Assembly: GCA_030731745.1 (NCBI GenBank)
Contig: JANQTJ010000014.1
Coordinates: 41,331-105,330 of the forward strand
Source: Flaviramulus sp.
GTDB taxonomy: Bacteria; Bacteroidota; Bacteroidia; Flavobacteriales; Flavobacteriaceae
Reading direction: 5' to 3'
DNA: 64,000 nucleotides
Shown one piece after another: positions 1-64,000 of the stretch. Position 1 is the first letter of the stretch, and every line of letters begins with the position of its first letter. The position numbers and the translations under genes are program-made. The notes beneath the pieces are model-generated. The model made no database searches and had not been told where the DNA came from. It saw only the letters and a program-made list of their open reading frames with translations.

Positions 1-234
1 GGCAAATTAGCATTTACTGCAGACAGCGATGCTATCATCACTAAGGGTATTATAGCTATTTTAATACGAGTTTTTTCAAACCAAAACCCTAAAGATATTA
101 TTGAAGCAAATACTGATTTTATTGATAAAATTGGATTAAAAGAACATTTATCTCCAACTAGGGCTAATGGTTTAGTTAGTATGATAAAACAACTAAAAAT
201 GTATGCCGTTGCATATCAAACGCAATTAAATTAA
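1..234 (+). CDS. sufE: SufE family protein, 3' part only
   Basis: This open frame runs in from the left edge and gives the last 77 residues of a SufE-type sulfur acceptor, which takes sulfane sulfur from the SufS cysteine desulfurase for Fe-S cluster assembly in the cytoplasm. The tail contains SPTRANGLVSMIKQLK, a characteristic SufE C-terminal stretch. The active-site cysteine and the start lie outside the window. The DUF59 gene follows after 66 bp on the same strand, which fits the end of a suf operon. It is absent from the ORF track because it has no start inside the window. Confidence 0.85.
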   Translation, partial: GKLAFTADSDAIITKGIIAILIRVFSNQNPKDIIEANTDFIDKIGLKEHLSPTRANGLVSMIKQLKMYAVAYQTQLN

Positions 235-300
235 GTTTATAAGTTAATACGTTTAATCAATAAGACAATTCAATAAATAAACGTTTAAACATTTAAAAAA

Positions 301-624
301 ATGAGTGAAACTTTAGATACCACAGAATTAGGCGAAAAAATAGTAAACGTTCTTAAAACCATTTACGATCCGGAAATTCCTGTAGATATTTACGAACTGG
401 GTTTAATTTACGATGTGTTTGTAAATGAAGATTACGATGTAAAAATTTTAATGACACTTACAACACCAAATTGCCCAGTAGCAGAAACATTACCGTTAGA
501 GGTTGAAGAAAAAGTAAAATCGCTTAATGCTGTAAAAAGTGCTGAAGTTGAAATTACTTTTGATCCGCCATGGACTCAAGAATTAATGAGTGAAGAAGCT
601 AAGTTAGAGCTTGGTATGTTGTAA
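301..624 (+). CDS. DUF59 / SufT-like SUF system Fe-S assembly protein
   Basis: A 107-residue MIP18/DUF59 (PaaD-like) protein. The family assists Fe-S cluster maturation or transfer, and the position just after sufE supports that role. Visible landmarks are the YDPEIPVDIYELGLIYD segment near residues 22-38, the TTPNCPVAE loop with the conserved cysteine near residue 60, and the FDPPWT motif near residue 88. Length is normal for the single-domain form. The stop codon at 622-624 lies one base before the ATG of the next gene at 626, so the two are very probably co-transcribed and translationally coupled. The fold is clear; the exact biochemical step is inferred. Confidence 0.9.
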   Translation: MSETLDTTELGEKIVNVLKTIYDPEIPVDIYELGLIYDVFVNEDYDVKILMTLTTPNCPVAETLPLEVEEKVKSLNAVKSAEVEITFDPPWTQELMSEEAKLELGML

Positions 625-625
625 A

Positions 626-1141
626 ATGCAAGATGATATTATAAATCGCGTAGCGAATAGCAAATTAATTACGTTTAACCTTGAAGATTATTACCCTTCA
701 GGCAAACGTGTATTATTTGATATTAAAGACTGGTTATTTGAGGGTTTTGTATTACGCGAAAAAGATTTTAGAAACCAAGTTGAAAGCTTTGATTGGAGTC
801 AATTTAAGGATGTTTATGTAGCATTAACCTGTAGTACAGATGCTATTATTCCAGGTTGGGCCTATATGCTTTTAAGTATTCAATTAGAATCTTTCTCAAA
901 AAAAACAATTATTGGCAATCTAGAATCTCTAGAAACATCTATATATCAAGAAATTATAGCCAATTTAGATGTAACTGAATTTCAAGATAAACCTATTATT
1001 ATAAAAGGTTGCTCAAAAAAACCTGTGCCAGAAAATGCTTATATTATGCTAGCAACAAAACTAAAACCAGTTGCCAAATCTATTATGTATGGCGAAGCTT
1101 GTTCTTCAGTACCTCTTTTCAAAAAGAAACAATTTATATAA
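626..1141 (+). CDS. DUF2480 family protein
   Basis: A soluble protein of 171 residues matching the Bacteroidota-specific DUF2480 family, recognised by the VYVALTCSTDAIIPGWAYML segment. The ORF track begins at a TTG (611) giving MVCCKMQ, but the ATG at 626 (MQDDIINRV) is the natural start: it follows the DUF59 stop by one base. Three cysteines sit in conserved-looking contexts (CSTDA, KGCSKKPVP, EACSSVP) and could bind metal or a cluster, which would fit the suf neighbourhood, but this is inference. The function is unknown. The gene appears to be the last of the suf-linked run before an independent gene at 1213. Confidence 0.85.
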   Translation: MQDDIINRVANSKLITFNLEDYYPSGKRVLFDIKDWLFEGFVLREKDFRNQVESFDWSQFKDVYVALTCSTDAIIPGWAYMLLSIQLESFSKKTIIGNLESLETSIYQEIIANLDVTEFQDKPIIIKGCSKKPVPENAYIMLATKLKPVAKSIMYGEACSSVPLFKKKQFI

Positions 1142-1212
1142 ATTTTAAGTGACTAAATTGCATAACAGGGTCTTAATCTTATATTTACAAAAAATTTAAC
1201 AACTAATAAAAA

Positions 1213-2139
1213 ATGAAAAAAATAGTATTATTATGTCTATTCTTTATCGGGATGGTTTCGATAAACGCACAAACGGAAGATGAATTAAAGGCTACACAAG
1301 CTGTTAAAAAAGATTCTATTAAAGCTATTCAAGGGCGAGTTGATGCCTTACAAGCTCAAATTGACGCCTTACCGGGTTGGAAAAAAGGTGCTTTTGGTAC
1401 TATTGGCGGAAGTTTATCAAACTTTAGCAATTGGTATTCTCAAGGCTCTCCAAATAACGTTTCAGGGAATATTGGTTTTACAGCAAATGCTTTTGCTAAT
1501 TTGAATAAAGAAAAATTCTTTTGGAGAAATGCTGGTAACGTAAACTTATCTTGGGTTAAGTTTGATGACAAAGACAATCCTACGGATAACTCTAAATTTA
1601 GAGAAGCTACTGATGTATTTAACATTTCTTCATTATATGGACAAAAATTAAGTGAAACATTTGCGATATCTGGTTTAGGAGAATATAGAACCACTATTTT
1701 AAACAATTTTAATAATCCTGGATATTTAGATTTAGGAGTTGGTGCTACTTGGACACCTATTAAAGATTTAGTTGTTGTAATACATCCATTAAACTACAAC
1801 TTTGTTTTTAGTAGACAAGATGCTATATTCGCATCGTCTTTAGGTGCTAAAATACTTGTAGATTATACAAGACAAATTAATGCTGTAAGCTTTAAAACAA
1901 ACTTATCAATGTTCCAGAGTTACGAAAGTAGCAACTTATCAAACTGGACGTGGAATAACTCATTTAGCTATACATTATGGAAAATGATTGGTGTTGGTTT
2001 TGATTTTGGTTTAAGGAATAATAGACAAGAAGCATTAGATTACTCCATTAATACTTTAGGAAATACTTCAGATACTTTTGATACTGTTAATAATGATTTA
2101 CAAACCTATTACACTATTGGTTTGAGTTATAAATTTTAA
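1213..2139 (+). CDS. DUF3078 outer-membrane beta-barrel protein
   Basis: A 308-residue exported protein. Residues 1-19 form a signal peptide (MKKIVLLCLFF...INAQ). Residues 20-55 are charged and helical, possibly a short periplasmic coiled coil. The rest shows alternating aromatic/polar strands ending in YTIGLSYKF, the terminal-Phe pattern of outer-membrane barrels. The GSLSNFSNWYSQGS region is typical of DUF3078. No function is established for the family. The gene is followed by a strong hairpin terminator shared with the convergent hflX, and the 71-bp upstream gap allows its own promoter. Confidence 0.8.
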   Translation: MKKIVLLCLFFIGMVSINAQTEDELKATQAVKKDSIKAIQGRVDALQAQIDALPGWKKGAFGTIGGSLSNFSNWYSQGSPNNVSGNIGFTANAFANLNKEKFFWRNAGNVNLSWVKFDDKDNPTDNSKFREATDVFNISSLYGQKLSETFAISGLGEYRTTILNNFNNPGYLDLGVGATWTPIKDLVVVIHPLNYNFVFSRQDAIFASSLGAKILVDYTRQINAVSFKTNLSMFQSYESSNLSNWTWNNSFSYTLWKMIGVGFDFGLRNNRQEALDYSINTLGNTSDTFDTVNNDLQTYYTIGLSYKF

Positions 2140-2160
2140 TCGAAATCTGATATTAATAAA

Positions 2161-2192
2161 AAAAGCGCACCATTTTTAAGTGCGCTTTTTTT
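2161..2192. terminator. bidirectional rho-independent terminator (DUF3078 / hflX)
   Basis: The inverted repeat AAAGCGCAC / GTGCGCTTT encloses a 9-nt loop, with an A-tract on the left and T-tract on the right. It sits between convergent genes, so it can end transcripts from both sides. Confidence 0.85.
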
Positions 2193-2245
2193 ATGTTCTA
2201 TCGATTGAAATCAATAGCAGAACCCAAATGGAAACGCCTAAAATA

Positions 2246-3463
2246 TTAATGTGTTTTTTCCTCTATATAATCTGGATATAAAAAATGATTATAAGGGAAA
2301 CGGGTTACATGAATTTCACGAACCTCATCGTAGACACGTTTTTTAAAGTCTTCTAAATTTTGCTTATTTAGCGCAGAAATGAACAAGGCGTTGTTACCTA
2401 CTTTACCCATCCAAGTACTCTTCCACTCTTCAAGCGTGTAATGCCTTTCTGTTTTTTCAGTTTCTAAATCATCTTCATCTAAAGGCTCAGGCTCGTAGGC
2501 ATCAATTTTATTAAAGACCATAATTATGGGTTTATCACTACTTTTTATTTCGCCTAAAACTTTGTTCACAGACTCGATATGTTCTTCAAAATTTGGATGT
2601 GATATATCAACAATATGCAAAAGCAAATCAGCTTCTCTTACCTCGTCTAAAGTACTTTTAAAACTATCTACTAGCTGGGTTGGTAACTTCCGTATAAAAC
2701 CAACGGTATCACTTAATAAAAATGGTAGGTTTTGAATTACTACTTTTCTTACCGTAGTATCTAATGTTGCAAAAAGTTTATTTTCAGCAAAAACATCACT
2801 TTTACTAATTACATTCATTAATGTGGATTTACCAACATTAGTATAACCAACTAAAGCCACACGAACCATGGCTCCACGGTTACCGCGTTGCACTGCCATT
2901 TGCTTGTCAATAGTTTTAATGCGTTCTTTTAAAAGGGCAATTTTATCTCTTACAATACGTCTATCGGTTTCAATCTCTGTTTCTCCAGGTCCGCGCATTC
3001 CAATGCCACCTTTTTGTCGTTCTAAGTGTGTCCACATCCCTCGTAATCTTGGTAGTAAATATTCGCATTGTGCTAATTCTACTTGAGTTCGTGCATAACT
3101 TGTTTGAGCGCGTTGTGCAAAAATATCAAGTATAAGGTTGGTTCTATCTAATACTTTACAATTAAGTATTTTACTAATATTACGTTCTTGAGCCGAAGAT
3201 AATTCATCATCAAAAATAGCTGTTCCTATATCATTTTCTTCTATAAACTGGCGAACATCCTCTATTTTTCCCGTTCCAATAAAGGTTTTAGGATTAGGCA
3301 TATCCATTTTTTGCACAAAACGCTTAACCGCATAACCTCCTGCTGTAAAGGTTAAAAACTCTAACTCATCTAAATATTCTTTAGATTTTTCTTCACCTTG
3401 TTCCTTTGTTATAACACCTATTAAAACCGCTTTCTCTAAAGCAATGTCTTTCTTTTCAATCAT
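2246..3463 (-). CDS. hflX: GTPase HflX
   Basis: A 405-residue HflX-type GTPase, a ribosome-associated enzyme that splits stalled or stressed 70S ribosomes. The N-terminal HflX domain carries TFIGTGKIEDVRQFIEEN and the glycine-rich GGIGMRGPGETEIETDRR segment. The Obg-like G domain follows, with GYTNVGKST (G1), DTVGFI (G3) and NKID (G4). Length is close to the usual 400-430. It stands alone on this strand between a shared terminator and a probable -7 box at 3480-3487. Identity is secure; its role in this organism is taken from the family. Confidence 0.95.
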   Translation of the reverse strand: MIEKKDIALEKAVLIGVITKEQGEEKSKEYLDELEFLTFTAGGYAVKRFVQKMDMPNPKTFIGTGKIEDVRQFIEENDIGTAIFDDELSSAQERNISKILNCKVLDRTNLILDIFAQRAQTSYARTQVELAQCEYLLPRLRGMWTHLERQKGGIGMRGPGETEIETDRRIVRDKIALLKERIKTIDKQMAVQRGNRGAMVRVALVGYTNVGKSTLMNVISKSDVFAENKLFATLDTTVRKVVIQNLPFLLSDTVGFIRKLPTQLVDSFKSTLDEVREADLLLHIVDISHPNFEEHIESVNKVLGEIKSSDKPIIMVFNKIDAYEPEPLDEDDLETEKTERHYTLEEWKSTWMGKVGNNALFISALNKQNLEDFKKRVYDEVREIHVTRFPYNHFLYPDYIEEKTH

Positions 3464-3479
3464 ATAAATAAATATTATA

Positions 3480-3487
3480 CAAAGTTA
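3480..3487 (-). promoter_or_regulatory. -7 promoter box for hflX
   Basis: On the minus strand this reads TAACTTTG, matching the Bacteroidota TAnnTTTG element, 16 nt before the hflX ATG. No clear -33 TTG is visible. Confidence 0.45.
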
Positions 3488-3532
3488 CGTAATTGCGACC
3501 ATTTTAATTTTTATATTTTTAGACATTATATT

Positions 3533-4507
3533 ATGAATATGACTGATTTTTTAGACGATATTCCTGTGCGTAATGATATGCAAACTGTAGCATTTTATAA
3601 TCTGGAAAATTTATTTGATTTAGTTGATGATAAACATACTAACGATAATGATTTCTTACCAACATCCGTTAAAAAATGGACTCCCAAACGATACGAGAAT
3701 AAACTCAGAAAATTAGGTTTTGCCATTTCCAATATTGGTAAAAAAGAAACGGGAAAACATCCAGCCTTAGTTGGTTTAGCAGAGGTTGAAAACGCTAAAG
3801 TGATTGAGGATTTAATAAAATCAAAACATTTAGAATCTTGTCATTACAAGTACGTGCATTACAACTCTCCCGACGAACGTGGTATCGATGTTGCTTTAAT
3901 TTATGATACCCATGCTTTTGAAGTTTTATATTCTGAAACTTTTACTGTTCCATTATTTGATTATAAAGACTTGCCAGATTATACAAGAGATGTTTTATTA
4001 GTTTCTGGTCTACTTGATGGAGAACATGTATATGTTATCGTAAATCATTGGTCGTCTAGACGTGAAGGAGAAAAAGAAACCGAACCTAAACGATTAGCTT
4101 CATCAAATAAAGTGATTGAGTTAATAACTTCTATTAAAAAAGAAAATGAGCATGCTAAAATTATTATAATTGGAGATTTTAATGATGACCCACATAATTT
4201 AAGCATCAAGCAACTTGCTGATTGCTGTAACTTATTTAATCCGATGGAAGCTTTACGATCTTTTAATAGAGGATCAACATACCACAATCGCCAATGGAAT
4301 TTATTTGATCAGATTTTAATTTCAGAAAACTTTTTTAAGCCTTCAAAAGATTTATTTGAATACTTTACTGCGAATATTTTTGATGAAGATTTTTTAAAAC
4401 TCTTTAACGGAAAATTTAAAGGGTCGCCATTTAGAACCTATATAGGCAAAAAGTATCAGGGTGGATATAGCGACCATTTTCCTGTATATGCCATTTTTAA
4501 GAAGTAA
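3533..4507 (+). CDS. Endonuclease/exonuclease/phosphatase (EEP) family protein
   Basis: A 324-residue EEP (DNase I-like fold) hydrolase, a metal-dependent phosphodiesterase or phosphatase. Signature elements are VAFYNLENLFD near the N terminus, the metal-binding GLAEVEN, RGIDVALIYD, VNHWSSR, GDFNDDP and the C-terminal SDHFPVYA with the catalytic His. No signal peptide is seen from this start, unlike the paralogue at 9297, so it may be cytoplasmic or exported otherwise. Its stop abuts the convergent gene at 4508. It is one of two EEP genes flanking a TonB receptor/DUF5689 pair, which suggests phosphodiester use, but the substrate (nucleic acid, phospholipid head group or other) cannot be told from sequence. 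Confidence 0.88.
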   Translation: MNMTDFLDDIPVRNDMQTVAFYNLENLFDLVDDKHTNDNDFLPTSVKKWTPKRYENKLRKLGFAISNIGKKETGKHPALVGLAEVENAKVIEDLIKSKHLESCHYKYVHYNSPDERGIDVALIYDTHAFEVLYSETFTVPLFDYKDLPDYTRDVLLVSGLLDGEHVYVIVNHWSSRREGEKETEPKRLASSNKVIELITSIKKENEHAKIIIIGDFNDDPHNLSIKQLADCCNLFNPMEALRSFNRGSTYHNRQWNLFDQILISENFFKPSKDLFEYFTANIFDEDFLKLFNGKFKGSPFRTYIGKKYQGGYSDHFPVYAIFKK

Positions 4508-4888
4508 TTAACTAGCTTGAACAATTACAAGAGTTAAACCCAAAATAGCAATTAGTAAAAGCCATAATAAGTAAATATTATAAGTGCTGTTAGATTTTGT
4601 TTTATTCATTTTAGCTTGTATAATCATACGTCTTTTACCTGTATAATACATCCAGTTTTTGAAGTAACAAAAAATAGCCACTAAAGCAAATAACACCCAT
4701 CCTTTTGAAGACGAGATGGTATCCATATTCATTTGCTCAAAAAATTCTGAAAAGAAAACACCAAGAAGCAATATCATGGAAACCTGTAAAATAGTAATAT
4801 AAATTAATGCAACTCCATTCGCTTTTTGTTTCCATCTAGGTTTATAGTAGACAAAAATATTATGGAATAGTGTTTCGGATAGTGTCAT
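4508..4888 (-). CDS. Small three-helix membrane protein, function unknown
   Basis: A 126-residue protein that I do not recognise. It has three hydrophobic segments at about residues 26-48, 63-80 and 105-124. A basic stretch (YYTGKRRMIIQAKMNKTK) between the second and third would face the cytoplasm. No catalytic motif is visible. The stop codon directly touches the stop of the convergent EEP gene with no gap, so no terminator separates them. It lies 40 bp beyond the end of the DUF5689 gene on the same strand and could be the last member of that transcript. Reading-frame integrity and codon use look like those of neighbours. Confidence 0.7.
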   Translation of the reverse strand: MTLSETLFHNIFVYYKPRWKQKANGVALIYITILQVSMILLLGVFFSEFFEQMNMDTISSSKGWVLFALVAIFCYFKNWMYYTGKRRMIIQAKMNKTKSNSTYNIYLLWLLLIAILGLTLVIVQAS

Positions 4889-4928
4889 TTTGAGTGTTTT
4901 TTACTGAATAATAAAATGAAGCAATTTT

Positions 4929-6365
4929 CTATGGTAGATAATCAACACTAATCTCATCTAATTCATAAATACCATCAAAAGTATCTATGCCACCACCTGT
5001 ATATTTAAAAGCAATATACATGGTCCCAGATGAACAATATAAATTGACATTACCAGAATTAAACCACTGCACAAATGAATCGGTATCTTTTACAACATAT
5101 GCAGCAGATAATACTCCCCAATTTGCCGATGTTATATTAGCTTCAATGCCGTCCCAATCTAAACTATACAAAACTTCCAGAAAACTACTATCAGCTAAAC
5201 TATTAGAGGTTTTGAATTGTAGTGTTAGGTTATTGTAAGCGTCTAAATCTATGGGAGGGGTTATTAACCAAGCGATATTACTTAAATCTCCAGAACTTGC
5301 AGGTTGAACTCTTGCAGAACGCCCTAAAGATGCATTTGAAGACGTAGAGGAATATCCTTCCCATCCCTCACTGCCAACTTCAATGTAGTTTGTCCAACCA
5401 CTAATTTCAATCAATCTATTATTAGATTGCGTCTCAAAATCTTCATAAAATAAATTTTGAGTCCCAATAGTTTCTGCTAAACCACAATCTAATTCTAATG
5501 GGTCGCAACGCTCTGTATTGGTGAAATCAACATCAACTGCGCTGTTAGGAATTAACACATTAAAATCATCACCAAAATCTCTACTAAAAACTCCAGTAAT
5601 AGAACCTTTACCTTGGGGAATAATAAGAGTTCTAAAATTGGAAAATGTACTAGTCTGCATGATAATTGACACTCCAGAATCACAATTTTCTAAGGTACGC
5701 AATCCATCAAATTGATCAATAGACTCACTTGCATATGTTGCGCCTAACTCAAACCTATTTAATTGCATGTTATCAAGTTTTATAAGGGTATTTCTATCAG
5801 CTTCTGTTAAGTTAATCAGAGTAGTACTTTTTGGAATAATACTTACTACCTCTTGCGTTCTAATAATAATATTACGGTATTCAAATTCTTGTATTTGTTC
5901 AAGACGTTGCCCTTCGCCTTTCGCAATAGTTAAAATGCCATTAGACTTCCCTATCGTTAATCCGCTTAACTTTATATATACTTTTCTTCCAAACTCAAAA
6001 GTTTCTGATAAACTAGAAACATTAATATCAATCCTAAAACCTAATCTAGGGTCATTATCAGGGTTACTAGCATCTGTTTTATTTTGAATAATAAGCTCTT
6101 CAAAGAAGTTGCCAGCGGCATCACTAGAAACAACATATCCTTCAAGATAAATCTCTTCATCGACATCAATTGTAGTAATTAAATTTCCATTATTAATAGC
6201 TTGATCAAAACGCTGTTTTATAGCTCTGAATGTGGTAATTTTATTAGCAGGAACCATTACGTTTTCAGCTTCTCCCGGAATTGGAATACCATAATCATAA
6301 TCATTAACACAAGATGCTATCATCAAAATACCCAAAAGAATTAAAAGTTTTTTTATATTTTTCAT
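4929..6365 (-). CDS. DUF5689 domain lipoprotein with choice-of-anchor J region
   Basis: A 478-residue predicted lipoprotein. The signal peptide ends in the lipobox IASC, making C19 the lipidated residue. Residues about 40-290 fit DUF5689, an OB-like domain (EEIYLEGYVVSSDAAGNFFEEL, VYIKLSGLTIG). The C-terminal half has NLFYEDFETQ, SGWTNYIEVG and a final DTFDGIYELDEISVDYLP, the layout of a choice-of-anchor J beta-sandwich seen in secreted Bacteroidota proteins. It starts 12 bp after the TonB receptor gene and should be co-transcribed with it. By analogy with SusD-like partners it may be a surface binding protein for that receptor; this is inference. Confidence 0.82.
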   Translation of the reverse strand: MKNIKKLLILLGILMIASCVNDYDYGIPIPGEAENVMVPANKITTFRAIKQRFDQAINNGNLITTIDVDEEIYLEGYVVSSDAAGNFFEELIIQNKTDASNPDNDPRLGFRIDINVSSLSETFEFGRKVYIKLSGLTIGKSNGILTIAKGEGQRLEQIQEFEYRNIIIRTQEVVSIIPKSTTLINLTEADRNTLIKLDNMQLNRFELGATYASESIDQFDGLRTLENCDSGVSIIMQTSTFSNFRTLIIPQGKGSITGVFSRDFGDDFNVLIPNSAVDVDFTNTERCDPLELDCGLAETIGTQNLFYEDFETQSNNRLIEISGWTNYIEVGSEGWEGYSSTSSNASLGRSARVQPASSGDLSNIAWLITPPIDLDAYNNLTLQFKTSNSLADSSFLEVLYSLDWDGIEANITSANWGVLSAAYVVKDTDSFVQWFNSGNVNLYCSSGTMYIAFKYTGGGIDTFDGIYELDEISVDYLP

Positions 6366-6377
6366 GGCATAATACTT

Positions 6378-9188
6378 TTAAAATTTAACATAAAGGTTTA
6401 CGAAATAAGTTGCGCCTCTTCCATACCAATATTTAGATCCAAAAACAGGTGCATCTAAAGCTTTATCATCTCTTAATTGTTCATAATTAGCATTTCTACC
6501 TTGTTCAAAACCTCCCGTTTTATAGGCTTCATCTAAAAAGTTATTTATACTTGCAAAAAAACCAACATAGTATTGATTGATTTTCCATGATTTACCACCA
6601 ACCAGATTGACAGACATATAATCATCAAATCGTTCTTGTTTTAAAAGTTCTCTCGCCAAAGTTTCATCGTAATCACTAAAAGTAAAACCATCAATATCTT
6701 TAAAAAAATTATCTGTTCTAGTTAACGGACTAATATCAATATAAGTGTTTCTAAAAAAATTAGCTGTAGCTCCAAACCACCAAAAATCAGGGTCTCGGTA
6801 ATCAAATCCAAATGAAAAAGCTTGATGAGGACCTGCTGCCACTTTATAATTTTTCAATTTCGAAGTCCCCAAATAAACATTCTCAAACCTATCTGAAGAC
6901 AAATATAAATCTGGATTATTGGCATAAGTAAATTGGCCAATTGAAGTTACACCTCTTAATTTTATAGTTGATGTTACTTGTGCCTCTAAACCTAATTCTA
7001 CACCTAAATGTAATTTATCTATTCCTGTTAATATTTCCTGAATAAATTCGGTATCATCATTTCCTGATTGCTGTGAACTAGAACCTGCAATTACGTTTCC
7101 AATACCATCTGCAAAGAAAAATGAAATTTCGTTGGCATCATTTAAATGAGTATAATAGCCCGTGATTTTGGCATTTAAAACCGAGCTTCTATAAATATAA
7201 CTGGCATCAAATGCCATTATTTTTTCCTCTTTAATACGAGGTACAATATTGTAGTTAAATCTTGAATTTGAATAGCTGTTCCTTATAGATGGTGCTTTAG
7301 TTATATAACCTACATTAACGTCAAACAATTGAGATCCAGTAAATTTATAGGTTAAACCACCTTTAAAACCCAATCCTAAAAAGGATAGCTGGTCTCCCTT
7401 TCCGATGGAATTATTTTCAAAATTTTCATTTTGAAACAACCCCTCTCTTAGGTATTGCGTATTTATTAAACTTGTAGATACATAAAAATCAAACTTTTTA
7501 TATTTGAATAAAGCTTGAGCATAACCAGACATAACATTTGCCAAAAAATTATAATTATAACTATAAGCATCACCTACTTGCAAAACTCTATTAGGGTTTC
7601 TTAAATCGAATTGAATACCATCAAAAGCATCTACATTTAAAAACCCTGTGCCCCCTAATAAATCTAAAACTTGTGCATAGTTTTTAGATTTTAAATTTTT
7701 ATACCCTAAAGAAGCATTAAATAATATATTATCATTTATTTCACTTGTTAAAATAGTATTTACTGTAAATTGAGAATCATCTACCACATCCTCATAAAGC
7801 ATATAAGTTGCGTTTTTCCCTTGTGAAGCATTTGATAAATTGGCTTCATACAAACTATTCCAATTTAATTGCCCATTGCTTAAAAATGCCTGTTGTGCTC
7901 CATAGACAAACTCTAAATCGTCTGGAAAATTACGCTCATAATAACTAGGTAGTTTTTGATAATAAGTAGGGCTTGGATTTCGTCCCCCACCTTCAAAAGT
8001 TACTTGTCCATCTGTTGTAACTATTCTATTAGTTCCTGTAAATGCAATTCTACTATTTCCAGTTTCACCAAATTGATATCCTAAATTGGTGTTTAGTCTT
8101 GTTTTACTATTAATATTCCAAAAATGGTTTAATATAAAAATAGGTTCTTCTACTTCTTTGATGCGAGAGTTACGTTTTTCTCCGTTTTGAAAACCCCAAT
8201 ACTCATTATAATTAAAACCTTTTAAATCATAAACCTCTTGAGTGTTTGGTGATGATCTCCCTCGCCTATTGGGAGCATAAATACCTGTGAAATTAAAACT
8301 ATGTTTATTAATCTTCTTTTCAACTGAAACAAAAAGCGAATTCGATTCGTATAAAGTAGCATCTTGATATCCTTCATTTCCCCAGCGCCTTCCCAATGAT
8401 AATGTATAAGCCCAATTATTTTTTAATAAACCCGAAGCATAAGAAAACATAAGACGATTTGTATAACTTCTGTTTGATGAGGAATATGTTAATCGCCCTC
8501 CTTCGGATACTTCTGAAGCCCTAGTATTTATATTTGTAGTTCCTAAAACGCCTCCAAAACTATAATTAGACGGTGTTAAACCAACCGATAATTCTTGACT
8601 GCGCATAACATCATTCAATCCGCCCCAATTACTCCACTGTGGTCTCCCATTATAGAGTTTATTCATTTCTATTCCATTAATTAAAATAGATCCATTATCT
8701 GAATCTAAACCTCTCAATCTATAAAAAGAGGCACTAAATTCAAAGGCAGCAGTACGTTGAAACAAATCTAGAGATGATGACAGCAATCCTGAAATATTAT
8801 CAGAACCTAAAAAATCATTATCCAATTCGTCATCAGAAAGTGTAATGGTAAATAAATCTTGACTTTCTGCAAGGTCTCTTTCTAAAGTCATGTCAAAAAT
8901 TTTAACTGTAGCATTATTGTTTACAATAATAGGATAACGTTTTGTATTAAATCCTACTTTCGAAATCTTTAAAATCTGTTCTCCTAAAGGCACATTTAAA
9001 GAAAAAATAAATTCACCTAAGGCATTAGTTGTAGTTGTTTGATTAGTTTCTTCAATAGTAATTAAAACTCCAGATATTAACTCATAAGACACACCATCTC
9101 TCACACTACCTTTAATAATTGTTTCTTGTGAAAGGGATTTGAAAATTGATAAAATTGAAACTAAAAGTACTACGGATAATTTCTTCAT
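6378..9188 (-). CDS. TonB-dependent receptor with carboxypeptidase-regulatory-like N domain
   Basis: A 936-residue outer-membrane receptor. A signal peptide (residues 1-20) is followed by a carboxypeptidase-D regulatory-like beta-sandwich at about 22-110. The plug contains YRLRGLDSDNGSILINGIEM and TNINTRAS. The barrel ends in YFVNLYVKF. Such receptors import large ligands across the outer membrane using TonB energy. The downstream DUF5689 lipoprotein, 12 bp away, and the EEP enzymes on both sides suggest one substrate system. The substrate is unknown. No regulator or anti-sigma gene is nearby. The 108-bp gap to the divergent EEP gene probably carries promoters in both directions. Confidence 0.9.
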   Translation of the reverse strand: MKKLSVVLLVSILSIFKSLSQETIIKGSVRDGVSYELISGVLITIEETNQTTTTNALGEFIFSLNVPLGEQILKISKVGFNTKRYPIIVNNNATVKIFDMTLERDLAESQDLFTITLSDDELDNDFLGSDNISGLLSSSLDLFQRTAAFEFSASFYRLRGLDSDNGSILINGIEMNKLYNGRPQWSNWGGLNDVMRSQELSVGLTPSNYSFGGVLGTTNINTRASEVSEGGRLTYSSSNRSYTNRLMFSYASGLLKNNWAYTLSLGRRWGNEGYQDATLYESNSLFVSVEKKINKHSFNFTGIYAPNRRGRSSPNTQEVYDLKGFNYNEYWGFQNGEKRNSRIKEVEEPIFILNHFWNINSKTRLNTNLGYQFGETGNSRIAFTGTNRIVTTDGQVTFEGGGRNPSPTYYQKLPSYYERNFPDDLEFVYGAQQAFLSNGQLNWNSLYEANLSNASQGKNATYMLYEDVVDDSQFTVNTILTSEINDNILFNASLGYKNLKSKNYAQVLDLLGGTGFLNVDAFDGIQFDLRNPNRVLQVGDAYSYNYNFLANVMSGYAQALFKYKKFDFYVSTSLINTQYLREGLFQNENFENNSIGKGDQLSFLGLGFKGGLTYKFTGSQLFDVNVGYITKAPSIRNSYSNSRFNYNIVPRIKEEKIMAFDASYIYRSSVLNAKITGYYTHLNDANEISFFFADGIGNVIAGSSSQQSGNDDTEFIQEILTGIDKLHLGVELGLEAQVTSTIKLRGVTSIGQFTYANNPDLYLSSDRFENVYLGTSKLKNYKVAAGPHQAFSFGFDYRDPDFWWFGATANFFRNTYIDISPLTRTDNFFKDIDGFTFSDYDETLARELLKQERFDDYMSVNLVGGKSWKINQYYVGFFASINNFLDEAYKTGGFEQGRNANYEQLRDDKALDAPVFGSKYWYGRGATYFVNLYVKF

Positions 9189-9245
9189 TTCTTAATCTAG
9201 AATTTCAATCAAAATTTTAAATTTAATTCATTTATATTAAATATT

Positions 9246-9253
9246 TACTTTTG
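9246..9253 (+). promoter_or_regulatory. -7 promoter box for the second EEP gene
   Basis: TACTTTTG matches TAnnTTTG and lies 43 nt before the ATG at 9297, in the divergent gap with the TonB receptor. No good -33 TTG is visible. Confidence 0.4.
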
Positions 9254-9296
9254 GCGTAAGTTTTGTATTGAAAATTGTAACCTTAGATAGTTATTA

Positions 9297-10340
9297 ATGA
9301 GACAGATTAGCTTTTTTATTTTATTATTCTTTTGTTTATTTCTTAACGGTCAGAATAAAAAAACATATAAAATTCATACCGTTGCATTTTATAATCTTGA
9401 AAACTTATTTGATACAATTAATGATCCAAATAAGTTTGATGAAGCTAGTCCAATTATGGAAATTAACACCAACAGAACTTTTATCTATAAAAAAAAGATT
9501 AAAAATATGGCGCGGGTTATTTCTGAAATTGGGTTAGACGTAACTAACAATTCTCCTGTAATCTTAGGTGTTTCAGAAGTAGAAAATAGAGCCGTACTTG
9601 AAGATTTAATAAACGATTCCATATTGATTAAAAAAGACTATGGCATAATTCATTACTCATCACCAGATATTCGTGGGATTGATGTGGGGTTACTTTATCA
9701 AAAACAATTATTCTCACCAATTTCGACAAGTAGTCATGAGTTAAAAATTTATGATGATAATACTCAAAAAAGAGTTTATACACGAGATCAATTATTAGTT
9801 AGCGGGAATCTAGACGGAGAACTTATTCATATTATTGTTAATCATTGGCCATCCAGAAGTGGTGGACAAGCAAAAAGTAATCCTAAACGTGTCGCTGCAG
9901 CAAAACTAACTAAACACCTTGTTGATTCCTTACAAGTTATAGATCCTTACGCAAAGGTTTTTATAACAGGTGATTTAAATGACGACCCTACTAATAAAAG
10001 TATTAAAGAAATATTAAAAACCAAAAAAGACAAAAGCAAGATGGGATTAAAAGGTATTTACAATCCTTATGAAAGTTTTTTTAAAAACGGAATTGGTACT
10101 ACAGCTTACAGAGACAACTGGAGCCTATTCGATCAAATCTTACTTACCAAACCTTTACTGGAAAGAGATTATTCATCATTTAGATTTTATAAAGCAGGGA
10201 TTTTTAATAAACAATATTTAACTACTAAAACAGGTACTTATAAAGGTTATCCTTACAGAAGCTGGTCTAATGGTGGTTTCAGCGATGGTTTTAGCGATCA
10301 CTTTCCTGTATATGTTTATGTGATTAAGGAAGTTAACTAA
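9297..10340 (+). CDS. Secreted endonuclease/exonuclease/phosphatase family protein
   Basis: A 347-residue EEP hydrolase with a clear signal peptide (FFILLFFCLFLNGQ, residues 5-18), so it acts in the periplasm or outside. The same motif series as the 3533 paralogue is present: TVAFYNLENLFD, GVSEVENRAVLEDL, RGIDVGLLY, VNHWPSR, GDLNDDP, and SDHFPVYVYV at the end. It is divergent from the TonB receptor/DUF5689 pair. The likely role is hydrolysis of an extracellular phosphodiester or phosphate ester before or after import. The last 4 bp overlap the convergent gene at 10337. Fold and export are clear from sequence; the substrate is not. Confidence 0.9.
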   Translation: MRQISFFILLFFCLFLNGQNKKTYKIHTVAFYNLENLFDTINDPNKFDEASPIMEINTNRTFIYKKKIKNMARVISEIGLDVTNNSPVILGVSEVENRAVLEDLINDSILIKKDYGIIHYSSPDIRGIDVGLLYQKQLFSPISTSSHELKIYDDNTQKRVYTRDQLLVSGNLDGELIHIIVNHWPSRSGGQAKSNPKRVAAAKLTKHLVDSLQVIDPYAKVFITGDLNDDPTNKSIKEILKTKKDKSKMGLKGIYNPYESFFKNGIGTTAYRDNWSLFDQILLTKPLLERDYSSFRFYKAGIFNKQYLTTKTGTYKGYPYRSWSNGGFSDGFSDHFPVYVYVIKEVN

Positions 10341-10777
10341 CCTAACCAAGTGCTCCAAGGAATTCTAGATAAAAACAAGACTAAGGCTATTGAATAAAAA
10401 ATAGCAATTGTTTTTAATTTAGGTTTCGATATGCGTTTCTTTTTATGTTTTGAATAGCCAATTGTTATTAAAGCCACTGCTACAATATTTATTAAAGGGT
10501 GCTCTACTAAATACAATCTATTTACAGAATCTTTCATAATATCTCCCATTCCTAATTCGCTAAAGATTTGTAATCTAGGAGATACAAAATACAAAGCCAA
10601 CCCTATAAGTAATTGAATATGTGAAACTATCAAGGTAAATAATGATTTTCTAAAATCGGAAGCTTCATATTCATTATCTCCTAAAGTTTTAACAATAGCA
10701 TTTACTGTAGCAATAATTAAAACTAAAAGGACTAAATATGCCCAATATGAATGTAGGGTTTTTACAGTTTCGTACAT
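10337..10777 (-). CDS. Four-helix integral membrane protein, function unknown
   Basis: A 146-residue protein with four predicted transmembrane helices at about residues 12-30, 46-65, 93-109 and 122-139. Histidines at 9, 53 and 93 lie in or next to helices 1-3, which might suggest heme or quinone contact as in small cytochrome-b-like proteins, but no recognised heme motif is present and I do not assign that. The N-terminal TLHSYWAYLVLLVL resembles a conserved flavobacterial membrane family of unknown role. It overlaps the EEP gene end by 4 bp (convergent) and is separated from the upstream Oar-like gene by that gene's terminator, so it is probably a single-gene transcript. Confidence 0.75.
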   Translation of the reverse strand: MYETVKTLHSYWAYLVLLVLIIATVNAIVKTLGDNEYEASDFRKSLFTLIVSHIQLLIGLALYFVSPRLQIFSELGMGDIMKDSVNRLYLVEHPLINIVAVALITIGYSKHKKKRISKPKLKTIAIFYSIALVLFLSRIPWSTWLG

Positions 10778-10823
10778 GATGATTTGTATTAATTTTTATT
10801 TAGCAAATGTAATAATTAAAAGC

Positions 10824-10856
10824 ATAAAAAAACCGCTTCAAATTGAAGCGGTTTTA
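10824..10856 (-). terminator. rho-independent terminator of the Oar-like receptor gene
   Basis: AAACCGCTTCAA / TTGAAGCGGTTT forms a long stem with a very small loop. On the minus strand it is followed by a T-tract (plus-strand ATAAAAAAA), 23 bp beyond the stop at 10879. Confidence 0.88.
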
Positions 10857-10878
10857 AGTTTTTAATATTTTACTAAAA

Positions 10879-13800
10879 TTAGTTAAAAGTATATCTTAAA
10901 CCAACTTGAGCTTGCCATCTTGAACTTTGAATTCCACTATCATCAAATACAGTAGGACCTTCTTCAAGTACATTTTCTATAAGTCTAAATTCTGGTGTGT
11001 TACCAACACTAGCGCTTGTAGTTTCTAATATTGAGGTATTGCTAAAAGCAAATGCTTGTCTTCCCCAATCTTTATTGATTAAGTTAGTGAAGTTAAAAAT
11101 ATCAATAGATAATTGTAACGTATTTTTCTTTTTCATTGCTGGAAAAGAAATGTCTTGTAACAATTTAAAATCTAAAATATGACTCCATGGACCTCTTGAA
11201 CCATTTCTTTCAGCATATTGACCTCTTCTTGAGCTTAAATGCTTATCGTTACTAATATAGTTATCTAATATTGCCCACTCATCAGCCGTACCAGCAGCAG
11301 AACCAGATCTATCTTCTAATACAATTTCACCAGCTGTTGCAGGAACGTACATTAAAGCATTATCTCTACTATCATCATTTAATATAAAACGACCAGCTCT
11401 ATATACATAAGAGAAAGGTTGTCCTTGAGAACCATTATAGAATAATCCAATAGTTGTTTTGATATTGTCATTCCAATCAATCTCGTAAGACATGTTACTT
11501 GAAATTCTATGTCCTTGAGAGAAATCTGATCTAGTAACAGGTAAAACTGAATTCTTACCGTTTACAGTTTGTTGGTTTCTCCATTGAGAACTGTTTTGAG
11601 ATGAAGTACCATCAAATATAGCATTTGCTTCACCATAAGAATAAGATACTTGACCAGCAAAACCATTTTCAAAAGGTTTTCTTAATGTAAAGGCAGCATT
11701 CCAAGAATTTCCTCCTCCAGTATTAGTAGCTAAATAAATACCATTATATGTACGATCGATAAGGTCAGATCTGTTGTATACAGGTCTGTTATCAGCTCCT
11801 GCTAAAGTACCAACAGGGCCTTTTAAATTTAAGTTTTGGTAGTAAACATCTGTAATGTTATCATTCCAAATTACATCAGCACTAGCTATTAATCCCCAAA
11901 CAGGTAACTTTTGATCTAAAGCAAGGTTTACTTTAAAACGTTGTGGTAATTTAAAGTTTGGAGCAAATAAATCTACATTTCCAGAAGTTGCACCTGATCC
12001 AGGAGCTATGTGCACTGGTTGATTATTAATGTCTGAATTAAAGAAAATAGGGTCAGTAAAGTTTCGTTCATCACTTGAACCACTTGTTACACCATTACTA
12101 TTGTAAGTTGCTCCTGGCCAAACTAAAGGTAGTCTAGAAGTGAAAATACCTAAACCACCACGTATTTGTGTTGTTTTGTCACCATTAACATCCCAATTGA
12201 ATCCAATTCTAGGTGACACATGCATTATAGTGTTTACACCACGACCTACTTGTGCGCCTTCTAAATCTTTTCCAAAAGCTTCTAATAAAGGAATTGTTCT
12301 GTTATTGAAATCCTCATTTACAGGACCATCAGACCAGAAAGGCATATCAAAACGAATACCAGCAGTTAGCTTAAAATCATCAGACATTTGTACTTCGTCT
12401 TGAACATAAAAACCTAATTGAAATACTTCAAATTCTGAAGCTCCTGATGATTCATCCCCTACAGCAGTTCCACCTGCAAGAGAATAACCTTTGTCGTAAT
12501 CAGAAGTAGCTAAACCGGCTAAAAATTGCTCTAAACCAGAAAGACCTAAACTTGAACTATTTCTAAAACGGTAACTACCATAGTTATTTGGTATAAATAA
12601 GTTTTTCAACTTAGAATACTCATTGTGTGTACCTAAAGTAATTGTATGTCTACCCTTAAAAATTTCAAAGTTATTTGTAAATGTAAAAATATCTTGATCC
12701 AATAAGTTAGCTGTTGAGAATGGCTCAGAACCAAAATTGATACTACCAGCACCATCATCTAATCTAACAGTTGGGAAAGGAGATCCATCAGGATCTCTAT
12801 CATCTCTTACTGATTTGTATGCAATTGTCATACTGTTAGCATACTTATTACCATAAGAAGAATTCCATTGTAAGGTTGTAGCATTTGTTTTATTTACAAA
12901 AAGCTCTGATCCGTTAATAAAATTTATTGCTGCATTAGAAGAACTTCTAGCTTCCAAATTATCAACATCTTGTAACCTATGTGACAAAGTAATACTGTGA
13001 TTTTCGTTTATATTCCAATCTAATTTAGCAGTAACCATGTTATTTACTAAAGTAGAGGCATTATTATTATAAACTCCAGGATCATAACCATAATTAGAAA
13101 TTAAAAATTGTCTTAAAGATTCTATATCAGATGCAGATGAATCACCAATATAATTACTAATATTAAATGGCTGTGGCGTTTCATTATCTTGTTTTTCATA
13201 ATTAACAAACAAGAATAATTTATCCTTTACAATTGGAGCACCTACTCTTATTCCGTAAGTTAAAGCCGTAAAATCAGCTAATTTCTCTCTAGTGTCTCCA
13301 TCATTAGTTAAAGCCGTTGGTGTTTTCCCAACAAGATCTTGATTTCTAAAAAATGTGTAAATAGAACCTTCTACGTTGTTAGAACCAGAACGTGTAATAG
13401 CATTAATTGCACCACCTGTAAAACCAGAAATTTTAACATCAAAAGGTGCTAATTGAATTTGGATTTGCTCTAATGCATCAATAGAAAATGGATTTGCTCC
13501 AGTTTGTCCACCGTCTGTTCCTGAACCTGCAAGACCAAAAACATCATTACTAACAGCTCCATCAACAGTAAAGTTGTTAAATCTGTTATTTTGACCTCCT
13601 AGAGAAACAGAAAAACCATCATTACCTTCACTTAATTGTGCTTGAGGTGTTGCTCTTAAAAAGTCTGCTACAGATCTAGAAGCAGATGGAATAGTGGCTA
13701 AATCTCTCTTACTTACTGTAGTTTCAGCACCCGTTCTGTTAGAATCAAATACATTGTTACGTGTAGTAGTAATAACAACTTCTTCTAAGGCATTAGCCTC

Positions 13801-14133
13801 TTCAGCTAATTGTTTGTTAATAGATGTCGTTTGACCAAGTGTTAATTGAAGTCCTTGCTCAGAAAACTCTGAATAACCTACATAAGTAATTACTACAGAA
13901 TAAGGACCTCCTGGTCTCATGTTTGATATTCTGTAGAATCCGTCAAAATCTGTTGCAGCTCCATAAACAGTACCTGTTGGTAAATGTTTTGCAACTACAT
14001 TTGCTCCAGGAAGTGGCTCCCCGTTAATGTCAGTAATACGCCCATTAAGAGCAGAAGTTGTTGTTTGAGCAAATGACAAAGTCACTGCCAACATACTTAC
14101 AACCAGCATTAAAATTTGAGTAATTTTTCTCAT
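10879..14133 (-). CDS. Oar-like TonB-dependent receptor
   Basis: A 1084-residue outer-membrane protein of the Oar-like TonB receptor type. The signal peptide (residues 1-22) is followed by a carboxypeptidase regulatory-like domain (LNGRITDINGEPLPGANVVA, about 28-115). The plug contains EEVVITTTRNNVFDSNRTG, VADFLRATPQAQLSEG and GGAINAITRSGSN. The barrel ends in WQAQVGLRYTFN with a terminal aromatic region. Family members transport bulky substrates or help envelope processes; the ligand is unknown. It is flanked by terminators on both sides and carries its own -7 box at 14180, so it is monocistronic. Codon use looks cleaner than that of neighbours, suggesting high expression. Confidence 0.9.
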   Translation of the reverse strand: MRKITQILMLVVSMLAVTLSFAQTTTSALNGRITDINGEPLPGANVVAKHLPTGTVYGAATDFDGFYRISNMRPGGPYSVVITYVGYSEFSEQGLQLTLGQTTSINKQLAEEANALEEVVITTTRNNVFDSNRTGAETTVSKRDLATIPSASRSVADFLRATPQAQLSEGNDGFSVSLGGQNNRFNNFTVDGAVSNDVFGLAGSGTDGGQTGANPFSIDALEQIQIQLAPFDVKISGFTGGAINAITRSGSNNVEGSIYTFFRNQDLVGKTPTALTNDGDTREKLADFTALTYGIRVGAPIVKDKLFLFVNYEKQDNETPQPFNISNYIGDSSASDIESLRQFLISNYGYDPGVYNNNASTLVNNMVTAKLDWNINENHSITLSHRLQDVDNLEARSSSNAAINFINGSELFVNKTNATTLQWNSSYGNKYANSMTIAYKSVRDDRDPDGSPFPTVRLDDGAGSINFGSEPFSTANLLDQDIFTFTNNFEIFKGRHTITLGTHNEYSKLKNLFIPNNYGSYRFRNSSSLGLSGLEQFLAGLATSDYDKGYSLAGGTAVGDESSGASEFEVFQLGFYVQDEVQMSDDFKLTAGIRFDMPFWSDGPVNEDFNNRTIPLLEAFGKDLEGAQVGRGVNTIMHVSPRIGFNWDVNGDKTTQIRGGLGIFTSRLPLVWPGATYNSNGVTSGSSDERNFTDPIFFNSDINNQPVHIAPGSGATSGNVDLFAPNFKLPQRFKVNLALDQKLPVWGLIASADVIWNDNITDVYYQNLNLKGPVGTLAGADNRPVYNRSDLIDRTYNGIYLATNTGGGNSWNAAFTLRKPFENGFAGQVSYSYGEANAIFDGTSSQNSSQWRNQQTVNGKNSVLPVTRSDFSQGHRISSNMSYEIDWNDNIKTTIGLFYNGSQGQPFSYVYRAGRFILNDDSRDNALMYVPATAGEIVLEDRSGSAAGTADEWAILDNYISNDKHLSSRRGQYAERNGSRGPWSHILDFKLLQDISFPAMKKKNTLQLSIDIFNFTNLINKDWGRQAFAFSNTSILETTSASVGNTPEFRLIENVLEEGPTVFDDSGIQSSRWQAQVGLRYTFN

Positions 14134-14179
14134 AATTTTTTAAATGATAATTTATTTAATTTTTTGAAATTAGTCGCTG

Positions 14180-14187
14180 CAAAATTA
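14180..14187 (-). promoter_or_regulatory. -7 promoter box for the Oar-like receptor gene
   Basis: The minus strand reads TAATTTTG, 46 nt before the ATG. A TTTG lies farther upstream (plus CAAA at 14214-14217) with a 26-nt spacer, longer than usual. Confidence 0.45.
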
Positions 14188-14243
14188 CACATAATAATCT
14201 ATTAAATATTATGCAAATGTTAATTAATTTAACACTAGTGAAT

Positions 14244-14283
14244 AAAAAAAACGATTTAACATTTAAAATATCAAATCGTTTTA
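14244..14283 (-). terminator. rho-independent terminator of pgi
   Basis: AAAACGATTT / AAATCGTTTT with a 15-nt loop and an A-tract at 14244-14250, which reads as a T-tract on the minus strand. It lies just beyond the pgi stop at 14312. Confidence 0.75.
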
Positions 14284-14311
14284 GGTTTATAGTTGATTAT
14301 TTAGCAACCAT

Positions 14312-15931
14312 TTATGAGTTTTCCTTGTAATAATTTAATAAATTATGAGTAGAAGAATCATGTTCATTATCAGAGCTACTGTTAATTTCTTGTAAAATTT
14401 TACTCGCTAGTTGTTTTCCTAATTCAACACCAAACTGGTCATAACTAAAAATATTCCAAATAATACCTTGAACAAATATTTTATGCTCATACAGTGCAAT
14501 TAACTTACCTAAACTTTCAGGTAAAAGCTTATTGATGAATAAAGTATTGGTTGGTTTATTACCTTCAAAAATTTTAAATGGTAATAAAGTATTACTTGTG
14601 CCTTCTGCTTTAACATCAGCTTTTGTTTTCCCATTTAATAAAGCTTCCGTTTGCGCTAAGAAATTAGAAATCAATTTATCTTGATGGTCTTGATTTCCGT
14701 GTAACGATTTTTTGAAACCAATAAAATCAGCAGGTATTAACTTAGTACCTTGATGAATCAATTGAAAAAAAGCATGTTGAGAATTTGTTCCTGGTTCTCC
14801 CCAGATAATGGTTCCTGTTTGATAATCTATCGGATTTCCATTTCTATCTACACTTTTTCCATTACTTTCCATTATACCTTGCTGTAAATAAGTAGCAAAT
14901 TGATTTAGGTATTGTGAATAAGGAATAACGGCTTCGCTTTCAGCTTTAAAAAAATTATTATACCAAACACTTATTAGAGCTAATACAACAGGAATATTAG
15001 TTGAAAAATCTTCATTTTTAAAATGCTCATCCATTTTGTGAGCCCCTTTTAAAAGATTATCAAAATTAATGTAACCTACGGCTAAACTAATTGTTAAACC
15101 TACGGCGCTCCAAAGAGAAAAACGCCCTCCAACCCAATCCCACATTGGGAAAATATTATTTTCGTCAATACCAAAAGCCTTTACATTTTTAATATTTGTA
15201 GAAACCGCTACAAAATGCTTAGCAATAGCATCTTCTGAAGTAAATTTCAAGAACCACGATTTAAGTGTATTAGCATTTGATAAAGTTTCCTGAGTTGTAA
15301 ATGTTTTGGAAACAATAACAAACAAGGTTGTTTCTGGATTAAGTTTTTTAATTACTTCATTTACATGGTCGCCATCAACATTACTCACAAAATGAGTAGT
15401 TAATTGATTTTTGTAGTATTGAAGAGAATCAACAACCATGGCAGGACCAAGATCTGAACCACCAATACCAATGTTTACAACATCTGTAAAAGTTTTTCCA
15501 GTGTAACCTTTTAAATGTCCATTTACAACATCATTGGTAAAGGCTTCTATTTTTGCTTTTACTTCATAAATTTCTGGCATGACATTTACACCTTCAACTT
15601 TAAAGACCGTAGTTTTTGGAGCTCTTAAAGCGGTGTGTAAAACAGCTCTTTCTTCTGTTTCATTAATTATTTCGCCGGAAAACTGACTTTCAATGGCGTC
15701 TTTTAACTTCACCTCATCTGTTAGTTCTAACAAATATTTAAATGTTTCTTCTGTAATTCTGTTTTTTGAAAAATCTACATAAAAATCGTCCCATCTTATA
15801 GTGAATTTATTTGCTCTGTTGCCATCTTTTGCAAATAAATCTTTCATGTGAACATTCTTTATTTCTTCAAAATGTTCGCTTAATTTTTTCCAAGAACTAG
15901 TTGTTGTTGGATTTACATTTGGTAATGACAT
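14312..15931 (-). CDS. pgi: Glucose-6-phosphate isomerase
   Basis: A 539-residue phosphoglucose isomerase that interconverts glucose-6-phosphate and fructose-6-phosphate in the cytoplasm. Family signatures are GIGGSDLGPAMV, the phosphate-binding VSKTFTTQETLSNA, and the catalytic-region GTIIWGEPGTNSQHAFFQL, followed by the C-terminal histidine/lysine segment (YEHKIFVQGIIWNIFSYDQFGVELGK). Length is normal for the long bacterial form. It lies 2 bp after the M23 peptidase gene and seems to be the last gene of a long minus-strand run ending at the hairpin at 14244-14283. Confidence 0.97.
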   Translation of the reverse strand: MSLPNVNPTTTSSWKKLSEHFEEIKNVHMKDLFAKDGNRANKFTIRWDDFYVDFSKNRITEETFKYLLELTDEVKLKDAIESQFSGEIINETEERAVLHTALRAPKTTVFKVEGVNVMPEIYEVKAKIEAFTNDVVNGHLKGYTGKTFTDVVNIGIGGSDLGPAMVVDSLQYYKNQLTTHFVSNVDGDHVNEVIKKLNPETTLFVIVSKTFTTQETLSNANTLKSWFLKFTSEDAIAKHFVAVSTNIKNVKAFGIDENNIFPMWDWVGGRFSLWSAVGLTISLAVGYINFDNLLKGAHKMDEHFKNEDFSTNIPVVLALISVWYNNFFKAESEAVIPYSQYLNQFATYLQQGIMESNGKSVDRNGNPIDYQTGTIIWGEPGTNSQHAFFQLIHQGTKLIPADFIGFKKSLHGNQDHQDKLISNFLAQTEALLNGKTKADVKAEGTSNTLLPFKIFEGNKPTNTLFINKLLPESLGKLIALYEHKIFVQGIIWNIFSYDQFGVELGKQLASKILQEINSSSDNEHDSSTHNLLNYYKENS

Positions 15932-15933
15932 AG

Positions 15934-17253
15934 TTATGAGTTTGCTTGGTTTATTGTGGTTTTTTTAGGGTCCTCTTTTTTATCAATTTGGGGTTTAAAA
16001 TTAATATTATCCAATTGATATTTTACAGGCTTTATAAATTCTAAATATTCTGTTTTTAGGGAATCTGAAATTGGTTTCGCTTCTGGTAATTTTTGCTTAA
16101 AGGGATCTACTTGTTTTCCATTAACCCAAAAACGATAACACACATGGGGTCCACCAGTATTACCAGTCATTCCAACCCAACCAATAATATCACCTTGTTT
16201 TACGTATTGGCCAACTTTAACATTACGCTTTTTCATGTGAAGGTATTGCGTTTCATAAGTAGCGTTATGTCTGATTTTAACATAATTACCGTTCCCTCCA
16301 GTATAACTAGATTTTGTCACCGTACCGTTAGCTGTTGCCTTAATAGGTGTGCCAATATCAGCAGCAAAATCAGTGCCTTTATGCGGGCGCACTTGATACC
16401 CATAAACAGCAATCCGTCTTTTTAGATTGTATCTAGAAGAAATTCTAGAAAAAGTTACAGGTGCTTTTAAAAAGGCGCGACGTAAATTTTTAGCTTCTTC
16501 GTTAAAATAATCTACATTCCCTTTTAATGAATCTGATCTAAATCTAAAAGCATAAAAAGGCTCATTATTGTGCTCAAAATAAGCAGCTTTTACATTATGA
16601 ACTCCAGCATAAATACTATCGTCTATATACTTATCATTATAAATAACCTTGAAACGATCTCCTTTTTGGAGACGGCGGAAATCAATAGTCCAAGCAAAAA
16701 TATCATCTGCCAATTTATTTGTTAAAACGGCACTAACACCCTGCTGATCTAAGGTTTCAGAAATACTACTATTAATAACCCCTGTTATTGTTTTTTCAAC
16801 ATATTTAATAGGTTTTCTACTAGTATATGCGTGAATAGAATCTTGAAAATTTATCACAACATATTCTTCTAAATTAGGCTGATAAATAAAACATTTCGCC
16901 GTTTCTAGTGAGTCTTTTGCGCATAAAAGTGTATAAGGTTTACCAACTTGTAAACCTCTAGCAATATTAAAAGTGTCTTTAGCTTTTTGCGCTATATGAA
17001 ATATTTTTGGATAACCTACATTGTTTCGTTCTAGAATAAAACCAAATGTATCTCCATTTTTAATGGTATCTCTTTTAACAATAAAATCATTGAGCTTAAA
17101 TCCAAATTCTGAAATCTCTTTTGGCTCTTCTACTAAAGCTAATTCTTGTTCTATTAAAGGTTTTTCTTCTTTTTTACAACTTAAAAACCCTAAAACTAAT
17201 GCTAGTATTATTAGATATTTATTCCCCAAGTTTCCTTTTCTTTTTCTGTCCAT
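15934..17253 (-). CDS. M23 family (LytM-like) peptidase lipoprotein
   Basis: A 439-residue predicted lipoprotein with lipobox GFLSC (C26) and a C-terminal M23 metallopeptidase domain at about residues 290-385. Zinc-site residues appear in HKGTDFA (HxxxD) and in GGPHVCYRF, where the usual HxH motif is H-V-C, so the third ligand position is cysteine. QYLHMKK supplies the other conserved His. The likely role is cutting peptidoglycan cross-bridges, or regulating such cleavage if inactive. The start overlaps the 3' end of the tryptophan dioxygenase gene by 43 bp; the overlap is needed to retain the signal peptide, so this start is favoured. Pgi follows by 2 bp. Confidence 0.88.
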   Translation of the reverse strand: MDRKRKGNLGNKYLIILALVLGFLSCKKEEKPLIEQELALVEEPKEISEFGFKLNDFIVKRDTIKNGDTFGFILERNNVGYPKIFHIAQKAKDTFNIARGLQVGKPYTLLCAKDSLETAKCFIYQPNLEEYVVINFQDSIHAYTSRKPIKYVEKTITGVINSSISETLDQQGVSAVLTNKLADDIFAWTIDFRRLQKGDRFKVIYNDKYIDDSIYAGVHNVKAAYFEHNNEPFYAFRFRSDSLKGNVDYFNEEAKNLRRAFLKAPVTFSRISSRYNLKRRIAVYGYQVRPHKGTDFAADIGTPIKATANGTVTKSSYTGGNGNYVKIRHNATYETQYLHMKKRNVKVGQYVKQGDIIGWVGMTGNTGGPHVCYRFWVNGKQVDPFKQKLPEAKPISDSLKTEYLEFIKPVKYQLDNINFKPQIDKKEDPKKTTINQANS

Positions 17254-18128
17254 AAATCTGGAAAAAATATTCTTTTTTGATATTTAGGATGCATGTATTT
17301 TACCCACTCACTTCCTCCGGTTGCTTCTGCAGCTTTACCATTGATATTTAGATAATGATTTGCAGTATTATAATGTGCCATAACCCATTTAATATTAACA
17401 GTATAATCATAATGACGCATGGCGTTTATTAAATTTTTATCTGTTTTAGCTTCTTCTGGTAAAGCCTTAAATTTAGACCACAAATTATTACCATAATAAA
17501 ACTTTGTAAATCTAATAAATTCGTCTTTATATCGATCCTCAAAAGCTTTTAATGTATAAGTTTTTTTACCAGTTTTATAATCTTTCCCTGCAGCTTGCCA
17601 ATAAAGATGCTCAAAAGCATGCTCGTAAGAGGAGGTTCTATCAATTGTATCTCTAAATCTTTTGTCAATTAAATTAATAAGCTCCGTTGAAGCAAACTCT
17701 ATTTTTCTGTATTGAGCACTTTGAAAACCACTTGCTGGTGTTAAAGTGTTTCTAAATTTATTGTACTGCTCTAAATCCATACCGTCTTTCATGATACTGA
17801 AAGATGATGTAAGTACATCAAAATACCTACTTATACGCATTATTTTATCAGTAAAAATTTCAGTAGAAATAGCGTCATTTTTAGCTAGTTGTTCTATTTC
17901 ACTAAGAATCATTTTAAACAATAACTCAGAAATTTGATGATACATAATAAACACCTTTTCGTCAGGAAAAACGGTGCGTTGTATTTGTAAATTTAATAAA
18001 GCATCGGTTTGAATATAATCCCAATAATTTATTGGTTTACTGTATAATAAACCTTCTAAATGAACATCAACATCTTGGTCGATGGCTTCATATTTCTCCT
18101 TAAGCTGGTTAGTTATTTTGGAGTTCAA
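17211..18128 (-). CDS. Tryptophan 2,3-dioxygenase family protein
   Basis: A 305-residue heme dioxygenase of the tryptophan 2,3-dioxygenase family, which opens the indole ring of tryptophan to give N-formylkynurenine. Matching motifs are YWDYIQTDALLNLQ near residue 35, FIMYHQISELLFKM near 60 with the distal His64, and the C-terminal ATGGSEWVKYM, which corresponds to the GTGGS loop. It is slightly longer than the compact bacterial enzymes. It lies with hppD and hmgA on the same strand, so tryptophan and tyrosine degradation are grouped, though no formamidase or kynureninase is visible in the window. The 3' end overlaps the next gene by 43 bp. Confidence 0.88.
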   Translation of the reverse strand: MNSKITNQLKEKYEAIDQDVDVHLEGLLYSKPINYWDYIQTDALLNLQIQRTVFPDEKVFIMYHQISELLFKMILSEIEQLAKNDAISTEIFTDKIMRISRYFDVLTSSFSIMKDGMDLEQYNKFRNTLTPASGFQSAQYRKIEFASTELINLIDKRFRDTIDRTSSYEHAFEHLYWQAAGKDYKTGKKTYTLKAFEDRYKDEFIRFTKFYYGNNLWSKFKALPEEAKTDKNLINAMRHYDYTVNIKWVMAHYNTANHYLNINGKAAEATGGSEWVKYMHPKYQKRIFFPDLWTEKEKETWGINI

Positions 18129-18134
18129 AATTTT

Positions 18135-18917
18135 TTAATTTTTTACAACTATTTTAAAAGGATATTTTAATCCTTTGAAAGCCTCTAGATCTGCTCTTAA
18201 CGATCCCACAGCCAAATCTGCTTTTATGCGTAAAGGTACTTTATTTTTGTCTTTTGAAACCCATAGTGTTAAACTTTCTTCTTCTTTAAAAACACGTCCT
18301 GCCATTACATAGGGCCTAAATTTTAGAGATTCAATTTCGCCAAATTGAGTGTCTATAATCTCTTCTCCCAAATACATAAGCTTAAAACCATAATTTTCTT
18401 CATCAAAAAACATATTTGTACGAATCTCATCACCTATTTTCAAATTTTTAACATCGATATTATTTCGAAGATAATAATATGTTGAAACCATGTCTTGTAT
18501 ATTTGGTTTGATTTCAAAAACTTTTTGGACATTTTGCTTTTTATCATTTACAAAAGCTTTATTATTTTCATGATCAAAATTAATTTCTATATCTTTTGTA
18601 TGCCCCCCTTCATCTATATTCCTGATAAATTTATATGGTTTTATTGTTTTCCTATCAAAATAAGATTCGTATCTATCCTTAACCTTAAAAAACCATTTTA
18701 TCATGCCTGTTGTCCAGCCTTTCCCAACAACATGATAAACCTCTTTATCTTCTAATTTGGTATCTTTAACTGTAAGTGTTGCATTACCTGCTTTTAGCCA
18801 ATTACTATAACTCATTTTAAATTTAAACCATTCACCATCACCAAATGAAGATTCTTTCTGAGCATAAGCTATTTGGAGTGAAGCTATTACCAATATTATT
18901 AGTAGTATTTTTTTCAT
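18135..18917 (-). CDS. DUF3108 domain-containing exported protein
   Basis: A 260-residue protein with a signal peptide (LLIILVIASLQIAYAQ, about residues 4-19) and a DUF3108 body: WFKFKMSYSNWLKAGNATL near the N terminus, DRYESYFDRKTIKPYKFIRNI, and a C-terminal LTLWVSKDKNKVPLRIKADLAVGSL. DUF3108 proteins are beta-rich, probably periplasmic, and their function is unsettled. It starts 184 bp after the hppD gene end and ends 6 bp before the tryptophan dioxygenase start, so it is likely co-transcribed with the downstream genes. The neighbourhood does not by itself reveal a role. Confidence 0.85.
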   Translation of the reverse strand: MKKILLIILVIASLQIAYAQKESSFGDGEWFKFKMSYSNWLKAGNATLTVKDTKLEDKEVYHVVGKGWTTGMIKWFFKVKDRYESYFDRKTIKPYKFIRNIDEGGHTKDIEINFDHENNKAFVNDKKQNVQKVFEIKPNIQDMVSTYYYLRNNIDVKNLKIGDEIRTNMFFDEENYGFKLMYLGEEIIDTQFGEIESLKFRPYVMAGRVFKEEESLTLWVSKDKNKVPLRIKADLAVGSLRADLEAFKGLKYPFKIVVKN

Positions 18918-19043
18918 TTCTATTTGGGTGATTTTATTGTAACTCGATTTACAATACTTTATTGTTAAAGATTATAAATTACAATTACTATTCCAAAAAT
19001 ATAAAAATTCTTCAGACCACCTTTTATTATAAGAAACTTAACA

Positions 19044-19090
19044 TAAAATTAAAGCTCCATCAAAATAAATTTGACAGAGCTTTTTTTTGA
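19044..19090. terminator. hairpin terminator after hppD
   Basis: Two-part stem AAAGCTC..TCAAA / TTTGA..GAGCTTT with a 5-nt loop. The strongest T-tract (8 T) is on the plus strand; the minus strand has a weaker AATTTTAT tail. It sits just past the hppD stop at 19102. Confidence 0.65.
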
Positions 19091-19101
19091 AAAAAAATTT
19101 T

Positions 19102-20262
19102 TTAAAGTGTCCCTCTATTTGCTTGTTCACGTTCAATAGATTCAAACAAGGCTTTAAAATTTCCTGCACCAAAGCCTCTAGCTCCCATTCTTTGTATAAT
19201 TTCAAAAAACAAAGTTGGTCTATCTTGTAGTGGTTTTGTAAAAATTTGTAATAAATAACCTTCCTCATCAGCATCAATCATAATACCTAAATTTTTTAAA
19301 GTTTCAATATCTTCTCTTAGTTCATGACTATATTCCTCTAATCTTCCAGGAACAGCTTTATAATAAGCTTCTGGTGGTGTTGATAAAAATTCTACACCAC
19401 GCACTTTTAATTGGCTTACTGCTTTAATAATATCATCGGTAGCTACAGCTATATGTTGAATACCTGCTCCTTCATAAAAATCGAGATACTCTTCAATTTG
19501 TGAACGTTTTTTACCTTTAGCTGGTTCGTTTATTGGGAATTTTATACGTCCGTTACCATTACTCATTACTTTACTCATAAGTGCAGAGTACTCTGTATGG
19601 ATTTGTTTATCATCAAAGGATAAGAAATTTTCAAAACCCATTACGTCTTCATACCATTTTACCCACGTATTCATTTGACCCCAACCTACATTTCCAACCA
19701 TGTGATCTATATATTTTAAGCCTATTGGGGCTGGATTATAATCACTTTTCCACTCGCGGAAACCTGGTAAAAAAGTGCCATTGTAATTTTTGCGTTCTAC
19801 AAACATGTGCACTGTTTCTCCGTAAGTATAAATTCCTGCTCTAACAACTTCTCCATGTTCATCTTTTTCTACAGCGGGCTCCATATAAGATTTGGCTCCT
19901 CTACTTGTAGTTTCTTCATATGCTTTTTTTGCATCTTCAACCCAAAGCGCTACCACTTTGACACCATCACCATGTTTTACAATATGATTGTTAATTGGTG
20001 ATTTACTATTGAGAGGAGTTGTTAAAACTAGTTTAATCTTATCTTGTTTTAACACATAACTAACTTGATCTTTTGAGCCAGTTTCTAAACCTTTGTAAGC
20101 GTATGATTGAAAACCGAATGCTGTTTTATAAAAATGTGCTGATTGTTTGGCATTACCCACATAGAATTCTAAATAATCTGTTCCTAAAAGTGGTAAGAAA
20201 TCTTGTGCGCCTTCAAATATTTTTTCTAAACCGTAGTTTACTGATTTTATGTCTTTACTCAT
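19102..20262 (-). CDS. hppD: 4-hydroxyphenylpyruvate dioxygenase
   Basis: A 386-residue non-heme Fe(II) dioxygenase that turns 4-hydroxyphenylpyruvate into homogentisate, the second step of tyrosine degradation. It has the two-domain VOC layout. The iron ligands are visible as His in IDHMVGNV, His in GIQHIAVAT and Glu in TLFFEIIQR, and the C-terminal GFGAGNFKALFESIEREQ helix is diagnostic. The next step is encoded just upstream by hmgA, 182 bp away, so the pathway is locally complete to maleylacetoacetate. A degenerate copy of the intergenic repeat lies in the gap between them. Length is typical. Confidence 0.96.
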   Translation of the reverse strand: MSKDIKSVNYGLEKIFEGAQDFLPLLGTDYLEFYVGNAKQSAHFYKTAFGFQSYAYKGLETGSKDQVSYVLKQDKIKLVLTTPLNSKSPINNHIVKHGDGVKVVALWVEDAKKAYEETTSRGAKSYMEPAVEKDEHGEVVRAGIYTYGETVHMFVERKNYNGTFLPGFREWKSDYNPAPIGLKYIDHMVGNVGWGQMNTWVKWYEDVMGFENFLSFDDKQIHTEYSALMSKVMSNGNGRIKFPINEPAKGKKRSQIEEYLDFYEGAGIQHIAVATDDIIKAVSQLKVRGVEFLSTPPEAYYKAVPGRLEEYSHELREDIETLKNLGIMIDADEEGYLLQIFTKPLQDRPTLFFEIIQRMGARGFGAGNFKALFESIEREQANRGTL

Positions 20263-20383
20263 TTTTTGAATATTTATTTATGAGTTAAATTGTTTATTCT
20301 TAATGCCAAAATTTAACTCTAAACCCTAGCCATGATTAACTCAGTTATTGTACTTTCTTTTGGTTTTGTTGAATGCTTCGCAT

Positions 20384-20434
20384 TTGAAGCGGCATCTTTT
20401 TTTTCAAAAATATAGCGTAATGCAGGAAATAGCA
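20384..20434 (+). repeat. dispersed intergenic repeat, degenerate copy A
   Basis: The core GAAGCGGCATCTTTTTTTT, followed by ATATAGCGTAATGC, aligns with copy B at 57049-57129 (GAAGCGGCATCCTTTTTT, ATATAGCGTAAAGC). The outer TTAGGGAT and GCCCGACCC ends are missing or eroded. It lies between hmgA and hppD. Confidence 0.7.
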
Positions 20435-20444
20435 AAAAATTAAA

Positions 20445-21602
20445 TTACTCTAACCATGATTTATGATAGCTTTCATCGGCTATTTTCATGGCTTCTTCTG
20501 TTACCATTAAAGGCTTAAAAGTATCTACCATAACAGCGAGTTCTTCGGTTTTTGTTTTTCCAATACTTCGCTCTGTAGCCCCTGGGTGTGGACCATGCGG
20601 AATACCTGCTGGATGTAATGATATGTGACCTGCTTCTACATCGTTTCTACTCATAAAATCGCCATCTACGTAATACAAAACCTCATCAGAATCTATATTA
20701 CTGTGATTGTATGGCGCTGGAATAGACTGTGGGTGATAATCGTAAATACGTGGAACAAAACTGCACACAACAAAGGCATCAGTTTCAAAAGTTTGATGTA
20801 CTGGTGGCGGTTGATGGATGCGCCCAGTAATAGGCTCGAAATCGTGAATGGAGAAAGCATATGGATAATTATAACCATCGTATCCAACCACATCAAAAGG
20901 ATGAGAGGCATAAACCATCTCAATAATATCATCTTGCTTTTTAACTTTTATTAAAAAATCACCACTTTCGTTATTGGTCTCAAGCTCGAAAGGTCTGCGG
21001 ATATCTCGTTCGCAAAATGGCGAATGTTCTAATAATTGTCCAAACCAATTACGGTAGTTTTTAGGCGTATAAATAGGCCTGCGAGACTCCACAATAAACA
21101 GCCTATTGTTTTCTGTATCAAAATCAATTTTATAAATAATGCCTCTTGGCACTAATAAATAATCCCCGTATTTGAAATCTAGATTTCCTAAATGAGTTCT
21201 TAATTTACCTGAACCTTTATGGATAAATATAAGCTCATCTGCATCTGTGTTTTTATAAAAATAATCTTGAGTTGATTGCTTTGGCGCTGCAAGAATAATA
21301 GCGCAATCTTTATTTATCAAAATCGTTTTTCTGCTTTCTAAATAATCTATTTCTGGTTTTACTTGAAAACCTTTTAATCGATAAGATTTTATATTATTTA
21401 CTAAAGCTATTTTTGGGGCTACACTGTATTGTTTTTTTATTTCTTTTACTTGTGTTGGGCGTTGCTCGTGGTAACTATTTGTGGACATGCCATCAAACCC
21501 AATGGTTCCGAACAATTGCTCGTAATACAAACTGCCATCTGCTTTTCTAAATTGTGTGTGACGTTTGTGTGGAATTTCTCCTAATTTATGATAAAAAGGC
21601 AT
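20445..21602 (-). CDS. hmgA: Homogentisate 1,2-dioxygenase
   Basis: A 385-residue cupin-fold Fe(II) dioxygenase that opens the homogentisate ring to maleylacetoacetate. Recognisable segments are MPFYHKLGEIPHKRHTQFR at the N terminus, FIHKGSGKLRTHLG in the first cupin, DVVGYDGYNYPYAFSIHDFEP, and the C-terminal HPAGIPHGPHPGATERSIG with metal-binding histidines. It heads the aromatic catabolism run on this strand. Fumarylacetoacetase and maleylacetoacetate isomerase genes are not in the window. A -7-like box occurs about 36 nt upstream. Confidence 0.95.
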   Translation of the reverse strand: MPFYHKLGEIPHKRHTQFRKADGSLYYEQLFGTIGFDGMSTNSYHEQRPTQVKEIKKQYSVAPKIALVNNIKSYRLKGFQVKPEIDYLESRKTILINKDCAIILAAPKQSTQDYFYKNTDADELIFIHKGSGKLRTHLGNLDFKYGDYLLVPRGIIYKIDFDTENNRLFIVESRRPIYTPKNYRNWFGQLLEHSPFCERDIRRPFELETNNESGDFLIKVKKQDDIIEMVYASHPFDVVGYDGYNYPYAFSIHDFEPITGRIHQPPPVHQTFETDAFVVCSFVPRIYDYHPQSIPAPYNHSNIDSDEVLYYVDGDFMSRNDVEAGHISLHPAGIPHGPHPGATERSIGKTKTEELAVMVDTFKPLMVTEEAMKIADESYHKSWLE

Positions 21603-21637
21603 TTTCTTTAAAATTAAAATGTGTTGTTAAAATATAC

Positions 21638-21645
21638 TAAAGATA
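21638..21645 (-). promoter_or_regulatory. possible -7 box for hmgA
   Basis: The minus strand reads TATCTTTA, a one-base variant of TAnnTTTG, 35 nt before the hmgA ATG. No convincing -33 element. Confidence 0.3.
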
Positions 21646-21657
21646 GTGAAATTAAAT

Positions 21658-21683
21658 AGATTTCTGCCTTAGCAGAAATGACA
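21658..21683 (+). repeat. short palindromic intergenic repeat, copy 1
   Basis: AGATTTCTGC-CTTA-GCAGAAATGACA: a perfect 8-bp stem (ATTTCTGC/GCAGAAAT) followed by GACA. The same plan, with ATTCCT/AGGAAT arms and GACAAA, occurs at 32009-32041. Confidence 0.65.
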
Positions 21684-21912
21684 ATAATGCCTAATTATTC
21701 AGGATTTCTCTTGATAAGAAAATGAAGATGCTGAAGTAAATCTGTCCAAAAAAGTTTCATAATGATACAAATATCGTAATTTTTTTAGAATTTTTGATTT
21801 TCCAGTAAAGCGTAAAATGAACAGTATTAGAAATTTATTTAGATTCTAGATTTCTGGGAAATAACATTTTTAAGAGAAACATCCACAGAAGTGTTTGATT
21901 TTTTTTTTAAAA

Positions 21913-24147
21913 TTAAAACCAAAAACCAATGTTAAAAAACCAAACACTTTGTTTTTCCTCAGGAGAGAAACTATATTTTGCTTGAATTGGACCTAAAAAA
22001 CTATCAATACCATACCCTAATGCATAACCTCGGTAATCTGGCAAGGTTAACCATTCTCCAGTTTCAAAAATATTATCATCTATATTTGCCCAATTGCCTT
22101 CGGCTGTAATGTGGTGCTTTTTATATACCTCGAAATCTGCAATAAATGATGCTTTTACAAAGCTATTACCTGTAAGTGAAATAAAATCGTAACCCACAAA
22201 CGGTATGAAATTATTTATAAAATTATTACCATAACCACCTAAAGCAAAATCTAAAGTTCTAGTAGAATTACTGCCCATTTTAAAACCACCACTTGTTTGT
22301 AAATTAAAAGCAAATTTATCAGAAACACTAAAAGCATAACCCATATCTGCTTTTGCTATGGAAAAGTCTTCAAATACTTCATTAAAATTAGAAGCGTATA
22401 AATACGTATGTAAATCTCCATTAAAATAAACACCTTTTTTGGGGAAATATTTATTGTCATAAGTATCTAATTTTAGATTACCAAAAACACTCAAATAGTC
22501 GGTGTTTTCAAAGAAAAAATCATCTGTAGAATTGTTTCCAAAAATAGTTTCAGATTTAACTTCTAAACGTTTGTGCTCGCCACCAATACTAAATGAAAAA
22601 TCTCTTCTAAACAACGTTTGAAGATAAAACTGATTGGTTTGGTCTCTTAGCTTTACATCAATTTTATTTATTCCAGTAGTTGCTATTTGATTATCATCTA
22701 ATAGTAACTGCGCATTTACATTTTTGTTAAATTGATTGTATCTAGAATTTATACCAATGCTCCAATAAAAACCTTTATCAATTAAATATTCAAAATTATA
22801 CCTCACATTATCCCCCAAAATAACATCAAGTAATGCAACATCGTTTTTAAAAAGTAGTTGTTTTTTAGTTAAGTTTACTAAAGCAGCACTCTTATATAAA
22901 TCGTCATAATGCAAACCAAATTTTATAAAAGTATTTACTTGTGTTTCTTTTAAATTGGCCAATAAATCATAACCTTCTTTATCTTTTGTTGATTTTAATT
23001 GATATTCAAAAGCATCAAAATTGTTGGTGGCTACTAAATTATTAATGCCTTTTTTAAAATCATCATAACTTATTTTTTCTTCGTTTTTAAGTTTTAGTTT
23101 TCCTAAAACGTAAGCTCTTGTGTATTTCTCATTACCTTTTACAGTTATAGTATTTATTATTAAACTATCAATTTGTTTAGGTTTAAGTAACAAAGGATTT
23201 GAATTGGTTTGTAAAACATTTAATGCACTTAGTTTTGATAATGCTTCATTTTTCCCAGCTTCAATTATTTTTGACCCTTCATTAAAAGAAACTACATTAA
23301 AATTATCAATATCTGGTTTTAAATAAATATCTGTTTTATTCACTTTAAACTTCATATCGTTAATGGTTCTGAAGTTGTTTATCTGAATTAAAACTTCAGG
23401 AGCTGATGTTAATTGATCCCGAGAGGCTAAACCGTGTTGCACATCTACGCCTATTATAATATCGATACCTTTTGCTCGTAATTCATCAACCGGATAATTA
23501 TTTACAACACCACCATCAATTAAAAGATTTCCATTAATATTTACTGGTTGAAATAACGATGGTAATGCAGAACTTGCCATGACAGCTTGCGTCAAGTTAC
23601 CGCTATCTAAAACAACTTGTTTTCCCGTTTCGATATTAGTTGCCAAACAAAAAAATGGAATAGGCAATTCACTAAAATTTTCAATTTTATTTACATGTAA
23701 AGTTAATTTTAACAATAAACTATAGGTATTGTAACCCTTTGAAAGTGCTGATGGCAACTTAACTTTAAAATTGTTAAAAGGTAATTTTACTAGATACTTT
23801 TCGGTATTGGCACGTTCGTCAAAAGCGGTTGAAGCTCTTGGCAAATTATCATTTATAATCGCATCAAAATCTACGGTTTTAAATATCGAATCGAGTTGCT
23901 TACCAGAATATCCTGAGGCATAAAGAGAGCCGATAACAGCTCCCATACTAGTTCCTGCAACATAATCAACTTTAATACCCAAACTATCAATTACTTTTAA
24001 AACACCAATATGAGCTAACCCTTTGGCGCCACCTCCACTTAACACCAAACCAACTTTTGGCTCAGGGGTTTTTACTAAATCATTTTGCGCTTTCGCGGAA
24101 AACAAAACTAGTATGCATAGGGTTAATATGATATTTTTAGTTTTCAA
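21913..24147 (-). CDS. Patatin-like phospholipase fused to Omp85-type barrel (PlpD-like)
   Basis: A 744-residue type Vd autotransporter-like protein. Residues 1-20 are a signal peptide. The patatin domain (about 30-230) has the oxyanion loop SGGGAKGLAH, the nucleophile GTSMG and the Asp motif DGG, so the Ser-Asp dyad is intact. A POTRA-like segment (about 320-400, VKGNEKYTRAYVLGKLKL) and a 16-strand Omp85-like barrel ending in SVWFFNIGFWF follow. It should place a lipase on or through the outer membrane. It starts 6 bp after uvrC and may be co-transcribed with it. Unlike Pseudomonas PlpD, secretion of the passenger in Bacteroidota is not settled. Confidence 0.9.
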   Translation of the reverse strand: MKTKNIILTLCILVLFSAKAQNDLVKTPEPKVGLVLSGGGAKGLAHIGVLKVIDSLGIKVDYVAGTSMGAVIGSLYASGYSGKQLDSIFKTVDFDAIINDNLPRASTAFDERANTEKYLVKLPFNNFKVKLPSALSKGYNTYSLLLKLTLHVNKIENFSELPIPFFCLATNIETGKQVVLDSGNLTQAVMASSALPSLFQPVNINGNLLIDGGVVNNYPVDELRAKGIDIIIGVDVQHGLASRDQLTSAPEVLIQINNFRTINDMKFKVNKTDIYLKPDIDNFNVVSFNEGSKIIEAGKNEALSKLSALNVLQTNSNPLLLKPKQIDSLIINTITVKGNEKYTRAYVLGKLKLKNEEKISYDDFKKGINNLVATNNFDAFEYQLKSTKDKEGYDLLANLKETQVNTFIKFGLHYDDLYKSAALVNLTKKQLLFKNDVALLDVILGDNVRYNFEYLIDKGFYWSIGINSRYNQFNKNVNAQLLLDDNQIATTGINKIDVKLRDQTNQFYLQTLFRRDFSFSIGGEHKRLEVKSETIFGNNSTDDFFFENTDYLSVFGNLKLDTYDNKYFPKKGVYFNGDLHTYLYASNFNEVFEDFSIAKADMGYAFSVSDKFAFNLQTSGGFKMGSNSTRTLDFALGGYGNNFINNFIPFVGYDFISLTGNSFVKASFIADFEVYKKHHITAEGNWANIDDNIFETGEWLTLPDYRGYALGYGIDSFLGPIQAKYSFSPEEKQSVWFFNIGFWF

Positions 24148-24153
24148 AATGTA

Positions 24154-25950
24154 TTATTCTGCATTATGATAATAATTATAAACCTTTTCTGCTCTTGAAA
24201 CTCCAATAACTTCCTCCAACTCATCTAACTTGGCATTCGCAACGCGTTTAGCAGATTTAAAATGTTTTAATAACTCAACGATTGTTTTTTCTCCAACACC
24301 AGCAATCGTTTCAAGCTCTGTATTTAAAGCACTTTTACTGCGTTTATTTCGGTGGTGCTCAATACCAAAACGGTGTGCTTCGTTTCTTAATTGTTGTATA
24401 ATTTTTAAGGTTTCACTTTTCTTATCTAAATATAAGGGAATTGAATCGTTTGGATAGAATAATTCTTCTAAACGTTTTGCAATCCCAATGATGGCAATTT
24501 TTCCTCTTAGATTTAAAGCATCCAAACTTTTTAAAGCGGATGATAATTGTCCCTTTCCTCCATCTATGATGATTAAATGTGGCAAAGGTTGCTCCTCTTC
24601 AAGCATTCTTTTATATCGCCTGTTAACCACTTCTTCCATTGAGGCAAAATCATCAGGCCCAACAACAGTTTTGATGTTAAAGTGGCGATAATCTTTTTTA
24701 CTGGGTTTCCCGTTTTTAAAAACTACACAGGCTGCAACAGGATTGGTGCCTTGTATATTTGAGTTATCAAAACATTCAATGTGTCGTGGCTCTTCAGAAA
24801 GTCTTAAATCTACCTTCATTTGAGCCATAATTCTATTTACATGTCTATCTGGATCGACAATTTTCATTTGTTTAAAACGCTCCATTCTAAAATATTTAGC
24901 GTTACGAAGCGATAAATCCAGAATATGTTTTTTGTCGCCCAATTGCGGTACGGTTACCTTAATATCTTCCCCTAAATCGACTTGAAAAGGCACAAAAATT
25001 TCTTTGCTTTTTGAATGGAATCGCTGCCTAATTTCGGTAATGGCGAGCTCCAATAATTCCTTATCGGTTTCATCTAATTTCTTTTTTATTTCAAGCGTAT
25101 GAGAGCGTATAATGGAGCCGTACGAAAGTTGCAAAAAATTAATATACCCATAACTTTCATCACTTATAATAGTAAAAACATCAACATTACTAATTTTTGG
25201 ATTTACAATAGTAGACTTTGATTGATAATTTTCTAAAACCTCTACTTTTTCCTTTATTTTTTGGGCTTCTTCAAACTGCATATTATCAGCAAAATCTCGC
25301 ATTTGTTTTTTAAACTGCTGCAATGAATCTTTAAAATTTCCTTTCAAGATTTCCTTGATGGCTTTAATGTTTTCATTGTATTCCGCTTCGGTTTCAAGAC
25401 CTTCACAGGGGCCTTTGCAATTTCCCAAATGGTATTCCAAACACACTTTATATTTTCCAGCTTGTATTTTTTCCTCTGCCAAATCATAATTACAGGTTCT
25501 TAAATAATAGAGACCTTTTATTAAATCCAGAAGTGTGTAAACTGTTTTTACACTGGTGTAAGGACCAAAATATTCGCCACCGTTTTTAAAAACTCTTCGT
25601 GTTGAAAAAACTCTTGGAAAACGTTCGTTTTTAATACATATCCATGGATATGATTTATCGTCCTTCAATAATACATTATAGCGTGGTTTGTGTTTTTTAA
25701 TTAAGTTGTTTTCAAGTAAAAGCGCGTCAGTTTCGGTGTCAACAACAATGTGTTTTATATTTACAATTTTTTTTACAAGTACGCGGGTTTTACCGTTATC
25801 GTGGGTTTTAGTAAAATACGAACTAACTCGTTTTTTTAAATTTTTAGCTTTACCTACATAAATAATAGTACCATCTTTATCAAAATATTGATAAACTCCG
25901 GGTTGATTAGGCAAGGTTTGTAATTGTATATCTAAAGCAGGCGTGTCCAT
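24154..25950 (-). CDS. uvrC: Excinuclease ABC subunit C
   Basis: A 598-residue UvrC, the dual-incision nuclease of nucleotide excision repair that acts with UvrA and UvrB. Domains in order are the GIY-YIG nuclease (PGVYQYFDKDGTIIYVGKAKN, residues 16-90), the UvrB-interacting UVR motif (MQFEEAQKIKEKVEVL, about 215), the RNase H-like 5' nuclease (ECFDNSNIQGTNPVAACVVF, about 395) and a C-terminal helix-hairpin-helix pair (ETIAGVGEKTIVELLKHF). Length is normal. A perfect TACCTTTG -7 box lies 5 nt before the ATG, predicting a leaderless or near-leaderless transcript. Confidence 0.97.
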   Translation of the reverse strand: MDTPALDIQLQTLPNQPGVYQYFDKDGTIIYVGKAKNLKKRVSSYFTKTHDNGKTRVLVKKIVNIKHIVVDTETDALLLENNLIKKHKPRYNVLLKDDKSYPWICIKNERFPRVFSTRRVFKNGGEYFGPYTSVKTVYTLLDLIKGLYYLRTCNYDLAEEKIQAGKYKVCLEYHLGNCKGPCEGLETEAEYNENIKAIKEILKGNFKDSLQQFKKQMRDFADNMQFEEAQKIKEKVEVLENYQSKSTIVNPKISNVDVFTIISDESYGYINFLQLSYGSIIRSHTLEIKKKLDETDKELLELAITEIRQRFHSKSKEIFVPFQVDLGEDIKVTVPQLGDKKHILDLSLRNAKYFRMERFKQMKIVDPDRHVNRIMAQMKVDLRLSEEPRHIECFDNSNIQGTNPVAACVVFKNGKPSKKDYRHFNIKTVVGPDDFASMEEVVNRRYKRMLEEEQPLPHLIIIDGGKGQLSSALKSLDALNLRGKIAIIGIAKRLEELFYPNDSIPLYLDKKSETLKIIQQLRNEAHRFGIEHHRNKRSKSALNTELETIAGVGEKTIVELLKHFKSAKRVANAKLDELEEVIGVSRAEKVYNYYHNAE

Positions 25951-25955
25951 TAAAT

Positions 25956-25963
25956 CAAAGGTA
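25956..25963 (-). promoter_or_regulatory. -7 promoter box directly before uvrC ATG
   Basis: The minus strand reads TACCTTTG, separated from the start codon by 5 nt, so transcription would begin at or within a few bases of the ATG. No clear -33 TTG. Confidence 0.5.
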
Positions 25964-26035
25964 TATTAAATTATAGATAATGTAAAAATTAGCTTTCCTT
26001 TTTTACTATCTTGTATATTGAAATTTTAAAAAAAA

Positions 26036-26503
26036 ATGAAAAAAAATATAGTCTTATTAGCTATCATCCTAATTTCGATAAAAGCCATAGCTCAAGAAAA
26101 ATTAAATTTTTATTTGAGTTTTGATCATATAGCACTTTCTGTTAAAAACCTTGATAAATCGGCAGAATTCTACAAAAACACTTTAAATCTTAAGGAAATT
26201 ACGAATAAAACTAAGGCTGATGGTATTAAATGGTTTTCATTAGGTGATGGAAAAGAACTTCATTTAATCTCTACTATAAAAGGAAATATTAAACTTAATA
26301 AAGCGGTCCATTTTGCTGTTACCACATCAGATTTTGATATTTTTATAAAAAAACTGACATTAATGAATGTCAATTATTCAAGTTGGACTGATGAAAATCA
26401 AAAAATAACTATTAGAGCTGATGGCGTAAAACAAGTTTATATACAAGACCCAAATGGCTATTGGTTTGAAGTGAATAGTGTTAAAGATAAATCGATTAAT
26501 TAA
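26036..26503 (+). CDS. Exported VOC (glyoxalase/bleomycin-resistance fold) family protein
   Basis: A 155-residue protein with an N-terminal signal peptide (IVLLAIILISIKAIAQ, residues 4-19) and a single VOC domain: LSFDHIALSVKNLDKSAEFYKNTL, then DGIKWFSLGDGKELHLI, then AVHFAVTTSDF and a final YIQDPNGYWFEVNS. Metal-site positions (His in FDHIA, His in ELHLI, His in VHFAV, Glu in WFEV) are all present. Secreted VOC proteins of this kind are common in flavobacteria; the substrate is unknown. It is divergent from uvrC and precedes the RimK operon by 52 bp, so it may or may not share that transcript. Confidence 0.85.
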   Translation: MKKNIVLLAIILISIKAIAQEKLNFYLSFDHIALSVKNLDKSAEFYKNTLNLKEITNKTKADGIKWFSLGDGKELHLISTIKGNIKLNKAVHFAVTTSDFDIFIKKLTLMNVNYSSWTDENQKITIRADGVKQVYIQDPNGYWFEVNSVKDKSIN

Positions 26504-26555
26504 TAATTTTTCAATTAACAAATTTCCTAACTTGCACCTATTTTTAATCGAATAA

Positions 26556-27002
26556 ATGAGCAAAAAAATTATTGGAAGGGTTGATAAAATTGACTTCCCA
26601 AAATTAGGTTTATTCAATATCAATGTTAAAGTTGATACAGGCGCATATACCTCAGCAATTCACTGCTCTGAAATTATTCTAGAGGGTACAAATTTGCGCT
26701 GTATTTTTAATAGTGATTATCACCAAAACTTTGGAAAAACAGAAATAATTTTCAATCAATACACAAAAACAAATGTAAAAAGCAGCAACGGATTTAAAGA
26801 AAATCGATTCAAAGTAAAATCAGAAGTTGTATTTTTTGGAAAAACATACAAGATTAACTTAACTTTAAGCACTAGAGACGATATGAAATTTCCTGTATTG
26901 ATAGGTAGGCAATTTTTAAAACAAAAATTTATAGTTGATGTAGATTTAGAAAACGTTTCTTTTTTATACAAAACACATAATGAATATAGTAATACTCTCT
27001 AG
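26556..27002 (+). CDS. RimB-like retropepsin-fold protease (PF05618 family)
   Basis: A 148-residue protein of the family named putative ATP-dependent zinc protease, which looks retropepsin-like. The key motif [15 protein letters not shown] (Asp-Thr-Gly) is near residue 24, and the second signature [18 protein letters not shown] is near residue 110. Homologues are encoded next to RimK; in Pseudomonas the protein is called RimB and opposes RimK-made tails. The 3' end overlaps the rimK start by 23 bp, a strong sign of translational coupling. It probably cleaves or remodels the product of the neighbouring ligase; this last point is inference from context. Confidence 0.85.
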
Positions 27003-27855
27003 AAACGCACAATTATACTCAACAGAACGCCTTGTAGAAGAAGGCGTAAAAAGGGGGCATAAAGTTGAAGTGATTGATCCCTTAAAATGTGATATCATCA
27101 TTGAAAAGGAAAAACCAACTATTTATTTTAATGATCGTTATTTAGATTATGTAGATGCTATCATTCCAAGAATTGGCACTTCGGTTACTTTTTTTGGATG
27201 CGCCGTTGTAAGACAATTTGAAATGATGGGTGTTTTTACAACCGTAACTTCCGATGCTATAATTCGATCTCGAGATAAATTAAGAAGTTTTCAAAGACTA
27301 TCAAAAGCTGGAATTGGCATGCCAAAAACAGTTTTTACAAACTATTCTCGCGATATCGAAAAAGTCTTATCACACGTTGGAGGCACTCCAGTTATTATTA
27401 AACTTTTAGAGGGAACTCAAGGTTTAGGTGTGGTTTTAGCCGAAACTAAAAATGCTGCTGAATCTGTTTTAGAAGCTTTTAATGGTTTACAAGCAAGAGC
27501 TTTGGTACAAGAATATATAGCCGAAGCTAAAGGTGCCGATTTACGTGCTTTAGTTGTAGATGGGCAAGTTGTAGGTGCTATGAAACGCCAAGGGAAAGAA
27601 GGTGAATTCAGGTCTAATTTACACCGAGGAGGATCGGCAAATATTATAAAATTAAATCACGATGAGCTATCTGTAGCCATGAATGCAGCGAGAGCCTTAA
27701 AACTTCCTGTTTGTGGTGTAGATATGCTACAATCTGCTAGGGGTCCTCTACTTTTGGAAGTAAACTCGACCCCAGGATTAGAAGGCATTGAAGGCGCTAC
27801 CGGACGTAATATTGCCAAAAGCATCATAACTTATATAGAACGAAACAGAAAATAA
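26980..27855 (+). CDS. rimK: RimK family ATP-grasp alpha-L-glutamate ligase
   Basis: A 291-residue ATP-grasp ligase. RimK adds glutamate residues to the C terminus of ribosomal protein S6 in E. coli; other members make other glutamyl products. Landmarks are [20 protein letters not shown] at the N terminus, [17 protein letters not shown], the ATP-grasp lysine/acid segment [18 protein letters not shown], and the metal-binding [25 protein letters not shown]. Length is near the E. coli enzyme (300). It is encoded between a RimB-like protease (23-bp overlap) and an aspartoacylase-like gene (0-bp gap). The true substrate here could be S6 or a small peptide. Confidence 0.93.
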
Positions 27856-28836
27856 ATGCCTGAAACAAAAAGCGATATATTATATATTTTAGGTGAACAA
27901 ATAAAACCAGGAGAAAGCAAAGAAGTTAATTTTGATGTAGCCAATTTACACACCTCCTCATCTGTAAATGTTCCTGTAATTATTGAGCGTGCAAAAAAAT
28001 CCGGACCAACCGTTTTATTTACTGCCGGCATCCACGGGGATGAAGTTAATGGGGTTGAAATTGTTAGGCAAATTATAGCTAAAGGCATTAATAAACCTAA
28101 AATAGGTACTATTATTTGTATGCCTGTTATTAATATTTTTGGTTTTATAAACTTAAAAAGAGAATTTCCTGATGGTAGAGATTTAAACAGGGTGTTTCCT
28201 GGTAGTCCAACAGGTTCGCTAGCAGGAAGAGTTGCTTATAAATTAGTAGATGAAGTGATCCCGCATGTAGATTATATCATCGATTTTCATACTGGTGGTT
28301 CTGGACGGTTTAATGCACCACAATTGCGCTATTCCAAAGATAATAAAGAGCTTGATATATTAGCAAAAGCTTTTGGAGCACCATTTGTACTATACTCTAA
28401 AAATCTCTCTAAATCCTTTAGAACAACTTGTTATAAGTTAGGAAAATCATTATTGCTTTTTGAGGGTGGAAAATCGTTTCATATTGATGATGTGGTTACA
28501 AACTCTGGGGTAAATGGATCTAAACGTGTTCTCAAACATTTAGGTATGCTTCATGCCAATTTCAAATCCTCTAAACCTAAAAACGAATGTGTTTTTATAA
28601 ACGAAAGTAAATGGCAAAGAGCCAGTTTTTCTGGTATGTTTAGAGCCTCAATCCCTATTGGTTCTTTGGTGAAAAAAGGAGATGTTTTAGGCAATATAAC
28701 AGACCCCTATGGGAAACTTAACTTTTTTGTAAAAGCCGCCAACTCTGGTTATATCATCAATGTTAACGAATCGCCTATTGTTTATCAAGGTGATGCTTTA
28801 TTTCATATTTCTACCAAATTGAAAAGACAACATTAA
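27856..28836 (+). CDS. Succinylglutamate desuccinylase/aspartoacylase family protein
   Basis: A 326-residue zinc carboxypeptidase-fold amidohydrolase (AstE/AspA family). Zinc ligands are visible in TAGIHGDEVNGVEI (HxxE) near residue 55 and the third His in IDFHTGGSGRFNAP near residue 143; RDLNRVFPG carries the substrate-binding Arg/Asn. The C-terminal part (GDVLGNITDPYGKLNFFVKA) is a biotinyl/lipoyl-like beta domain typical of this subfamily. The ATG directly follows the rimK stop with no gap. With RimK and the RimB-like protease it suggests a make-and-break cycle for a glutamyl or N-acyl amino-acid compound; the substrate is not deducible. Confidence 0.9.
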   Translation: MPETKSDILYILGEQIKPGESKEVNFDVANLHTSSSVNVPVIIERAKKSGPTVLFTAGIHGDEVNGVEIVRQIIAKGINKPKIGTIICMPVINIFGFINLKREFPDGRDLNRVFPGSPTGSLAGRVAYKLVDEVIPHVDYIIDFHTGGSGRFNAPQLRYSKDNKELDILAKAFGAPFVLYSKNLSKSFRTTCYKLGKSLLLFEGGKSFHIDDVVTNSGVNGSKRVLKHLGMLHANFKSSKPKNECVFINESKWQRASFSGMFRASIPIGSLVKKGDVLGNITDPYGKLNFFVKAANSGYIINVNESPIVYQGDALFHISTKLKRQH

Positions 28837-29400
28837 ATGACTAAACTTGAATTACGAAAAAAATATAAAACGCTTCGTAATATTCTATCTAAAAATGATG
28901 TTGATGCGTTAAGTTTAACCATTGCCAATCAGCTTTTAAAATTACCCGTATGGGATTATTTATTTTACCATATTTTTCTTTCTATTGAAGAAAAAAAAGA
29001 GGTGAATACGGATTTTATTTTGAATATTTTATCAGGTAAAGACAAGCATATATTGATAAGTAAAAGTGATTTTGAAACTGGAAATATGATACATTTTTTA
29101 TTAACTGATAATATAATTATTAAAAAGAACAGTTATAATATTCCAGAACCTGTTGATGGTATCGAAATTTCTAATGATAAAATTGATGTTGTTTTTATGC
29201 CGCTTCTAGCATTTGATAAAACAGGAAACCGTGTTGGTTATGGTAAAGGTTTTTACGATCGTTTTTTAGTAAATTGTAAACCTGAAACCATAAAAATTGG
29301 ATTATCGTTTTTTGAAGCCGAAAACGAAATTACCGATATTTTTGAGAATGATATAAAATTGGATTATTGCGTAACTCCCGATAAGGTGTATCAGTTTTAA
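28837..29400 (+). CDS. 5-formyltetrahydrofolate cyclo-ligase
   Basis: A 187-residue ATP-dependent enzyme converting 5-formyl-THF to 5,10-methenyl-THF, salvaging folinate. Diagnostic are the N-terminal KLELRKKYKTLRNIL helix, VVFMPLLAFDKTGNRVGYGKGFYDRFL with the nucleotide/metal loop, and the C-terminal DYCVTPDKVYQF. Length matches the family. The ATG abuts the stop of the preceding gene, so it is the last gene of the RimB-RimK-AspA operon by arrangement, though metabolically unrelated. The 3' end overlaps the convergent gene by 4 bp. Confidence 0.93.
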   Translation: MTKLELRKKYKTLRNILSKNDVDALSLTIANQLLKLPVWDYLFYHIFLSIEEKKEVNTDFILNILSGKDKHILISKSDFETGNMIHFLLTDNIIIKKNSYNIPEPVDGIEISNDKIDVVFMPLLAFDKTGNRVGYGKGFYDRFLVNCKPETIKIGLSFFEAENEITDIFENDIKLDYCVTPDKVYQF

Positions 29401-31283
29401 TCCAAACAATCCTCACAATAAGTTTCTCTTAAATACGCATCTTCTAAAAGTTGAAACGTAACACCTCCTTTTTCAATAGCATTAAACAATTTACAATAAC
29501 GGGCCTTATTCATATTAATGGCGTTTAACATGATGGTTCTATAATCAGAATTACCGGTTAATTTTTTATCAATCATAGTTAAATTCAAATAATAGAACAA
29601 TAAATTTTCATCAATATCAATGCTTTTAGCTTTATCTTCAAGAAGTTCCACTGAGAAACCTGTGTTGGCATAGTAACTAAAAAACTGTGCTAAACTCAAA
29701 TAATCATAATCTGATAAAGGAAACTTTTTGTAATTATTATGAATGAATAAAACCGCTTTATCTTTGTTTGAATAGTCTCGAATACGCATTAAATTTTCAG
29801 ATTTAATGATGTTAAAATTAACTAACATTCTGGTAATAAGCGTATTGTGTATTTTATAATTTTTTAAAGTATTAATCTCATTTTTAAGTTTAGTTTCATC
29901 AATATCTAAAGCCTTAAATCGCCAAAGTTTTATTTTAATAGCGGCTATATTGTATTTAACTTCTCCATCTTTAGGCACTAATTTTTCAAGCTCAAGTAGT
30001 TCGTTGTAAACAATTAAAGCTTGCCTAATATCCATCATAAACCTGTAAGCAGAATTCTTATTAAATATTTTAGCAAATTTTGCTTGTTTAGGGATTTCCA
30101 TTTTTCTTAAAAAATCTGGTTCAACTTCCTTGTTTTTAAGTTTTTCAAAAATAGAGTTTTGAATTTCTATGGCTTCATCTAATGTTTCTGAACTTATAGC
30201 TGTGTTAAATTTAGCTAGCAATTCGTTGGCAGACATCGTTTTATACTTATCTTTCTTTTCCAGCTCTAAAACTAAAACCGCTTTTCTATGGTTTCCTAAA
30301 ATAGGCTCTAACTCTTTTGAGAGTGCACCTACTAGCTTTTCTTTAATACTACTTTTAGGCAATTTAGATAAACTTTCGTGTGGAGTTCCTGTAATATCAT
30401 TTAAAAATTCCACCCAGTTTTCAGATGAAGAAATTTCAGTTTTAATGGTTGGCTTTTGAAATGTTTGTAATGCTAAAACAATGCTTTTGGCACGTTGTTC
30501 TTGAAGATTCAAATTACGCTCTAAACTTCCTTCTACGGATGAGTAAGCTTTAATGTTTATTGATTTAATATTAAAATCTGTTAATCTCAAAGAGTCATAA
30601 ATTGGTTTTATATCTTCTAGTGAGTATACTGCTTTATTTTTTTCAAAAGGAATTTGAAATTTCAACGTTTTATTTTTTAAAACATACCCTTCATCACCTA
30701 AAGATTTTATTTGCTTCGTATCATAAACAAGAGAATCTAAAAACATCCCCATATCCAACAAATCCCAAGGGTAAGATTCAAGATTGTAAATTGAATAATA
30801 ATTGCATAAGTTTTTATTACTTAAAAATAAAATATTATATTCCATGTCATCATTTAAAAAAGCTTCGGGAATCCTAGCAACATGCGCTCTAAAAAGATTT
30901 CCTCCTTGGGGTTTTATAATACTTTTTAATTTCTGAGCGTACACAGGTTTTTGCAAAAGCCCTTTAATTTGAGTACTTGCAATAGTTTCGTATTCACAAG
31001 AATAGCGGTCTTTAATAACAATATCTACGGCAATACCATCTCCGGGATTTTTAAATAATAAATCGAACCATTTTTTATCGTTAACTTCAAAATAAAGGTT
31101 ATCTCGTTCTCTTTTAATTGAAAATTGCACCTCTTTTGATTTTTGACTAAATATTTGGAAACATTCCTGACATATTTGATCTCTATCATTCCCAGGGAAC
31201 ATGATATCAAAGGTGTTTTGAGACCATATAGTATTTGAAATTACTATATATATTACAATTAAGAATATCTTTTTATTTTTCAT
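29397..31283 (-). CDS. Exported OmpA-like and helical-repeat protein, function unknown
   Basis: A 628-residue secreted or periplasmic protein. A signal peptide ends near residue 22 (NTIWSQ). A central stretch (about residues 235-345) resembles an OmpA-like peptidoglycan-binding domain: FNIKSINIKAYSSVEGS, then LNLQEQRAKSIVLALQ, and later GNHRKAVLVLEL. The C-terminal half is helical and TPR-like, with a terminal CEDCLD. An early QICQECF and this CEDC give possible disulfide pairs. I know similar flavobacterial hypotheticals but no function. It has a probable -7 box at 31319 and is separate from lspA. It is unusual in that the OmpA-like unit is central rather than C-terminal. Confidence 0.72.
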   Translation of the reverse strand: MKNKKIFLIVIYIVISNTIWSQNTFDIMFPGNDRDQICQECFQIFSQKSKEVQFSIKRERDNLYFEVNDKKWFDLLFKNPGDGIAVDIVIKDRYSCEYETIASTQIKGLLQKPVYAQKLKSIIKPQGGNLFRAHVARIPEAFLNDDMEYNILFLSNKNLCNYYSIYNLESYPWDLLDMGMFLDSLVYDTKQIKSLGDEGYVLKNKTLKFQIPFEKNKAVYSLEDIKPIYDSLRLTDFNIKSINIKAYSSVEGSLERNLNLQEQRAKSIVLALQTFQKPTIKTEISSSENWVEFLNDITGTPHESLSKLPKSSIKEKLVGALSKELEPILGNHRKAVLVLELEKKDKYKTMSANELLAKFNTAISSETLDEAIEIQNSIFEKLKNKEVEPDFLRKMEIPKQAKFAKIFNKNSAYRFMMDIRQALIVYNELLELEKLVPKDGEVKYNIAAIKIKLWRFKALDIDETKLKNEINTLKNYKIHNTLITRMLVNFNIIKSENLMRIRDYSNKDKAVLFIHNNYKKFPLSDYDYLSLAQFFSYYANTGFSVELLEDKAKSIDIDENLLFYYLNLTMIDKKLTGNSDYRTIMLNAINMNKARYCKLFNAIEKGGVTFQLLEDAYLRETYCEDCLD

Positions 31284-31318
31284 AAAAGGACGTTTTATGT
31301 TTTTAATTGTTAAAAAAA

Positions 31319-31326
31319 CAAATATA
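31319..31326 (-). promoter_or_regulatory. -7 promoter box for the OmpA-like gene
   Basis: The minus strand reads TATATTTG, 35 nt before the ATG at 31283. It matches TAnnTTTG; no -33 TTG was found. Confidence 0.4.
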
Positions 31327-31367
31327 GAAAATACTATTAAAGTAGAAAATACTTACAGTTAATGCCT

Positions 31368-31988
31368 TTAGTGCTTTGTAAACGCCTTCTTATTAAAAAC
31401 AATTAGCATCAAAAACCCGGTACTTATAGCCATATCGGCAATATTAAAAACAGGTTCGAAGAAATTAAAACGTTTACCACCAAAAAAAGGTAGCCATTCT
31501 GGTAAATCCATTTGAAATAAAGGAAAGTAAAGCATATCAACTACCCGACCGTGTAAAAGTGCATCGTATCCACCATTTTGAGGTGAAAAAGTGGCTACTT
31601 GGTTAGCGCTATCGCTAAATAAAACACCGTAAAAAACAGAATCGATAATATTACCTAATGCACCTGCAAATATCAATGCTATAGCTGTAATTAATATTTT
31701 AGAACTGTGTTTTTTTGTAGCATCGTATAACCAATAACCTATACCAAAAATAGCAAAAACTCTGAAAACGGTTAATGTTACTTTTGCTGTTCTATCAGAT
31801 ATAAAAGACACAATATCACTCAATTTAGTTCCCCAAGCCATACCATCATTTTCAATAAAATATATTTTAAACCATTTAAAAACTTCAATATTTTCGTAAA
31901 GTGCGTAGTGTGTTTTAATATATATTTTACTAATCTGATCGATGAGTAAAACGAAAACTATAAGGATTATGGATTTTTTTAATGACAT
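31368..31988 (-). CDS. lspA: Lipoprotein signal peptidase (signal peptidase II)
   Basis: A 206-residue inner-membrane aspartyl peptidase that removes signal peptides from prolipoproteins after lipidation. Motifs are LLIDQISKIYIK in helix 1, ENDGMAWG, GALGNIIDSVFYG and the catalytic aspartates in RVVDMLYF and FNIADMAIS. It is longer than the E. coli enzyme (164) because of a periplasmic insertion (about residues 120-145, FSDSANQVATFSPQNGGYD), a feature I associate with Bacteroidota LspA. Several lipoprotein substrates are encoded in this window (15934, 4929, 46115, 52879). A palindromic repeat and the dksA terminator lie between it and the upstream gene, so it likely has its own promoter. Confidence 0.95.
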   Translation of the reverse strand: MSLKKSIILIVFVLLIDQISKIYIKTHYALYENIEVFKWFKIYFIENDGMAWGTKLSDIVSFISDRTAKVTLTVFRVFAIFGIGYWLYDATKKHSSKILITAIALIFAGALGNIIDSVFYGVLFSDSANQVATFSPQNGGYDALLHGRVVDMLYFPLFQMDLPEWLPFFGGKRFNFFEPVFNIADMAISTGFLMLIVFNKKAFTKH

Positions 31989-32008
31989 TTTAAAAACTTC
32001 TTATATAC

Positions 32009-32041
32009 TAGATTCCTACTACATTTGCAGGAATGACAAAT
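32009..32041 (+). repeat. short palindromic intergenic repeat, copy 2
   Basis: TAGATTCCT...AGGAATGACAAA shares its plan and the (A)GATT-C-T ... GAAATGACA/GAATGACA ends with copy 1 at 21658. Arms ATTCCT (32012-32017) and AGGAAT (32029-32034) pair; it sits between lspA and the dksA terminator. Confidence 0.6.
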
Positions 32042-32069
32042 AAAAAACGTCTCAAATTATGAGACGTTT
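32042..32069 (-). terminator. rho-independent terminator of the ileS-dksA unit
   Basis: AAACGTCTCA / TGAGACGTTT with a 5-nt AATTA loop, followed on the minus strand by TTTTTTAT. It lies 21 bp past the DksA-like gene stop. Confidence 0.8.
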
Positions 32070-32089
32070 CAAGTTATATGTATATAAAT

Positions 32090-32470
32090 TTACTGCATGT
32101 TTTTAGCCTCAATGCTTAAGGTAGCGTGTGGCACTAATTTTAAACGTTCTTTGTTTATGAGTTTACCTGTAACTCTACAAACACCATAAGTTTTATTTTC
32201 AATTCTGATTAAAGCGTTTTTTAAATCGCGTATAAATTTTTCTTGACGAATGGCTAAAGCCGAATTAGACTCTTTACTCATCACCTCGCTACCTTCATCA
32301 AATGCTTTAAATGTTGGAGACGTATCATCCGTACCATTATTATGATCATTCATATAGGCGCTTTTAATAAGCTCTAAATCGTGTTGTGCTTTTACTATTT
32401 TCTCTTTTATTAGGTCTTTAAATTCTAATAAATCTTTGTCTGAGTATCTTGCTGTATTTTCAATAGCCAT
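32090..32470 (-). CDS. TraR/DksA-like protein with incomplete zinc finger
   Basis: A 126-residue protein of the DksA/TraR family. DksA binds the RNA polymerase secondary channel and, with ppGpp, adjusts transcription initiation. The N-terminal coiled coil (residues about 12-75) and the C-terminal globule with YGVCRVTGKLINKERLKLVPHATL are evident. In canonical DksA this region is C-x-x-C plus a second C-x-x-C pair; here only one cysteine remains (C-R-V-T), so zinc binding by four cysteines is impossible. This looks like the usual Bacteroidota form. It starts 4 bp after ileS ends and should be co-transcribed with it. Confidence 0.87.
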   Translation of the reverse strand: MAIENTARYSDKDLLEFKDLIKEKIVKAQHDLELIKSAYMNDHNNGTDDTSPTFKAFDEGSEVMSKESNSALAIRQEKFIRDLKNALIRIENKTYGVCRVTGKLINKERLKLVPHATLSIEAKNMQ

Positions 32471-32474
32471 AATT

Positions 32475-35400
32475 TCAATGTTTTTTAATAAACAATTTGG
32501 TATTTACATCATCAAAAGCAATTTCTATACCATTGTTTAATGTGTCTATAATTTCAAGCTCGTTTGTTAATGTTTCTGATTTTATATAGGCGATGTTTGC
32601 TTCAACCGCACCTATAATGTGTTCATCTTTTTGAAGGGTTACATCAATTCTGTCTGTAACTTCAAAACCTGAATCTTTACGTAAATTTTGAATGCGATTA
32701 ATTAACTCTCTCGCAATGCCTTCTTTTAGTAAATCATCATTAATTGTTACATCTAAAGCTACTGTTAAAGCACCATCATTTGCAACCAACCATCCTTCAA
32801 TATCTTGGGACGTAATTTCAACATCTCCGCGTTCTAAAGTAATATTTTTTCCATTAATAACAACCTCTAAACTACCATTTAGCTCAATTTTGTTAATATC
32901 TTGTGTAGTAAAGTTAATTACTTCATTTGCAATAGCTTTCATATCCTTCCCAAAGCGTGGTCCAAGGGTTTTGAAATTAGGTTTTATTTGTTTTACCAAA
33001 ATATCTGAAGCATCATCTAAAAGTTCAATTTCTTTTACATTGACTTCATGCTTAATTAAATCAGAAACTGCTAAAATTTCTTCTTTTTGTTGTTGGCTAT
33101 CAACTGGTATCATTATTTTTTGAAGTGGCTGACGTACTTTAATTTTCTCTTTTGCTCTTAATGATAGTACCAATGAAGCTATTGTTTGGGCAATTTCCAT
33201 TTTACGCTCTAAACTTTTATTAACATAAGCTTCGTTATAAAGAGGGAAATCTGATAAATGAACACTTTCAAAAGCTTCTTTTTTAGTTACCGAATTTAAA
33301 TCTAAATACAACCGATCCATAAAAAATGGCGCAATTGGAGCTCCTAATTTAGCAATAGTCTCCATGCAAGTATAAAGTGTTTGGTAAGCCGAAATTTTAT
33401 CTTTTTGATAATCCCCTTTCCAGAAACGTCTTCTACTTAAACGTACAAACCAGTTACTTAAATAATCTTGTGTGAAATCTGAAATAGCACGTGCTGCTTT
33501 TGTTGGCTCATAATCTGCATAAAACGCATCTACTTTTTGGATTAATGTATGTAATTCTGAAAGAATCCAGCGGTCTAACTCTGGTCGTTCTGCTAAAGGC
33601 AAATCTGCTTCAGCATAACTAAATTTATCTAAATTAGTATATAAACTAAAAAACGAATAGGTATTGTATAAAGTGCCGAAAAATTTACGTTTTACCTCCT
33701 CAACGCCCTCAATATCAAACTTTAAATTATCCCAAGGGTTGGCGTTAGAAATCATGTACCAACGCGTCGCATCAGCACCATAATTCCCTAAAGTTTCAAA
33801 AGGATCTACGGCATTCCCTAAACGTTTAGACATTTTCTGTCCGTTTTTATCTAAAACCAATCCGTTTGATACGACGTTTTTATAAGCTACAGAATCAAAA
33901 ACCATAGTTCCAATAGCATGAAGCGTGTAAAACCAACCACGGGTTTGATCGACACCTTCTGCAATAAAATCAGCTGGATACGATTTTTTGTCATCTATTA
34001 ACTCTTTGTTTTCAAACGGATAATGCCACTGTGCATAAGGCATAGAACCCGAATCGAACCAAACATCTATTAAATCGCTTTCGCGGAACATTTTTTGCCC
34101 TGAAGGAGATACTAATACAATAGCATCAACGATGTTTTTATGTAAATCGATTTTAGCGTAGTTTTCTTCGGAATTGTTTCCAACTTCAAAATTTTCAAAA
34201 ATATCTTTAGCTAAAACACCAGCTGAAACGGCTTTTACCATTTCATTTTTTAACTCTTCTACAGAGCCAATACAAATTTCTTCCTTACCATCTTCAGTTC
34301 TCCAAATGGGCAATGGAATTCCCCAATAACGCGAACGCGATAAATTCCAATCATTAGCATTTGATAGCCAGTTTCCAAAACGACCCGTTCCTGTTGCTTT
34401 GGGCTTCCAGTTAATGGTTTCGTTTAATTCAAACATTCGGTCTTTAATATCGGTTACTTTAATAAACCAAGAATCTAAAGGATAGTAAAGAATTGGTTTA
34501 TCGGTTCTCCAACAATTAGGGTAACTGTGTTTATATTTTTCAACCTTAAAGGCTTTATTTTCTTCTTTCAATTTAATAGCAAGTTCAACATCTACCGAAC
34601 GTTCTGGTGCTTCACCATCATTGTAATATTCGTTCTTTACATATTTATCTGCAAACTCACCAAGCTCTGGCCTAAATTTACCCTGTAAATCTACTAATGG
34701 CACTAAATTGCCATTCTCGTCTTTAACAAGCATAGGAGGCACTTCTGGGGTTGCTTGTTTTGCTACTAAGGCGTCATCGGCTCCAAAAGTTGGCGCCGTG
34801 TGCACGATTCCTGTACCATCCTCGGTAGTTACGAAATCTCCAGAAATAACTCTAAAAGCATTTTCAGGGTTATCATTTGGTAAGGCATATTGTAATAATT
34901 GTTCGTACTTTATGCCCACTAAATCTTTACCAATAAATTCTTTTACTACGAAAAAAGGAATCTTCTTATCATCAGATTTGTAAGATAGTAATTCTGATTT
35001 TTCTTCAACATTATAAAACTTCCCAGAGAATTGATAGTTAACTAACTTTTTAGCTAAAATCACATTCATGGGTTGGAACGTATATTGGTTGTAAGTTTCA
35101 ACTAAGACATACTCAATTTTAGGACCAACGGTTAATGCAGTATTACTTGGTAATGTCCAAGGAGTGGTTGTCCATGCTAAAAAATAGATATCGCCTTCAT
35201 TTTGTAAAAAATCAGGAAGTGATTCTGGTATTGCTTTAAATTGAGCAACTACCGTAGTGTCTGTAACATCTTGGTAAGTACCTGGTTGGTTTAACTCGTG
35301 TGAGCTTAAGCCTGTACCAGCTTTTGGAGAATATGGTTGAATGGTGTAGCCTTTGTACAACAAATTCTTGTTATAAATTTGTTTAAGCAACCACCAAACG

Positions 35401-35879
35401 CTTTCCATGTATTTTGGTTCGTAGGTAATATATGGGTCGTCCATATCTACCCAATACCCCATTTTTTGGGTTAAATCGTTCCAAACATCTGTGTAACGCA
35501 TAACTGCTTTTCTGCAAGCGGCATTATAATCTTCAACCGAAATAGTTTTACCGATATCTTCTTTGGTTATCCCAAGTTCTTTTTCAACACCCAACTCAAT
35601 AGGCAATCCATGGGTATCCCAACCTGCTTTTCGCTTTACTTGGTAACCTTTCATGGTTTTGTAACGTGGGAAAATATCTTTAATGGCACGCGCTAAAACG
35701 TGGTGAACACCAGGTAATCCGTTTGCAGAGGGAGGTCCTTCAAAAAACACAAATGGTTTACTGCCTTCACGTGATGTCACACTTTTATCAAAAATGTTGT
35801 TTTCTTGCCAATAGTTTAGAATTTCTTCTGCTACATTTGGTAAGTCAAGTCCTTTATATTCAGGAAATTTAGCGCTCAT
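32475..35879 (-). CDS. ileS: Isoleucine--tRNA ligase
   Basis: A 1134-residue class I aminoacyl-tRNA synthetase charging tRNA-Ile, with editing. Visible are the HIGH-type signature as GVHHVLARAIKD (residues about 62-74), GWDTHGLPIE, the editing-domain WTTTPWTLPSNTAL, and KMSKRLGN, the KMSKS-type loop. The long C-terminal extension is the eukaryote-like/Bacteroidota type. The ORF track begins nine codons earlier (MHLEKKYVI), but the -7 box TAGTTTTG (35904-35911) overlaps that upstream ATG, so the transcript should start after it and the MSAKFPEY start at 35879 is preferred. The DksA-like gene follows after 4 bp. Confidence 0.96.
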   Translation of the reverse strand: MSAKFPEYKGLDLPNVAEEILNYWQENNIFDKSVTSREGSKPFVFFEGPPSANGLPGVHHVLARAIKDIFPRYKTMKGYQVKRKAGWDTHGLPIELGVEKELGITKEDIGKTISVEDYNAACRKAVMRYTDVWNDLTQKMGYWVDMDDPYITYEPKYMESVWWLLKQIYNKNLLYKGYTIQPYSPKAGTGLSSHELNQPGTYQDVTDTTVVAQFKAIPESLPDFLQNEGDIYFLAWTTTPWTLPSNTALTVGPKIEYVLVETYNQYTFQPMNVILAKKLVNYQFSGKFYNVEEKSELLSYKSDDKKIPFFVVKEFIGKDLVGIKYEQLLQYALPNDNPENAFRVISGDFVTTEDGTGIVHTAPTFGADDALVAKQATPEVPPMLVKDENGNLVPLVDLQGKFRPELGEFADKYVKNEYYNDGEAPERSVDVELAIKLKEENKAFKVEKYKHSYPNCWRTDKPILYYPLDSWFIKVTDIKDRMFELNETINWKPKATGTGRFGNWLSNANDWNLSRSRYWGIPLPIWRTEDGKEEICIGSVEELKNEMVKAVSAGVLAKDIFENFEVGNNSEENYAKIDLHKNIVDAIVLVSPSGQKMFRESDLIDVWFDSGSMPYAQWHYPFENKELIDDKKSYPADFIAEGVDQTRGWFYTLHAIGTMVFDSVAYKNVVSNGLVLDKNGQKMSKRLGNAVDPFETLGNYGADATRWYMISNANPWDNLKFDIEGVEEVKRKFFGTLYNTYSFFSLYTNLDKFSYAEADLPLAERPELDRWILSELHTLIQKVDAFYADYEPTKAARAISDFTQDYLSNWFVRLSRRRFWKGDYQKDKISAYQTLYTCMETIAKLGAPIAPFFMDRLYLDLNSVTKKEAFESVHLSDFPLYNEAYVNKSLERKMEIAQTIASLVLSLRAKEKIKVRQPLQKIMIPVDSQQQKEEILAVSDLIKHEVNVKEIELLDDASDILVKQIKPNFKTLGPRFGKDMKAIANEVINFTTQDINKIELNGSLEVVINGKNITLERGDVEITSQDIEGWLVANDGALTVALDVTINDDLLKEGIARELINRIQNLRKDSGFEVTDRIDVTLQKDEHIIGAVEANIAYIKSETLTNELEIIDTLNNGIEIAFDDVNTKLFIKKH

Positions 35880-35903
35880 TATAACATATTTCTTTTCGAG
35901 GTG

Positions 35904-35911
35904 CAAAACTA
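35904..35911 (-). promoter_or_regulatory. -7 promoter box for ileS
   Basis: The minus strand reads TAGTTTTG, 24 nt before the preferred ATG and overlapping the longer alternative start, which it argues against. Confidence 0.5.
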
Positions 35912-35943
35912 AGAATTTATCCCGAAATGATTAATTTTTAAAT

Positions 35944-35976
35944 CAAAAAAAGCCAAAACATTAGTTTTGGCTTTTT
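35944..35976 (-). terminator. rho-independent terminator of the LamG/T9SS protein gene
   Basis: AAAAAGCCAAAAC / GTTTTGGCTTTTT with a 4-nt ATTA loop. It sits 27 bp past the stop at 36003, with A/T tracts on both sides. Confidence 0.88.
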
Positions 35977-36002
35977 ACTTGTAATTTTTGAATTATTAAA
36001 TA

Positions 36003-39000
36003 TTAATTGATTACGATTTTTTTTGTTAACACCTCATTAGCTTCTGTTCTTAAACAAACAACATATGTTCCGGTTGAAAGGTTATCGAATCGAATCCCAT
36101 TTTCTAAAGTATTGATTGATACATTCTGTAACTCCATCACTTTTTGTCCGCGCATATTTATCAAGGCAAAGTTTTTAACTTCAGCATGTAACTTTTTAGC
36201 ATAAAACGTATTTGTTGCCATTTTATAATACATGAAGTTCTCATCTGCCAAGGTTTCTTCGGTGCTTAACACTTGGGATTGGTTTTTAAATACAATCTCA
36301 AAGCGTTCGTTAAACTTACCTTGTTCTGATGAGAAAGCATAAGCTTCATCATTTGTTAAATCAAAATAAATTTCTGTTAAGTTATCTCTTAAATAAATCG
36401 CTTGATTTTCATCAATGTTATCTATTTCTGTGATTTTTATTTCAAAAGAATTGCTTCCTGATGATTTAAAATTTAAAGGTACAACTTTATCGTCTGTAAT
36501 AGCACTATATGCCTGTATATTAAAGTTATCACCTTCTAAGTTTAGATTTAAATCGTTGTTGTTTGATTCCGTACATTTTGCATCGTACCCATAATCAAAA
36601 CCATCGGTTGTTTCTTCACTAAATCCTAACAATAATTCGCGTCTGGTTTGTGGTCCTGATATCGAATTAAATTCTAATCGGATTTTTTGCATCTCTGGTG
36701 GTGTTTCTCCAGCCTTTGTTGTACTTCCTTGTGAGGATTTACTTGATGTCCATTTAGAGAATACAGATCCATTATTGTAACCATCATAATCAACTTCTTT
36801 TATAAATACGCGCTGATTGTTGTTAAACTCTACTTGACCATCGGCTATAATTTCTGTCATAAATCCTTGACCTATTGGCAAGTATCTTGATGGGGTTATG
36901 GTACCATCTTGCGACCCATTATTTCCTCCATAAAAACCTACAAATTGATAAGCTCTACACGACCCTAATTTATTTACTTGAGCATAACCACCATTATACT
37001 CATTTAAATTATGTGAGTTTCCACTCCATTGTTGCCATAATTGTAAGCTTCCATCTATAACACCTGCATTATCATCTATAAATTTATGAATGTCTAACGC
37101 TGAAGCATATGGGTTTCCTAAAAGGTATATTGTTTTAGATGCATTTTGTATAGATCCTGGTCCTCCTTTATCGGTTACATTTACTAATATAGTTCCATTA
37201 TTTGGCTTTCCTTCAAAAATGTATTGTTGTTCTGTTCCTGCTACTCCCGTTCCTTTTTGGGTATAACCGACTCCTGGCTGGAGAGCTGTATTAGTACTTA
37301 CTCGTGACCAATCCCAATACGTTACCCCATTTTTAAAGGTATATATCCAATAGTTACTGATACTACCATTTCCTGTATAACCATTTGTGAATAAACAACC
37401 CATACCTGTTTCATCTTTTAACATGTTTAGCGAAAAGTCTGAATTGTTGGCGTTATTTGTAGCTGCATTATTGTCTGATAAACTTGTTACTCCTTGAAAG
37501 CCTATAGGAGATGACCAATAATTATATCTATAAGCATTTGAAGTTCCTTCTTGGCGTCTTAATAGTTTACCTTCTGCCGAGGTTACTAAATCACTATTTA
37601 CGGTTTGTATTAATTGTGAATCTGATAATAAATCTAAAGTTCCATTTAATTCTAAATACCAACTGTTCTCAACTAAATGATCGCCCTCTACGGTTAACTT
37701 TTTCCCTAAATCTATAATTAATCCTAACGTTTTAAAATCATGACTCACTGTAACATCATTCGAAATCTTTACTATTCCATAATCATTATAAGCAGCAGCG
37801 TTTTCTATATCCCAAACATCGCCATGTAACCAAGTTGACTCACTTGTCCATAACCCAGAATTAATCGCTTCATATGGCATCGGTGCCGTTTGATCTTGGA
37901 CGGTTGTAATCCAATTTATATACATGAAATTATCATAATTTGAATAATCTATTGTTCTTCCCATTTTAATATCCGTCATTGGATAATAGGCAATTAAATT
38001 AGCCCAAGGAATTGTATTTCCTGTAGCAATATCCTTAATGTCTTTTTGAACGATACTTCCTTTTACATTACCTGAATTTTCTTCAATTTCTTGATAAACC
38101 ATTTGCTGTATTTGATCATCAGTTAATAAGATATCAAAAACTCTTACTTCATCAATATCACCTTTAAAATATTGATTGTCTAATAATTGATTTGAATATC
38201 GTCCAACTTCAAAAACTTCACTAGCATCTGAACTAGCTGTTAAAGATACCCCCGAAACACTCTTACTATCTTGTACTATACCATCTACATATATCTTGAT
38301 TTTACCTGTACTAGCAGAAAAACTTCCTGTTATATGGTGCCACTCATCATAATCAATTTCCGATTTACCGTTACCACCAACTTTTTGCTGAGAACTTCCA
38401 TTTGTTGAAACACTAAACGCTGGGTGATGTCCGTTTTCTAACCATAATTTTAGAGCCATATCTTCTGAAGCTATTACCATATTAGTAGTGTTTCCTGAAT
38501 CAGATTTTACCCATGCCATAATTGTAACATCGCTCATCCCAGCCATAAAAGAATCTCTGGATAAATAATCATCAACACCATCAAAATCAATACTTGCTAT
38601 ACTTGGTGGATTGATATCAAATAAATCTCGGTAGTCTAAATCGCCACCTATAGTTGCATCAAAATCTACATCTCCAAAAGAAGCTGTTAGATCTGGAACA
38701 TCTCCTGTTGAAACCTCATCATTAACATCTAAATGTGCTGTGACAAAATCAAAAACATCATCTAATCCATCTCCATCTGCGTCTATTCCACTTAAAACAC
38801 TAGCTTGTCCATTTTCTTCTATATCTGGTACGCCGTCATTATCTGTATCACTATCTAAATAATCTTTAAGTTTGTCACCATCAGTATCTTCTAAATTAAT
38901 TAAATCTGTACCACCCATGACAGACTCATAAACATCATCCAATCCATTATTGTTAACATCAGTTATATTACTACTTATATTACTTGGTGGAATATAACCT

Positions 39001-39908
39001 ATGGTTGGTTGTGCTTCTACATTGTCTGGAAGCCCATCATTATCGGAATCAATATCTACCGTATCTAAATAAGCATCATTATCAATATTACATTTAGAAC
39101 TTACACCAAAATTAGTTAATCTGGTACTGGTATTAACTGTTCCAGTAGCACCATAAATTAAATCTACATGAGAAAATATATCAAACTCCATATATAGATA
39201 AAAATCTGGATCATCTCCTTGTGTTCCTCCATCATCTGGCTCATCTTCCCAATCAGTAGATCCTCCTGCAATTGTAGGGTCTAATCTATAAGTTGTATAA
39301 CCAGCTGGCCCTCCTCCATTAACAAAACCTGCTTGCTCTAAATTAGTGGTTGAACTTAAATAACCAGTTACAGAAGATGTTACAGTTGAAGGGTTAAAAC
39401 CTGCTATCTCGGTAAAATCATCACCATCTCTTGTATCAATATCTCTTAACTCTAAAATCATCCCATATAAAATTGCTGGCTCTCCTAATGGATTTGCAAT
39501 ACTAGCGCTTCCTGCCTCTACCAAATCAAAGGAGTAGGTAATGTACTCATCCACGCTGGAATTAAATCGATTTACTCTTAGCTCATTATTACAATCAACT
39601 CTAAAAGATCCATTTATGGTTAAAACGGTTAATATCAAATCATAATATTGATTTTGATACAAAAGAGCGTTTGAATAAATTACTTTTTCTCCTTCTTGAA
39701 CATCTGAAATATTTGCAGCAGTTAATGAGCTAGCATTATCAAATTGAATAGTAGCTGAACACTCATAGGTATCTGGAATACCATCATTATCATCATCTAA
39801 ATCAATCGAATCTATAACTCCATCGCCATCACTGTCTTGAGAATAGATATTATTAGTAGTCAAAAATATAACTACAAATAAAAACTTTAAAAGTAGAAAT
39901 TTCTTCAT
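36003..39908 (-). CDS. Large LamG/TSP3 surface protein with T9SS type A sorting tail
   Basis: A 1301-residue secreted protein. The signal peptide covers residues 1-23. Thrombospondin type 3-like calcium motifs occur at DSDGDGVIDSIDLDDDNDG (25-43), DIDSDNDGLPDNVE and DTDGDKLKDYLDSDTDNDG. A LamG/concanavalin-A-like domain spans about 440-605 (DDYLSRDSFMAGMSDVTIMA to GDIDEVRVFDILLTDDQI). The middle region to 1200 is beta-rich. The last 80 residues form a type A sorting domain (NMRGQKVMELQNVS, GTYVVCLRTEANEVLTKKIVIN) for type IX secretion. It is probably surface-attached or secreted, for adhesion or glycan contact. It is monocistronic, ended by a strong hairpin. Confidence 0.88.
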   Translation of the reverse strand: MKKFLLLKFLFVVIFLTTNNIYSQDSDGDGVIDSIDLDDDNDGIPDTYECSATIQFDNASSLTAANISDVQEGEKVIYSNALLYQNQYYDLILTVLTINGSFRVDCNNELRVNRFNSSVDEYITYSFDLVEAGSASIANPLGEPAILYGMILELRDIDTRDGDDFTEIAGFNPSTVTSSVTGYLSSTTNLEQAGFVNGGGPAGYTTYRLDPTIAGGSTDWEDEPDDGGTQGDDPDFYLYMEFDIFSHVDLIYGATGTVNTSTRLTNFGVSSKCNIDNDAYLDTVDIDSDNDGLPDNVEAQPTIGYIPPSNISSNITDVNNNGLDDVYESVMGGTDLINLEDTDGDKLKDYLDSDTDNDGVPDIEENGQASVLSGIDADGDGLDDVFDFVTAHLDVNDEVSTGDVPDLTASFGDVDFDATIGGDLDYRDLFDINPPSIASIDFDGVDDYLSRDSFMAGMSDVTIMAWVKSDSGNTTNMVIASEDMALKLWLENGHHPAFSVSTNGSSQQKVGGNGKSEIDYDEWHHITGSFSASTGKIKIYVDGIVQDSKSVSGVSLTASSDASEVFEVGRYSNQLLDNQYFKGDIDEVRVFDILLTDDQIQQMVYQEIEENSGNVKGSIVQKDIKDIATGNTIPWANLIAYYPMTDIKMGRTIDYSNYDNFMYINWITTVQDQTAPMPYEAINSGLWTSESTWLHGDVWDIENAAAYNDYGIVKISNDVTVSHDFKTLGLIIDLGKKLTVEGDHLVENSWYLELNGTLDLLSDSQLIQTVNSDLVTSAEGKLLRRQEGTSNAYRYNYWSSPIGFQGVTSLSDNNAATNNANNSDFSLNMLKDETGMGCLFTNGYTGNGSISNYWIYTFKNGVTYWDWSRVSTNTALQPGVGYTQKGTGVAGTEQQYIFEGKPNNGTILVNVTDKGGPGSIQNASKTIYLLGNPYASALDIHKFIDDNAGVIDGSLQLWQQWSGNSHNLNEYNGGYAQVNKLGSCRAYQFVGFYGGNNGSQDGTITPSRYLPIGQGFMTEIIADGQVEFNNNQRVFIKEVDYDGYNNGSVFSKWTSSKSSQGSTTKAGETPPEMQKIRLEFNSISGPQTRRELLLGFSEETTDGFDYGYDAKCTESNNNDLNLNLEGDNFNIQAYSAITDDKVVPLNFKSSGSNSFEIKITEIDNIDENQAIYLRDNLTEIYFDLTNDEAYAFSSEQGKFNERFEIVFKNQSQVLSTEETLADENFMYYKMATNTFYAKKLHAEVKNFALINMRGQKVMELQNVSINTLENGIRFDNLSTGTYVVCLRTEANEVLTKKIVIN

Positions 39909-40299
39909 AGGTTAATGTTTAATAGTTTGGGACTATTTTATTATTATGAGTATTCTAAATAAATTTCAGTAAAATGGATTTAAAAATCTTAGAGGGAAGA
40001 TGTATTAATTATCAAAAATCAATAAACAGTTCTAAATTAATTACTTACAATATTACACATTATTACTTTTTAATTAATTAAAGCTTATCATTATTCGACG
40101 AAACATTTAAAAAACCCAATTAAATATATAACAAAAACGTTAAATACATAAAAACGGGATGTGTGACATATATTTTTAAATTATGTAGCAATATTAATTA
40201 AAAAAATCGACGAAATAAAATAAATTAACGTTAAAGTGCTATTTTATTTCAACGAACAGTGATTTTAAGATTAATTATCAACAATAAATAAATCAAAAT
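39909..40299. other. 391-bp intergenic region upstream of the LamG/T9SS gene
   Basis: Very AT-rich and without a coding frame. It contains the nested palindrome at 40212-40250 next to radA, and CGACGAAA occurs twice (near 40096 and 40208). It must also contain the promoter of the gene at 39908, but no TAnnTTTG box stands out on the minus strand near the start. Confidence 0.55.
40205..40252 (-). terminator. long AT-rich hairpin downstream of radA
   Basis: GAAATAAAATA (40212-40222) and TATTTTATTTC (40240-40250) are perfect 11-bp arms. The 17-nt loop contains the palindrome TTAACGTTAA. On the minus strand the stem is followed by GTCGATTTTTTT. It may end radA transcripts or mark a protein-binding cruciform. 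Confidence 0.5.
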
Positions 40300-41658
40300 T
40301 TAGGTTAAAAGTGCTACTAAATCTTCAATTTTAGAAATTAAATGGATGTTTATTGTTGTAGTTTTTAGTGAAATTTTATTGTATTTGGAAACAAAAATTG
40401 TTGAAAAACCTAATTTTTCTGCCTCTAAAATACGTTGTTCAACACGTTGTACGGGTCTTATTTCTCCAGATAATCCAACCTCAGCTGCAAAGCAGAAATC
40501 TTTTTGTAAAGCTATATCTTCGTTTGAAGATAAAATAGCAGCAACTACAGCCAAATCAATTGCAGGGTCGTCAACCGTAATACCACCAGTTATATTTAAA
40601 AATACATCTTTAGCTCCTAATCTAAATCCTGCTCGTTTTTCTAAAACGGCTAACAACATATTTAACCTTTTTGCATTAAATCCTGTAGCACTTCGTTGAG
40701 GGGTGCCATAAACTGCTGTACTTACTAAAGCTTGCACCTCAATCATTAAAGGTCGCATACCCTCTAAAGTTGCAGCAATAGCATTACCTGATAACTCTTC
40801 GTCTTTTTTAGAAATTAGAATCTCAGAGGGGTTGGAAACTTCTCGTAAACCAGAACCTTGCATTTCATAAATACCCAACTCGTTTGTAGAACCAAATCTA
40901 TTTTTATGAGCTCTTAAAATTCTAAAAACATGATTACGATCACCTTCAAATTGTAAAACGGTATCAACCATATGTTCTAATATTTTAGGCCCTGCTATAT
41001 TACCATCTTTTGTAATATGCCCAATTAACAAAACAGGTGTAGCCGTTTCTTTAGCAAATTTAATTAACTCAGCGGTACATTCTTTTATTTGAGAAATACT
41101 TCCTGAAGACGATTCAATATAATCACTATGAAGCGTTTGAATAGAATCTATAATTACAATATCAGGTTCTAAAGCTTCAATTTGTTTAAAAATATTTTGA
41201 GTTTTAGTCTCTGTTAAAATATAGCAATTATTATTATTTGGGTTGATGCGTTCTGCTCGCATTTTTATTTGTTTCTGACTCTCTTCTCCAGAAACATATA
41301 AGGTTTTGTAAGGTAATTTTAGAGATATTTGAAGCAATAAGGTACTTTTTCCTATACCTGGCTCGCCCCCTAAAAGCGTTAAAGACCCAGGAACAATTCC
41401 ACCACCTAAAACGCGATTAAATTCTCCATCAAAAGTATTTAAACGTGCTTCTTTAGTCGTATCAATTTCGTTGATTCTTAAGGGAATTGAAGCTTTTTTT
41501 ATTGAAGAAGTTGGGGTTTTCCAATCACTTTTTTCAGGTTTTTGAATCAACTCTTCAATAATAGTATTCCATTCCTTACAGGCGTTACATTGCCCTTGCC
41601 ATTTAGCATATTGCGTACCGCAGTTCTGACAAAAAAAAGTAGTTTTTAACTTAGCCAT
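40300..41658 (-). CDS. radA: DNA repair protein RadA
   Basis: A 452-residue RadA (Sms), a RecA-like helicase that promotes branch migration in recombination. Domains in order are the N-terminal C4 zinc finger CQNCGTQYAKWQGQCNAC, a RecA-like ATPase with Walker A GGEPGIGKST near residue 92 and Walker B-like DIVIIDSIQ, the RadA-specific HKNRFGSTNELG motif, and the C-terminal Lon-like domain (TGGITVDDPAIDLAVVAAIL). Length is normal. Its ATG shares one base with the stop of the esterase gene (TAATG), so the two are coupled. A long hairpin lies about 50 bp beyond its end. Confidence 0.97.
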   Translation of the reverse strand: MAKLKTTFFCQNCGTQYAKWQGQCNACKEWNTIIEELIQKPEKSDWKTPTSSIKKASIPLRINEIDTTKEARLNTFDGEFNRVLGGGIVPGSLTLLGGEPGIGKSTLLLQISLKLPYKTLYVSGEESQKQIKMRAERINPNNNNCYILTETKTQNIFKQIEALEPDIVIIDSIQTLHSDYIESSSGSISQIKECTAELIKFAKETATPVLLIGHITKDGNIAGPKILEHMVDTVLQFEGDRNHVFRILRAHKNRFGSTNELGIYEMQGSGLREVSNPSEILISKKDEELSGNAIAATLEGMRPLMIEVQALVSTAVYGTPQRSATGFNAKRLNMLLAVLEKRAGFRLGAKDVFLNITGGITVDDPAIDLAVVAAILSSNEDIALQKDFCFAAEVGLSGEIRPVQRVEQRILEAEKLGFSTIFVSKYNKISLKTTTINIHLISKIEDLVALLT

Positions 41659-42809
41659 TAAAACCCAAAATCTGCTTTAATTAAATCAGCTCTTTCCAAA
41701 ACTAAATCTTTTGTTATGCCAGCTATTTCATCTAGTGTGTAAGCAGATTGATATGTTCTCATAGCTTTTTTTGGCTCGCCTGTTTCTTCATAAAAACGTG
41801 CGATGTAATATAGACCAAGTAATGTTTCTGGGTATTCTTTCCTGGCTATTTTACCTAATTCTTCGTAGTATTTGAAAGTTTCGTTTTTTTCTATAGCTGC
41901 TGAAATTGCTTTAAAATCATTAATCAGTATTTGCTTTTCGATTCCAAACAAATTATTTATAGTTTGATATTTTTCTTGAAGATAAACTACTGGCGATGTT
42001 TCTAATTTTAAAATAACCTCTTTATACTCTTTCTTTGAAATTGGTTGAAAAACTTTAAACATCCCTTCTATAGCTTTTGGTATGGCATGTGTAGGTAGGG
42101 AGTAATGCGATGGTCCTTCAAAACTATTAAAGGCATATTGTACATTTTTATTTTCTATGGCTGAAATATCTTTGTGTAAAGCAGTAGTCATATCTAATAT
42201 TGATTTGTCATCATTAATGGTGTTAGCCAAATAATAAAATATTTTTGATTCTGTTTTTGTTAGAATTTCTGGAATGTAGTCTATCATATTTGGAGCTAAT
42301 TCTGGACTCAGGGAAATATATCCTTGAAAAAAAGGGTTAGGTTTTAATAAATAATAATTAATAAAATTTGCGGTTTCACCGTGCCCTATTGCAACTCTAA
42401 AATTACCTATTCTGTAATTATTTTCCAGATAAGAAATGACTTCCATACCTATAAACTCAAAAAAAGATGCGCCAGTTTCGATAGGTAGCGAGTTTTGTTC
42501 AGAGTATAAACAATCGTCGTATCTTTTATCTATTTGATTAATCCCTACTACAATGGCCTCTGGCATATCTTCCCAATAAGAAAAATAATCTACGTTTCCG
42601 GCTACAGCTTCAAACATATAATCCCCGTCAAGCACAACAAACAATGGGTAACTTTTATCATTATCAGAATTGTACCCTCTAGGAAGTTGAATTTTTAATT
42701 GACGATCTTCTCCTAATTTTGAAGATTGAATAGATTCGTATTTAACTTGTGCTTCAAAACTATGAAAACCGAAACACATGAACAAAAAGAAAACAACTGT
42801 ATTTTTCAT
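41658..42809 (-). CDS. Putative esterase (alpha/beta hydrolase) with C-terminal TPR-like region
   Basis: A 383-residue exported protein. The ORF track extends it 64 codons upstream to 43001, into the flippase gene, but the ATG at 42809 begins a clean signal peptide (TVVFFLFMCFGFHSFEAQ) and is preferred. The body matches the esterase D-like family (PF00756): LKIQLPRGYNSDNDKSYPLFVVLDGDYMFE. The nucleophile elbow appears as AIGHGETANF, with the Ser position replaced by His (G-H-G-E), so catalysis is doubtful. The tail (about 310-383) resembles a TPR unit (EETGEPKKAMRTYQSAYTLD). It lies between a flippase-like gene and radA. Confidence 0.78.
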   Translation of the reverse strand: MKNTVVFFLFMCFGFHSFEAQVKYESIQSSKLGEDRQLKIQLPRGYNSDNDKSYPLFVVLDGDYMFEAVAGNVDYFSYWEDMPEAIVVGINQIDKRYDDCLYSEQNSLPIETGASFFEFIGMEVISYLENNYRIGNFRVAIGHGETANFINYYLLKPNPFFQGYISLSPELAPNMIDYIPEILTKTESKIFYYLANTINDDKSILDMTTALHKDISAIENKNVQYAFNSFEGPSHYSLPTHAIPKAIEGMFKVFQPISKKEYKEVILKLETSPVVYLQEKYQTINNLFGIEKQILINDFKAISAAIEKNETFKYYEELGKIARKEYPETLLGLYYIARFYEETGEPKKAMRTYQSAYTLDEIAGITKDLVLERADLIKADFGF

Positions 42810-42904
42810 TTTTAATATGATTTGAGATTTAATATGGCAAGGTAATAAATTAACAGAGAGATTGAAAGCAAAGTTTTGGTAAGCTTGGTAGAAATATATA
42901 AAAT

Positions 42905-43864
42905 CTAAAGAGATTTTTTTCGATTGAAAATAGGCAAATATATTAAAGATAAACCTCCAAAAATTATAATTAAAAGTGTTTGGGAAGTCCACATAATCCA
43001 ACCTAATGCTCGACTTGGATCTTCGGGAAGATTAAATAATAAAAATGCCAAAACTATAGCTTCAGGATACGAACCAATGCCGCCATTTGTAGCTGCAATA
43101 CTAAAGCTACCTGCTATAAAAGCTATTAATACAGCTGCAAAAGGAATATTAGATGTTTGTTCAAGTGAAAAAGTAGTTACATAAAACATAAGCACATACA
43201 TGAGCCAGATAAACAGGGTGTGAAAAATAAAAGCCCATTTCTTTTTCATTTTAAAAATACTTAAAGCACCTTCAATTAAACCGTTTACAAAAGTTTTAAT
43301 TTTCAAGGCAACTTTAGAGTTACTTCTTTTTATATATCTTAAAAAAATGAGTACTAATAGTAATAATGTAATGAATCCTAAAATAATTTTAAGTGGGTCG
43401 AATTTGTCTATTAAAAATGCATAAATAAATTCAAACTCCAGAAAAAGCGTAATCATTATAATTCCTAACATAACAATAACGTCTGCAATACGCTCAGCAA
43501 CTATGGTCCCTATACCTTTTTCAAAAGGAACAGCTTCATAATTTGTTAAAATAGAAGCTCTTGCTACTTCTCCTGCTCTTGGAATGGTATAATTAATTAA
43601 ATACGTAGCAAAAACTGCCATGATACTATTACCAAATTTAATATGATATCCCATTGGCTCAAGCTGAAAACGCCAGCGGTATGCACGAGATAAGTGACTT
43701 AAAAGCCCAAAAAACATCCCTAAAACAACCCAAAAATAATCTGCTTTTTTAAAATATAGAAGTAACTCTGTTAAAGATATTTGGTATAAAGAATACCAAA
43801 CCAAAAGAACTCCTAATAGTAATGGGAGTATAATTTTTAATAAACTTCTCGTTTTTTGATTCAA
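42905..43864 (-). CDS. Lysylphosphatidylglycerol synthase TM-region / UPF0104 flippase-like membrane protein
   Basis: A 319-residue integral membrane protein with about eight transmembrane helices, matching the LPG synthase transmembrane (UPF0104) family. Signatures are LSHLSRAYRWRFQLEPMGY near residue 55, YLINYTIPRAGEVARASIL near 90 and AATNGGIGSYPEAIVLAF near 260. The family flips lipids or supplies the membrane half of MprF; no synthase domain is attached. The start is a TTG, three bases after the panD stop and in the same frame; no ATG is available nearby, the first internal Met being inside helix 2. Co-transcription with panCD is likely. Confidence 0.82.
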   Translation of the reverse strand: MNQKTRSLLKIILPLLLGVLLVWYSLYQISLTELLLYFKKADYFWVVLGMFFGLLSHLSRAYRWRFQLEPMGYHIKFGNSIMAVFATYLINYTIPRAGEVARASILTNYEAVPFEKGIGTIVAERIADVIVMLGIIMITLFLEFEFIYAFLIDKFDPLKIILGFITLLLLVLIFLRYIKRSNSKVALKIKTFVNGLIEGALSIFKMKKKWAFIFHTLFIWLMYVLMFYVTTFSLEQTSNIPFAAVLIAFIAGSFSIAATNGGIGSYPEAIVLAFLLFNLPEDPSRALGWIMWTSQTLLIIIFGGLSLIYLPIFNRKKSL

Positions 43865-43867
43865 AAT

Positions 43868-44218
43868 CTACTTTAACAAGTTTGTTGTCTCGTCTGGAAA
43901 TACCAATGATGGTTTAAAAACTTTTGCCTCTTTAATATCCATAAAAGCATAAGTTATTAAAATTAAAGTATCGCCAACTGATACTTTTCTGGCAGCGGCT
44001 CCATTTAGTGTGATTTCACCAGTTTTTCTAGGTCCTGGGATGCAGTAGGTTTCTAAACGTTCACCATTATCATTATTAACAATTTGAACCTTTTCTCCCT
44101 GTATAATATTAGCAGCATCCATTAAATCTTCATCAATGGTAATACTTCCTATATAGTTAAGTTCTGCACCCGTGCATTTAACTCTATGAATTTTAGATTT
44201 TACTACTTGAATTTGCAT
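43868..44218 (-). CDS. panD: Aspartate 1-decarboxylase
   Basis: A 116-residue pyruvoyl enzyme making beta-alanine for pantothenate and CoA. The self-processing Gly24-Ser25 site is visible in [11 protein letters not shown], and the substrate-binding Lys9 and Arg12 region (KSKIHRVK) and the GAAARKV segment are present. Length is typical. It follows panC by 13 bp, and these two supply both halves of pantothenate synthesis. A good promoter (TTG-N21-TATCTTTG) sits inside the panC 3' end, 4 nt from the panD ATG, suggesting extra, leaderless panD transcripts. Confidence 0.96.
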
Positions 44219-44222
44219 GTGG

Positions 44223-44254
44223 CAAAGATAATTAATTTAAAGCGATATTATCAA
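44223..44254 (-). promoter_or_regulatory. internal promoter for panD (-33 TTG, -7 TATCTTTG)
   Basis: On the minus strand TTG (plus CAA, 44252-44254) is followed after 21 nt by TATCTTTG (44223-44230), which ends 4 nt before the panD ATG. It overlaps the panC stop region. Confidence 0.5.
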
Positions 44255-45083
44255 TGAGTCTGATATCATCTGCATATACGGCAATAAACGCTCTATATAC
44301 TTTTATGTTTGATTTTTGTTTAATTGGCTTTAAGGTTTCAGCATCAGCAATTAAAAAATATTCTAGTTTTAATAAATCATGCTTTTTAAACTGATTTTCA
44401 ACCCATTCCTGAACTTTATTAGCACTTTTTGTGCCAAAATGTTCTTTGGCAGTTTTTAAGATTTCATATATAAAAGGTGCTGCTGCTTTATAATTTGGTT
44501 TTAGGCGTGTATTTCGAGAACTCATAGCTAAACCATTGCTCTCTCTATGAATTTTACAACCAAGTATTGTAACTGGTATATGATATTTTTCAACTAATTT
44601 TTTTATAATGGCTAGTTGCTGAAAATCTTTTTCACCAAAATAAGCGTTATCTGGTTTTATAATTTCTAAAAAACGCTTCACAATAGTACCAACGCCATCA
44701 AAATGGCCGTTTCGAAATTTACCTTCCATTTCAAATTCCAGTCCATCAAAGTCAAATTTTTGAGAAACTGTATGGCCTTCATACATATCCTGTACAGAAG
44801 GCGCATAAACTAAAATGTTTGTTTTACTAACTGTTTTTAGAAGTGTTATATCACTATCTAAAGTTCTTGGATATTTTGCTAAATCTTCTTGATTATCAAA
44901 CTGTGTGGGATTAACAAAAATAGTAACAACAACTTTGTTATTATTTTCTAAAGCTTTTTTTACTAATTGCAAATGCCCTTCATGCAATGCTCCCATAGTT
45001 GGAACCAAGCCCAATGATAGCTTTTTTGCTTTTAAAGCATTTATTTTTGTTACAATTTGTTGTTTTTCTGTGTAAACTTCCAC
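44232..45083 (-). CDS. panC: Pantothenate synthetase
   Basis: A 283-residue ATP-dependent ligase joining pantoate and beta-alanine to form pantothenate. Landmarks are [16 protein letters not shown] with the HIGH-like signature, [39 protein letters not shown] and the C-terminal SRNTRL. Length is standard. It starts the panC-panD-flippase-esterase-radA run and has a -7 box 24 nt upstream, in a divergent gap with the GT5-like gene at 45281. panB is not in the window. Confidence 0.97.
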
Positions 45084-45107
45084 TATTTAATAAAAAATTA
45101 ATGGGTG

Positions 45108-45115
45108 CAAACTTA
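45108..45115 (-). promoter_or_regulatory. -7 promoter box for panC
   Basis: The minus strand reads TAAGTTTG, matching TAnnTTTG, 24 nt from the panC ATG. Confidence 0.45.
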
Positions 45116-45146
45116 AGATTTTACAATCAATTAGCATAAATTTTTG

Positions 45147-45154
45147 TATTTTTG
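45147..45154 (+). promoter_or_regulatory. -7 promoter box for the GT5-like/DUF4270 unit
   Basis: TATTTTTG followed by CATG matches TAnnTTTG on the plus strand. It would give a leader of about 120 nt before 45281. The leader includes the short palindrome GATGTTTCAAACATC (45241-45255). Confidence 0.45.
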
Positions 45155-45280
45155 CATGTTTTTTATTTTGAATTTTAAATGTTTAGCTCTTTAAATATGA
45201 GCTTTATGAAATTTAAAATTTTTAAAAATTAATAATCGCTGATGTTTCAAACATCATTATAAGTCAACAAAAACAAACAT

Positions 45281-46090
45281 ATGAAAGATAAGAGGATATT
45301 ATATGTATCATCTGAAGTAGTGCCTTATTTACCTGAAACTGAAATTTCTTCTATGTCCTTTGAAGCACCTAGGCTCGTAAATCAACAAGGTGGCCAAATA
45401 CGGATTTTTATGCCTCGTTACGGTAATATAAACGAAAGAAGACATCAATTACATGAAGTTATAAGATTATCTGGTATAAACTTAGTTATTAACGATTTGG
45501 ATATGCCACTTATCATTAAGGTTGCATCTATTCCTAAAGAACGTATACAGGTTTATTTTATTGACAATGATGAATATTTTAAAAGAAAAGCTACCCTTAC
45601 AGACGAAGAAGGTAATTTGTTTTCGGATAACGACGAAAGAGCAATTTTCTTTGCAAAAGGTGTGATTGAAACTGTAAAAAAATTAAATTGGTCTCCAGAC
45701 ATCATTCATGTTCATGGTTGGCTAGCATCATTGTTACCAATCTATTTAAAAGAATATTATAAAGATGAGCCTTTATTTAACGAAAGCAAAATAGTTACTT
45801 CAATATATAACAAAAGTTTTAACAATACCTTAAATAAAGATATGGTTAATAAGATTAAATTTGACAATATTAACGAAGATGTTATAAAAGTATTGGAAGA
45901 ACCTTCATACAACAACTTAATGAAAGTTGCAATTGATTATTCTGATGCGTTAATTGTTGGGTCTGAAAATATACCTGAGGAATTGGAAACATACTTAAAA
46001 GCATCTAACAAACCTATTTTAGAATATAAAAGTAAAGATGAATTTGGTGAAGCTTACACAACATTTTTTAATAATACCGTTTTAAGCTAA
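45281..46090 (+). CDS. Glycogen/starch synthase N-terminal (GT5 catalytic) domain protein, truncated form
   Basis: A 269-residue protein equivalent to the N-terminal Rossmann half of glycogen synthase GlgA. Matching parts are ILYVSSEVVPYLPE, LVNQQGGQIRIFMPRYG, and PDIIHVHGWLASLLPIYLK near residue 150. The donor-binding KxGGL loop expected near residue 15-19 is absent (ETEISSMSFE instead), and the whole C-terminal GT-B domain is missing, so it should not make glycogen. The gene ends with a normal stop and good coding sequence, so this is a stable protein class rather than decay. It precedes the DUF4270 gene by 24 bp. Function unknown; possibly a binding or scaffold protein. Confidence 0.82.
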   Translation: MKDKRILYVSSEVVPYLPETEISSMSFEAPRLVNQQGGQIRIFMPRYGNINERRHQLHEVIRLSGINLVINDLDMPLIIKVASIPKERIQVYFIDNDEYFKRKATLTDEEGNLFSDNDERAIFFAKGVIETVKKLNWSPDIIHVHGWLASLLPIYLKEYYKDEPLFNESKIVTSIYNKSFNNTLNKDMVNKIKFDNINEDVIKVLEEPSYNNLMKVAIDYSDALIVGSENIPEELETYLKASNKPILEYKSKDEFGEAYTTFFNNTVLS

Positions 46091-46114
46091 AACCAAACAT
46101 TCATTAAATTACCT

Positions 46115-47767
46115 ATGAAAAACAAAATTATAGCCCTTAAATTCCCTGCCTTTTTTTTATTATTTGTTATAACTTTTATTGCTTGTGACAGAGATTTTAA
46201 TGTGATTGAAAGTGATGTTCTTGGAAAAGGAAATACAAATTTCACTACTAATGATACTATTATATCTGTTTTAGCTTACAATAAAAAACTAGATTCACTT
46301 CAAATAAATAATTTAGCATCAAATTTGTTTGGTATTTTTAATGACCCTGCATATGGAAAAACTACTGCTAGTATTGTAACACAAATTACTCCCGTATTTT
46401 ATAATCCTGATTTTGGTATCGATCCCGTAATAGATTCTGTGGTTGTCAACATTCCATACTTTAGTACTGTAATTGGAGTTGACGATGAAGGAAATACAAC
46501 ATATTCATTGGATTCAATTTATGGTAATCAAACATCTGAAATAAAACTAACTATATATCAAAATAATTATTTTTTAAGAGATTTTGATCCAACTTCCGAG
46601 TTAAATAGTACTCAAAATTTTTATTCAAATGCAAACTCTACTTCTAATTCTGTATTTACAGGAAATAGTATCGTAAATTTTGACGATCATATAGTAACTA
46701 CAATTCATGAGGACACCGCATTTCTTCCAAGTGCAGAAGCTATTGAATTATGGACTATTTCTGACGGAGACACAACAAAAACTAGGTCTGCTCCTGCTTA
46801 TCGTGTTGTTTTAAATGACCCGGAAGACATCTTGTATTGGAAAAACACTATATTAGAAAGAGAAGGAACATCAGACCTTAGTAATTCTAATAATTTTTAT
46901 AATTATTTTAGAGGTTTATACATTAAAGCAGAATCGGTTAGTAGTGATGGAAACATGATTTTACTAAATCTAAATTCATCAAGTGCCAACATTAGTATTT
47001 ATTACACAAAAGGAATAGCTGAAGAGAGAACCCAATCTAATTATAATTTTACTTTTAATGGTAAAAATCTTAATACATTTATTAACGATTACAATTTAAT
47101 AAACCTGCAAAACGGAGATAAAACATTTGGAGACGAAAAACTTTATTTAAAAGGGACATCGGGATCAATGGGTGTTATTGATTTATTTGAAAATGAACAG
47201 GGATTAGAAAATTTTATAAGTCGTTATAGAGTATCTGATGGTAATGGTGGATATGAAAAAGATACCAGTACAGGTTTATACATTTTAAAAAGGCTTATAA
47301 ATGAAGCACATTTAGAAATTTATGAAGATGAAACTATAAATACAGGGTCATTTGGTAGTGATTTTCATAGATTCGACCGTATTTATGCATATGATATTAA
47401 AAATAATTCTCCAACTGTTGATTACCAATTAGACCCAACAGAAAATAACAGCGCTTTTAGCTCAAAAATAATCAGTTTAGGCCAAAGAGATACAATTTCA
47501 GGCAAATATAAAATACGCCTCACAGAGCATTTAAATAGTATATTACTTCGAGATTCTACAAACACTAAAATAGGTTTAGTTTTATCAAATAATGTAAACT
47601 ATAATGTAACTAATGAGATTTTAAATAGTAATGATGATGTTACAGAATTTCCTCCAGCGGCAATAATAAGTCCAAGAGGTACAATTATACATGGCAGTAA
47701 TTCAAATGTTCCAGAGAATAAAAAATTAAAACTCAAAATATTTTTTACAGAGCCAAATCAAAATTAA
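46115..47767 (+). CDS. DUF4270 domain lipoprotein
   Basis: A 550-residue predicted lipoprotein, lipobox FIAC (C24). The body matches DUF4270, a Bacteroidota outer-membrane-associated family: FNVIESDVLGKGNTNF, SNLFGIFNDPAYGKTTASI and QITPVFYNPDFG near the N terminus, then a long beta-rich region ending in GTIIHGSNSNVPENKKLKLKIFFTEP. The function is unknown. It is co-directional with the GT5-like gene (24 bp) and with glmS (120 bp), and the trio suggests an envelope or polysaccharide task, which is inference. A perfect 30-bp palindrome lies just downstream. Confidence 0.85.
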   Translation: MKNKIIALKFPAFFLLFVITFIACDRDFNVIESDVLGKGNTNFTTNDTIISVLAYNKKLDSLQINNLASNLFGIFNDPAYGKTTASIVTQITPVFYNPDFGIDPVIDSVVVNIPYFSTVIGVDDEGNTTYSLDSIYGNQTSEIKLTIYQNNYFLRDFDPTSELNSTQNFYSNANSTSNSVFTGNSIVNFDDHIVTTIHEDTAFLPSAEAIELWTISDGDTTKTRSAPAYRVVLNDPEDILYWKNTILEREGTSDLSNSNNFYNYFRGLYIKAESVSSDGNMILLNLNSSSANISIYYTKGIAEERTQSNYNFTFNGKNLNTFINDYNLINLQNGDKTFGDEKLYLKGTSGSMGVIDLFENEQGLENFISRYRVSDGNGGYEKDTSTGLYILKRLINEAHLEIYEDETINTGSFGSDFHRFDRIYAYDIKNNSPTVDYQLDPTENNSAFSSKIISLGQRDTISGKYKIRLTEHLNSILLRDSTNTKIGLVLSNNVNYNVTNEILNSNDDVTEFPPAAIISPRGTIIHGSNSNVPENKKLKLKIFFTEPNQN

Positions 47768-47809
47768 AAATATTTTAACCGTTAATACTATTGTTTTTTG
47801 ACCCAAATG

Positions 47810-47840
47810 AAAACAAATAAGTTTAAACTTATTTGTTTTT
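47810..47840 (+). terminator. 30-bp perfect palindrome between DUF4270 and glmS
   Basis: AAAACAAATAAGTTT is followed immediately by its exact reverse complement AAACTTATTTGTTTT (47810-47839), then T. It could be a terminator with weak T-tail for the DUF4270 unit or a dimer-binding site before glmS. Confidence 0.5.
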
Positions 47841-47887
47841 GAAATATTTACTTTGAAATTGAACACTAAACAAAATCTATATTAATT

Positions 47888-49741
47888 ATGTGTGGAATTG
47901 TAGGATATATAGGACCTCGAGAGGCTTATCCAATTATAATTGAAGGTTTAAAAAGACTTGAATATAGAGGTTATGATAGTGCTGGTATTGCGATTTTTGA
48001 TGGAACTAATCTTAAGGTATGTAAAACTAAGGGAAAAGTTTTAGATTTAGAAAGCAAAGTAAATAGAGAAATAACCAAACAAGGAAATGTTGGTATTGGG
48101 CATACTAGATGGGCTACCCATGGTGTGCCTAATGATATAAATTCACATCCACATCTATCAAATTCAGGCGATTTAGTTATCATACATAATGGTATTATTG
48201 AAAATTATGAATCCCTAAAACAGGAATTGATATCTAGAGGTTATACTTTTAAGTCTGATACAGATACAGAAGTTTTAATTAATTTAATAGAAGACGTAAA
48301 AAAACAAGAAGATGTTAAACTAGGTAAAGCAGTACAAATTGCTCTAAACCAAGTTATTGGAGCTTACGCTATCGCGGTTTTTGATAAGACTAATCCTGGA
48401 GAAATTGTTGTAGCTCGTTTAGGAAGCCCTTTAGCAATAGGCATCGGAGTAAATGATGATGAATTTTTTATTGCTAGTGACGCTTCACCTTTTTTAGAAT
48501 ATACAAAAAAAGCTGTTTATTTAGAAGATGAAGAAATGGCTATCATCAGATTCAAAAAAGGTGTTAAAATAAGAAAAATTAAAGACGACTCTTTAGTTGA
48601 TACATATGTACAAGAGCTTCAACTTAATCTTGAGCAAATAGAAAAAGGCGGTTTTGATCATTTCATGTTAAAAGAAATTTATGAACAACCCAAAGCTATA
48701 AGAGACACTTATAGAGGTAGATTATTAAGAGAAGAAGCTATCATCAAAATGTCTGGGGTTGAGGATAACATGAAAAAATTCCTTAATGCTAATCGTATAA
48801 TCATTGTAGCTTGTGGAACTTCATGGCATGCAGGTTTAGTTGCTGAGTACATATTTGAAGATTTAGTAAGAATTCCTGTAGAAGTAGAATATGCTTCAGA
48901 ATTTAGATATAGAAATCCTATTATAAACGAAGGTGATGTTGTTATTGCCATTTCACAATCCGGTGAAACAGCAGATACACTTGCCGCTATCAAATTGGCA
49001 AAATCTAAAGGCGCTTTTGTTTTTGGAGTATGCAACGTTGTAGGTTCATCAATAGCAAGAGAAACTCATGCAGGAGCTTACACACATGCTGGCCCAGAAA
49101 TAGGTGTTGCATCAACTAAAGCATTTACTACTCAAATTACTGTTTTAACACTTATAGCCTTAAGACTTGCTCGTGCAAAGGGCACCATAAGTAGTTCTGA
49201 TTTTCGTCAACATTTACTTGAGTTAGAATTAATTCCTAAAAAAGTTGAAAAAGCTTTAAAATCTGATGAACACATAAAAATGATTGCAAATATTTATAAA
49301 AATTCTCGCAATTGTTTATATCTAGGAAGAGGGTATAATTTCCCAGTTGCCTTAGAAGGTGCTTTAAAGCTAAAAGAAATTTCATATATTCATGCAGAAG
49401 GTTATCCTGCTGCAGAAATGAAGCATGGCCCAATTGCATTAATTGATGAAAATATGCCTATTGTAGTCATAGCAACAAAAAAAGGACATTATGAAAAGGT
49501 TGTTAGTAATATTCAAGAAATAAAATCTAGAAAAGGGAAAATAATAGGTATTGTTACTGAAGGCGATACTCAGGTTAAAAATCTAGCAGATCATGTGATA
49601 GAAGTACCTGAAACTTTAGAATCATTATCTCCTTTATTAACCACTATACCTCTTCAGCTACTTTCTTATCATATAGCTGTGATGCTTAATAAAAATGTTG
49701 ATCAACCTCGAAATTTAGCCAAATCTGTAACGGTTGAATAA
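47888..49741 (+). CDS. glmS: Glutamine--fructose-6-phosphate aminotransferase (isomerizing)
   Basis: A 617-residue enzyme making glucosamine-6-phosphate, the first committed step to UDP-GlcNAc. It has the N-terminal class II amidotransferase domain (MCGIVGYIGPREAYPIIIEG, Cys2 nucleophile; GIGHTRWATHG), two SIS sugar-isomerase domains (VACGTSWHAGLVAEY, AISQSGETADTLAAI) and the canonical C-terminal PRNLAKSVTVE. Length is normal. No GlmS ribozyme is expected in this phylum and none is evident in the 120-bp leader. It ends before a 309-bp gap. Confidence 0.97.
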   Translation: MCGIVGYIGPREAYPIIIEGLKRLEYRGYDSAGIAIFDGTNLKVCKTKGKVLDLESKVNREITKQGNVGIGHTRWATHGVPNDINSHPHLSNSGDLVIIHNGIIENYESLKQELISRGYTFKSDTDTEVLINLIEDVKKQEDVKLGKAVQIALNQVIGAYAIAVFDKTNPGEIVVARLGSPLAIGIGVNDDEFFIASDASPFLEYTKKAVYLEDEEMAIIRFKKGVKIRKIKDDSLVDTYVQELQLNLEQIEKGGFDHFMLKEIYEQPKAIRDTYRGRLLREEAIIKMSGVEDNMKKFLNANRIIIVACGTSWHAGLVAEYIFEDLVRIPVEVEYASEFRYRNPIINEGDVVIAISQSGETADTLAAIKLAKSKGAFVFGVCNVVGSSIARETHAGAYTHAGPEIGVASTKAFTTQITVLTLIALRLARAKGTISSSDFRQHLLELELIPKKVEKALKSDEHIKMIANIYKNSRNCLYLGRGYNFPVALEGALKLKEISYIHAEGYPAAEMKHGPIALIDENMPIVVIATKKGHYEKVVSNIQEIKSRKGKIIGIVTEGDTQVKNLADHVIEVPETLESLSPLLTTIPLQLLSYHIAVMLNKNVDQPRNLAKSVTVE

Positions 49742-50050
49742 GAAATTAAAAAACCTTTAGTCTAAACTAAATCGAAATCCATCTATACTTAAAAGTTGTT
49801 TAACTAAACTTAAGTGATAAAATTGGAATAAACCATAAATTTCAGCTTTTCAAATTTAAAATCAAATTAAACTCTTTAAACAAGTTATTTTCATATTCTT
49901 GTTTTTTAAGCTTATTTTTGTTAAACTTATATTTTTTTTAAGGGTTTTTTGTGAAAAAAGAACTATGCGTGCATAATTTTTTTTATTTTTACTCCTAAGT
50001 AAGATATTATATACATATATTGCTGAACTTAATTAAACTAAATTAGATAG
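49742..50050. other. 309-bp intergenic region upstream of a TonB receptor
   Basis: AT-rich with no coding frame. A TATTTTTG -7 box (49913-49920) could drive the receptor gene with a leader of about 120 nt. TATGCGTGCATA (49964-49975) is a short palindrome followed by a T-tract. I see no clear glmS terminator. Confidence 0.5.
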
Positions 50051-52873
50051 ATGAAAACAATTCTCCCATTTTTCCTATTGCTTTTTTGTGGATTAACTTT
50101 TTCACAAACAACAATTTCTGGTTCTGTTGTTGATGATACCAATCAACCTATTCCAGGAGCAAATATCATTGTTGTTGGTACCTCAACGGGTACAGTAACT
50201 GACTTTGATGGTAAATTTACACTTACTTACAATCAGAATCCACCATTTTCTGTTCAAGCAAGTAGTGTAGGTTTTGAAACTGTTACGATTGAAGTAACTG
50301 AAAACAATCAAAAAATTAATTTTATTTTAAAAGAAGGAACCTCTCTAGATGAAGTTGTAATTTCTGCGTCTAGAACTCCTGAACGAATCTTTGAATCACC
50401 GGTAACTGTTGAGCGTTTTGGCCTTAAAGAAATTAAAAACACAGCTTCAGCTGATTTTTATGATGGTTTAGAGAACTTAAAAGGTGTTGATGTAAATACC
50501 AATAGTTTAACTTTTAAGTCCATCAATACAAGAGGTTTTGCAACTTTTGCTAATAATCGATTTATGCAATTGGTTGATGGTATGGATAATTCTACACCTG
50601 CACTTAACTTTCCAATCGGAAACTTAGTAGGTATGACTGAAACGGATGTTTTAAGTGTTGAGCTCCTACCCGGTGCCTCTTCTGCTTTATACGGAGCTAA
50701 TGCCTTTAATGGTATTTTGTTTATGCGAAGTAAAAATCCTTTTGATCATGCAGGTATAAGTGTTTCTCTTAAAGGAGGCGTTACTTCTCAAGAAGCAGCT
50801 GGAACAAATGAATATAAAGATTTAAGCTTTCGTGCGGCCTATAAATTTAGTGATAAGTTTGCTGCTAAAATCAATTTTGGTTATTTAAAAGGAACAGATT
50901 GGGCTGCTAATAGTGAGGTTGATAAAACAAATATTGGAGGTACTCGTGCAAACATTGATTATGATGGGGTTAACGTTTATGGTGATGAAGTTTCAACAAA
51001 CCTTAAAGCTGTTAAAGAAAGTCCTACATTTTTAGCTGGACTAGCAGCAGCAGGAGGAAGTCCAGCAGCAGCAAGTTTAGTCCCTGACGTTGTAGTATCC
51101 AGAACAGGATATAATGAAAGTGATTTAACTAATTACAATGCCGAAAGTATTAAATCAGATTGGGGGTTATATTATAGACCATGGGAAGATGATTTTGAGG
51201 TGTCTTACGTTGGAAAAGTAGGTACAGGTTCTACAATATATCAAGGGACAAATCGATATAATATTGCTAACTTTTTTCAAGAACAACATAAATTAGAAAT
51301 TCGTAATGATAATTTCTTTATAAGAGGATATGTTGTAGCTGATAAAGCTGGAGATTCTTATGACATGGTATTTACAGGAGTAAATATTAACCGAGCTTGG
51401 AAAGATGACAACACTTGGTTTGGTGAATATACTGGCGCATATATTTCTGCAACACTTGCAGGAGCAACAGATACACAGGCGCATGCCGCGGGTAGAGCAA
51501 CGGCAGATACAGGGCGTTTTTTACCAGGCTCTCCCGGATTTCAATCTGCGTTTGATGCTAGTATAAATAATCCTGATTTAACAACAGGCTCTAAATTTCA
51601 AGATGCATCTAAATACTACCATTCAGATGCCAATTACAATTTTAGTCATTTAATTGATTTTGCTGATATTCAAGTTGGTGGATCTTACAGAAGATATAGT
51701 TTAAATTCTTCAGGTACTATTTACACTGATTTAGATGGTCCAATAGATTACTCAGAATTTGGTGTTTATACTCAAATTCAAAAAAGTTTAGAATTAAACG
51801 AATCTTTAGAATTAAAACTTACAGGATCTATGCGTTACGATAAATCAGAGTTCTTCGACGGATTTATATCTCCAAGAATATCTGCTGGTTTAACTGTTAA
51901 TAAAAATCATAACATCAGAACTTCTGTACAAACTGGTTTTAGAAACCCAACTACTCAGGATTTATTTATTGGATTAGACGCCGGTAGAGCCGTTTTAGTT
52001 GGAGCTGCACCAGAAAATTTGGATAGATGGACTAGAACTTATACGCTAGGTGATTCTAGATCAGCGTTTGATTTAAGTCAGGCTTCACAATCATTAGGAA
52101 TCCCTACAACAATAACTCGAACAGGAGCCGACGCATACAATAATTCTTATACAGCGAGTTCAGCACTAGCTCTAGCTGCTTCTGGAGATCCTTCGGTTTT
52201 AGAAATTGCAAATCCAGGCCTTGTAAAGCCAGAACAAGTAACTTCTGCAGAAGTTGGATATAGAGGTAAATTTAATAATCTTATTATTGATTTTAGTGCA
52301 TATTATAATAGTTACAAAGATTTTATTTCTCAAGAAGTTGTAGTTTCTCCTCTATACGGAACTGTTGGAGATGGTTCGCTATCCATTTTAGCATTAGCAA
52401 ACGGAGATAGTCAAGCATACAGTACCTATACAAACTCTGAAGCAAATGTAAATTCTTATGGTGCATCCATTGGTGTTTCTACTAAAGTTTTTGGTGACTT
52501 TGATTTAAGCGGTAGTTATACCTATGCTAAGTTAGATTTTGACAGAAAACAATATCCAGATTTTACAACGAACTTTAATACCCCTGAACATAAGTTCAAA
52601 GCATCTTTTGGAAATACTGAATTATTTAAAAATTTTGGCTTTAATATTGCTTACAGATATAGTGATGATTATTTCTGGGAAGCTACCTTTGGGAATGGTA
52701 TTGTTCCAGAATTTCATGTGGTAGATGCTCAAATCAATTTACAGGTTCCAAGTTTTAAATCTACTTTTAAAGCAGGAGCTACTAACTTGTTAGGCGATGA
52801 ATATTTTACAGCATTTGGTACAGGAAATATTGGATCGATGTACTATTTATCATGGACAATTAACAACTTATAA
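50051..52873 (+). CDS. TonB-dependent receptor with carboxypeptidase-regulatory-like N domain
   Basis: A 940-residue outer-membrane receptor. A signal peptide (LLLFCGLTFSQ) is followed by a carboxypeptidase-like domain (ISGSVVDDTNQPIPGANIIV, residues 21-97), then EVVISASRTPERIFESPVTVE leading into the plug (SINTRGFATFANNRFMQLVD; ELLPGASSALYGANAFNGIL). The barrel ends in IGSMYYLSWTINNL. Poly-Ala patches (LAGLAAAGGSPAAASLV) may be an extracellular loop. It forms a pair with the SGNH lipoprotein gene 5 bp downstream. The ligand may be a lipid or ester released by that enzyme, which is inference. No regulator is adjacent. Confidence 0.9.
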   Translation: MKTILPFFLLLFCGLTFSQTTISGSVVDDTNQPIPGANIIVVGTSTGTVTDFDGKFTLTYNQNPPFSVQASSVGFETVTIEVTENNQKINFILKEGTSLDEVVISASRTPERIFESPVTVERFGLKEIKNTASADFYDGLENLKGVDVNTNSLTFKSINTRGFATFANNRFMQLVDGMDNSTPALNFPIGNLVGMTETDVLSVELLPGASSALYGANAFNGILFMRSKNPFDHAGISVSLKGGVTSQEAAGTNEYKDLSFRAAYKFSDKFAAKINFGYLKGTDWAANSEVDKTNIGGTRANIDYDGVNVYGDEVSTNLKAVKESPTFLAGLAAAGGSPAAASLVPDVVVSRTGYNESDLTNYNAESIKSDWGLYYRPWEDDFEVSYVGKVGTGSTIYQGTNRYNIANFFQEQHKLEIRNDNFFIRGYVVADKAGDSYDMVFTGVNINRAWKDDNTWFGEYTGAYISATLAGATDTQAHAAGRATADTGRFLPGSPGFQSAFDASINNPDLTTGSKFQDASKYYHSDANYNFSHLIDFADIQVGGSYRRYSLNSSGTIYTDLDGPIDYSEFGVYTQIQKSLELNESLELKLTGSMRYDKSEFFDGFISPRISAGLTVNKNHNIRTSVQTGFRNPTTQDLFIGLDAGRAVLVGAAPENLDRWTRTYTLGDSRSAFDLSQASQSLGIPTTITRTGADAYNNSYTASSALALAASGDPSVLEIANPGLVKPEQVTSAEVGYRGKFNNLIIDFSAYYNSYKDFISQEVVVSPLYGTVGDGSLSILALANGDSQAYSTYTNSEANVNSYGASIGVSTKVFGDFDLSGSYTYAKLDFDRKQYPDFTTNFNTPEHKFKASFGNTELFKNFGFNIAYRYSDDYFWEATFGNGIVPEFHVVDAQINLQVPSFKSTFKAGATNLLGDEYFTAFGTGNIGSMYYLSWTINNL

Positions 52874-52878
52874 TAATT

Positions 52879-54480
52879 ATGAAAAAGAATTTAAATAGTA
52901 CAAAATATTTATGGCTGTTAGTTATACTTTTAAGTTTTACAGCTTGTAACGAAATTGAAGACGTTTTAGCAGATAATAATATATTTCCTGCCGAAGAATT
53001 ACCAGAATTAACTTCTGGAACAGCTAACTTTTCTAACTATGTTGCCATTGGCGCTTCGTTTACAGCAGGATATACTGATGGGGCTGTTTTTATAGCTGCA
53101 CAAGAGAATTCTTTCCCAAATATTTTATCCAAAGAATTTGCTAAAATTGGAGGGGGGAACTTCGCACAGCCATTAATGAATGACAATACTGGAGGCTTGT
53201 TAATTGGAACAACTCCAGTAGCTGCGTATAGATTAATTTTTAATGGTTCAGGACCACAACGCTTAAATGATTTCTTAACTGGAGTTGGTGCTCCAACACC
53301 ACCTATTACAACAGATGCATCTGTTAATTTAGGTAGTAGCTTCAATAATGTTGGAGTCCCTGTTGCAAAAAGTTTTCATGTTACCTTTCCAGGTTATGGT
53401 AGTTTTAACCCTTATTTTGGAAGAATGGCTTCATCTGCTTCGGCTACTATGCTTGGAGATGCATTGAGTCAAAATCCAACATTTTTTACACTTTCTGAAT
53501 TAGGAGGTAATGATGTTTTAGGATTTGCAACTTCAGGAGGTTCAGGTGTTGACCAAACTGGAAATTTCAATCCTGCAACTTATGGTAATAATGATATTAC
53601 AGACCCAAATGTTTTTGCTAGTGTCTTTAGCGACGTTGTTACTGCTTTAACTAGCACAGGTGCCAAAGGCGTAGTAACTAATGTGCCTTACATAACTGAT
53701 TTACCTTATTTTACAACCATCCCTAATAACGCTTTAGTTTTAGATGCTACAACAGCAGGGCAATTAACAGGGTTTTTTCAAGCAGTAAGTGGTATCTTTT
53801 TACAAGGCGCTCTTTTACAAGGTGTTCCTTTAGCACAAGCACAGGCTTTAGCCGCTCAATATGCAATTACATTTAACGCTGGTCCCAATAGATTTTTAAT
53901 AGACGTTCCGGTAACACAATCTAATCCATTAGGATTTAGACAAATGACTGAAAATGAATTGCTTCTCCTTCCAATAGATAGAGCTGCATTAGCACAAGGT
54001 TATGGTACGGTTTCTCTTTCTAATGAAGTTTTACAAGTATTGGGAATTCTTCAAGCTGGAGGCACGCCAACACCTCAACAGGCAGGATTGGTTTTAGCAG
54101 CTGTTAATGGTATTGATGATAAAGATGCTTTGGATACTGATGAGCTAGCAAGTATAAAAAATGCTACCGATGCTTATAATCAAACAATAGCTGCCATTGC
54201 TAACTCAAACGAGAATATAGCTTTAGTGGATTTAAACGTTATTTTAACTGAATTAGCTTCAACAGGAATTAGTTTTGATAACTATACGTTTAATGCCAAT
54301 TTAGTTACAGGTGGTGCCGTTAGTTTAGATGGTATACATTTAACTGCTAGAGGTTATGCTTTTATGGCTAACAAATTTTTAGAAGCTATTGATAATCAAT
54401 TTGGTTCTAACTTTGTTGCCTCAGGGAATGTTGCTAATGTGGGAGATTACCCAACAAATTATTCGCCATCTTTACAATAG
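52879..54480 (+). CDS. SGNH/GDSL-type hydrolase lipoprotein
   Basis: A 533-residue predicted lipoprotein (lipobox FTAC, C23). SGNH blocks are visible: block I as YVAIGASFTAGYTDG with the nucleophile Ser but Ala in place of the GDSL Asp, block III as SELGGNDVL, and block V as VSLDGIHLTARGYAFMANKF with the Asp/His pair. A large insertion of about 250 residues separates blocks III and V. It should be an outer-membrane esterase or lipase. The gene starts 5 bp after the TonB receptor stop and the transcript ends at a strong hairpin, so the two are an operon and likely act on one substrate. Confidence 0.87.
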   Translation: MKKNLNSTKYLWLLVILLSFTACNEIEDVLADNNIFPAEELPELTSGTANFSNYVAIGASFTAGYTDGAVFIAAQENSFPNILSKEFAKIGGGNFAQPLMNDNTGGLLIGTTPVAAYRLIFNGSGPQRLNDFLTGVGAPTPPITTDASVNLGSSFNNVGVPVAKSFHVTFPGYGSFNPYFGRMASSASATMLGDALSQNPTFFTLSELGGNDVLGFATSGGSGVDQTGNFNPATYGNNDITDPNVFASVFSDVVTALTSTGAKGVVTNVPYITDLPYFTTIPNNALVLDATTAGQLTGFFQAVSGIFLQGALLQGVPLAQAQALAAQYAITFNAGPNRFLIDVPVTQSNPLGFRQMTENELLLLPIDRAALAQGYGTVSLSNEVLQVLGILQAGGTPTPQQAGLVLAAVNGIDDKDALDTDELASIKNATDAYNQTIAAIANSNENIALVDLNVILTELASTGISFDNYTFNANLVTGGAVSLDGIHLTARGYAFMANKFLEAIDNQFGSNFVASGNVANVGDYPTNYSPSLQ

Positions 54481-54500
54481 TAACTACTGTAAAGATAAAT

Positions 54501-54533
54501 AAAAAAGCACCTTGAATATCAAGGTGCTTTTTT
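54501..54533 (+). terminator. rho-independent terminator of the receptor/SGNH operon
   Basis: AAAAAGCACCTTGA / TCAAGGTGCTTTTT with a 3-nt loop and T-tract, 21 bp after the stop at 54480. Confidence 0.9.
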
Positions 54534-54580
54534 ATTGGAAAAAACCTAAAAAAACAACTTTATTTTTAAATTAAAAAAAT

Positions 54581-54588
54581 TATCTTTG
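54581..54588 (+). promoter_or_regulatory. -7 promoter box for atpD-atpC
   Basis: TATCTTTG (then CA) matches TAnnTTTG and lies 60 nt before the atpD ATG, just after the preceding terminator. Confidence 0.55.
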
Positions 54589-54645
54589 CACGCGAAAACA
54601 TAAACTGTTCTCATTCAATTAAAACGCATAATATTAAACATATAA

Positions 54646-56157
<1,512 letters not shown>

Positions 56158-56175
56158 AACTTAGTCCACAGTAAT

Positions 56176-56225
56176 CAGTCTGCATTATGCAGTGACTGAA
56201 GACTGAAGACTGCAAACTAAAGACT
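56176..56225 (+). repeat. 7-nt tandem repeat and hairpin between atpD and atpC
   Basis: GACTGAA-GACTGAA-GACTGCA-AACTAAA-GACT (56194-56225) is about 4.5 units of a 7-nt repeat. It is preceded by CAGTCTGCAT-TATGCAGTGACTG (56176-56198), an imperfect hairpin. It is unlike the AT-rich surroundings. Confidence 0.75.
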
Positions 56226-56231
56226 TAAAAA

Positions 56232-56510
56232 ATGTATTTAGAAATTGTATCACCAGAAGCAACTTTATTTAACGGAGAAGTAACTAGCGTTGCTGTACCT
56301 GGCGTTAATGGGGAGTTTGAAATGTTAAATAATCACGCACCAATCGTATCTATTTTAAAAGAAGGGTTTGTTAAAATTTCAGGAAGTATAGAGTTAGAAG
56401 ATGCTGTTAAAAATAAATTTACTAAAAACGATAAAGGTGTTACTTTATTAAAAATAAATTCTGGTACTTTAGAATTGAAAAATAATAAATTGATAGTTTT
56501 AGCAGACTAA
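56232..56510 (+). CDS. atpC: ATP synthase F1 subunit epsilon
   Basis: A 92-residue epsilon subunit, the central-stalk protein that also tunes ATP hydrolysis. The N-terminal beta-sandwich is clear: MYLEIVSPEATLFNGEVTSV, VPGVNGEFEMLNNHAPIVSIL and LELKNNKLIVLAD at the end. The C-terminal helical hairpin of the E. coli type (about 135 residues) is missing, as usual in Bacteroidota, so the helix-based inhibition mode is not available. It is co-transcribed with atpD after a 74-bp spacer holding a tandem repeat, and ends at a terminator. Confidence 0.95.
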   Translation: MYLEIVSPEATLFNGEVTSVAVPGVNGEFEMLNNHAPIVSILKEGFVKISGSIELEDAVKNKFTKNDKGVTLLKINSGTLELKNNKLIVLAD

Positions 56511-56527
56511 TAATAAATAAAATTTAA

Positions 56528-56564
56528 ATAAAAAAAAGCGAAGTTGAATCTTCGCTTTTTTTTT
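56528..56564. terminator. bidirectional terminator (atpC / umuD)
   Basis: AAAAAGCGAAG / CTTCGCTTTTT with a 6-nt loop and flanking A and T tracts, between the convergent atpC and umuD genes. Confidence 0.88.
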
Positions 56565-56575
56565 ATGAATTATTT

Positions 56576-57019
56576 TTAATAAACTTTTTTAATGACATTA
56601 GTAACGATACCCCATATAATAAAATCGTTTTCTTGTGTGATTTTTATACTCGGGTAATCGGGATTTTCAGGTTGCAGCCAAAGCCCTTCTTTATCTATTT
56701 TTAACCGCTTAACGGTAAACTCACCATCTAAAAAACATACCGCAATTTTATTATTAGCAGGCTCTAAACTTTTATCTATTACTAGTAAATCATTATCGTT
56801 AAGCCCTGCTCCTACCATAGATTGCCCACTAACACGTGCAAAAAAAGTAGCTTCTTTATTTTTAACAAGCTCGTTGTCTAGAGACAAACGTTCTTCTGTA
56901 AAATCTTCTGCAGGTGAAGGAAAACCAGCGGAAATTCCGGTATTAAAAAAATTAGCTCCTGAGTTTTTTGTGATTTTTGGAGTAAAAAAGATTAGATTTT
57001 CAGATTTGTGAAGTATCAT
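56576..57019 (-). CDS. umuD: S24 family peptidase, UmuD-like polymerase V subunit
   Basis: A 147-residue LexA/UmuD-type self-cleaving protein. The cleavage site Ala31-Gly32 lies in TGISAGFPSPAEDF, the nucleophile Ser67 in SGQSMVGAGLNDND, and the general-base Lys104 in GEFTVKRLK. It has no DNA-binding domain, so it is UmuD-like and not LexA. After RecA-stimulated cleavage, UmuD' joins UmuC to form an error-prone polymerase. Here it is downstream of umuC, the reverse of the E. coli order, and separated from it by 111 bp holding a dispersed repeat. Confidence 0.92.
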   Translation of the reverse strand: MILHKSENLIFFTPKITKNSGANFFNTGISAGFPSPAEDFTEERLSLDNELVKNKEATFFARVSGQSMVGAGLNDNDLLVIDKSLEPANNKIAVCFLDGEFTVKRLKIDKEGLWLQPENPDYPSIKITQENDFIIWGIVTNVIKKVY

Positions 57020-57048
57020 TTTTTTATCGTGGTTTTATTTTTTTTACG

Positions 57049-57129
57049 TTAGGGATTGAAGCGGCATCCTTTTTTGAGGTACGAAAAAAAGATATAGCGT
57101 AAAGCCCGACCCTTTTGGGTAACGCCTAA
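57049..57129 (+). repeat. dispersed intergenic repeat, copy B (between umuC and umuD)
   Basis: Begins TTAGGGATTGAAGCGGCATC, continues with a T-run, GATATAGCGTAAAGCCCGACCC and ends GGGTAACGCC. It shares its core with copy A (20384) and its ends TTAGGGAT, GCCCGACCC and AACGCC with copy C (62637). It is GC-richer than the surroundings. Confidence 0.8.
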
Positions 57130-57130
57130 A

Positions 57131-58390
57131 TTAACATTTTACTTTTATTATATTATTAATATTGGTTGTATATCTTGGAGATAATCGCTCCTGACGCATT
57201 TTCCAAGTACGTTTTAAATCTTGATTCCCTAATCTTATTTTATGATTTTTGTATTTTTTATTTAAGCCATCAATAGCAAACATGAGCGATTTATGTTTTG
57301 GGTTTTCATGCTCAAAAATATCCAACTGATAATTATCATTAGGAACTAATCCGGCAACTATAACACCCGCGCGCTTATATTTTACACCACTTTTAAAAAT
57401 AGTTTTAACTGCTTTTACAGCTTCATTACTTATAATTAATGATGAATCTGTTGGATAAGGTAAACTTACTTGTACGCTCGCTCTATGCTGCTCTAAATCT
57501 TTTTTATGTCTATCACTTCTCAACATAACAATGATGACGTGACAACTAGAACCTTGTTTACGTAGCTTCTCTGAACAATGGGTTGCAAACGTAGAGATAC
57601 GTTCTTTAATATTATCAATATCTGAATAGGTATATTCGAAACTTCGAGTGGTAGCGATAACTTTTTTGTTTTTGGGTTCATCTAATCGTATTTTAGAATC
57701 ACCTTCTAAATCCTTTTTAAGTTTCCATTCGGTTATTGAAAAATTTTTACGAACCCAATCGTCTGGTAGCTGTATAAAATCTAATGCTGTTTTGCAGCCT
57801 TTAACATGAAGCCTTTTTGCTAAACGACCGCCAATACCCCAAACATCTTCAATTTTAGTCCATTTTAAAGCTTTAATTCTTTTTTCATCAGAATCTATTA
57901 CATAAACACCGTTGGTCTCTTTAGGAAATTTTCTAGCAATTTTATTGGCTACTTTACTTAAAGCTTTTGTTGGCGCTATACCCACGCACGTAGGAATACC
58001 TGTCCATTTTAAAACGCGTTTTCGTATTTGAATGCCGTAATCATTAAAATTATAATTATCAAATCCTTTAAACTCCAAAAAAGCTTCATCAATACTATAA
58101 ACCTCAAGATTGGGTGTAAAATGTTCTAAAATTTTCATTACCCTACTACTCATATCTCCGTACAAAGGATAATTAGACGAAAACACTTGGATGTTATTTG
58201 CTTTACAAAAAGCTTCCCATTTAAAAATAGGAGCTCCCATAGGCAAACCAAGAACTTTAGCTTCATCACTTCGTGAGATAACACAGCCATCATTATTGCT
58301 TAAAATAGCGATGGGTTTATGACGTAAGTTAGGGTTAAAAACACGTTCACAAGACGCATAAAAATTATTACAATCTACTAGGGCATACAT
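57131..58390 (-). CDS. umuC: Y-family DNA polymerase, UmuC-like
   Basis: A 419-residue translesion DNA polymerase subunit. The catalytic core is intact: ALVDCNNFYASCERVF with the first metal-binding Asp, AILSNNDGCVISRSDEAK, and VYSIDEAFLEF with the second acidic pair. The little-finger region and the UmuC-specific C-terminal zone (LMFAIDGLNKKYKNHKIRLG) follow. Length matches UmuC (422). The start ATG is 5 nt after a TATCTTTA -7 variant, suggesting a leaderless transcript. umuD follows downstream after a repeat-bearing gap. No LexA box could be recognised by eye. Confidence 0.95.
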   Translation of the reverse strand: MYALVDCNNFYASCERVFNPNLRHKPIAILSNNDGCVISRSDEAKVLGLPMGAPIFKWEAFCKANNIQVFSSNYPLYGDMSSRVMKILEHFTPNLEVYSIDEAFLEFKGFDNYNFNDYGIQIRKRVLKWTGIPTCVGIAPTKALSKVANKIARKFPKETNGVYVIDSDEKRIKALKWTKIEDVWGIGGRLAKRLHVKGCKTALDFIQLPDDWVRKNFSITEWKLKKDLEGDSKIRLDEPKNKKVIATTRSFEYTYSDIDNIKERISTFATHCSEKLRKQGSSCHVIIVMLRSDRHKKDLEQHRASVQVSLPYPTDSSLIISNEAVKAVKTIFKSGVKYKRAGVIVAGLVPNDNYQLDIFEHENPKHKSLMFAIDGLNKKYKNHKIRLGNQDLKRTWKMRQERLSPRYTTNINNIIKVKC

Positions 58391-58395
58391 GCTAG

Positions 58396-58403
58396 TAAAG
58401 ATA
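58396..58403 (-). promoter_or_regulatory. -7 promoter box directly before umuC ATG
   Basis: The minus strand reads TATCTTTA (last G replaced by A), 5 nt from the start codon. Confidence 0.35.
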
Positions 58404-58468
58404 TAAAGTACGCCTTTAAAAATTTAGCATTGTTAATAAAATTCTATGTTAAAAAATAAATTTAAAAT

Positions 58469-58918
58469 TTAAAAAAGCTTTCCGTTTTCTATAATGGAAT
58501 TACCAACACGCTTATAAGTTACACGTTTTCCGTTAGCACAAAAATCGTATATGCCTTTAGATTTTTGCTCGGATACGGATAGTAACAACACATCATCAAC
58601 ACTGCATTTATAATCTTTAGCTACCTTTAATTTAACATGACTCATGGTGGCACGACCTTTTTTAAGTTGATTTTGTATTTTGTTATCTAACTCGGGTTCT
58701 TTAAAATCCGCAGGAAGCTCACAACTTTTGTTTTTACTAGATTTTGCAACCTCTTTTACTATGTTATTCCCTTTTGGTGTTTCGGCATCTATATACTCCC
58801 AAGTAAAATCGGCTTTTAGCAAAACGCGTCGGCCATCATCTGTTTTTACAATGTGGTTGTTTTGTGAGAAAGCAAAACTTGAAACAATAAATAAAATAAT
58901 AAAGTAAGCGTTTTTCAT
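58469..58918 (-). CDS. Exported small protein, DUF3157-like
   Basis: A 149-residue protein with a signal peptide (YFIILFIVSSFAFSQ, residues 5-19). The segment IVKTDDGRRVLLKADFTWEYID resembles DUF3157, a family of short periplasmic proteins of unknown role. The C-terminal half has cysteines at KSCEL, YKCSVDD and DFCANGK, enough for a disulfide. The assignment to DUF3157 is from pattern memory and moderately sure. A -7 box (58942-58949) lies 23 nt upstream, so it is probably a single-gene transcript between the HTH operon and umuC. Confidence 0.7.
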   Translation of the reverse strand: MKNAYFIILFIVSSFAFSQNNHIVKTDDGRRVLLKADFTWEYIDAETPKGNNIVKEVAKSSKNKSCELPADFKEPELDNKIQNQLKKGRATMSHVKLKVAKDYKCSVDDVLLLSVSEQKSKGIYDFCANGKRVTYKRVGNSIIENGKLF

Positions 58919-58941
58919 GAAGAATTTGTTTTATAGTATTC

Positions 58942-58949
58942 CAAAAATA
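58942..58949 (-). promoter_or_regulatory. -7 promoter box for the DUF3157-like gene
   Basis: The minus strand reads TATTTTTG. A TTG (plus CAA at 58965-58967) lies upstream with a 15-nt spacer, slightly short for this phylum. Confidence 0.4.
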
Positions 58950-58955
58950 CAAAAA

Positions 58956-59162
58956 CTAATCTTCAACATACTCTAAAATATCAGCTGGCTGGCAATCTAA
59001 TGCTTTGCAAATAGCTTCTAAAGTAGAAAACCGTACTGCCTTAGCTTTACCTGATTTTAAAATAGATAAGTTTGCAGGGGTTATATCAATAATTTCAGCC
59101 AATTCGTTGCTCTTCATGTTACGTTTGGCTAACATTACATCTAAGTTTACTATTATTGGCAT
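58956..59162 (-). CDS. Cro/CI-family helix-turn-helix regulator
   Basis: A 68-residue single-domain HTH_3/XRE protein. The helix-turn-helix covers about residues 18-42 (NELAEIIDITPANLSILKSGKA), with FSTLEAICKALDCQPADILEYV completing the five-helix fold. It has no sensor or oligomerisation domain. It starts 3 bp after the second DUF2975 gene, so it is produced with those membrane proteins. Such small HTH proteins paired with DUF2975 (YozG-like) are common in several phyla. It probably binds the palindrome over the operon promoter; this is inference. Confidence 0.9.
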   Translation of the reverse strand: MPIIVNLDVMLAKRNMKSNELAEIIDITPANLSILKSGKAKAVRFSTLEAICKALDCQPADILEYVED

Positions 59163-59165
59163 GAT

Positions 59166-59690
59166 TTATATGGTTAATTCGTTTTCTTCTTCAGCCTCTT
59201 TTCCTCGCTTAAATATTTCAGCCAATAAATAAAACCCTAACCCACAAGGGATAAGTATAGAGATTTCTGTTTTCAATAAATTAAAAACATTAAAAGTAGA
59301 GGTTCCAACGGTAGCTAATAAAAAGCGTAATACTGATACGTTAATGGTATAACAAATAAAAATATCTCCTATTTTTTTAAAATATTTAATATTATTTTCA
59401 CTGAAAAAATTCCCGTTTTCTACTTCTTTCAGAATACACAAAAAATAAGTAAAACCATAAATAAGGTAGCCTCTCCAAAAAAAGAGTCCAGCACTTATAG
59501 CATAATAACTCCATTGAATAACGTTTTGCGACGTGAACCAACTATCACTCTTATTGGCTATTTTGGCCCAATTTTGAAACGCTTTAAATTGATTAAAATC
59601 AAACTCGCGCATATCATTAAGCAAAATAGATACGGATGCTAATAAAACCACATACGTAATAATAGAGAGTATTTGAGTATTATCCTTCAT
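59166..59690 (-). CDS. DUF2975 membrane protein (second of pair)
   Basis: A 174-residue protein with four transmembrane helices at about residues 8-24, 61-85, 106-128 and 140-160, in the DUF2975 pattern. It ends in GKEAEEENELTI, an acidic tail also seen in its neighbour (AKHAKEENDLTV). The family is of unknown function and often encoded with a small HTH regulator. The two copies in this operon are divergent paralogues. The HTH gene follows after 3 bp and the other DUF2975 gene precedes it by 2 bp. Confidence 0.85.
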   Translation of the reverse strand: MKDNTQILSIITYVVLLASVSILLNDMREFDFNQFKAFQNWAKIANKSDSWFTSQNVIQWSYYAISAGLFFWRGYLIYGFTYFLCILKEVENGNFFSENNIKYFKKIGDIFICYTINVSVLRFLLATVGTSTFNVFNLLKTEISILIPCGLGFYLLAEIFKRGKEAEEENELTI

Positions 59691-59692
59691 AA

Positions 59693-60193
59693 TTATACAG
59701 TTAAATCGTTTTCCTCCTTTGCGTGTTTCGCTACTTTAAATGCTTCACCAAGTACCAAAAAAAATAAACCTAAACATACTAGCATTAAATAAGGACTTAT
59801 ACCGAGATTGAATTTTAATTCATTTTTAATAACTAATCTTGCTATGAAAAACAAAACAGATCCACCAATTCCTATTACGGAAAGCAAATAACCAATTTTA
59901 TGGAAATTGGTTATCACATCTACGTGAAATGGTTTTGCTTGCTGAAAATATCTTAAAGTTTTTCTAAACAAATACAAACAATAAATCCCAACAAAACAAA
60001 TAACTATTAATAACAATCCAAATATTTGTATGGTAACGGGAGCTTTATTTTTATCCGTATCAAAAACCATATCTAATGATTCGGGATTTATGAACATAAA
60101 AAAACTAAAAAAAAGTAATAATGCTATCAAAGGAATGCAGGTGAAAATCCAAATAAAATCAAGTAAACTTTTTAGGATAATTAACTTTCTCAT
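59693..60193 (-). CDS. DUF2975 membrane protein (first of pair)
   Basis: A 166-residue four-helix DUF2975 protein (about residues 8-32, 50-72, 95-118 and 132-155 from this start). The ORF track starts nine codons earlier at 60220 (MLSLNNNFK), but the -7 box TACATTTG (60218-60225) overlaps that position, so translation should begin at the ATG at 60193 (MRKLIILKSL). The C-terminal AKHAKEENDLTV matches its paralogue's tail. It leads a three-gene operon with the second DUF2975 and the HTH gene, spaced by 2 and 3 bp. Function unknown; a membrane sensor or antagonist of the HTH protein is a reasonable guess. Confidence 0.83.
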   Translation of the reverse strand: MRKLIILKSLLDFIWIFTCIPLIALLLFFSFFMFINPESLDMVFDTDKNKAPVTIQIFGLLLIVICFVGIYCLYLFRKTLRYFQQAKPFHVDVITNFHKIGYLLSVIGIGGSVLFFIARLVIKNELKFNLGISPYLMLVCLGLFFLVLGEAFKVAKHAKEENDLTV

Positions 60194-60203
60194 TTTAAAA
60201 TTA

Positions 60204-60250
60204 TTGTTTAACGATAACAAATGTATAAAAAATTATTGATAAACAATAAT
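60204..60250. promoter_or_regulatory. candidate operator palindromes over the DUF2975-HTH promoter
   Basis: ATTATTG-ATAAA-CAATAAT (60232-60250) is a perfect inverted repeat overlapping the -33 TTG. TTGTT-N7-AACAA (60204-60220) covers the -7/start region. Both begin with AATTATTG on the plus strand, as expected for paired binding sites of a small HTH dimer. Confidence 0.5.
60218..60246 (-). promoter_or_regulatory. promoter of the DUF2975-HTH operon
   Basis: On the minus strand TTG (60244-60246), an 18-nt spacer and TACATTTG (60218-60225) form the best-matching Bacteroidota-type promoter in the window. Confidence 0.6.
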
Positions 60251-60292
60251 TAATAACAAAATTCATATTTAAAAAATTATAAAAGTTCTTGT

Positions 60293-60300
60293 TACCTTTG
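60293..60300 (+). promoter_or_regulatory. -7 promoter box directly before the DUF2007 gene
   Basis: TACCTTTG ends 5 nt before the ATG at 60306, predicting a leaderless transcript. Confidence 0.5.
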
Positions 60301-60305
60301 TATTT

Positions 60306-60725
60306 ATGAGTGATACTTTTAAAACCATTGCTAGATTTCAATATTCTACCGAAGCTCAAATTATAAAAGGCCGACTGGAAGCAGAAGGTATTGAAGTTTT
60401 TCTTTCGGATAACTTAACTATTGATACAGACCCACTCGTTAGTCATGCTATTGGAGGCGTGAAAATAAAAGTGCTATCCAAGGACGCCTTAAAAGCACAA
60501 CATATTTTAGAGTCGATACAAAAATTCTCATTGGATGATAATGGCAACGCCATACATTGCCCAAACTGTAAGGGTGATGAGATTCATTTATTTTCTACAA
60601 TTAAAGATTTTAAATCGTTTTTTGCATTTCTATTAGGGTTTATATCTGGCACACTACCTTTTTATTTTAAAGACAAGTATAAATGTAATAGTTGCGATAC
60701 CGAATTTAATTTAACCACCAACTAA
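60306..60725 (+). CDS. DUF2007 protein with membrane segment and zinc ribbon
   Basis: A 139-residue protein. Residues 1-72 match DUF2007 (KTIARFQYSTEAQIIKGRLEAEGIEVF, then GGVKIKVLSKDALKAQHIL), a ferredoxin-like fold of unknown function that resembles signal-transducing PII-like folds. A zinc ribbon is suggested by C85-P-N-C88 and C127-N-S-C130, interrupted by one hydrophobic segment (about 103-120) that may be a membrane anchor or hairpin, so the two cysteine pairs would lie on the same side only if the segment is re-entrant. It is divergent from the DUF2975 operon and 73 bp before a TonB receptor gene. Confidence 0.82.
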   Translation: MSDTFKTIARFQYSTEAQIIKGRLEAEGIEVFLSDNLTIDTDPLVSHAIGGVKIKVLSKDALKAQHILESIQKFSLDDNGNAIHCPNCKGDEIHLFSTIKDFKSFFAFLLGFISGTLPFYFKDKYKCNSCDTEFNLTTN

Positions 60726-60769
60726 AAGCAATAAAGCGGTTTTAAACTCAAGTTTTGTTTAACTTTTTA

Positions 60770-60777
60770 TACCTTTG
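60770..60777 (+). promoter_or_regulatory. -7 promoter box for the BtuB-like receptor gene
   Basis: TACCTTTG, 21 nt before the ATG at 60799. An upstream TTTTG lies at only 12 nt, so the -33 is uncertain. Confidence 0.45.
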
Positions 60778-60798
60778 TTCGCTTAAAAATACACCAAA

Positions 60799-62619
60799 AT
60801 GCCAAAATTAAAACTAGTTTTAATCATAATATACCTTGTAAATGCTTTTGTTTTTTCTCAAGAGCAACAACCAAAACAAGCTTTAGATACCATTGTAATA
60901 GCTTCAACAAGAATCGATTTACCTTTTAAAGAAAACTCTAGAACCATTGATATCATTACTTCAGAAGATATTAAAAATAGTGCTACCAATAATTTAGCAG
61001 ATTTATTACAACAAGTCGCTGGCGTAGATATAAGACGCCGTGGTACTGCCGGTAGTCAAGCAGATTTATATATTAGAGGTGGTAGTTTTGATCAAACACT
61101 TTTACTTATAGATGGTATAAAAATGGACGATGCACAAACTGGGCATCATACCATGAATGCCTCTTTACCTATAGAAGTTATTGAGCGTATTGAAATTATT
61201 AAAGGTCCTGCTGCTCGTGTTTTTGGACAAAATGCCTTTACAGGTGCTATTAATATTGTAACTAAAAAAGAGTTAAAAAACTCGGTTTCTGCAAATGTAG
61301 AAACTGGCTCTTTTGGGCAGTTAAATGGTTCTTTAACAGTTGGTACCGATTTAGAAAACTCATCTCATATTATCCATATTGGAAAATTAACATCTGCTGG
61401 TTACAGAAATAATACAGATTATGAGAATTCTAACTACTTCATTAAAAGTGTTTTTAATAAAAATGTGCAGCCTATTGAGATGATTGCTACTTTTTTAGAT
61501 AGAAATTTTGGAGCAGAAAACTTTTATACCACCAACCCCACTTTTAATGAATATGAAGAAACGCAAAATAGTTTAATTGCCTTTACTTCAGAATTTAAAA
61601 ATGAAAGATTAAAAATAAGACCTCGCCTATATTGGAAACGAAATCAGGATATGTTTTTATTACGCCGCAACGATCCTGGTTTTTATAGAAACTTACATAT
61701 TACAGATAAAATGGGTGCCGAAGTTAATGCTTCTTACTCATCTGCCATTGGGGTAACTGGTTTTGGAGTAGATGTTTCTAAAATTTATATCCGTAGCAAT
61801 AATTTAGGTAATAGAAACCGTTTTATGACCAATATGTTTTTAGAACACCGTTTTAAATTATTAAACGATAAACTTGATGTAACTCCTGGTGTTGCTGTTA
61901 CTTATTTTTCTGATTTTAAATTTCATGTATTTCCAGGTATAGATGTTGGTTACAAATTAACTAACAATTTTAAACTTTATGGTAACGCAGGTTATACTTA
62001 CAGAATACCAACCTATACAGATTTATTTTACAGAGATCCTGCTACAGAAGGTAACCCAGATTTAAAACCTGAAGAAGCACTTTCTGGTGAGTTAGGCGCA
62101 AAATATAACACACCAAAATTTACTGGGTCGTTTGCATTTTTTTACAGAGATGCTAGTAAATTAATTGATTATGTAAAGGATATTGAAACCGATCCTTTTA
62201 TGGCTACAAACCTAAGAGATTTATATACAAAAGGGTTTGAAGTGAATACGAGTTATAATTTTAAAATGAATAATTTAAATCAAAACCTATCCGTTGGATA
62301 TGTGTTTATTGAAGATGAAGTAGCCGATTTAAACCTAAACTTTTCTAGATATAGCATCAACTCATTAAAGCATCATTTTACCTCGCGTTTAAGCACACAA
62401 CTCATAAAACATTTAAATTTTAATGTGATATACAAACATGCTGAACGTACAGAAGGTTTAAGCTATAATGTTTGGGATGCTTCCATTGTTTTAACTTCAA
62501 AACAATTTGAGTTTACAGCCATAGCAAGTAATATTTTTGATGCCGATTATATAGAGAGTGGAATCATACCTATGCCGCCAAGCAATGTGTTGTTTGGTTT
62601 GCGTTATAAGTTTAATTAA
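60799..62619 (+). CDS. TonB-dependent receptor, BtuB-like
   Basis: A 606-residue outer-membrane receptor of the small, plug-plus-barrel kind, without a carboxypeptidase-like N domain. The signal peptide ends near residue 21 (VNAFVFSQ). The plug contains TIDIITSEDIKNSATNNLAD, GVDIRRRGTAGSQADLYIRG, LLIDGIKMDDAQTGHH and the ARVFGQNAFTGAINIVTKK motif. The barrel ends in NVLFGLRYKFN. Size and plug resemble vitamin or metal-chelate receptors such as BtuB. The 73-bp upstream gap is too short for a cobalamin riboswitch, so cobalamin is not supported. A dispersed repeat copy follows the stop. Confidence 0.9.
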   Translation: MPKLKLVLIIIYLVNAFVFSQEQQPKQALDTIVIASTRIDLPFKENSRTIDIITSEDIKNSATNNLADLLQQVAGVDIRRRGTAGSQADLYIRGGSFDQTLLLIDGIKMDDAQTGHHTMNASLPIEVIERIEIIKGPAARVFGQNAFTGAINIVTKKELKNSVSANVETGSFGQLNGSLTVGTDLENSSHIIHIGKLTSAGYRNNTDYENSNYFIKSVFNKNVQPIEMIATFLDRNFGAENFYTTNPTFNEYEETQNSLIAFTSEFKNERLKIRPRLYWKRNQDMFLLRRNDPGFYRNLHITDKMGAEVNASYSSAIGVTGFGVDVSKIYIRSNNLGNRNRFMTNMFLEHRFKLLNDKLDVTPGVAVTYFSDFKFHVFPGIDVGYKLTNNFKLYGNAGYTYRIPTYTDLFYRDPATEGNPDLKPEEALSGELGAKYNTPKFTGSFAFFYRDASKLIDYVKDIETDPFMATNLRDLYTKGFEVNTSYNFKMNNLNQNLSVGYVFIEDEVADLNLNFSRYSINSLKHHFTSRLSTQLIKHLNFNVIYKHAERTEGLSYNVWDASIVLTSKQFEFTAIASNIFDADYIESGIIPMPPSNVLFGLRYKFN

Positions 62620-62636
62620 TAAACTTTGCTTTTGTG

Positions 62637-62720
62637 TTAGGGATAGCAGCGTAAAGCCATAGCGAGGAACGAGCGCGGACTTGGAGCGAATAGCCCGACC
62701 CTATAGGAAACGCCCAAAAT
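62637..62720 (+). repeat. dispersed intergenic repeat, copy C
   Basis: Begins TTAGGGAT and ends GCCCGACCC...GGAAACGCCC like copy B (57049), but the interior differs (AGCGTAAAGCCATAGCGAGG, then GAACGAGCGCGGACTTGG). It is strongly GC-rich for this genome. It sits between the BtuB-like and cupin genes. Confidence 0.75.
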
Positions 62721-62774
62721 ACTATTTTAAATATGGTAACGTTTCCTTAACTTTATATTTCTAAATCTGAAACT

Positions 62775-63644
62775 TTGTCGTTAAACTTACAAGACATTCC
62801 GCGAGTAAAAACTATTACTAAGGAGGACTTTTTAAAACACTATTTTAAACCCCAAAAACCAGTGGTTATAGAACGTTTTATTGAGGATTGGCCAGCTTAT
62901 AAAAAGTGGAATTTAGACTACATGAAATCTGTTGGTGGCAATATTACAATCCCACTTTATGATAATAGACCCGTTGATTATAAGGATGGTTTTAACCAAG
63001 CGCATGCAAAAATGAAATTGGCAGATTATATAGATTTGCTAAAACGCGAGCCTACCAAATACCGCATTTTTTTATGGAATGCCATTAAAGAAATTCCGCA
63101 GTTACAAAAAGATTTTACGTTTCCAGATTTTGGGTTACGCCTAATGAAAGGCATTCCTATGCTCTTTTTTGGCGGACGCGATTCGTACACCTTTATGCAT
63201 TACGATATTGATTTGGCTAACATTTTCCATTTTCATTTTGAAGGCGAAAAGCAAATTATTTTATTCGACCAAAATCAAAATAAGTACTTATACAAAGTGC
63301 CGCACGCTTTAATTACCCGTGAAGATATTGATTTTAATAACCCCGATTTTGAAAAATGGCCAGCTTTAAAAAAAGCAACTGGCTGGACTTGTAAGCTTAA
63401 CCATGGCGAAGTATTGTATATGCCCGAAGGTTATTGGCATTACATGCGTTATATAACTCCGGGTTTTTCTATGAGTTTACGTGCTATTGCTAGAAACCCT
63501 AAAAACTTAAGTAAAGCTGTTTACAATGTATTTATTATGCGCAATATAGATAATGTAATGCGCCGTTTAAAAGGCCAAAAATGGATAGATTGGAAGAATA
63601 AACAAGCCATAATTAAAACACACCAAAATGGCATTAGGGGATAA
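62775..63644 (+). CDS. Cupin_8 / JmjC-like domain protein
   Basis: A 289-residue protein of the cupin_8 (JmjC-related) family, whose members are Fe(II)/2-oxoglutarate hydroxylases. The iron site is visible as MHYDID (HxD, about residue 141) and the distal His in PEGYWHYMRY (about residue 222), with KQIILFDQNQNKYLY between. FKPQKPVVIERFIEDWPAYKKW near residue 27 is typical of the family. The substrate is unknown. The start is TTG (MSLNLQDIPRV); the next Met is at residue 50, inside the conserved part, so TTG is preferred. The 3' end overlaps convergent recX by 11 bp. Confidence 0.85.
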   Translation: MSLNLQDIPRVKTITKEDFLKHYFKPQKPVVIERFIEDWPAYKKWNLDYMKSVGGNITIPLYDNRPVDYKDGFNQAHAKMKLADYIDLLKREPTKYRIFLWNAIKEIPQLQKDFTFPDFGLRLMKGIPMLFFGGRDSYTFMHYDIDLANIFHFHFEGEKQIILFDQNQNKYLYKVPHALITREDIDFNNPDFEKWPALKKATGWTCKLNHGEVLYMPEGYWHYMRYITPGFSMSLRAIARNPKNLSKAVYNVFIMRNIDNVMRRLKGQKWIDWKNKQAIIKTHQNGIRG

Positions 63645-64000
63645 GCTCTTTGGCTTTATCATACACTAAATGCGTTTCCCAGCCTTTATACAACAGATAG
63701 TCGACTAATTTCTTCCGTTTCTTAAAAATATTGGGTTCTCGAATAGAATTTGCTTTTTTTTCAGCTAATATGTTAAAAACCTCGATATAATCCTCATTTG
63801 CTATTTCTGTAAGTGCTTGATTTATATTAACTTTGCTAATGTCTTTTTTCTTAAGTTCGTAAGAAATTCGGCGGAGTCCCCAACTCTTAATTCTAAACTT
63901 ACCTCGAACAAATGTTTTGGCAAAACGTTCTTCATTAAGAAAGTTATGTTTAAGCAAGTGTACTATAATTATATCGATAGCTTCGGGTATCATGTGCATA
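63634..64000 (-). CDS. recX: Regulatory protein RecX, 5' end missing
   Basis: The C-terminal about 121 residues of RecX, which binds RecA filaments and limits recombination. Three-helix repeats are visible in AIDIIIVHLLKHNFLNEERFAKTF, GKFRIKSWGLRRISYELKKKDIS and IFKKRKKLVDYLLYKGWETHLVYDKAKEL. Flavobacterial RecX is usually about 155 residues, and the first repeat is absent, so the ATG at 63999 in the ORF track is internal and the true start lies beyond the window. It overlaps the cupin gene by 11 bp (convergent). Confidence 0.87.
   Translation of the reverse strand, partial: MHMIPEAIDIIIVHLLKHNFLNEERFAKTFVRGKFRIKSWGLRRISYELKKKDISKVNINQALTEIANEDYIEVFNILAEKKANSIREPNIFKKRKKLVDYLLYKGWETHLVYDKAKELIP

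Follow-up and report, generated by a model that had tools for sequence, protein, structure and literature searches.

Full-length Flavo-1 repeats of Flavobacteriaceae form a three-way junction and are probably mobile DNA elements

The 64,000-nucleotide window analyzed here is part of a Flaviramulus genome (G000; 2.36 Mb, 75% complete) and contains a complete, 88-nt copy of the Flavo-1 repeat at 57043-57130 on the + strand. On one side is a UmuC-like Y-family polymerase gene from the open reading frame list (57131-58390, - strand; PF00817 and PF11799), and its stop codon at 57131 directly adjoins the 3' end of the element at 57130. A UmuD-like S24 peptidase gene (56576-57019, - strand; PF00717) is located on the other side. 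The gene order of this stretch (56576-58390), umuC then umuD with a Flavo-1 copy in between, is unusual. The Rfam covariance model RF01705 matches positions 57042-57115 with 54.5 bits, above its cut-off of 42 bits. Model R1, built from 19 copies of the Flaviramulus genome aligned without structure (alignment A1), gives the element 95.2 bits. The first-pass annotation had described the repeat as lacking an accepted name; it is Rfam family Flavo-1. Matches of other Rfam families in the window at E<5 were at chance level and were rejected.

The 57043 element belongs to subtype A and is composed of three arms, all on the + strand. P1 pairs CGTT (57047-57050) with AACG (57121-57124); its consensus, GCGTT/AACGC, has compensatory changes among 113 copies. 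The P2 arm (57052-57107) begins with GGG/CCC, an A.G mismatch (57055.57104), TT/AA, and a GAA/GTA loop (57058-57060 / 57099-57101). It continues with GC/GC, a GGC/ATA loop, ATC/GAT, and a T-run paired with an A-run, and ends in the apical tip GAGGTACGA. P3 is a short hairpin (57109-57120), ACCC-TTTT-GGGT, that is supported by covariation.

Three copies sharing sequence blocks had been noted in the window, at 20384, 57049, and 62637, and two of these are real elements. The copy at 62631-62718 (+ strand) is complete and of subtype B, with the P2 tip AAAGCCATAGCGAGG...GCGGACTTG. It scores 31.7 bits with RF01705, under the cut-off, and 75.1 bits with R1. The ends TTAGGGAT, GCCCGACCC, and AACGCC are common to it and the 57049 copy, and it lacks GAAGCGGCATC and ATATAGCGTAA because its P2 tip is a different one. 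The third copy (20375-20433, + strand) shares only GAAGCGGCATC and ATATAGCGTAA, which are central P2 blocks, and the element ends are absent. With 22 bits (E of 4.2 against Rfam and 0.04 in a whole-genome search) it is weak, under the cut-off, and at best a degenerate or partial relative of Flavo-1 that retains the P2 core. Two instances of the end motif GCCCGACCC-N2-14-GGNNACGCC are present in the window, and 100 shuffles produced none. There are nine exact copies genome-wide and none of a reversed control pattern, and a chance origin of the motif is excluded.

Flavo-1 is a large family. R1 finds approximately 41 copies in the Flaviramulus genome (E<=1e-4), and only 19 are above the Rfam cut-off, so that the full-length definition roughly doubles the number detected. 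Matches were found in 96 of 151 genera of Flavobacteriaceae, well beyond the fewer than ten copies and three isolated loci that would have spoken against the early description. That description had the repeat as dispersed, intergenic, typical of Flavobacteriaceae, structured, and mobile-like, with conserved ends and a variable interior, and all of this was borne out. Across the Bacteroidota, Flavo-1 is concentrated in Flavobacteriaceae with rare matches elsewhere. A complete, single-contig genome (G072) has 47 copies. In G275, a genome of the same class from another family, the 5' half occurs 43 times, in full, small elements of B type where read.

When the copies of the Flaviramulus genome are read with their flanks, conservation extends past both ends of the Rfam model. 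It includes TTTGCGTTA ahead of the GGG on the 5' side and GA-CCC-nnnn-GGG-TAACGCCCAAA on the 3' side. The full unit of ~90 nt is a three-way junction of P1, P2, and P3 (RCCC...GGGY). In A1, 88.6% of cells are paired under this fold, and the covariation is 0.277 vs 0.104 for shuffled and at most 0.066 for slid alignments. A second alignment (A2), of 113 copies from G072 and three Tamlana genomes, gives 0.343, compared with 0.115 when shuffled and no more than 0.057 when slid, with changes on both sides in 19 of 23 pairs and strong covariation in all arms. A2 was fitted to the model, and A1 is therefore the cleaner test of covariation. Between copies, the base of P2 switches among GGG/CCC, AGG/CCT, GCG/CGC, and ACG/CGT, and P1 among GCGTT/AACGC, GCGCAA/TTGCGC, GTGTT/AACAC, and GCATT/AATGC. 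The base of P3 in G275 is A-T in 12 and G-C in 14 of 35 copies, and never A.C or G.T. Two predicted folds reproduce the three-way junction exactly: that of the window copy (57043) as DNA, and the minimum-energy structure of one long-P3 copy as RNA. Folding energies of single sequences reach significance only for L056, which has a long P3 (z -3.1); most copies have z between -1.5 and +0.9. The fold thus rests on covariation.

The interruptions of P2 are conserved as well. Its single mismatch is A.G in 100, G.A in 11, and T.G in 2 of the 113 copies. The first 3x3 loop is GNA/GNA in ~95% of the copies that have this loop, with the middle base free, and the second is purine-rich, either GGA/GNA or, in the first subtype, GGC/ATA. 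Purine loops of the GNA/GNA type are stable in RNA and DNA alike. Among core pairs, G.T outnumbers A.C (20 vs 2, p=1e-4), which identifies the + strand, as written, as the strand that folds. The rarity of G.T beside Watson-Crick exchanges would be no less compatible with DNA than with RNA.

The interior of the element is modular. Among the 113 copies, the P2 tips are of interchangeable types (A, A', B, B', C, and D) and the P3 hairpin has many lengths. Tips can differ at one orthologous site, as in L058 (A) and L105 (C). They also differ between orthologous copies L101 (B') and L122 (A), which have an unusual base, CATGTGTTAG.GGTTG, in common. The apical loop GAGGNACGA, or one close to it, is present in 42 of 113 copies across subtypes with different stems and is a possible recognition site.

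Another subtype, nearer the Rfam consensus, has other ends (TAGCCCCGAT...GCGGGA, ...GCTTCAAA) and is represented by L010 and L018 in the Flaviramulus genome and L103 in Tamlana. Several Tamlana copies (L082, L084, L087, L092, and L150) have a second, palindromic repeat, CCTGCC(A/T)NCCGGCAGGCAGG-like, inside the 3' strand of P1, always after TAAC. In one Tamlana genome (G153), the downstream flank of L046 (G153:C28:150600-151300) contains a ~90-nt repeat, GTTCTCGATACAACGCTCC...CACTTCGAGTGA, which is present dozens of times in that genome, both in tandem and dispersed. In the same genome, a Flavo-1 copy lies just upstream of a probable RNase P RNA (L086:1750-1900, G153:C32), and this site is empty in G151.

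Several observations bear on mobility. Conservation stops sharply at TGCG and CCCAAA. Two copies in G072 (L136 and L137) have identical 62-nt cores in unrelated flanks, and other pairs (L163, L164) differ by one or a few bases. Such identical and near-identical copies at unrelated sites, together with the 43 copies in G275, of one subtype where read, point to precise, transposition-like spread, and the family has spread to another family of bacteria. A comparison of two Tamlana species shows one site that is empty in one of them (L049/L147) and another with a decayed remnant (L061/L150); no empty site in this comparison has a junction that can be aligned to the base. No flank duplication was clearly above the shuffled expectation at any offset tried. 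None of the Flavo-1 sites read carries an element-borne gene, and in G275 each of the 43 5' halves is part of a small element, as established by pattern for 35 and by reading for the other 8. No transposase was found near close pairs or outlier copies; a MocA-type oxidoreductase, a protein without matches, and a nearby HaeIII nuclease were found instead. Reverse transcriptases are not associated with copy number (8 of 26 high-copy genomes vs 29 of 125 others, by hand count).

With the balance tipped somewhat in its favor, Flavo-1 is probably a non-autonomous, ~90-nt, single-strand-folding, REP/MITE-like mobile DNA element of intergenic regions that is largely kept by vertical descent. One strand would fold into the closing stem P1, the long P2 with its GNA/GNA-type purine loops, and the short P3. 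A trans-acting enzyme would recognize this fold, more likely in single-stranded DNA than in RNA, and make copies that insert into AT-rich intergenic DNA. Copies would then be purged from promoters and survive beside gene ends, and their interior modules would be exchanged between copies. More tentatively, Flavo-1 could be the founding example of a mobile element class of its own. Such a class would be defined by a single-strand three-way junction of Watson-Crick and sheared purine pairs, a candidate trans-acting copying enzyme, no target duplication, and a fold later kept by selection at fixed gene junctions across genera.

The strongest rival is a local function at gene ends. Here, Flavo-1 would be a cis-acting structured element, of RNA or DNA, that protects or ends transcripts or isolates neighboring genes, for example, and its mobility would be ancient and incidental. 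It is supported by long retention at the same site and in the same orientation. Where both neighboring genes are syntenic between genera, Flavo-1 is usually present too. Between the Flaviramulus genome and G072, ten syntenic loci have the element, as does L037 (G072 copy L122:19623, added outside the scripted table), and one does not. Tamlana-based comparisons give ~10 with the element and 2-3 without. Absences are under-counted roughly fourfold because the G072 stretches were chosen around elements, and the corrected share of common sites is roughly one half to three quarters. Identity is 0.86 between orthologous copies and 0.72 between random pairs. The changed pairs of orthologous copies comprise 39 compensated, 12 G.T-type, and 24 broken, and part of the 39 stems from swapped P2 tips. 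Retention across genera with compensatory pairs exceeds the needs of a purely selfish repeat; it suggests either some function at the site or repair of copies from one another.

The placement of copies also speaks for a local role. For the 3' end of Flavo-1, 40 of 67 cases have an opposing stop codon within -5 to 11 nt; for the 5' end, the count is 8 of 61. The window copy (57043-57130) follows this rule, and p=5e-8 for the difference is optimistic because orthologous copies are not independent. In sampled G275 copies, the corresponding counts (4 of 10 vs 1 of 7) are too few to separate targeting from retention. Among 141 copies, 55 are antisense to co-directional neighbors, 40 are sense, 31 lie between convergent genes, and 15 between divergent genes. 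Divergent (promoter) sites are depleted and convergent ones enriched. However, retention of harmless insertions would leave the same classes of sites. The housekeeping genes next to the conserved sites (pheS, rpsO-pnp, trxA-dnaE, hemJ, metF, gpsA, and rarA) are unrelated and have no function in common, and sense copies are as well paired as antisense ones. The excess of antisense copies does not favor the structured 3' element, read in sense, that the first-pass annotation had offered. A T-run precedes and an A-run follows the P2 tip, the reverse of an intrinsic terminator, and the sequence after the element's 3' end has no conserved T-run. No clear orientation rule relative to replication was seen, and the GC skew of G072 is too weak to call replichores. 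A primary function at gene ends is considered possible but rather unlikely.

Flavo-1 may act as a folded RNA, and Rfam files RF01705 under type 'sRNA'. Weinberg et al. 2010 list it as a probable RNA that is not cis-regulatory (PMC2864571), and a 2022 review places it with the bacterial "small RNA" families of highest abundance and gives no function (PMC9029176). A stand-alone small regulatory RNA family would agree with constraint on one strand and with the shared apical loop. It is nevertheless disfavored and improbable, since dozens of copies per genome lie at functionally unrelated positions, the promoter motif TAnnTTTG occurs at background rate ahead of sense and convergent copies, and no conserved sequence was found upstream. 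Without a promoter ahead of the copies, the small RNA reading that had been offered for the window copies finds no support. In the F. psychrophilum transcriptome, Flavo-1 matches are sense and antisense alike, and they frequently fall outside transcripts, with no clue to function (PMC9723704). Also disfavored, and very improbable, is a REP or REPIN moved by a RAYT (Y1) transposase, which would be short, folded, intergenic, abundant, and free of target duplication, as Flavo-1 is, since the fold is no REP hairpin, Y1_Tnp (PF01797) is absent from the Flaviramulus genome (weak evidence alone because the genome is 75% complete) and from single-contig G072 despite its 47 copies, and the RAYT-like transposase suggested at the outset does not track high copy number (p=0.2, 151 genomes).

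As a mobile DNA element, Flavo-1 resembles several known systems. Like REP, BIME, and REPIN sequences, it is a short, folded, non-autonomous intergenic repeat that lies close to gene ends and numbers dozens per genome. It differs in its three-way junction with covariation in all arms, where these have a simple hairpin, in having no link to a Y1 transposase, and in copies that stay at one site across genera. Like MITEs, it has a short terminal inverted repeat (GCGTT/AACGC with compensated variants), sharp ends, a variable interior, and no gene. Unlike MITEs, it has no target-site duplication, no parent insertion sequence was found (G275 was searched), and its fold is strand-specific with conserved non-canonical pairs. 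The attC sites of integrons are imperfect hairpins, variable in sequence and conserved in structure, that have variable tips and are recognized as one folded DNA strand. The resemblance of Flavo-1 to attC appears to be structural only; the core motifs and their direction differ.

With the Rfam entry itself, the full-length element shares its sequence family and P2 core. The Rfam model has 76 positions and one arm only with both ends unpaired, whereas P1 and P3 close the junction here, and many copies of other subtypes score under its cut-off. The entry says nothing of mobile behavior. A literature search for a named dispersed repeat of flavobacteria returned nothing besides this entry, and no description of the three-way junction was found in the Flavo-1 literature covered, which included the main text of the 2010 paper. 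The name is already known, and the full architecture and behavior are absent from Rfam and from the literature found. If most copies are mobile structured DNA, its count among abundant bacterial small RNAs and the sRNA annotations of flavobacteria mislead. With the full-length definition, it becomes possible to test directly which enzyme moves the element and why its fold is retained in place for so long.
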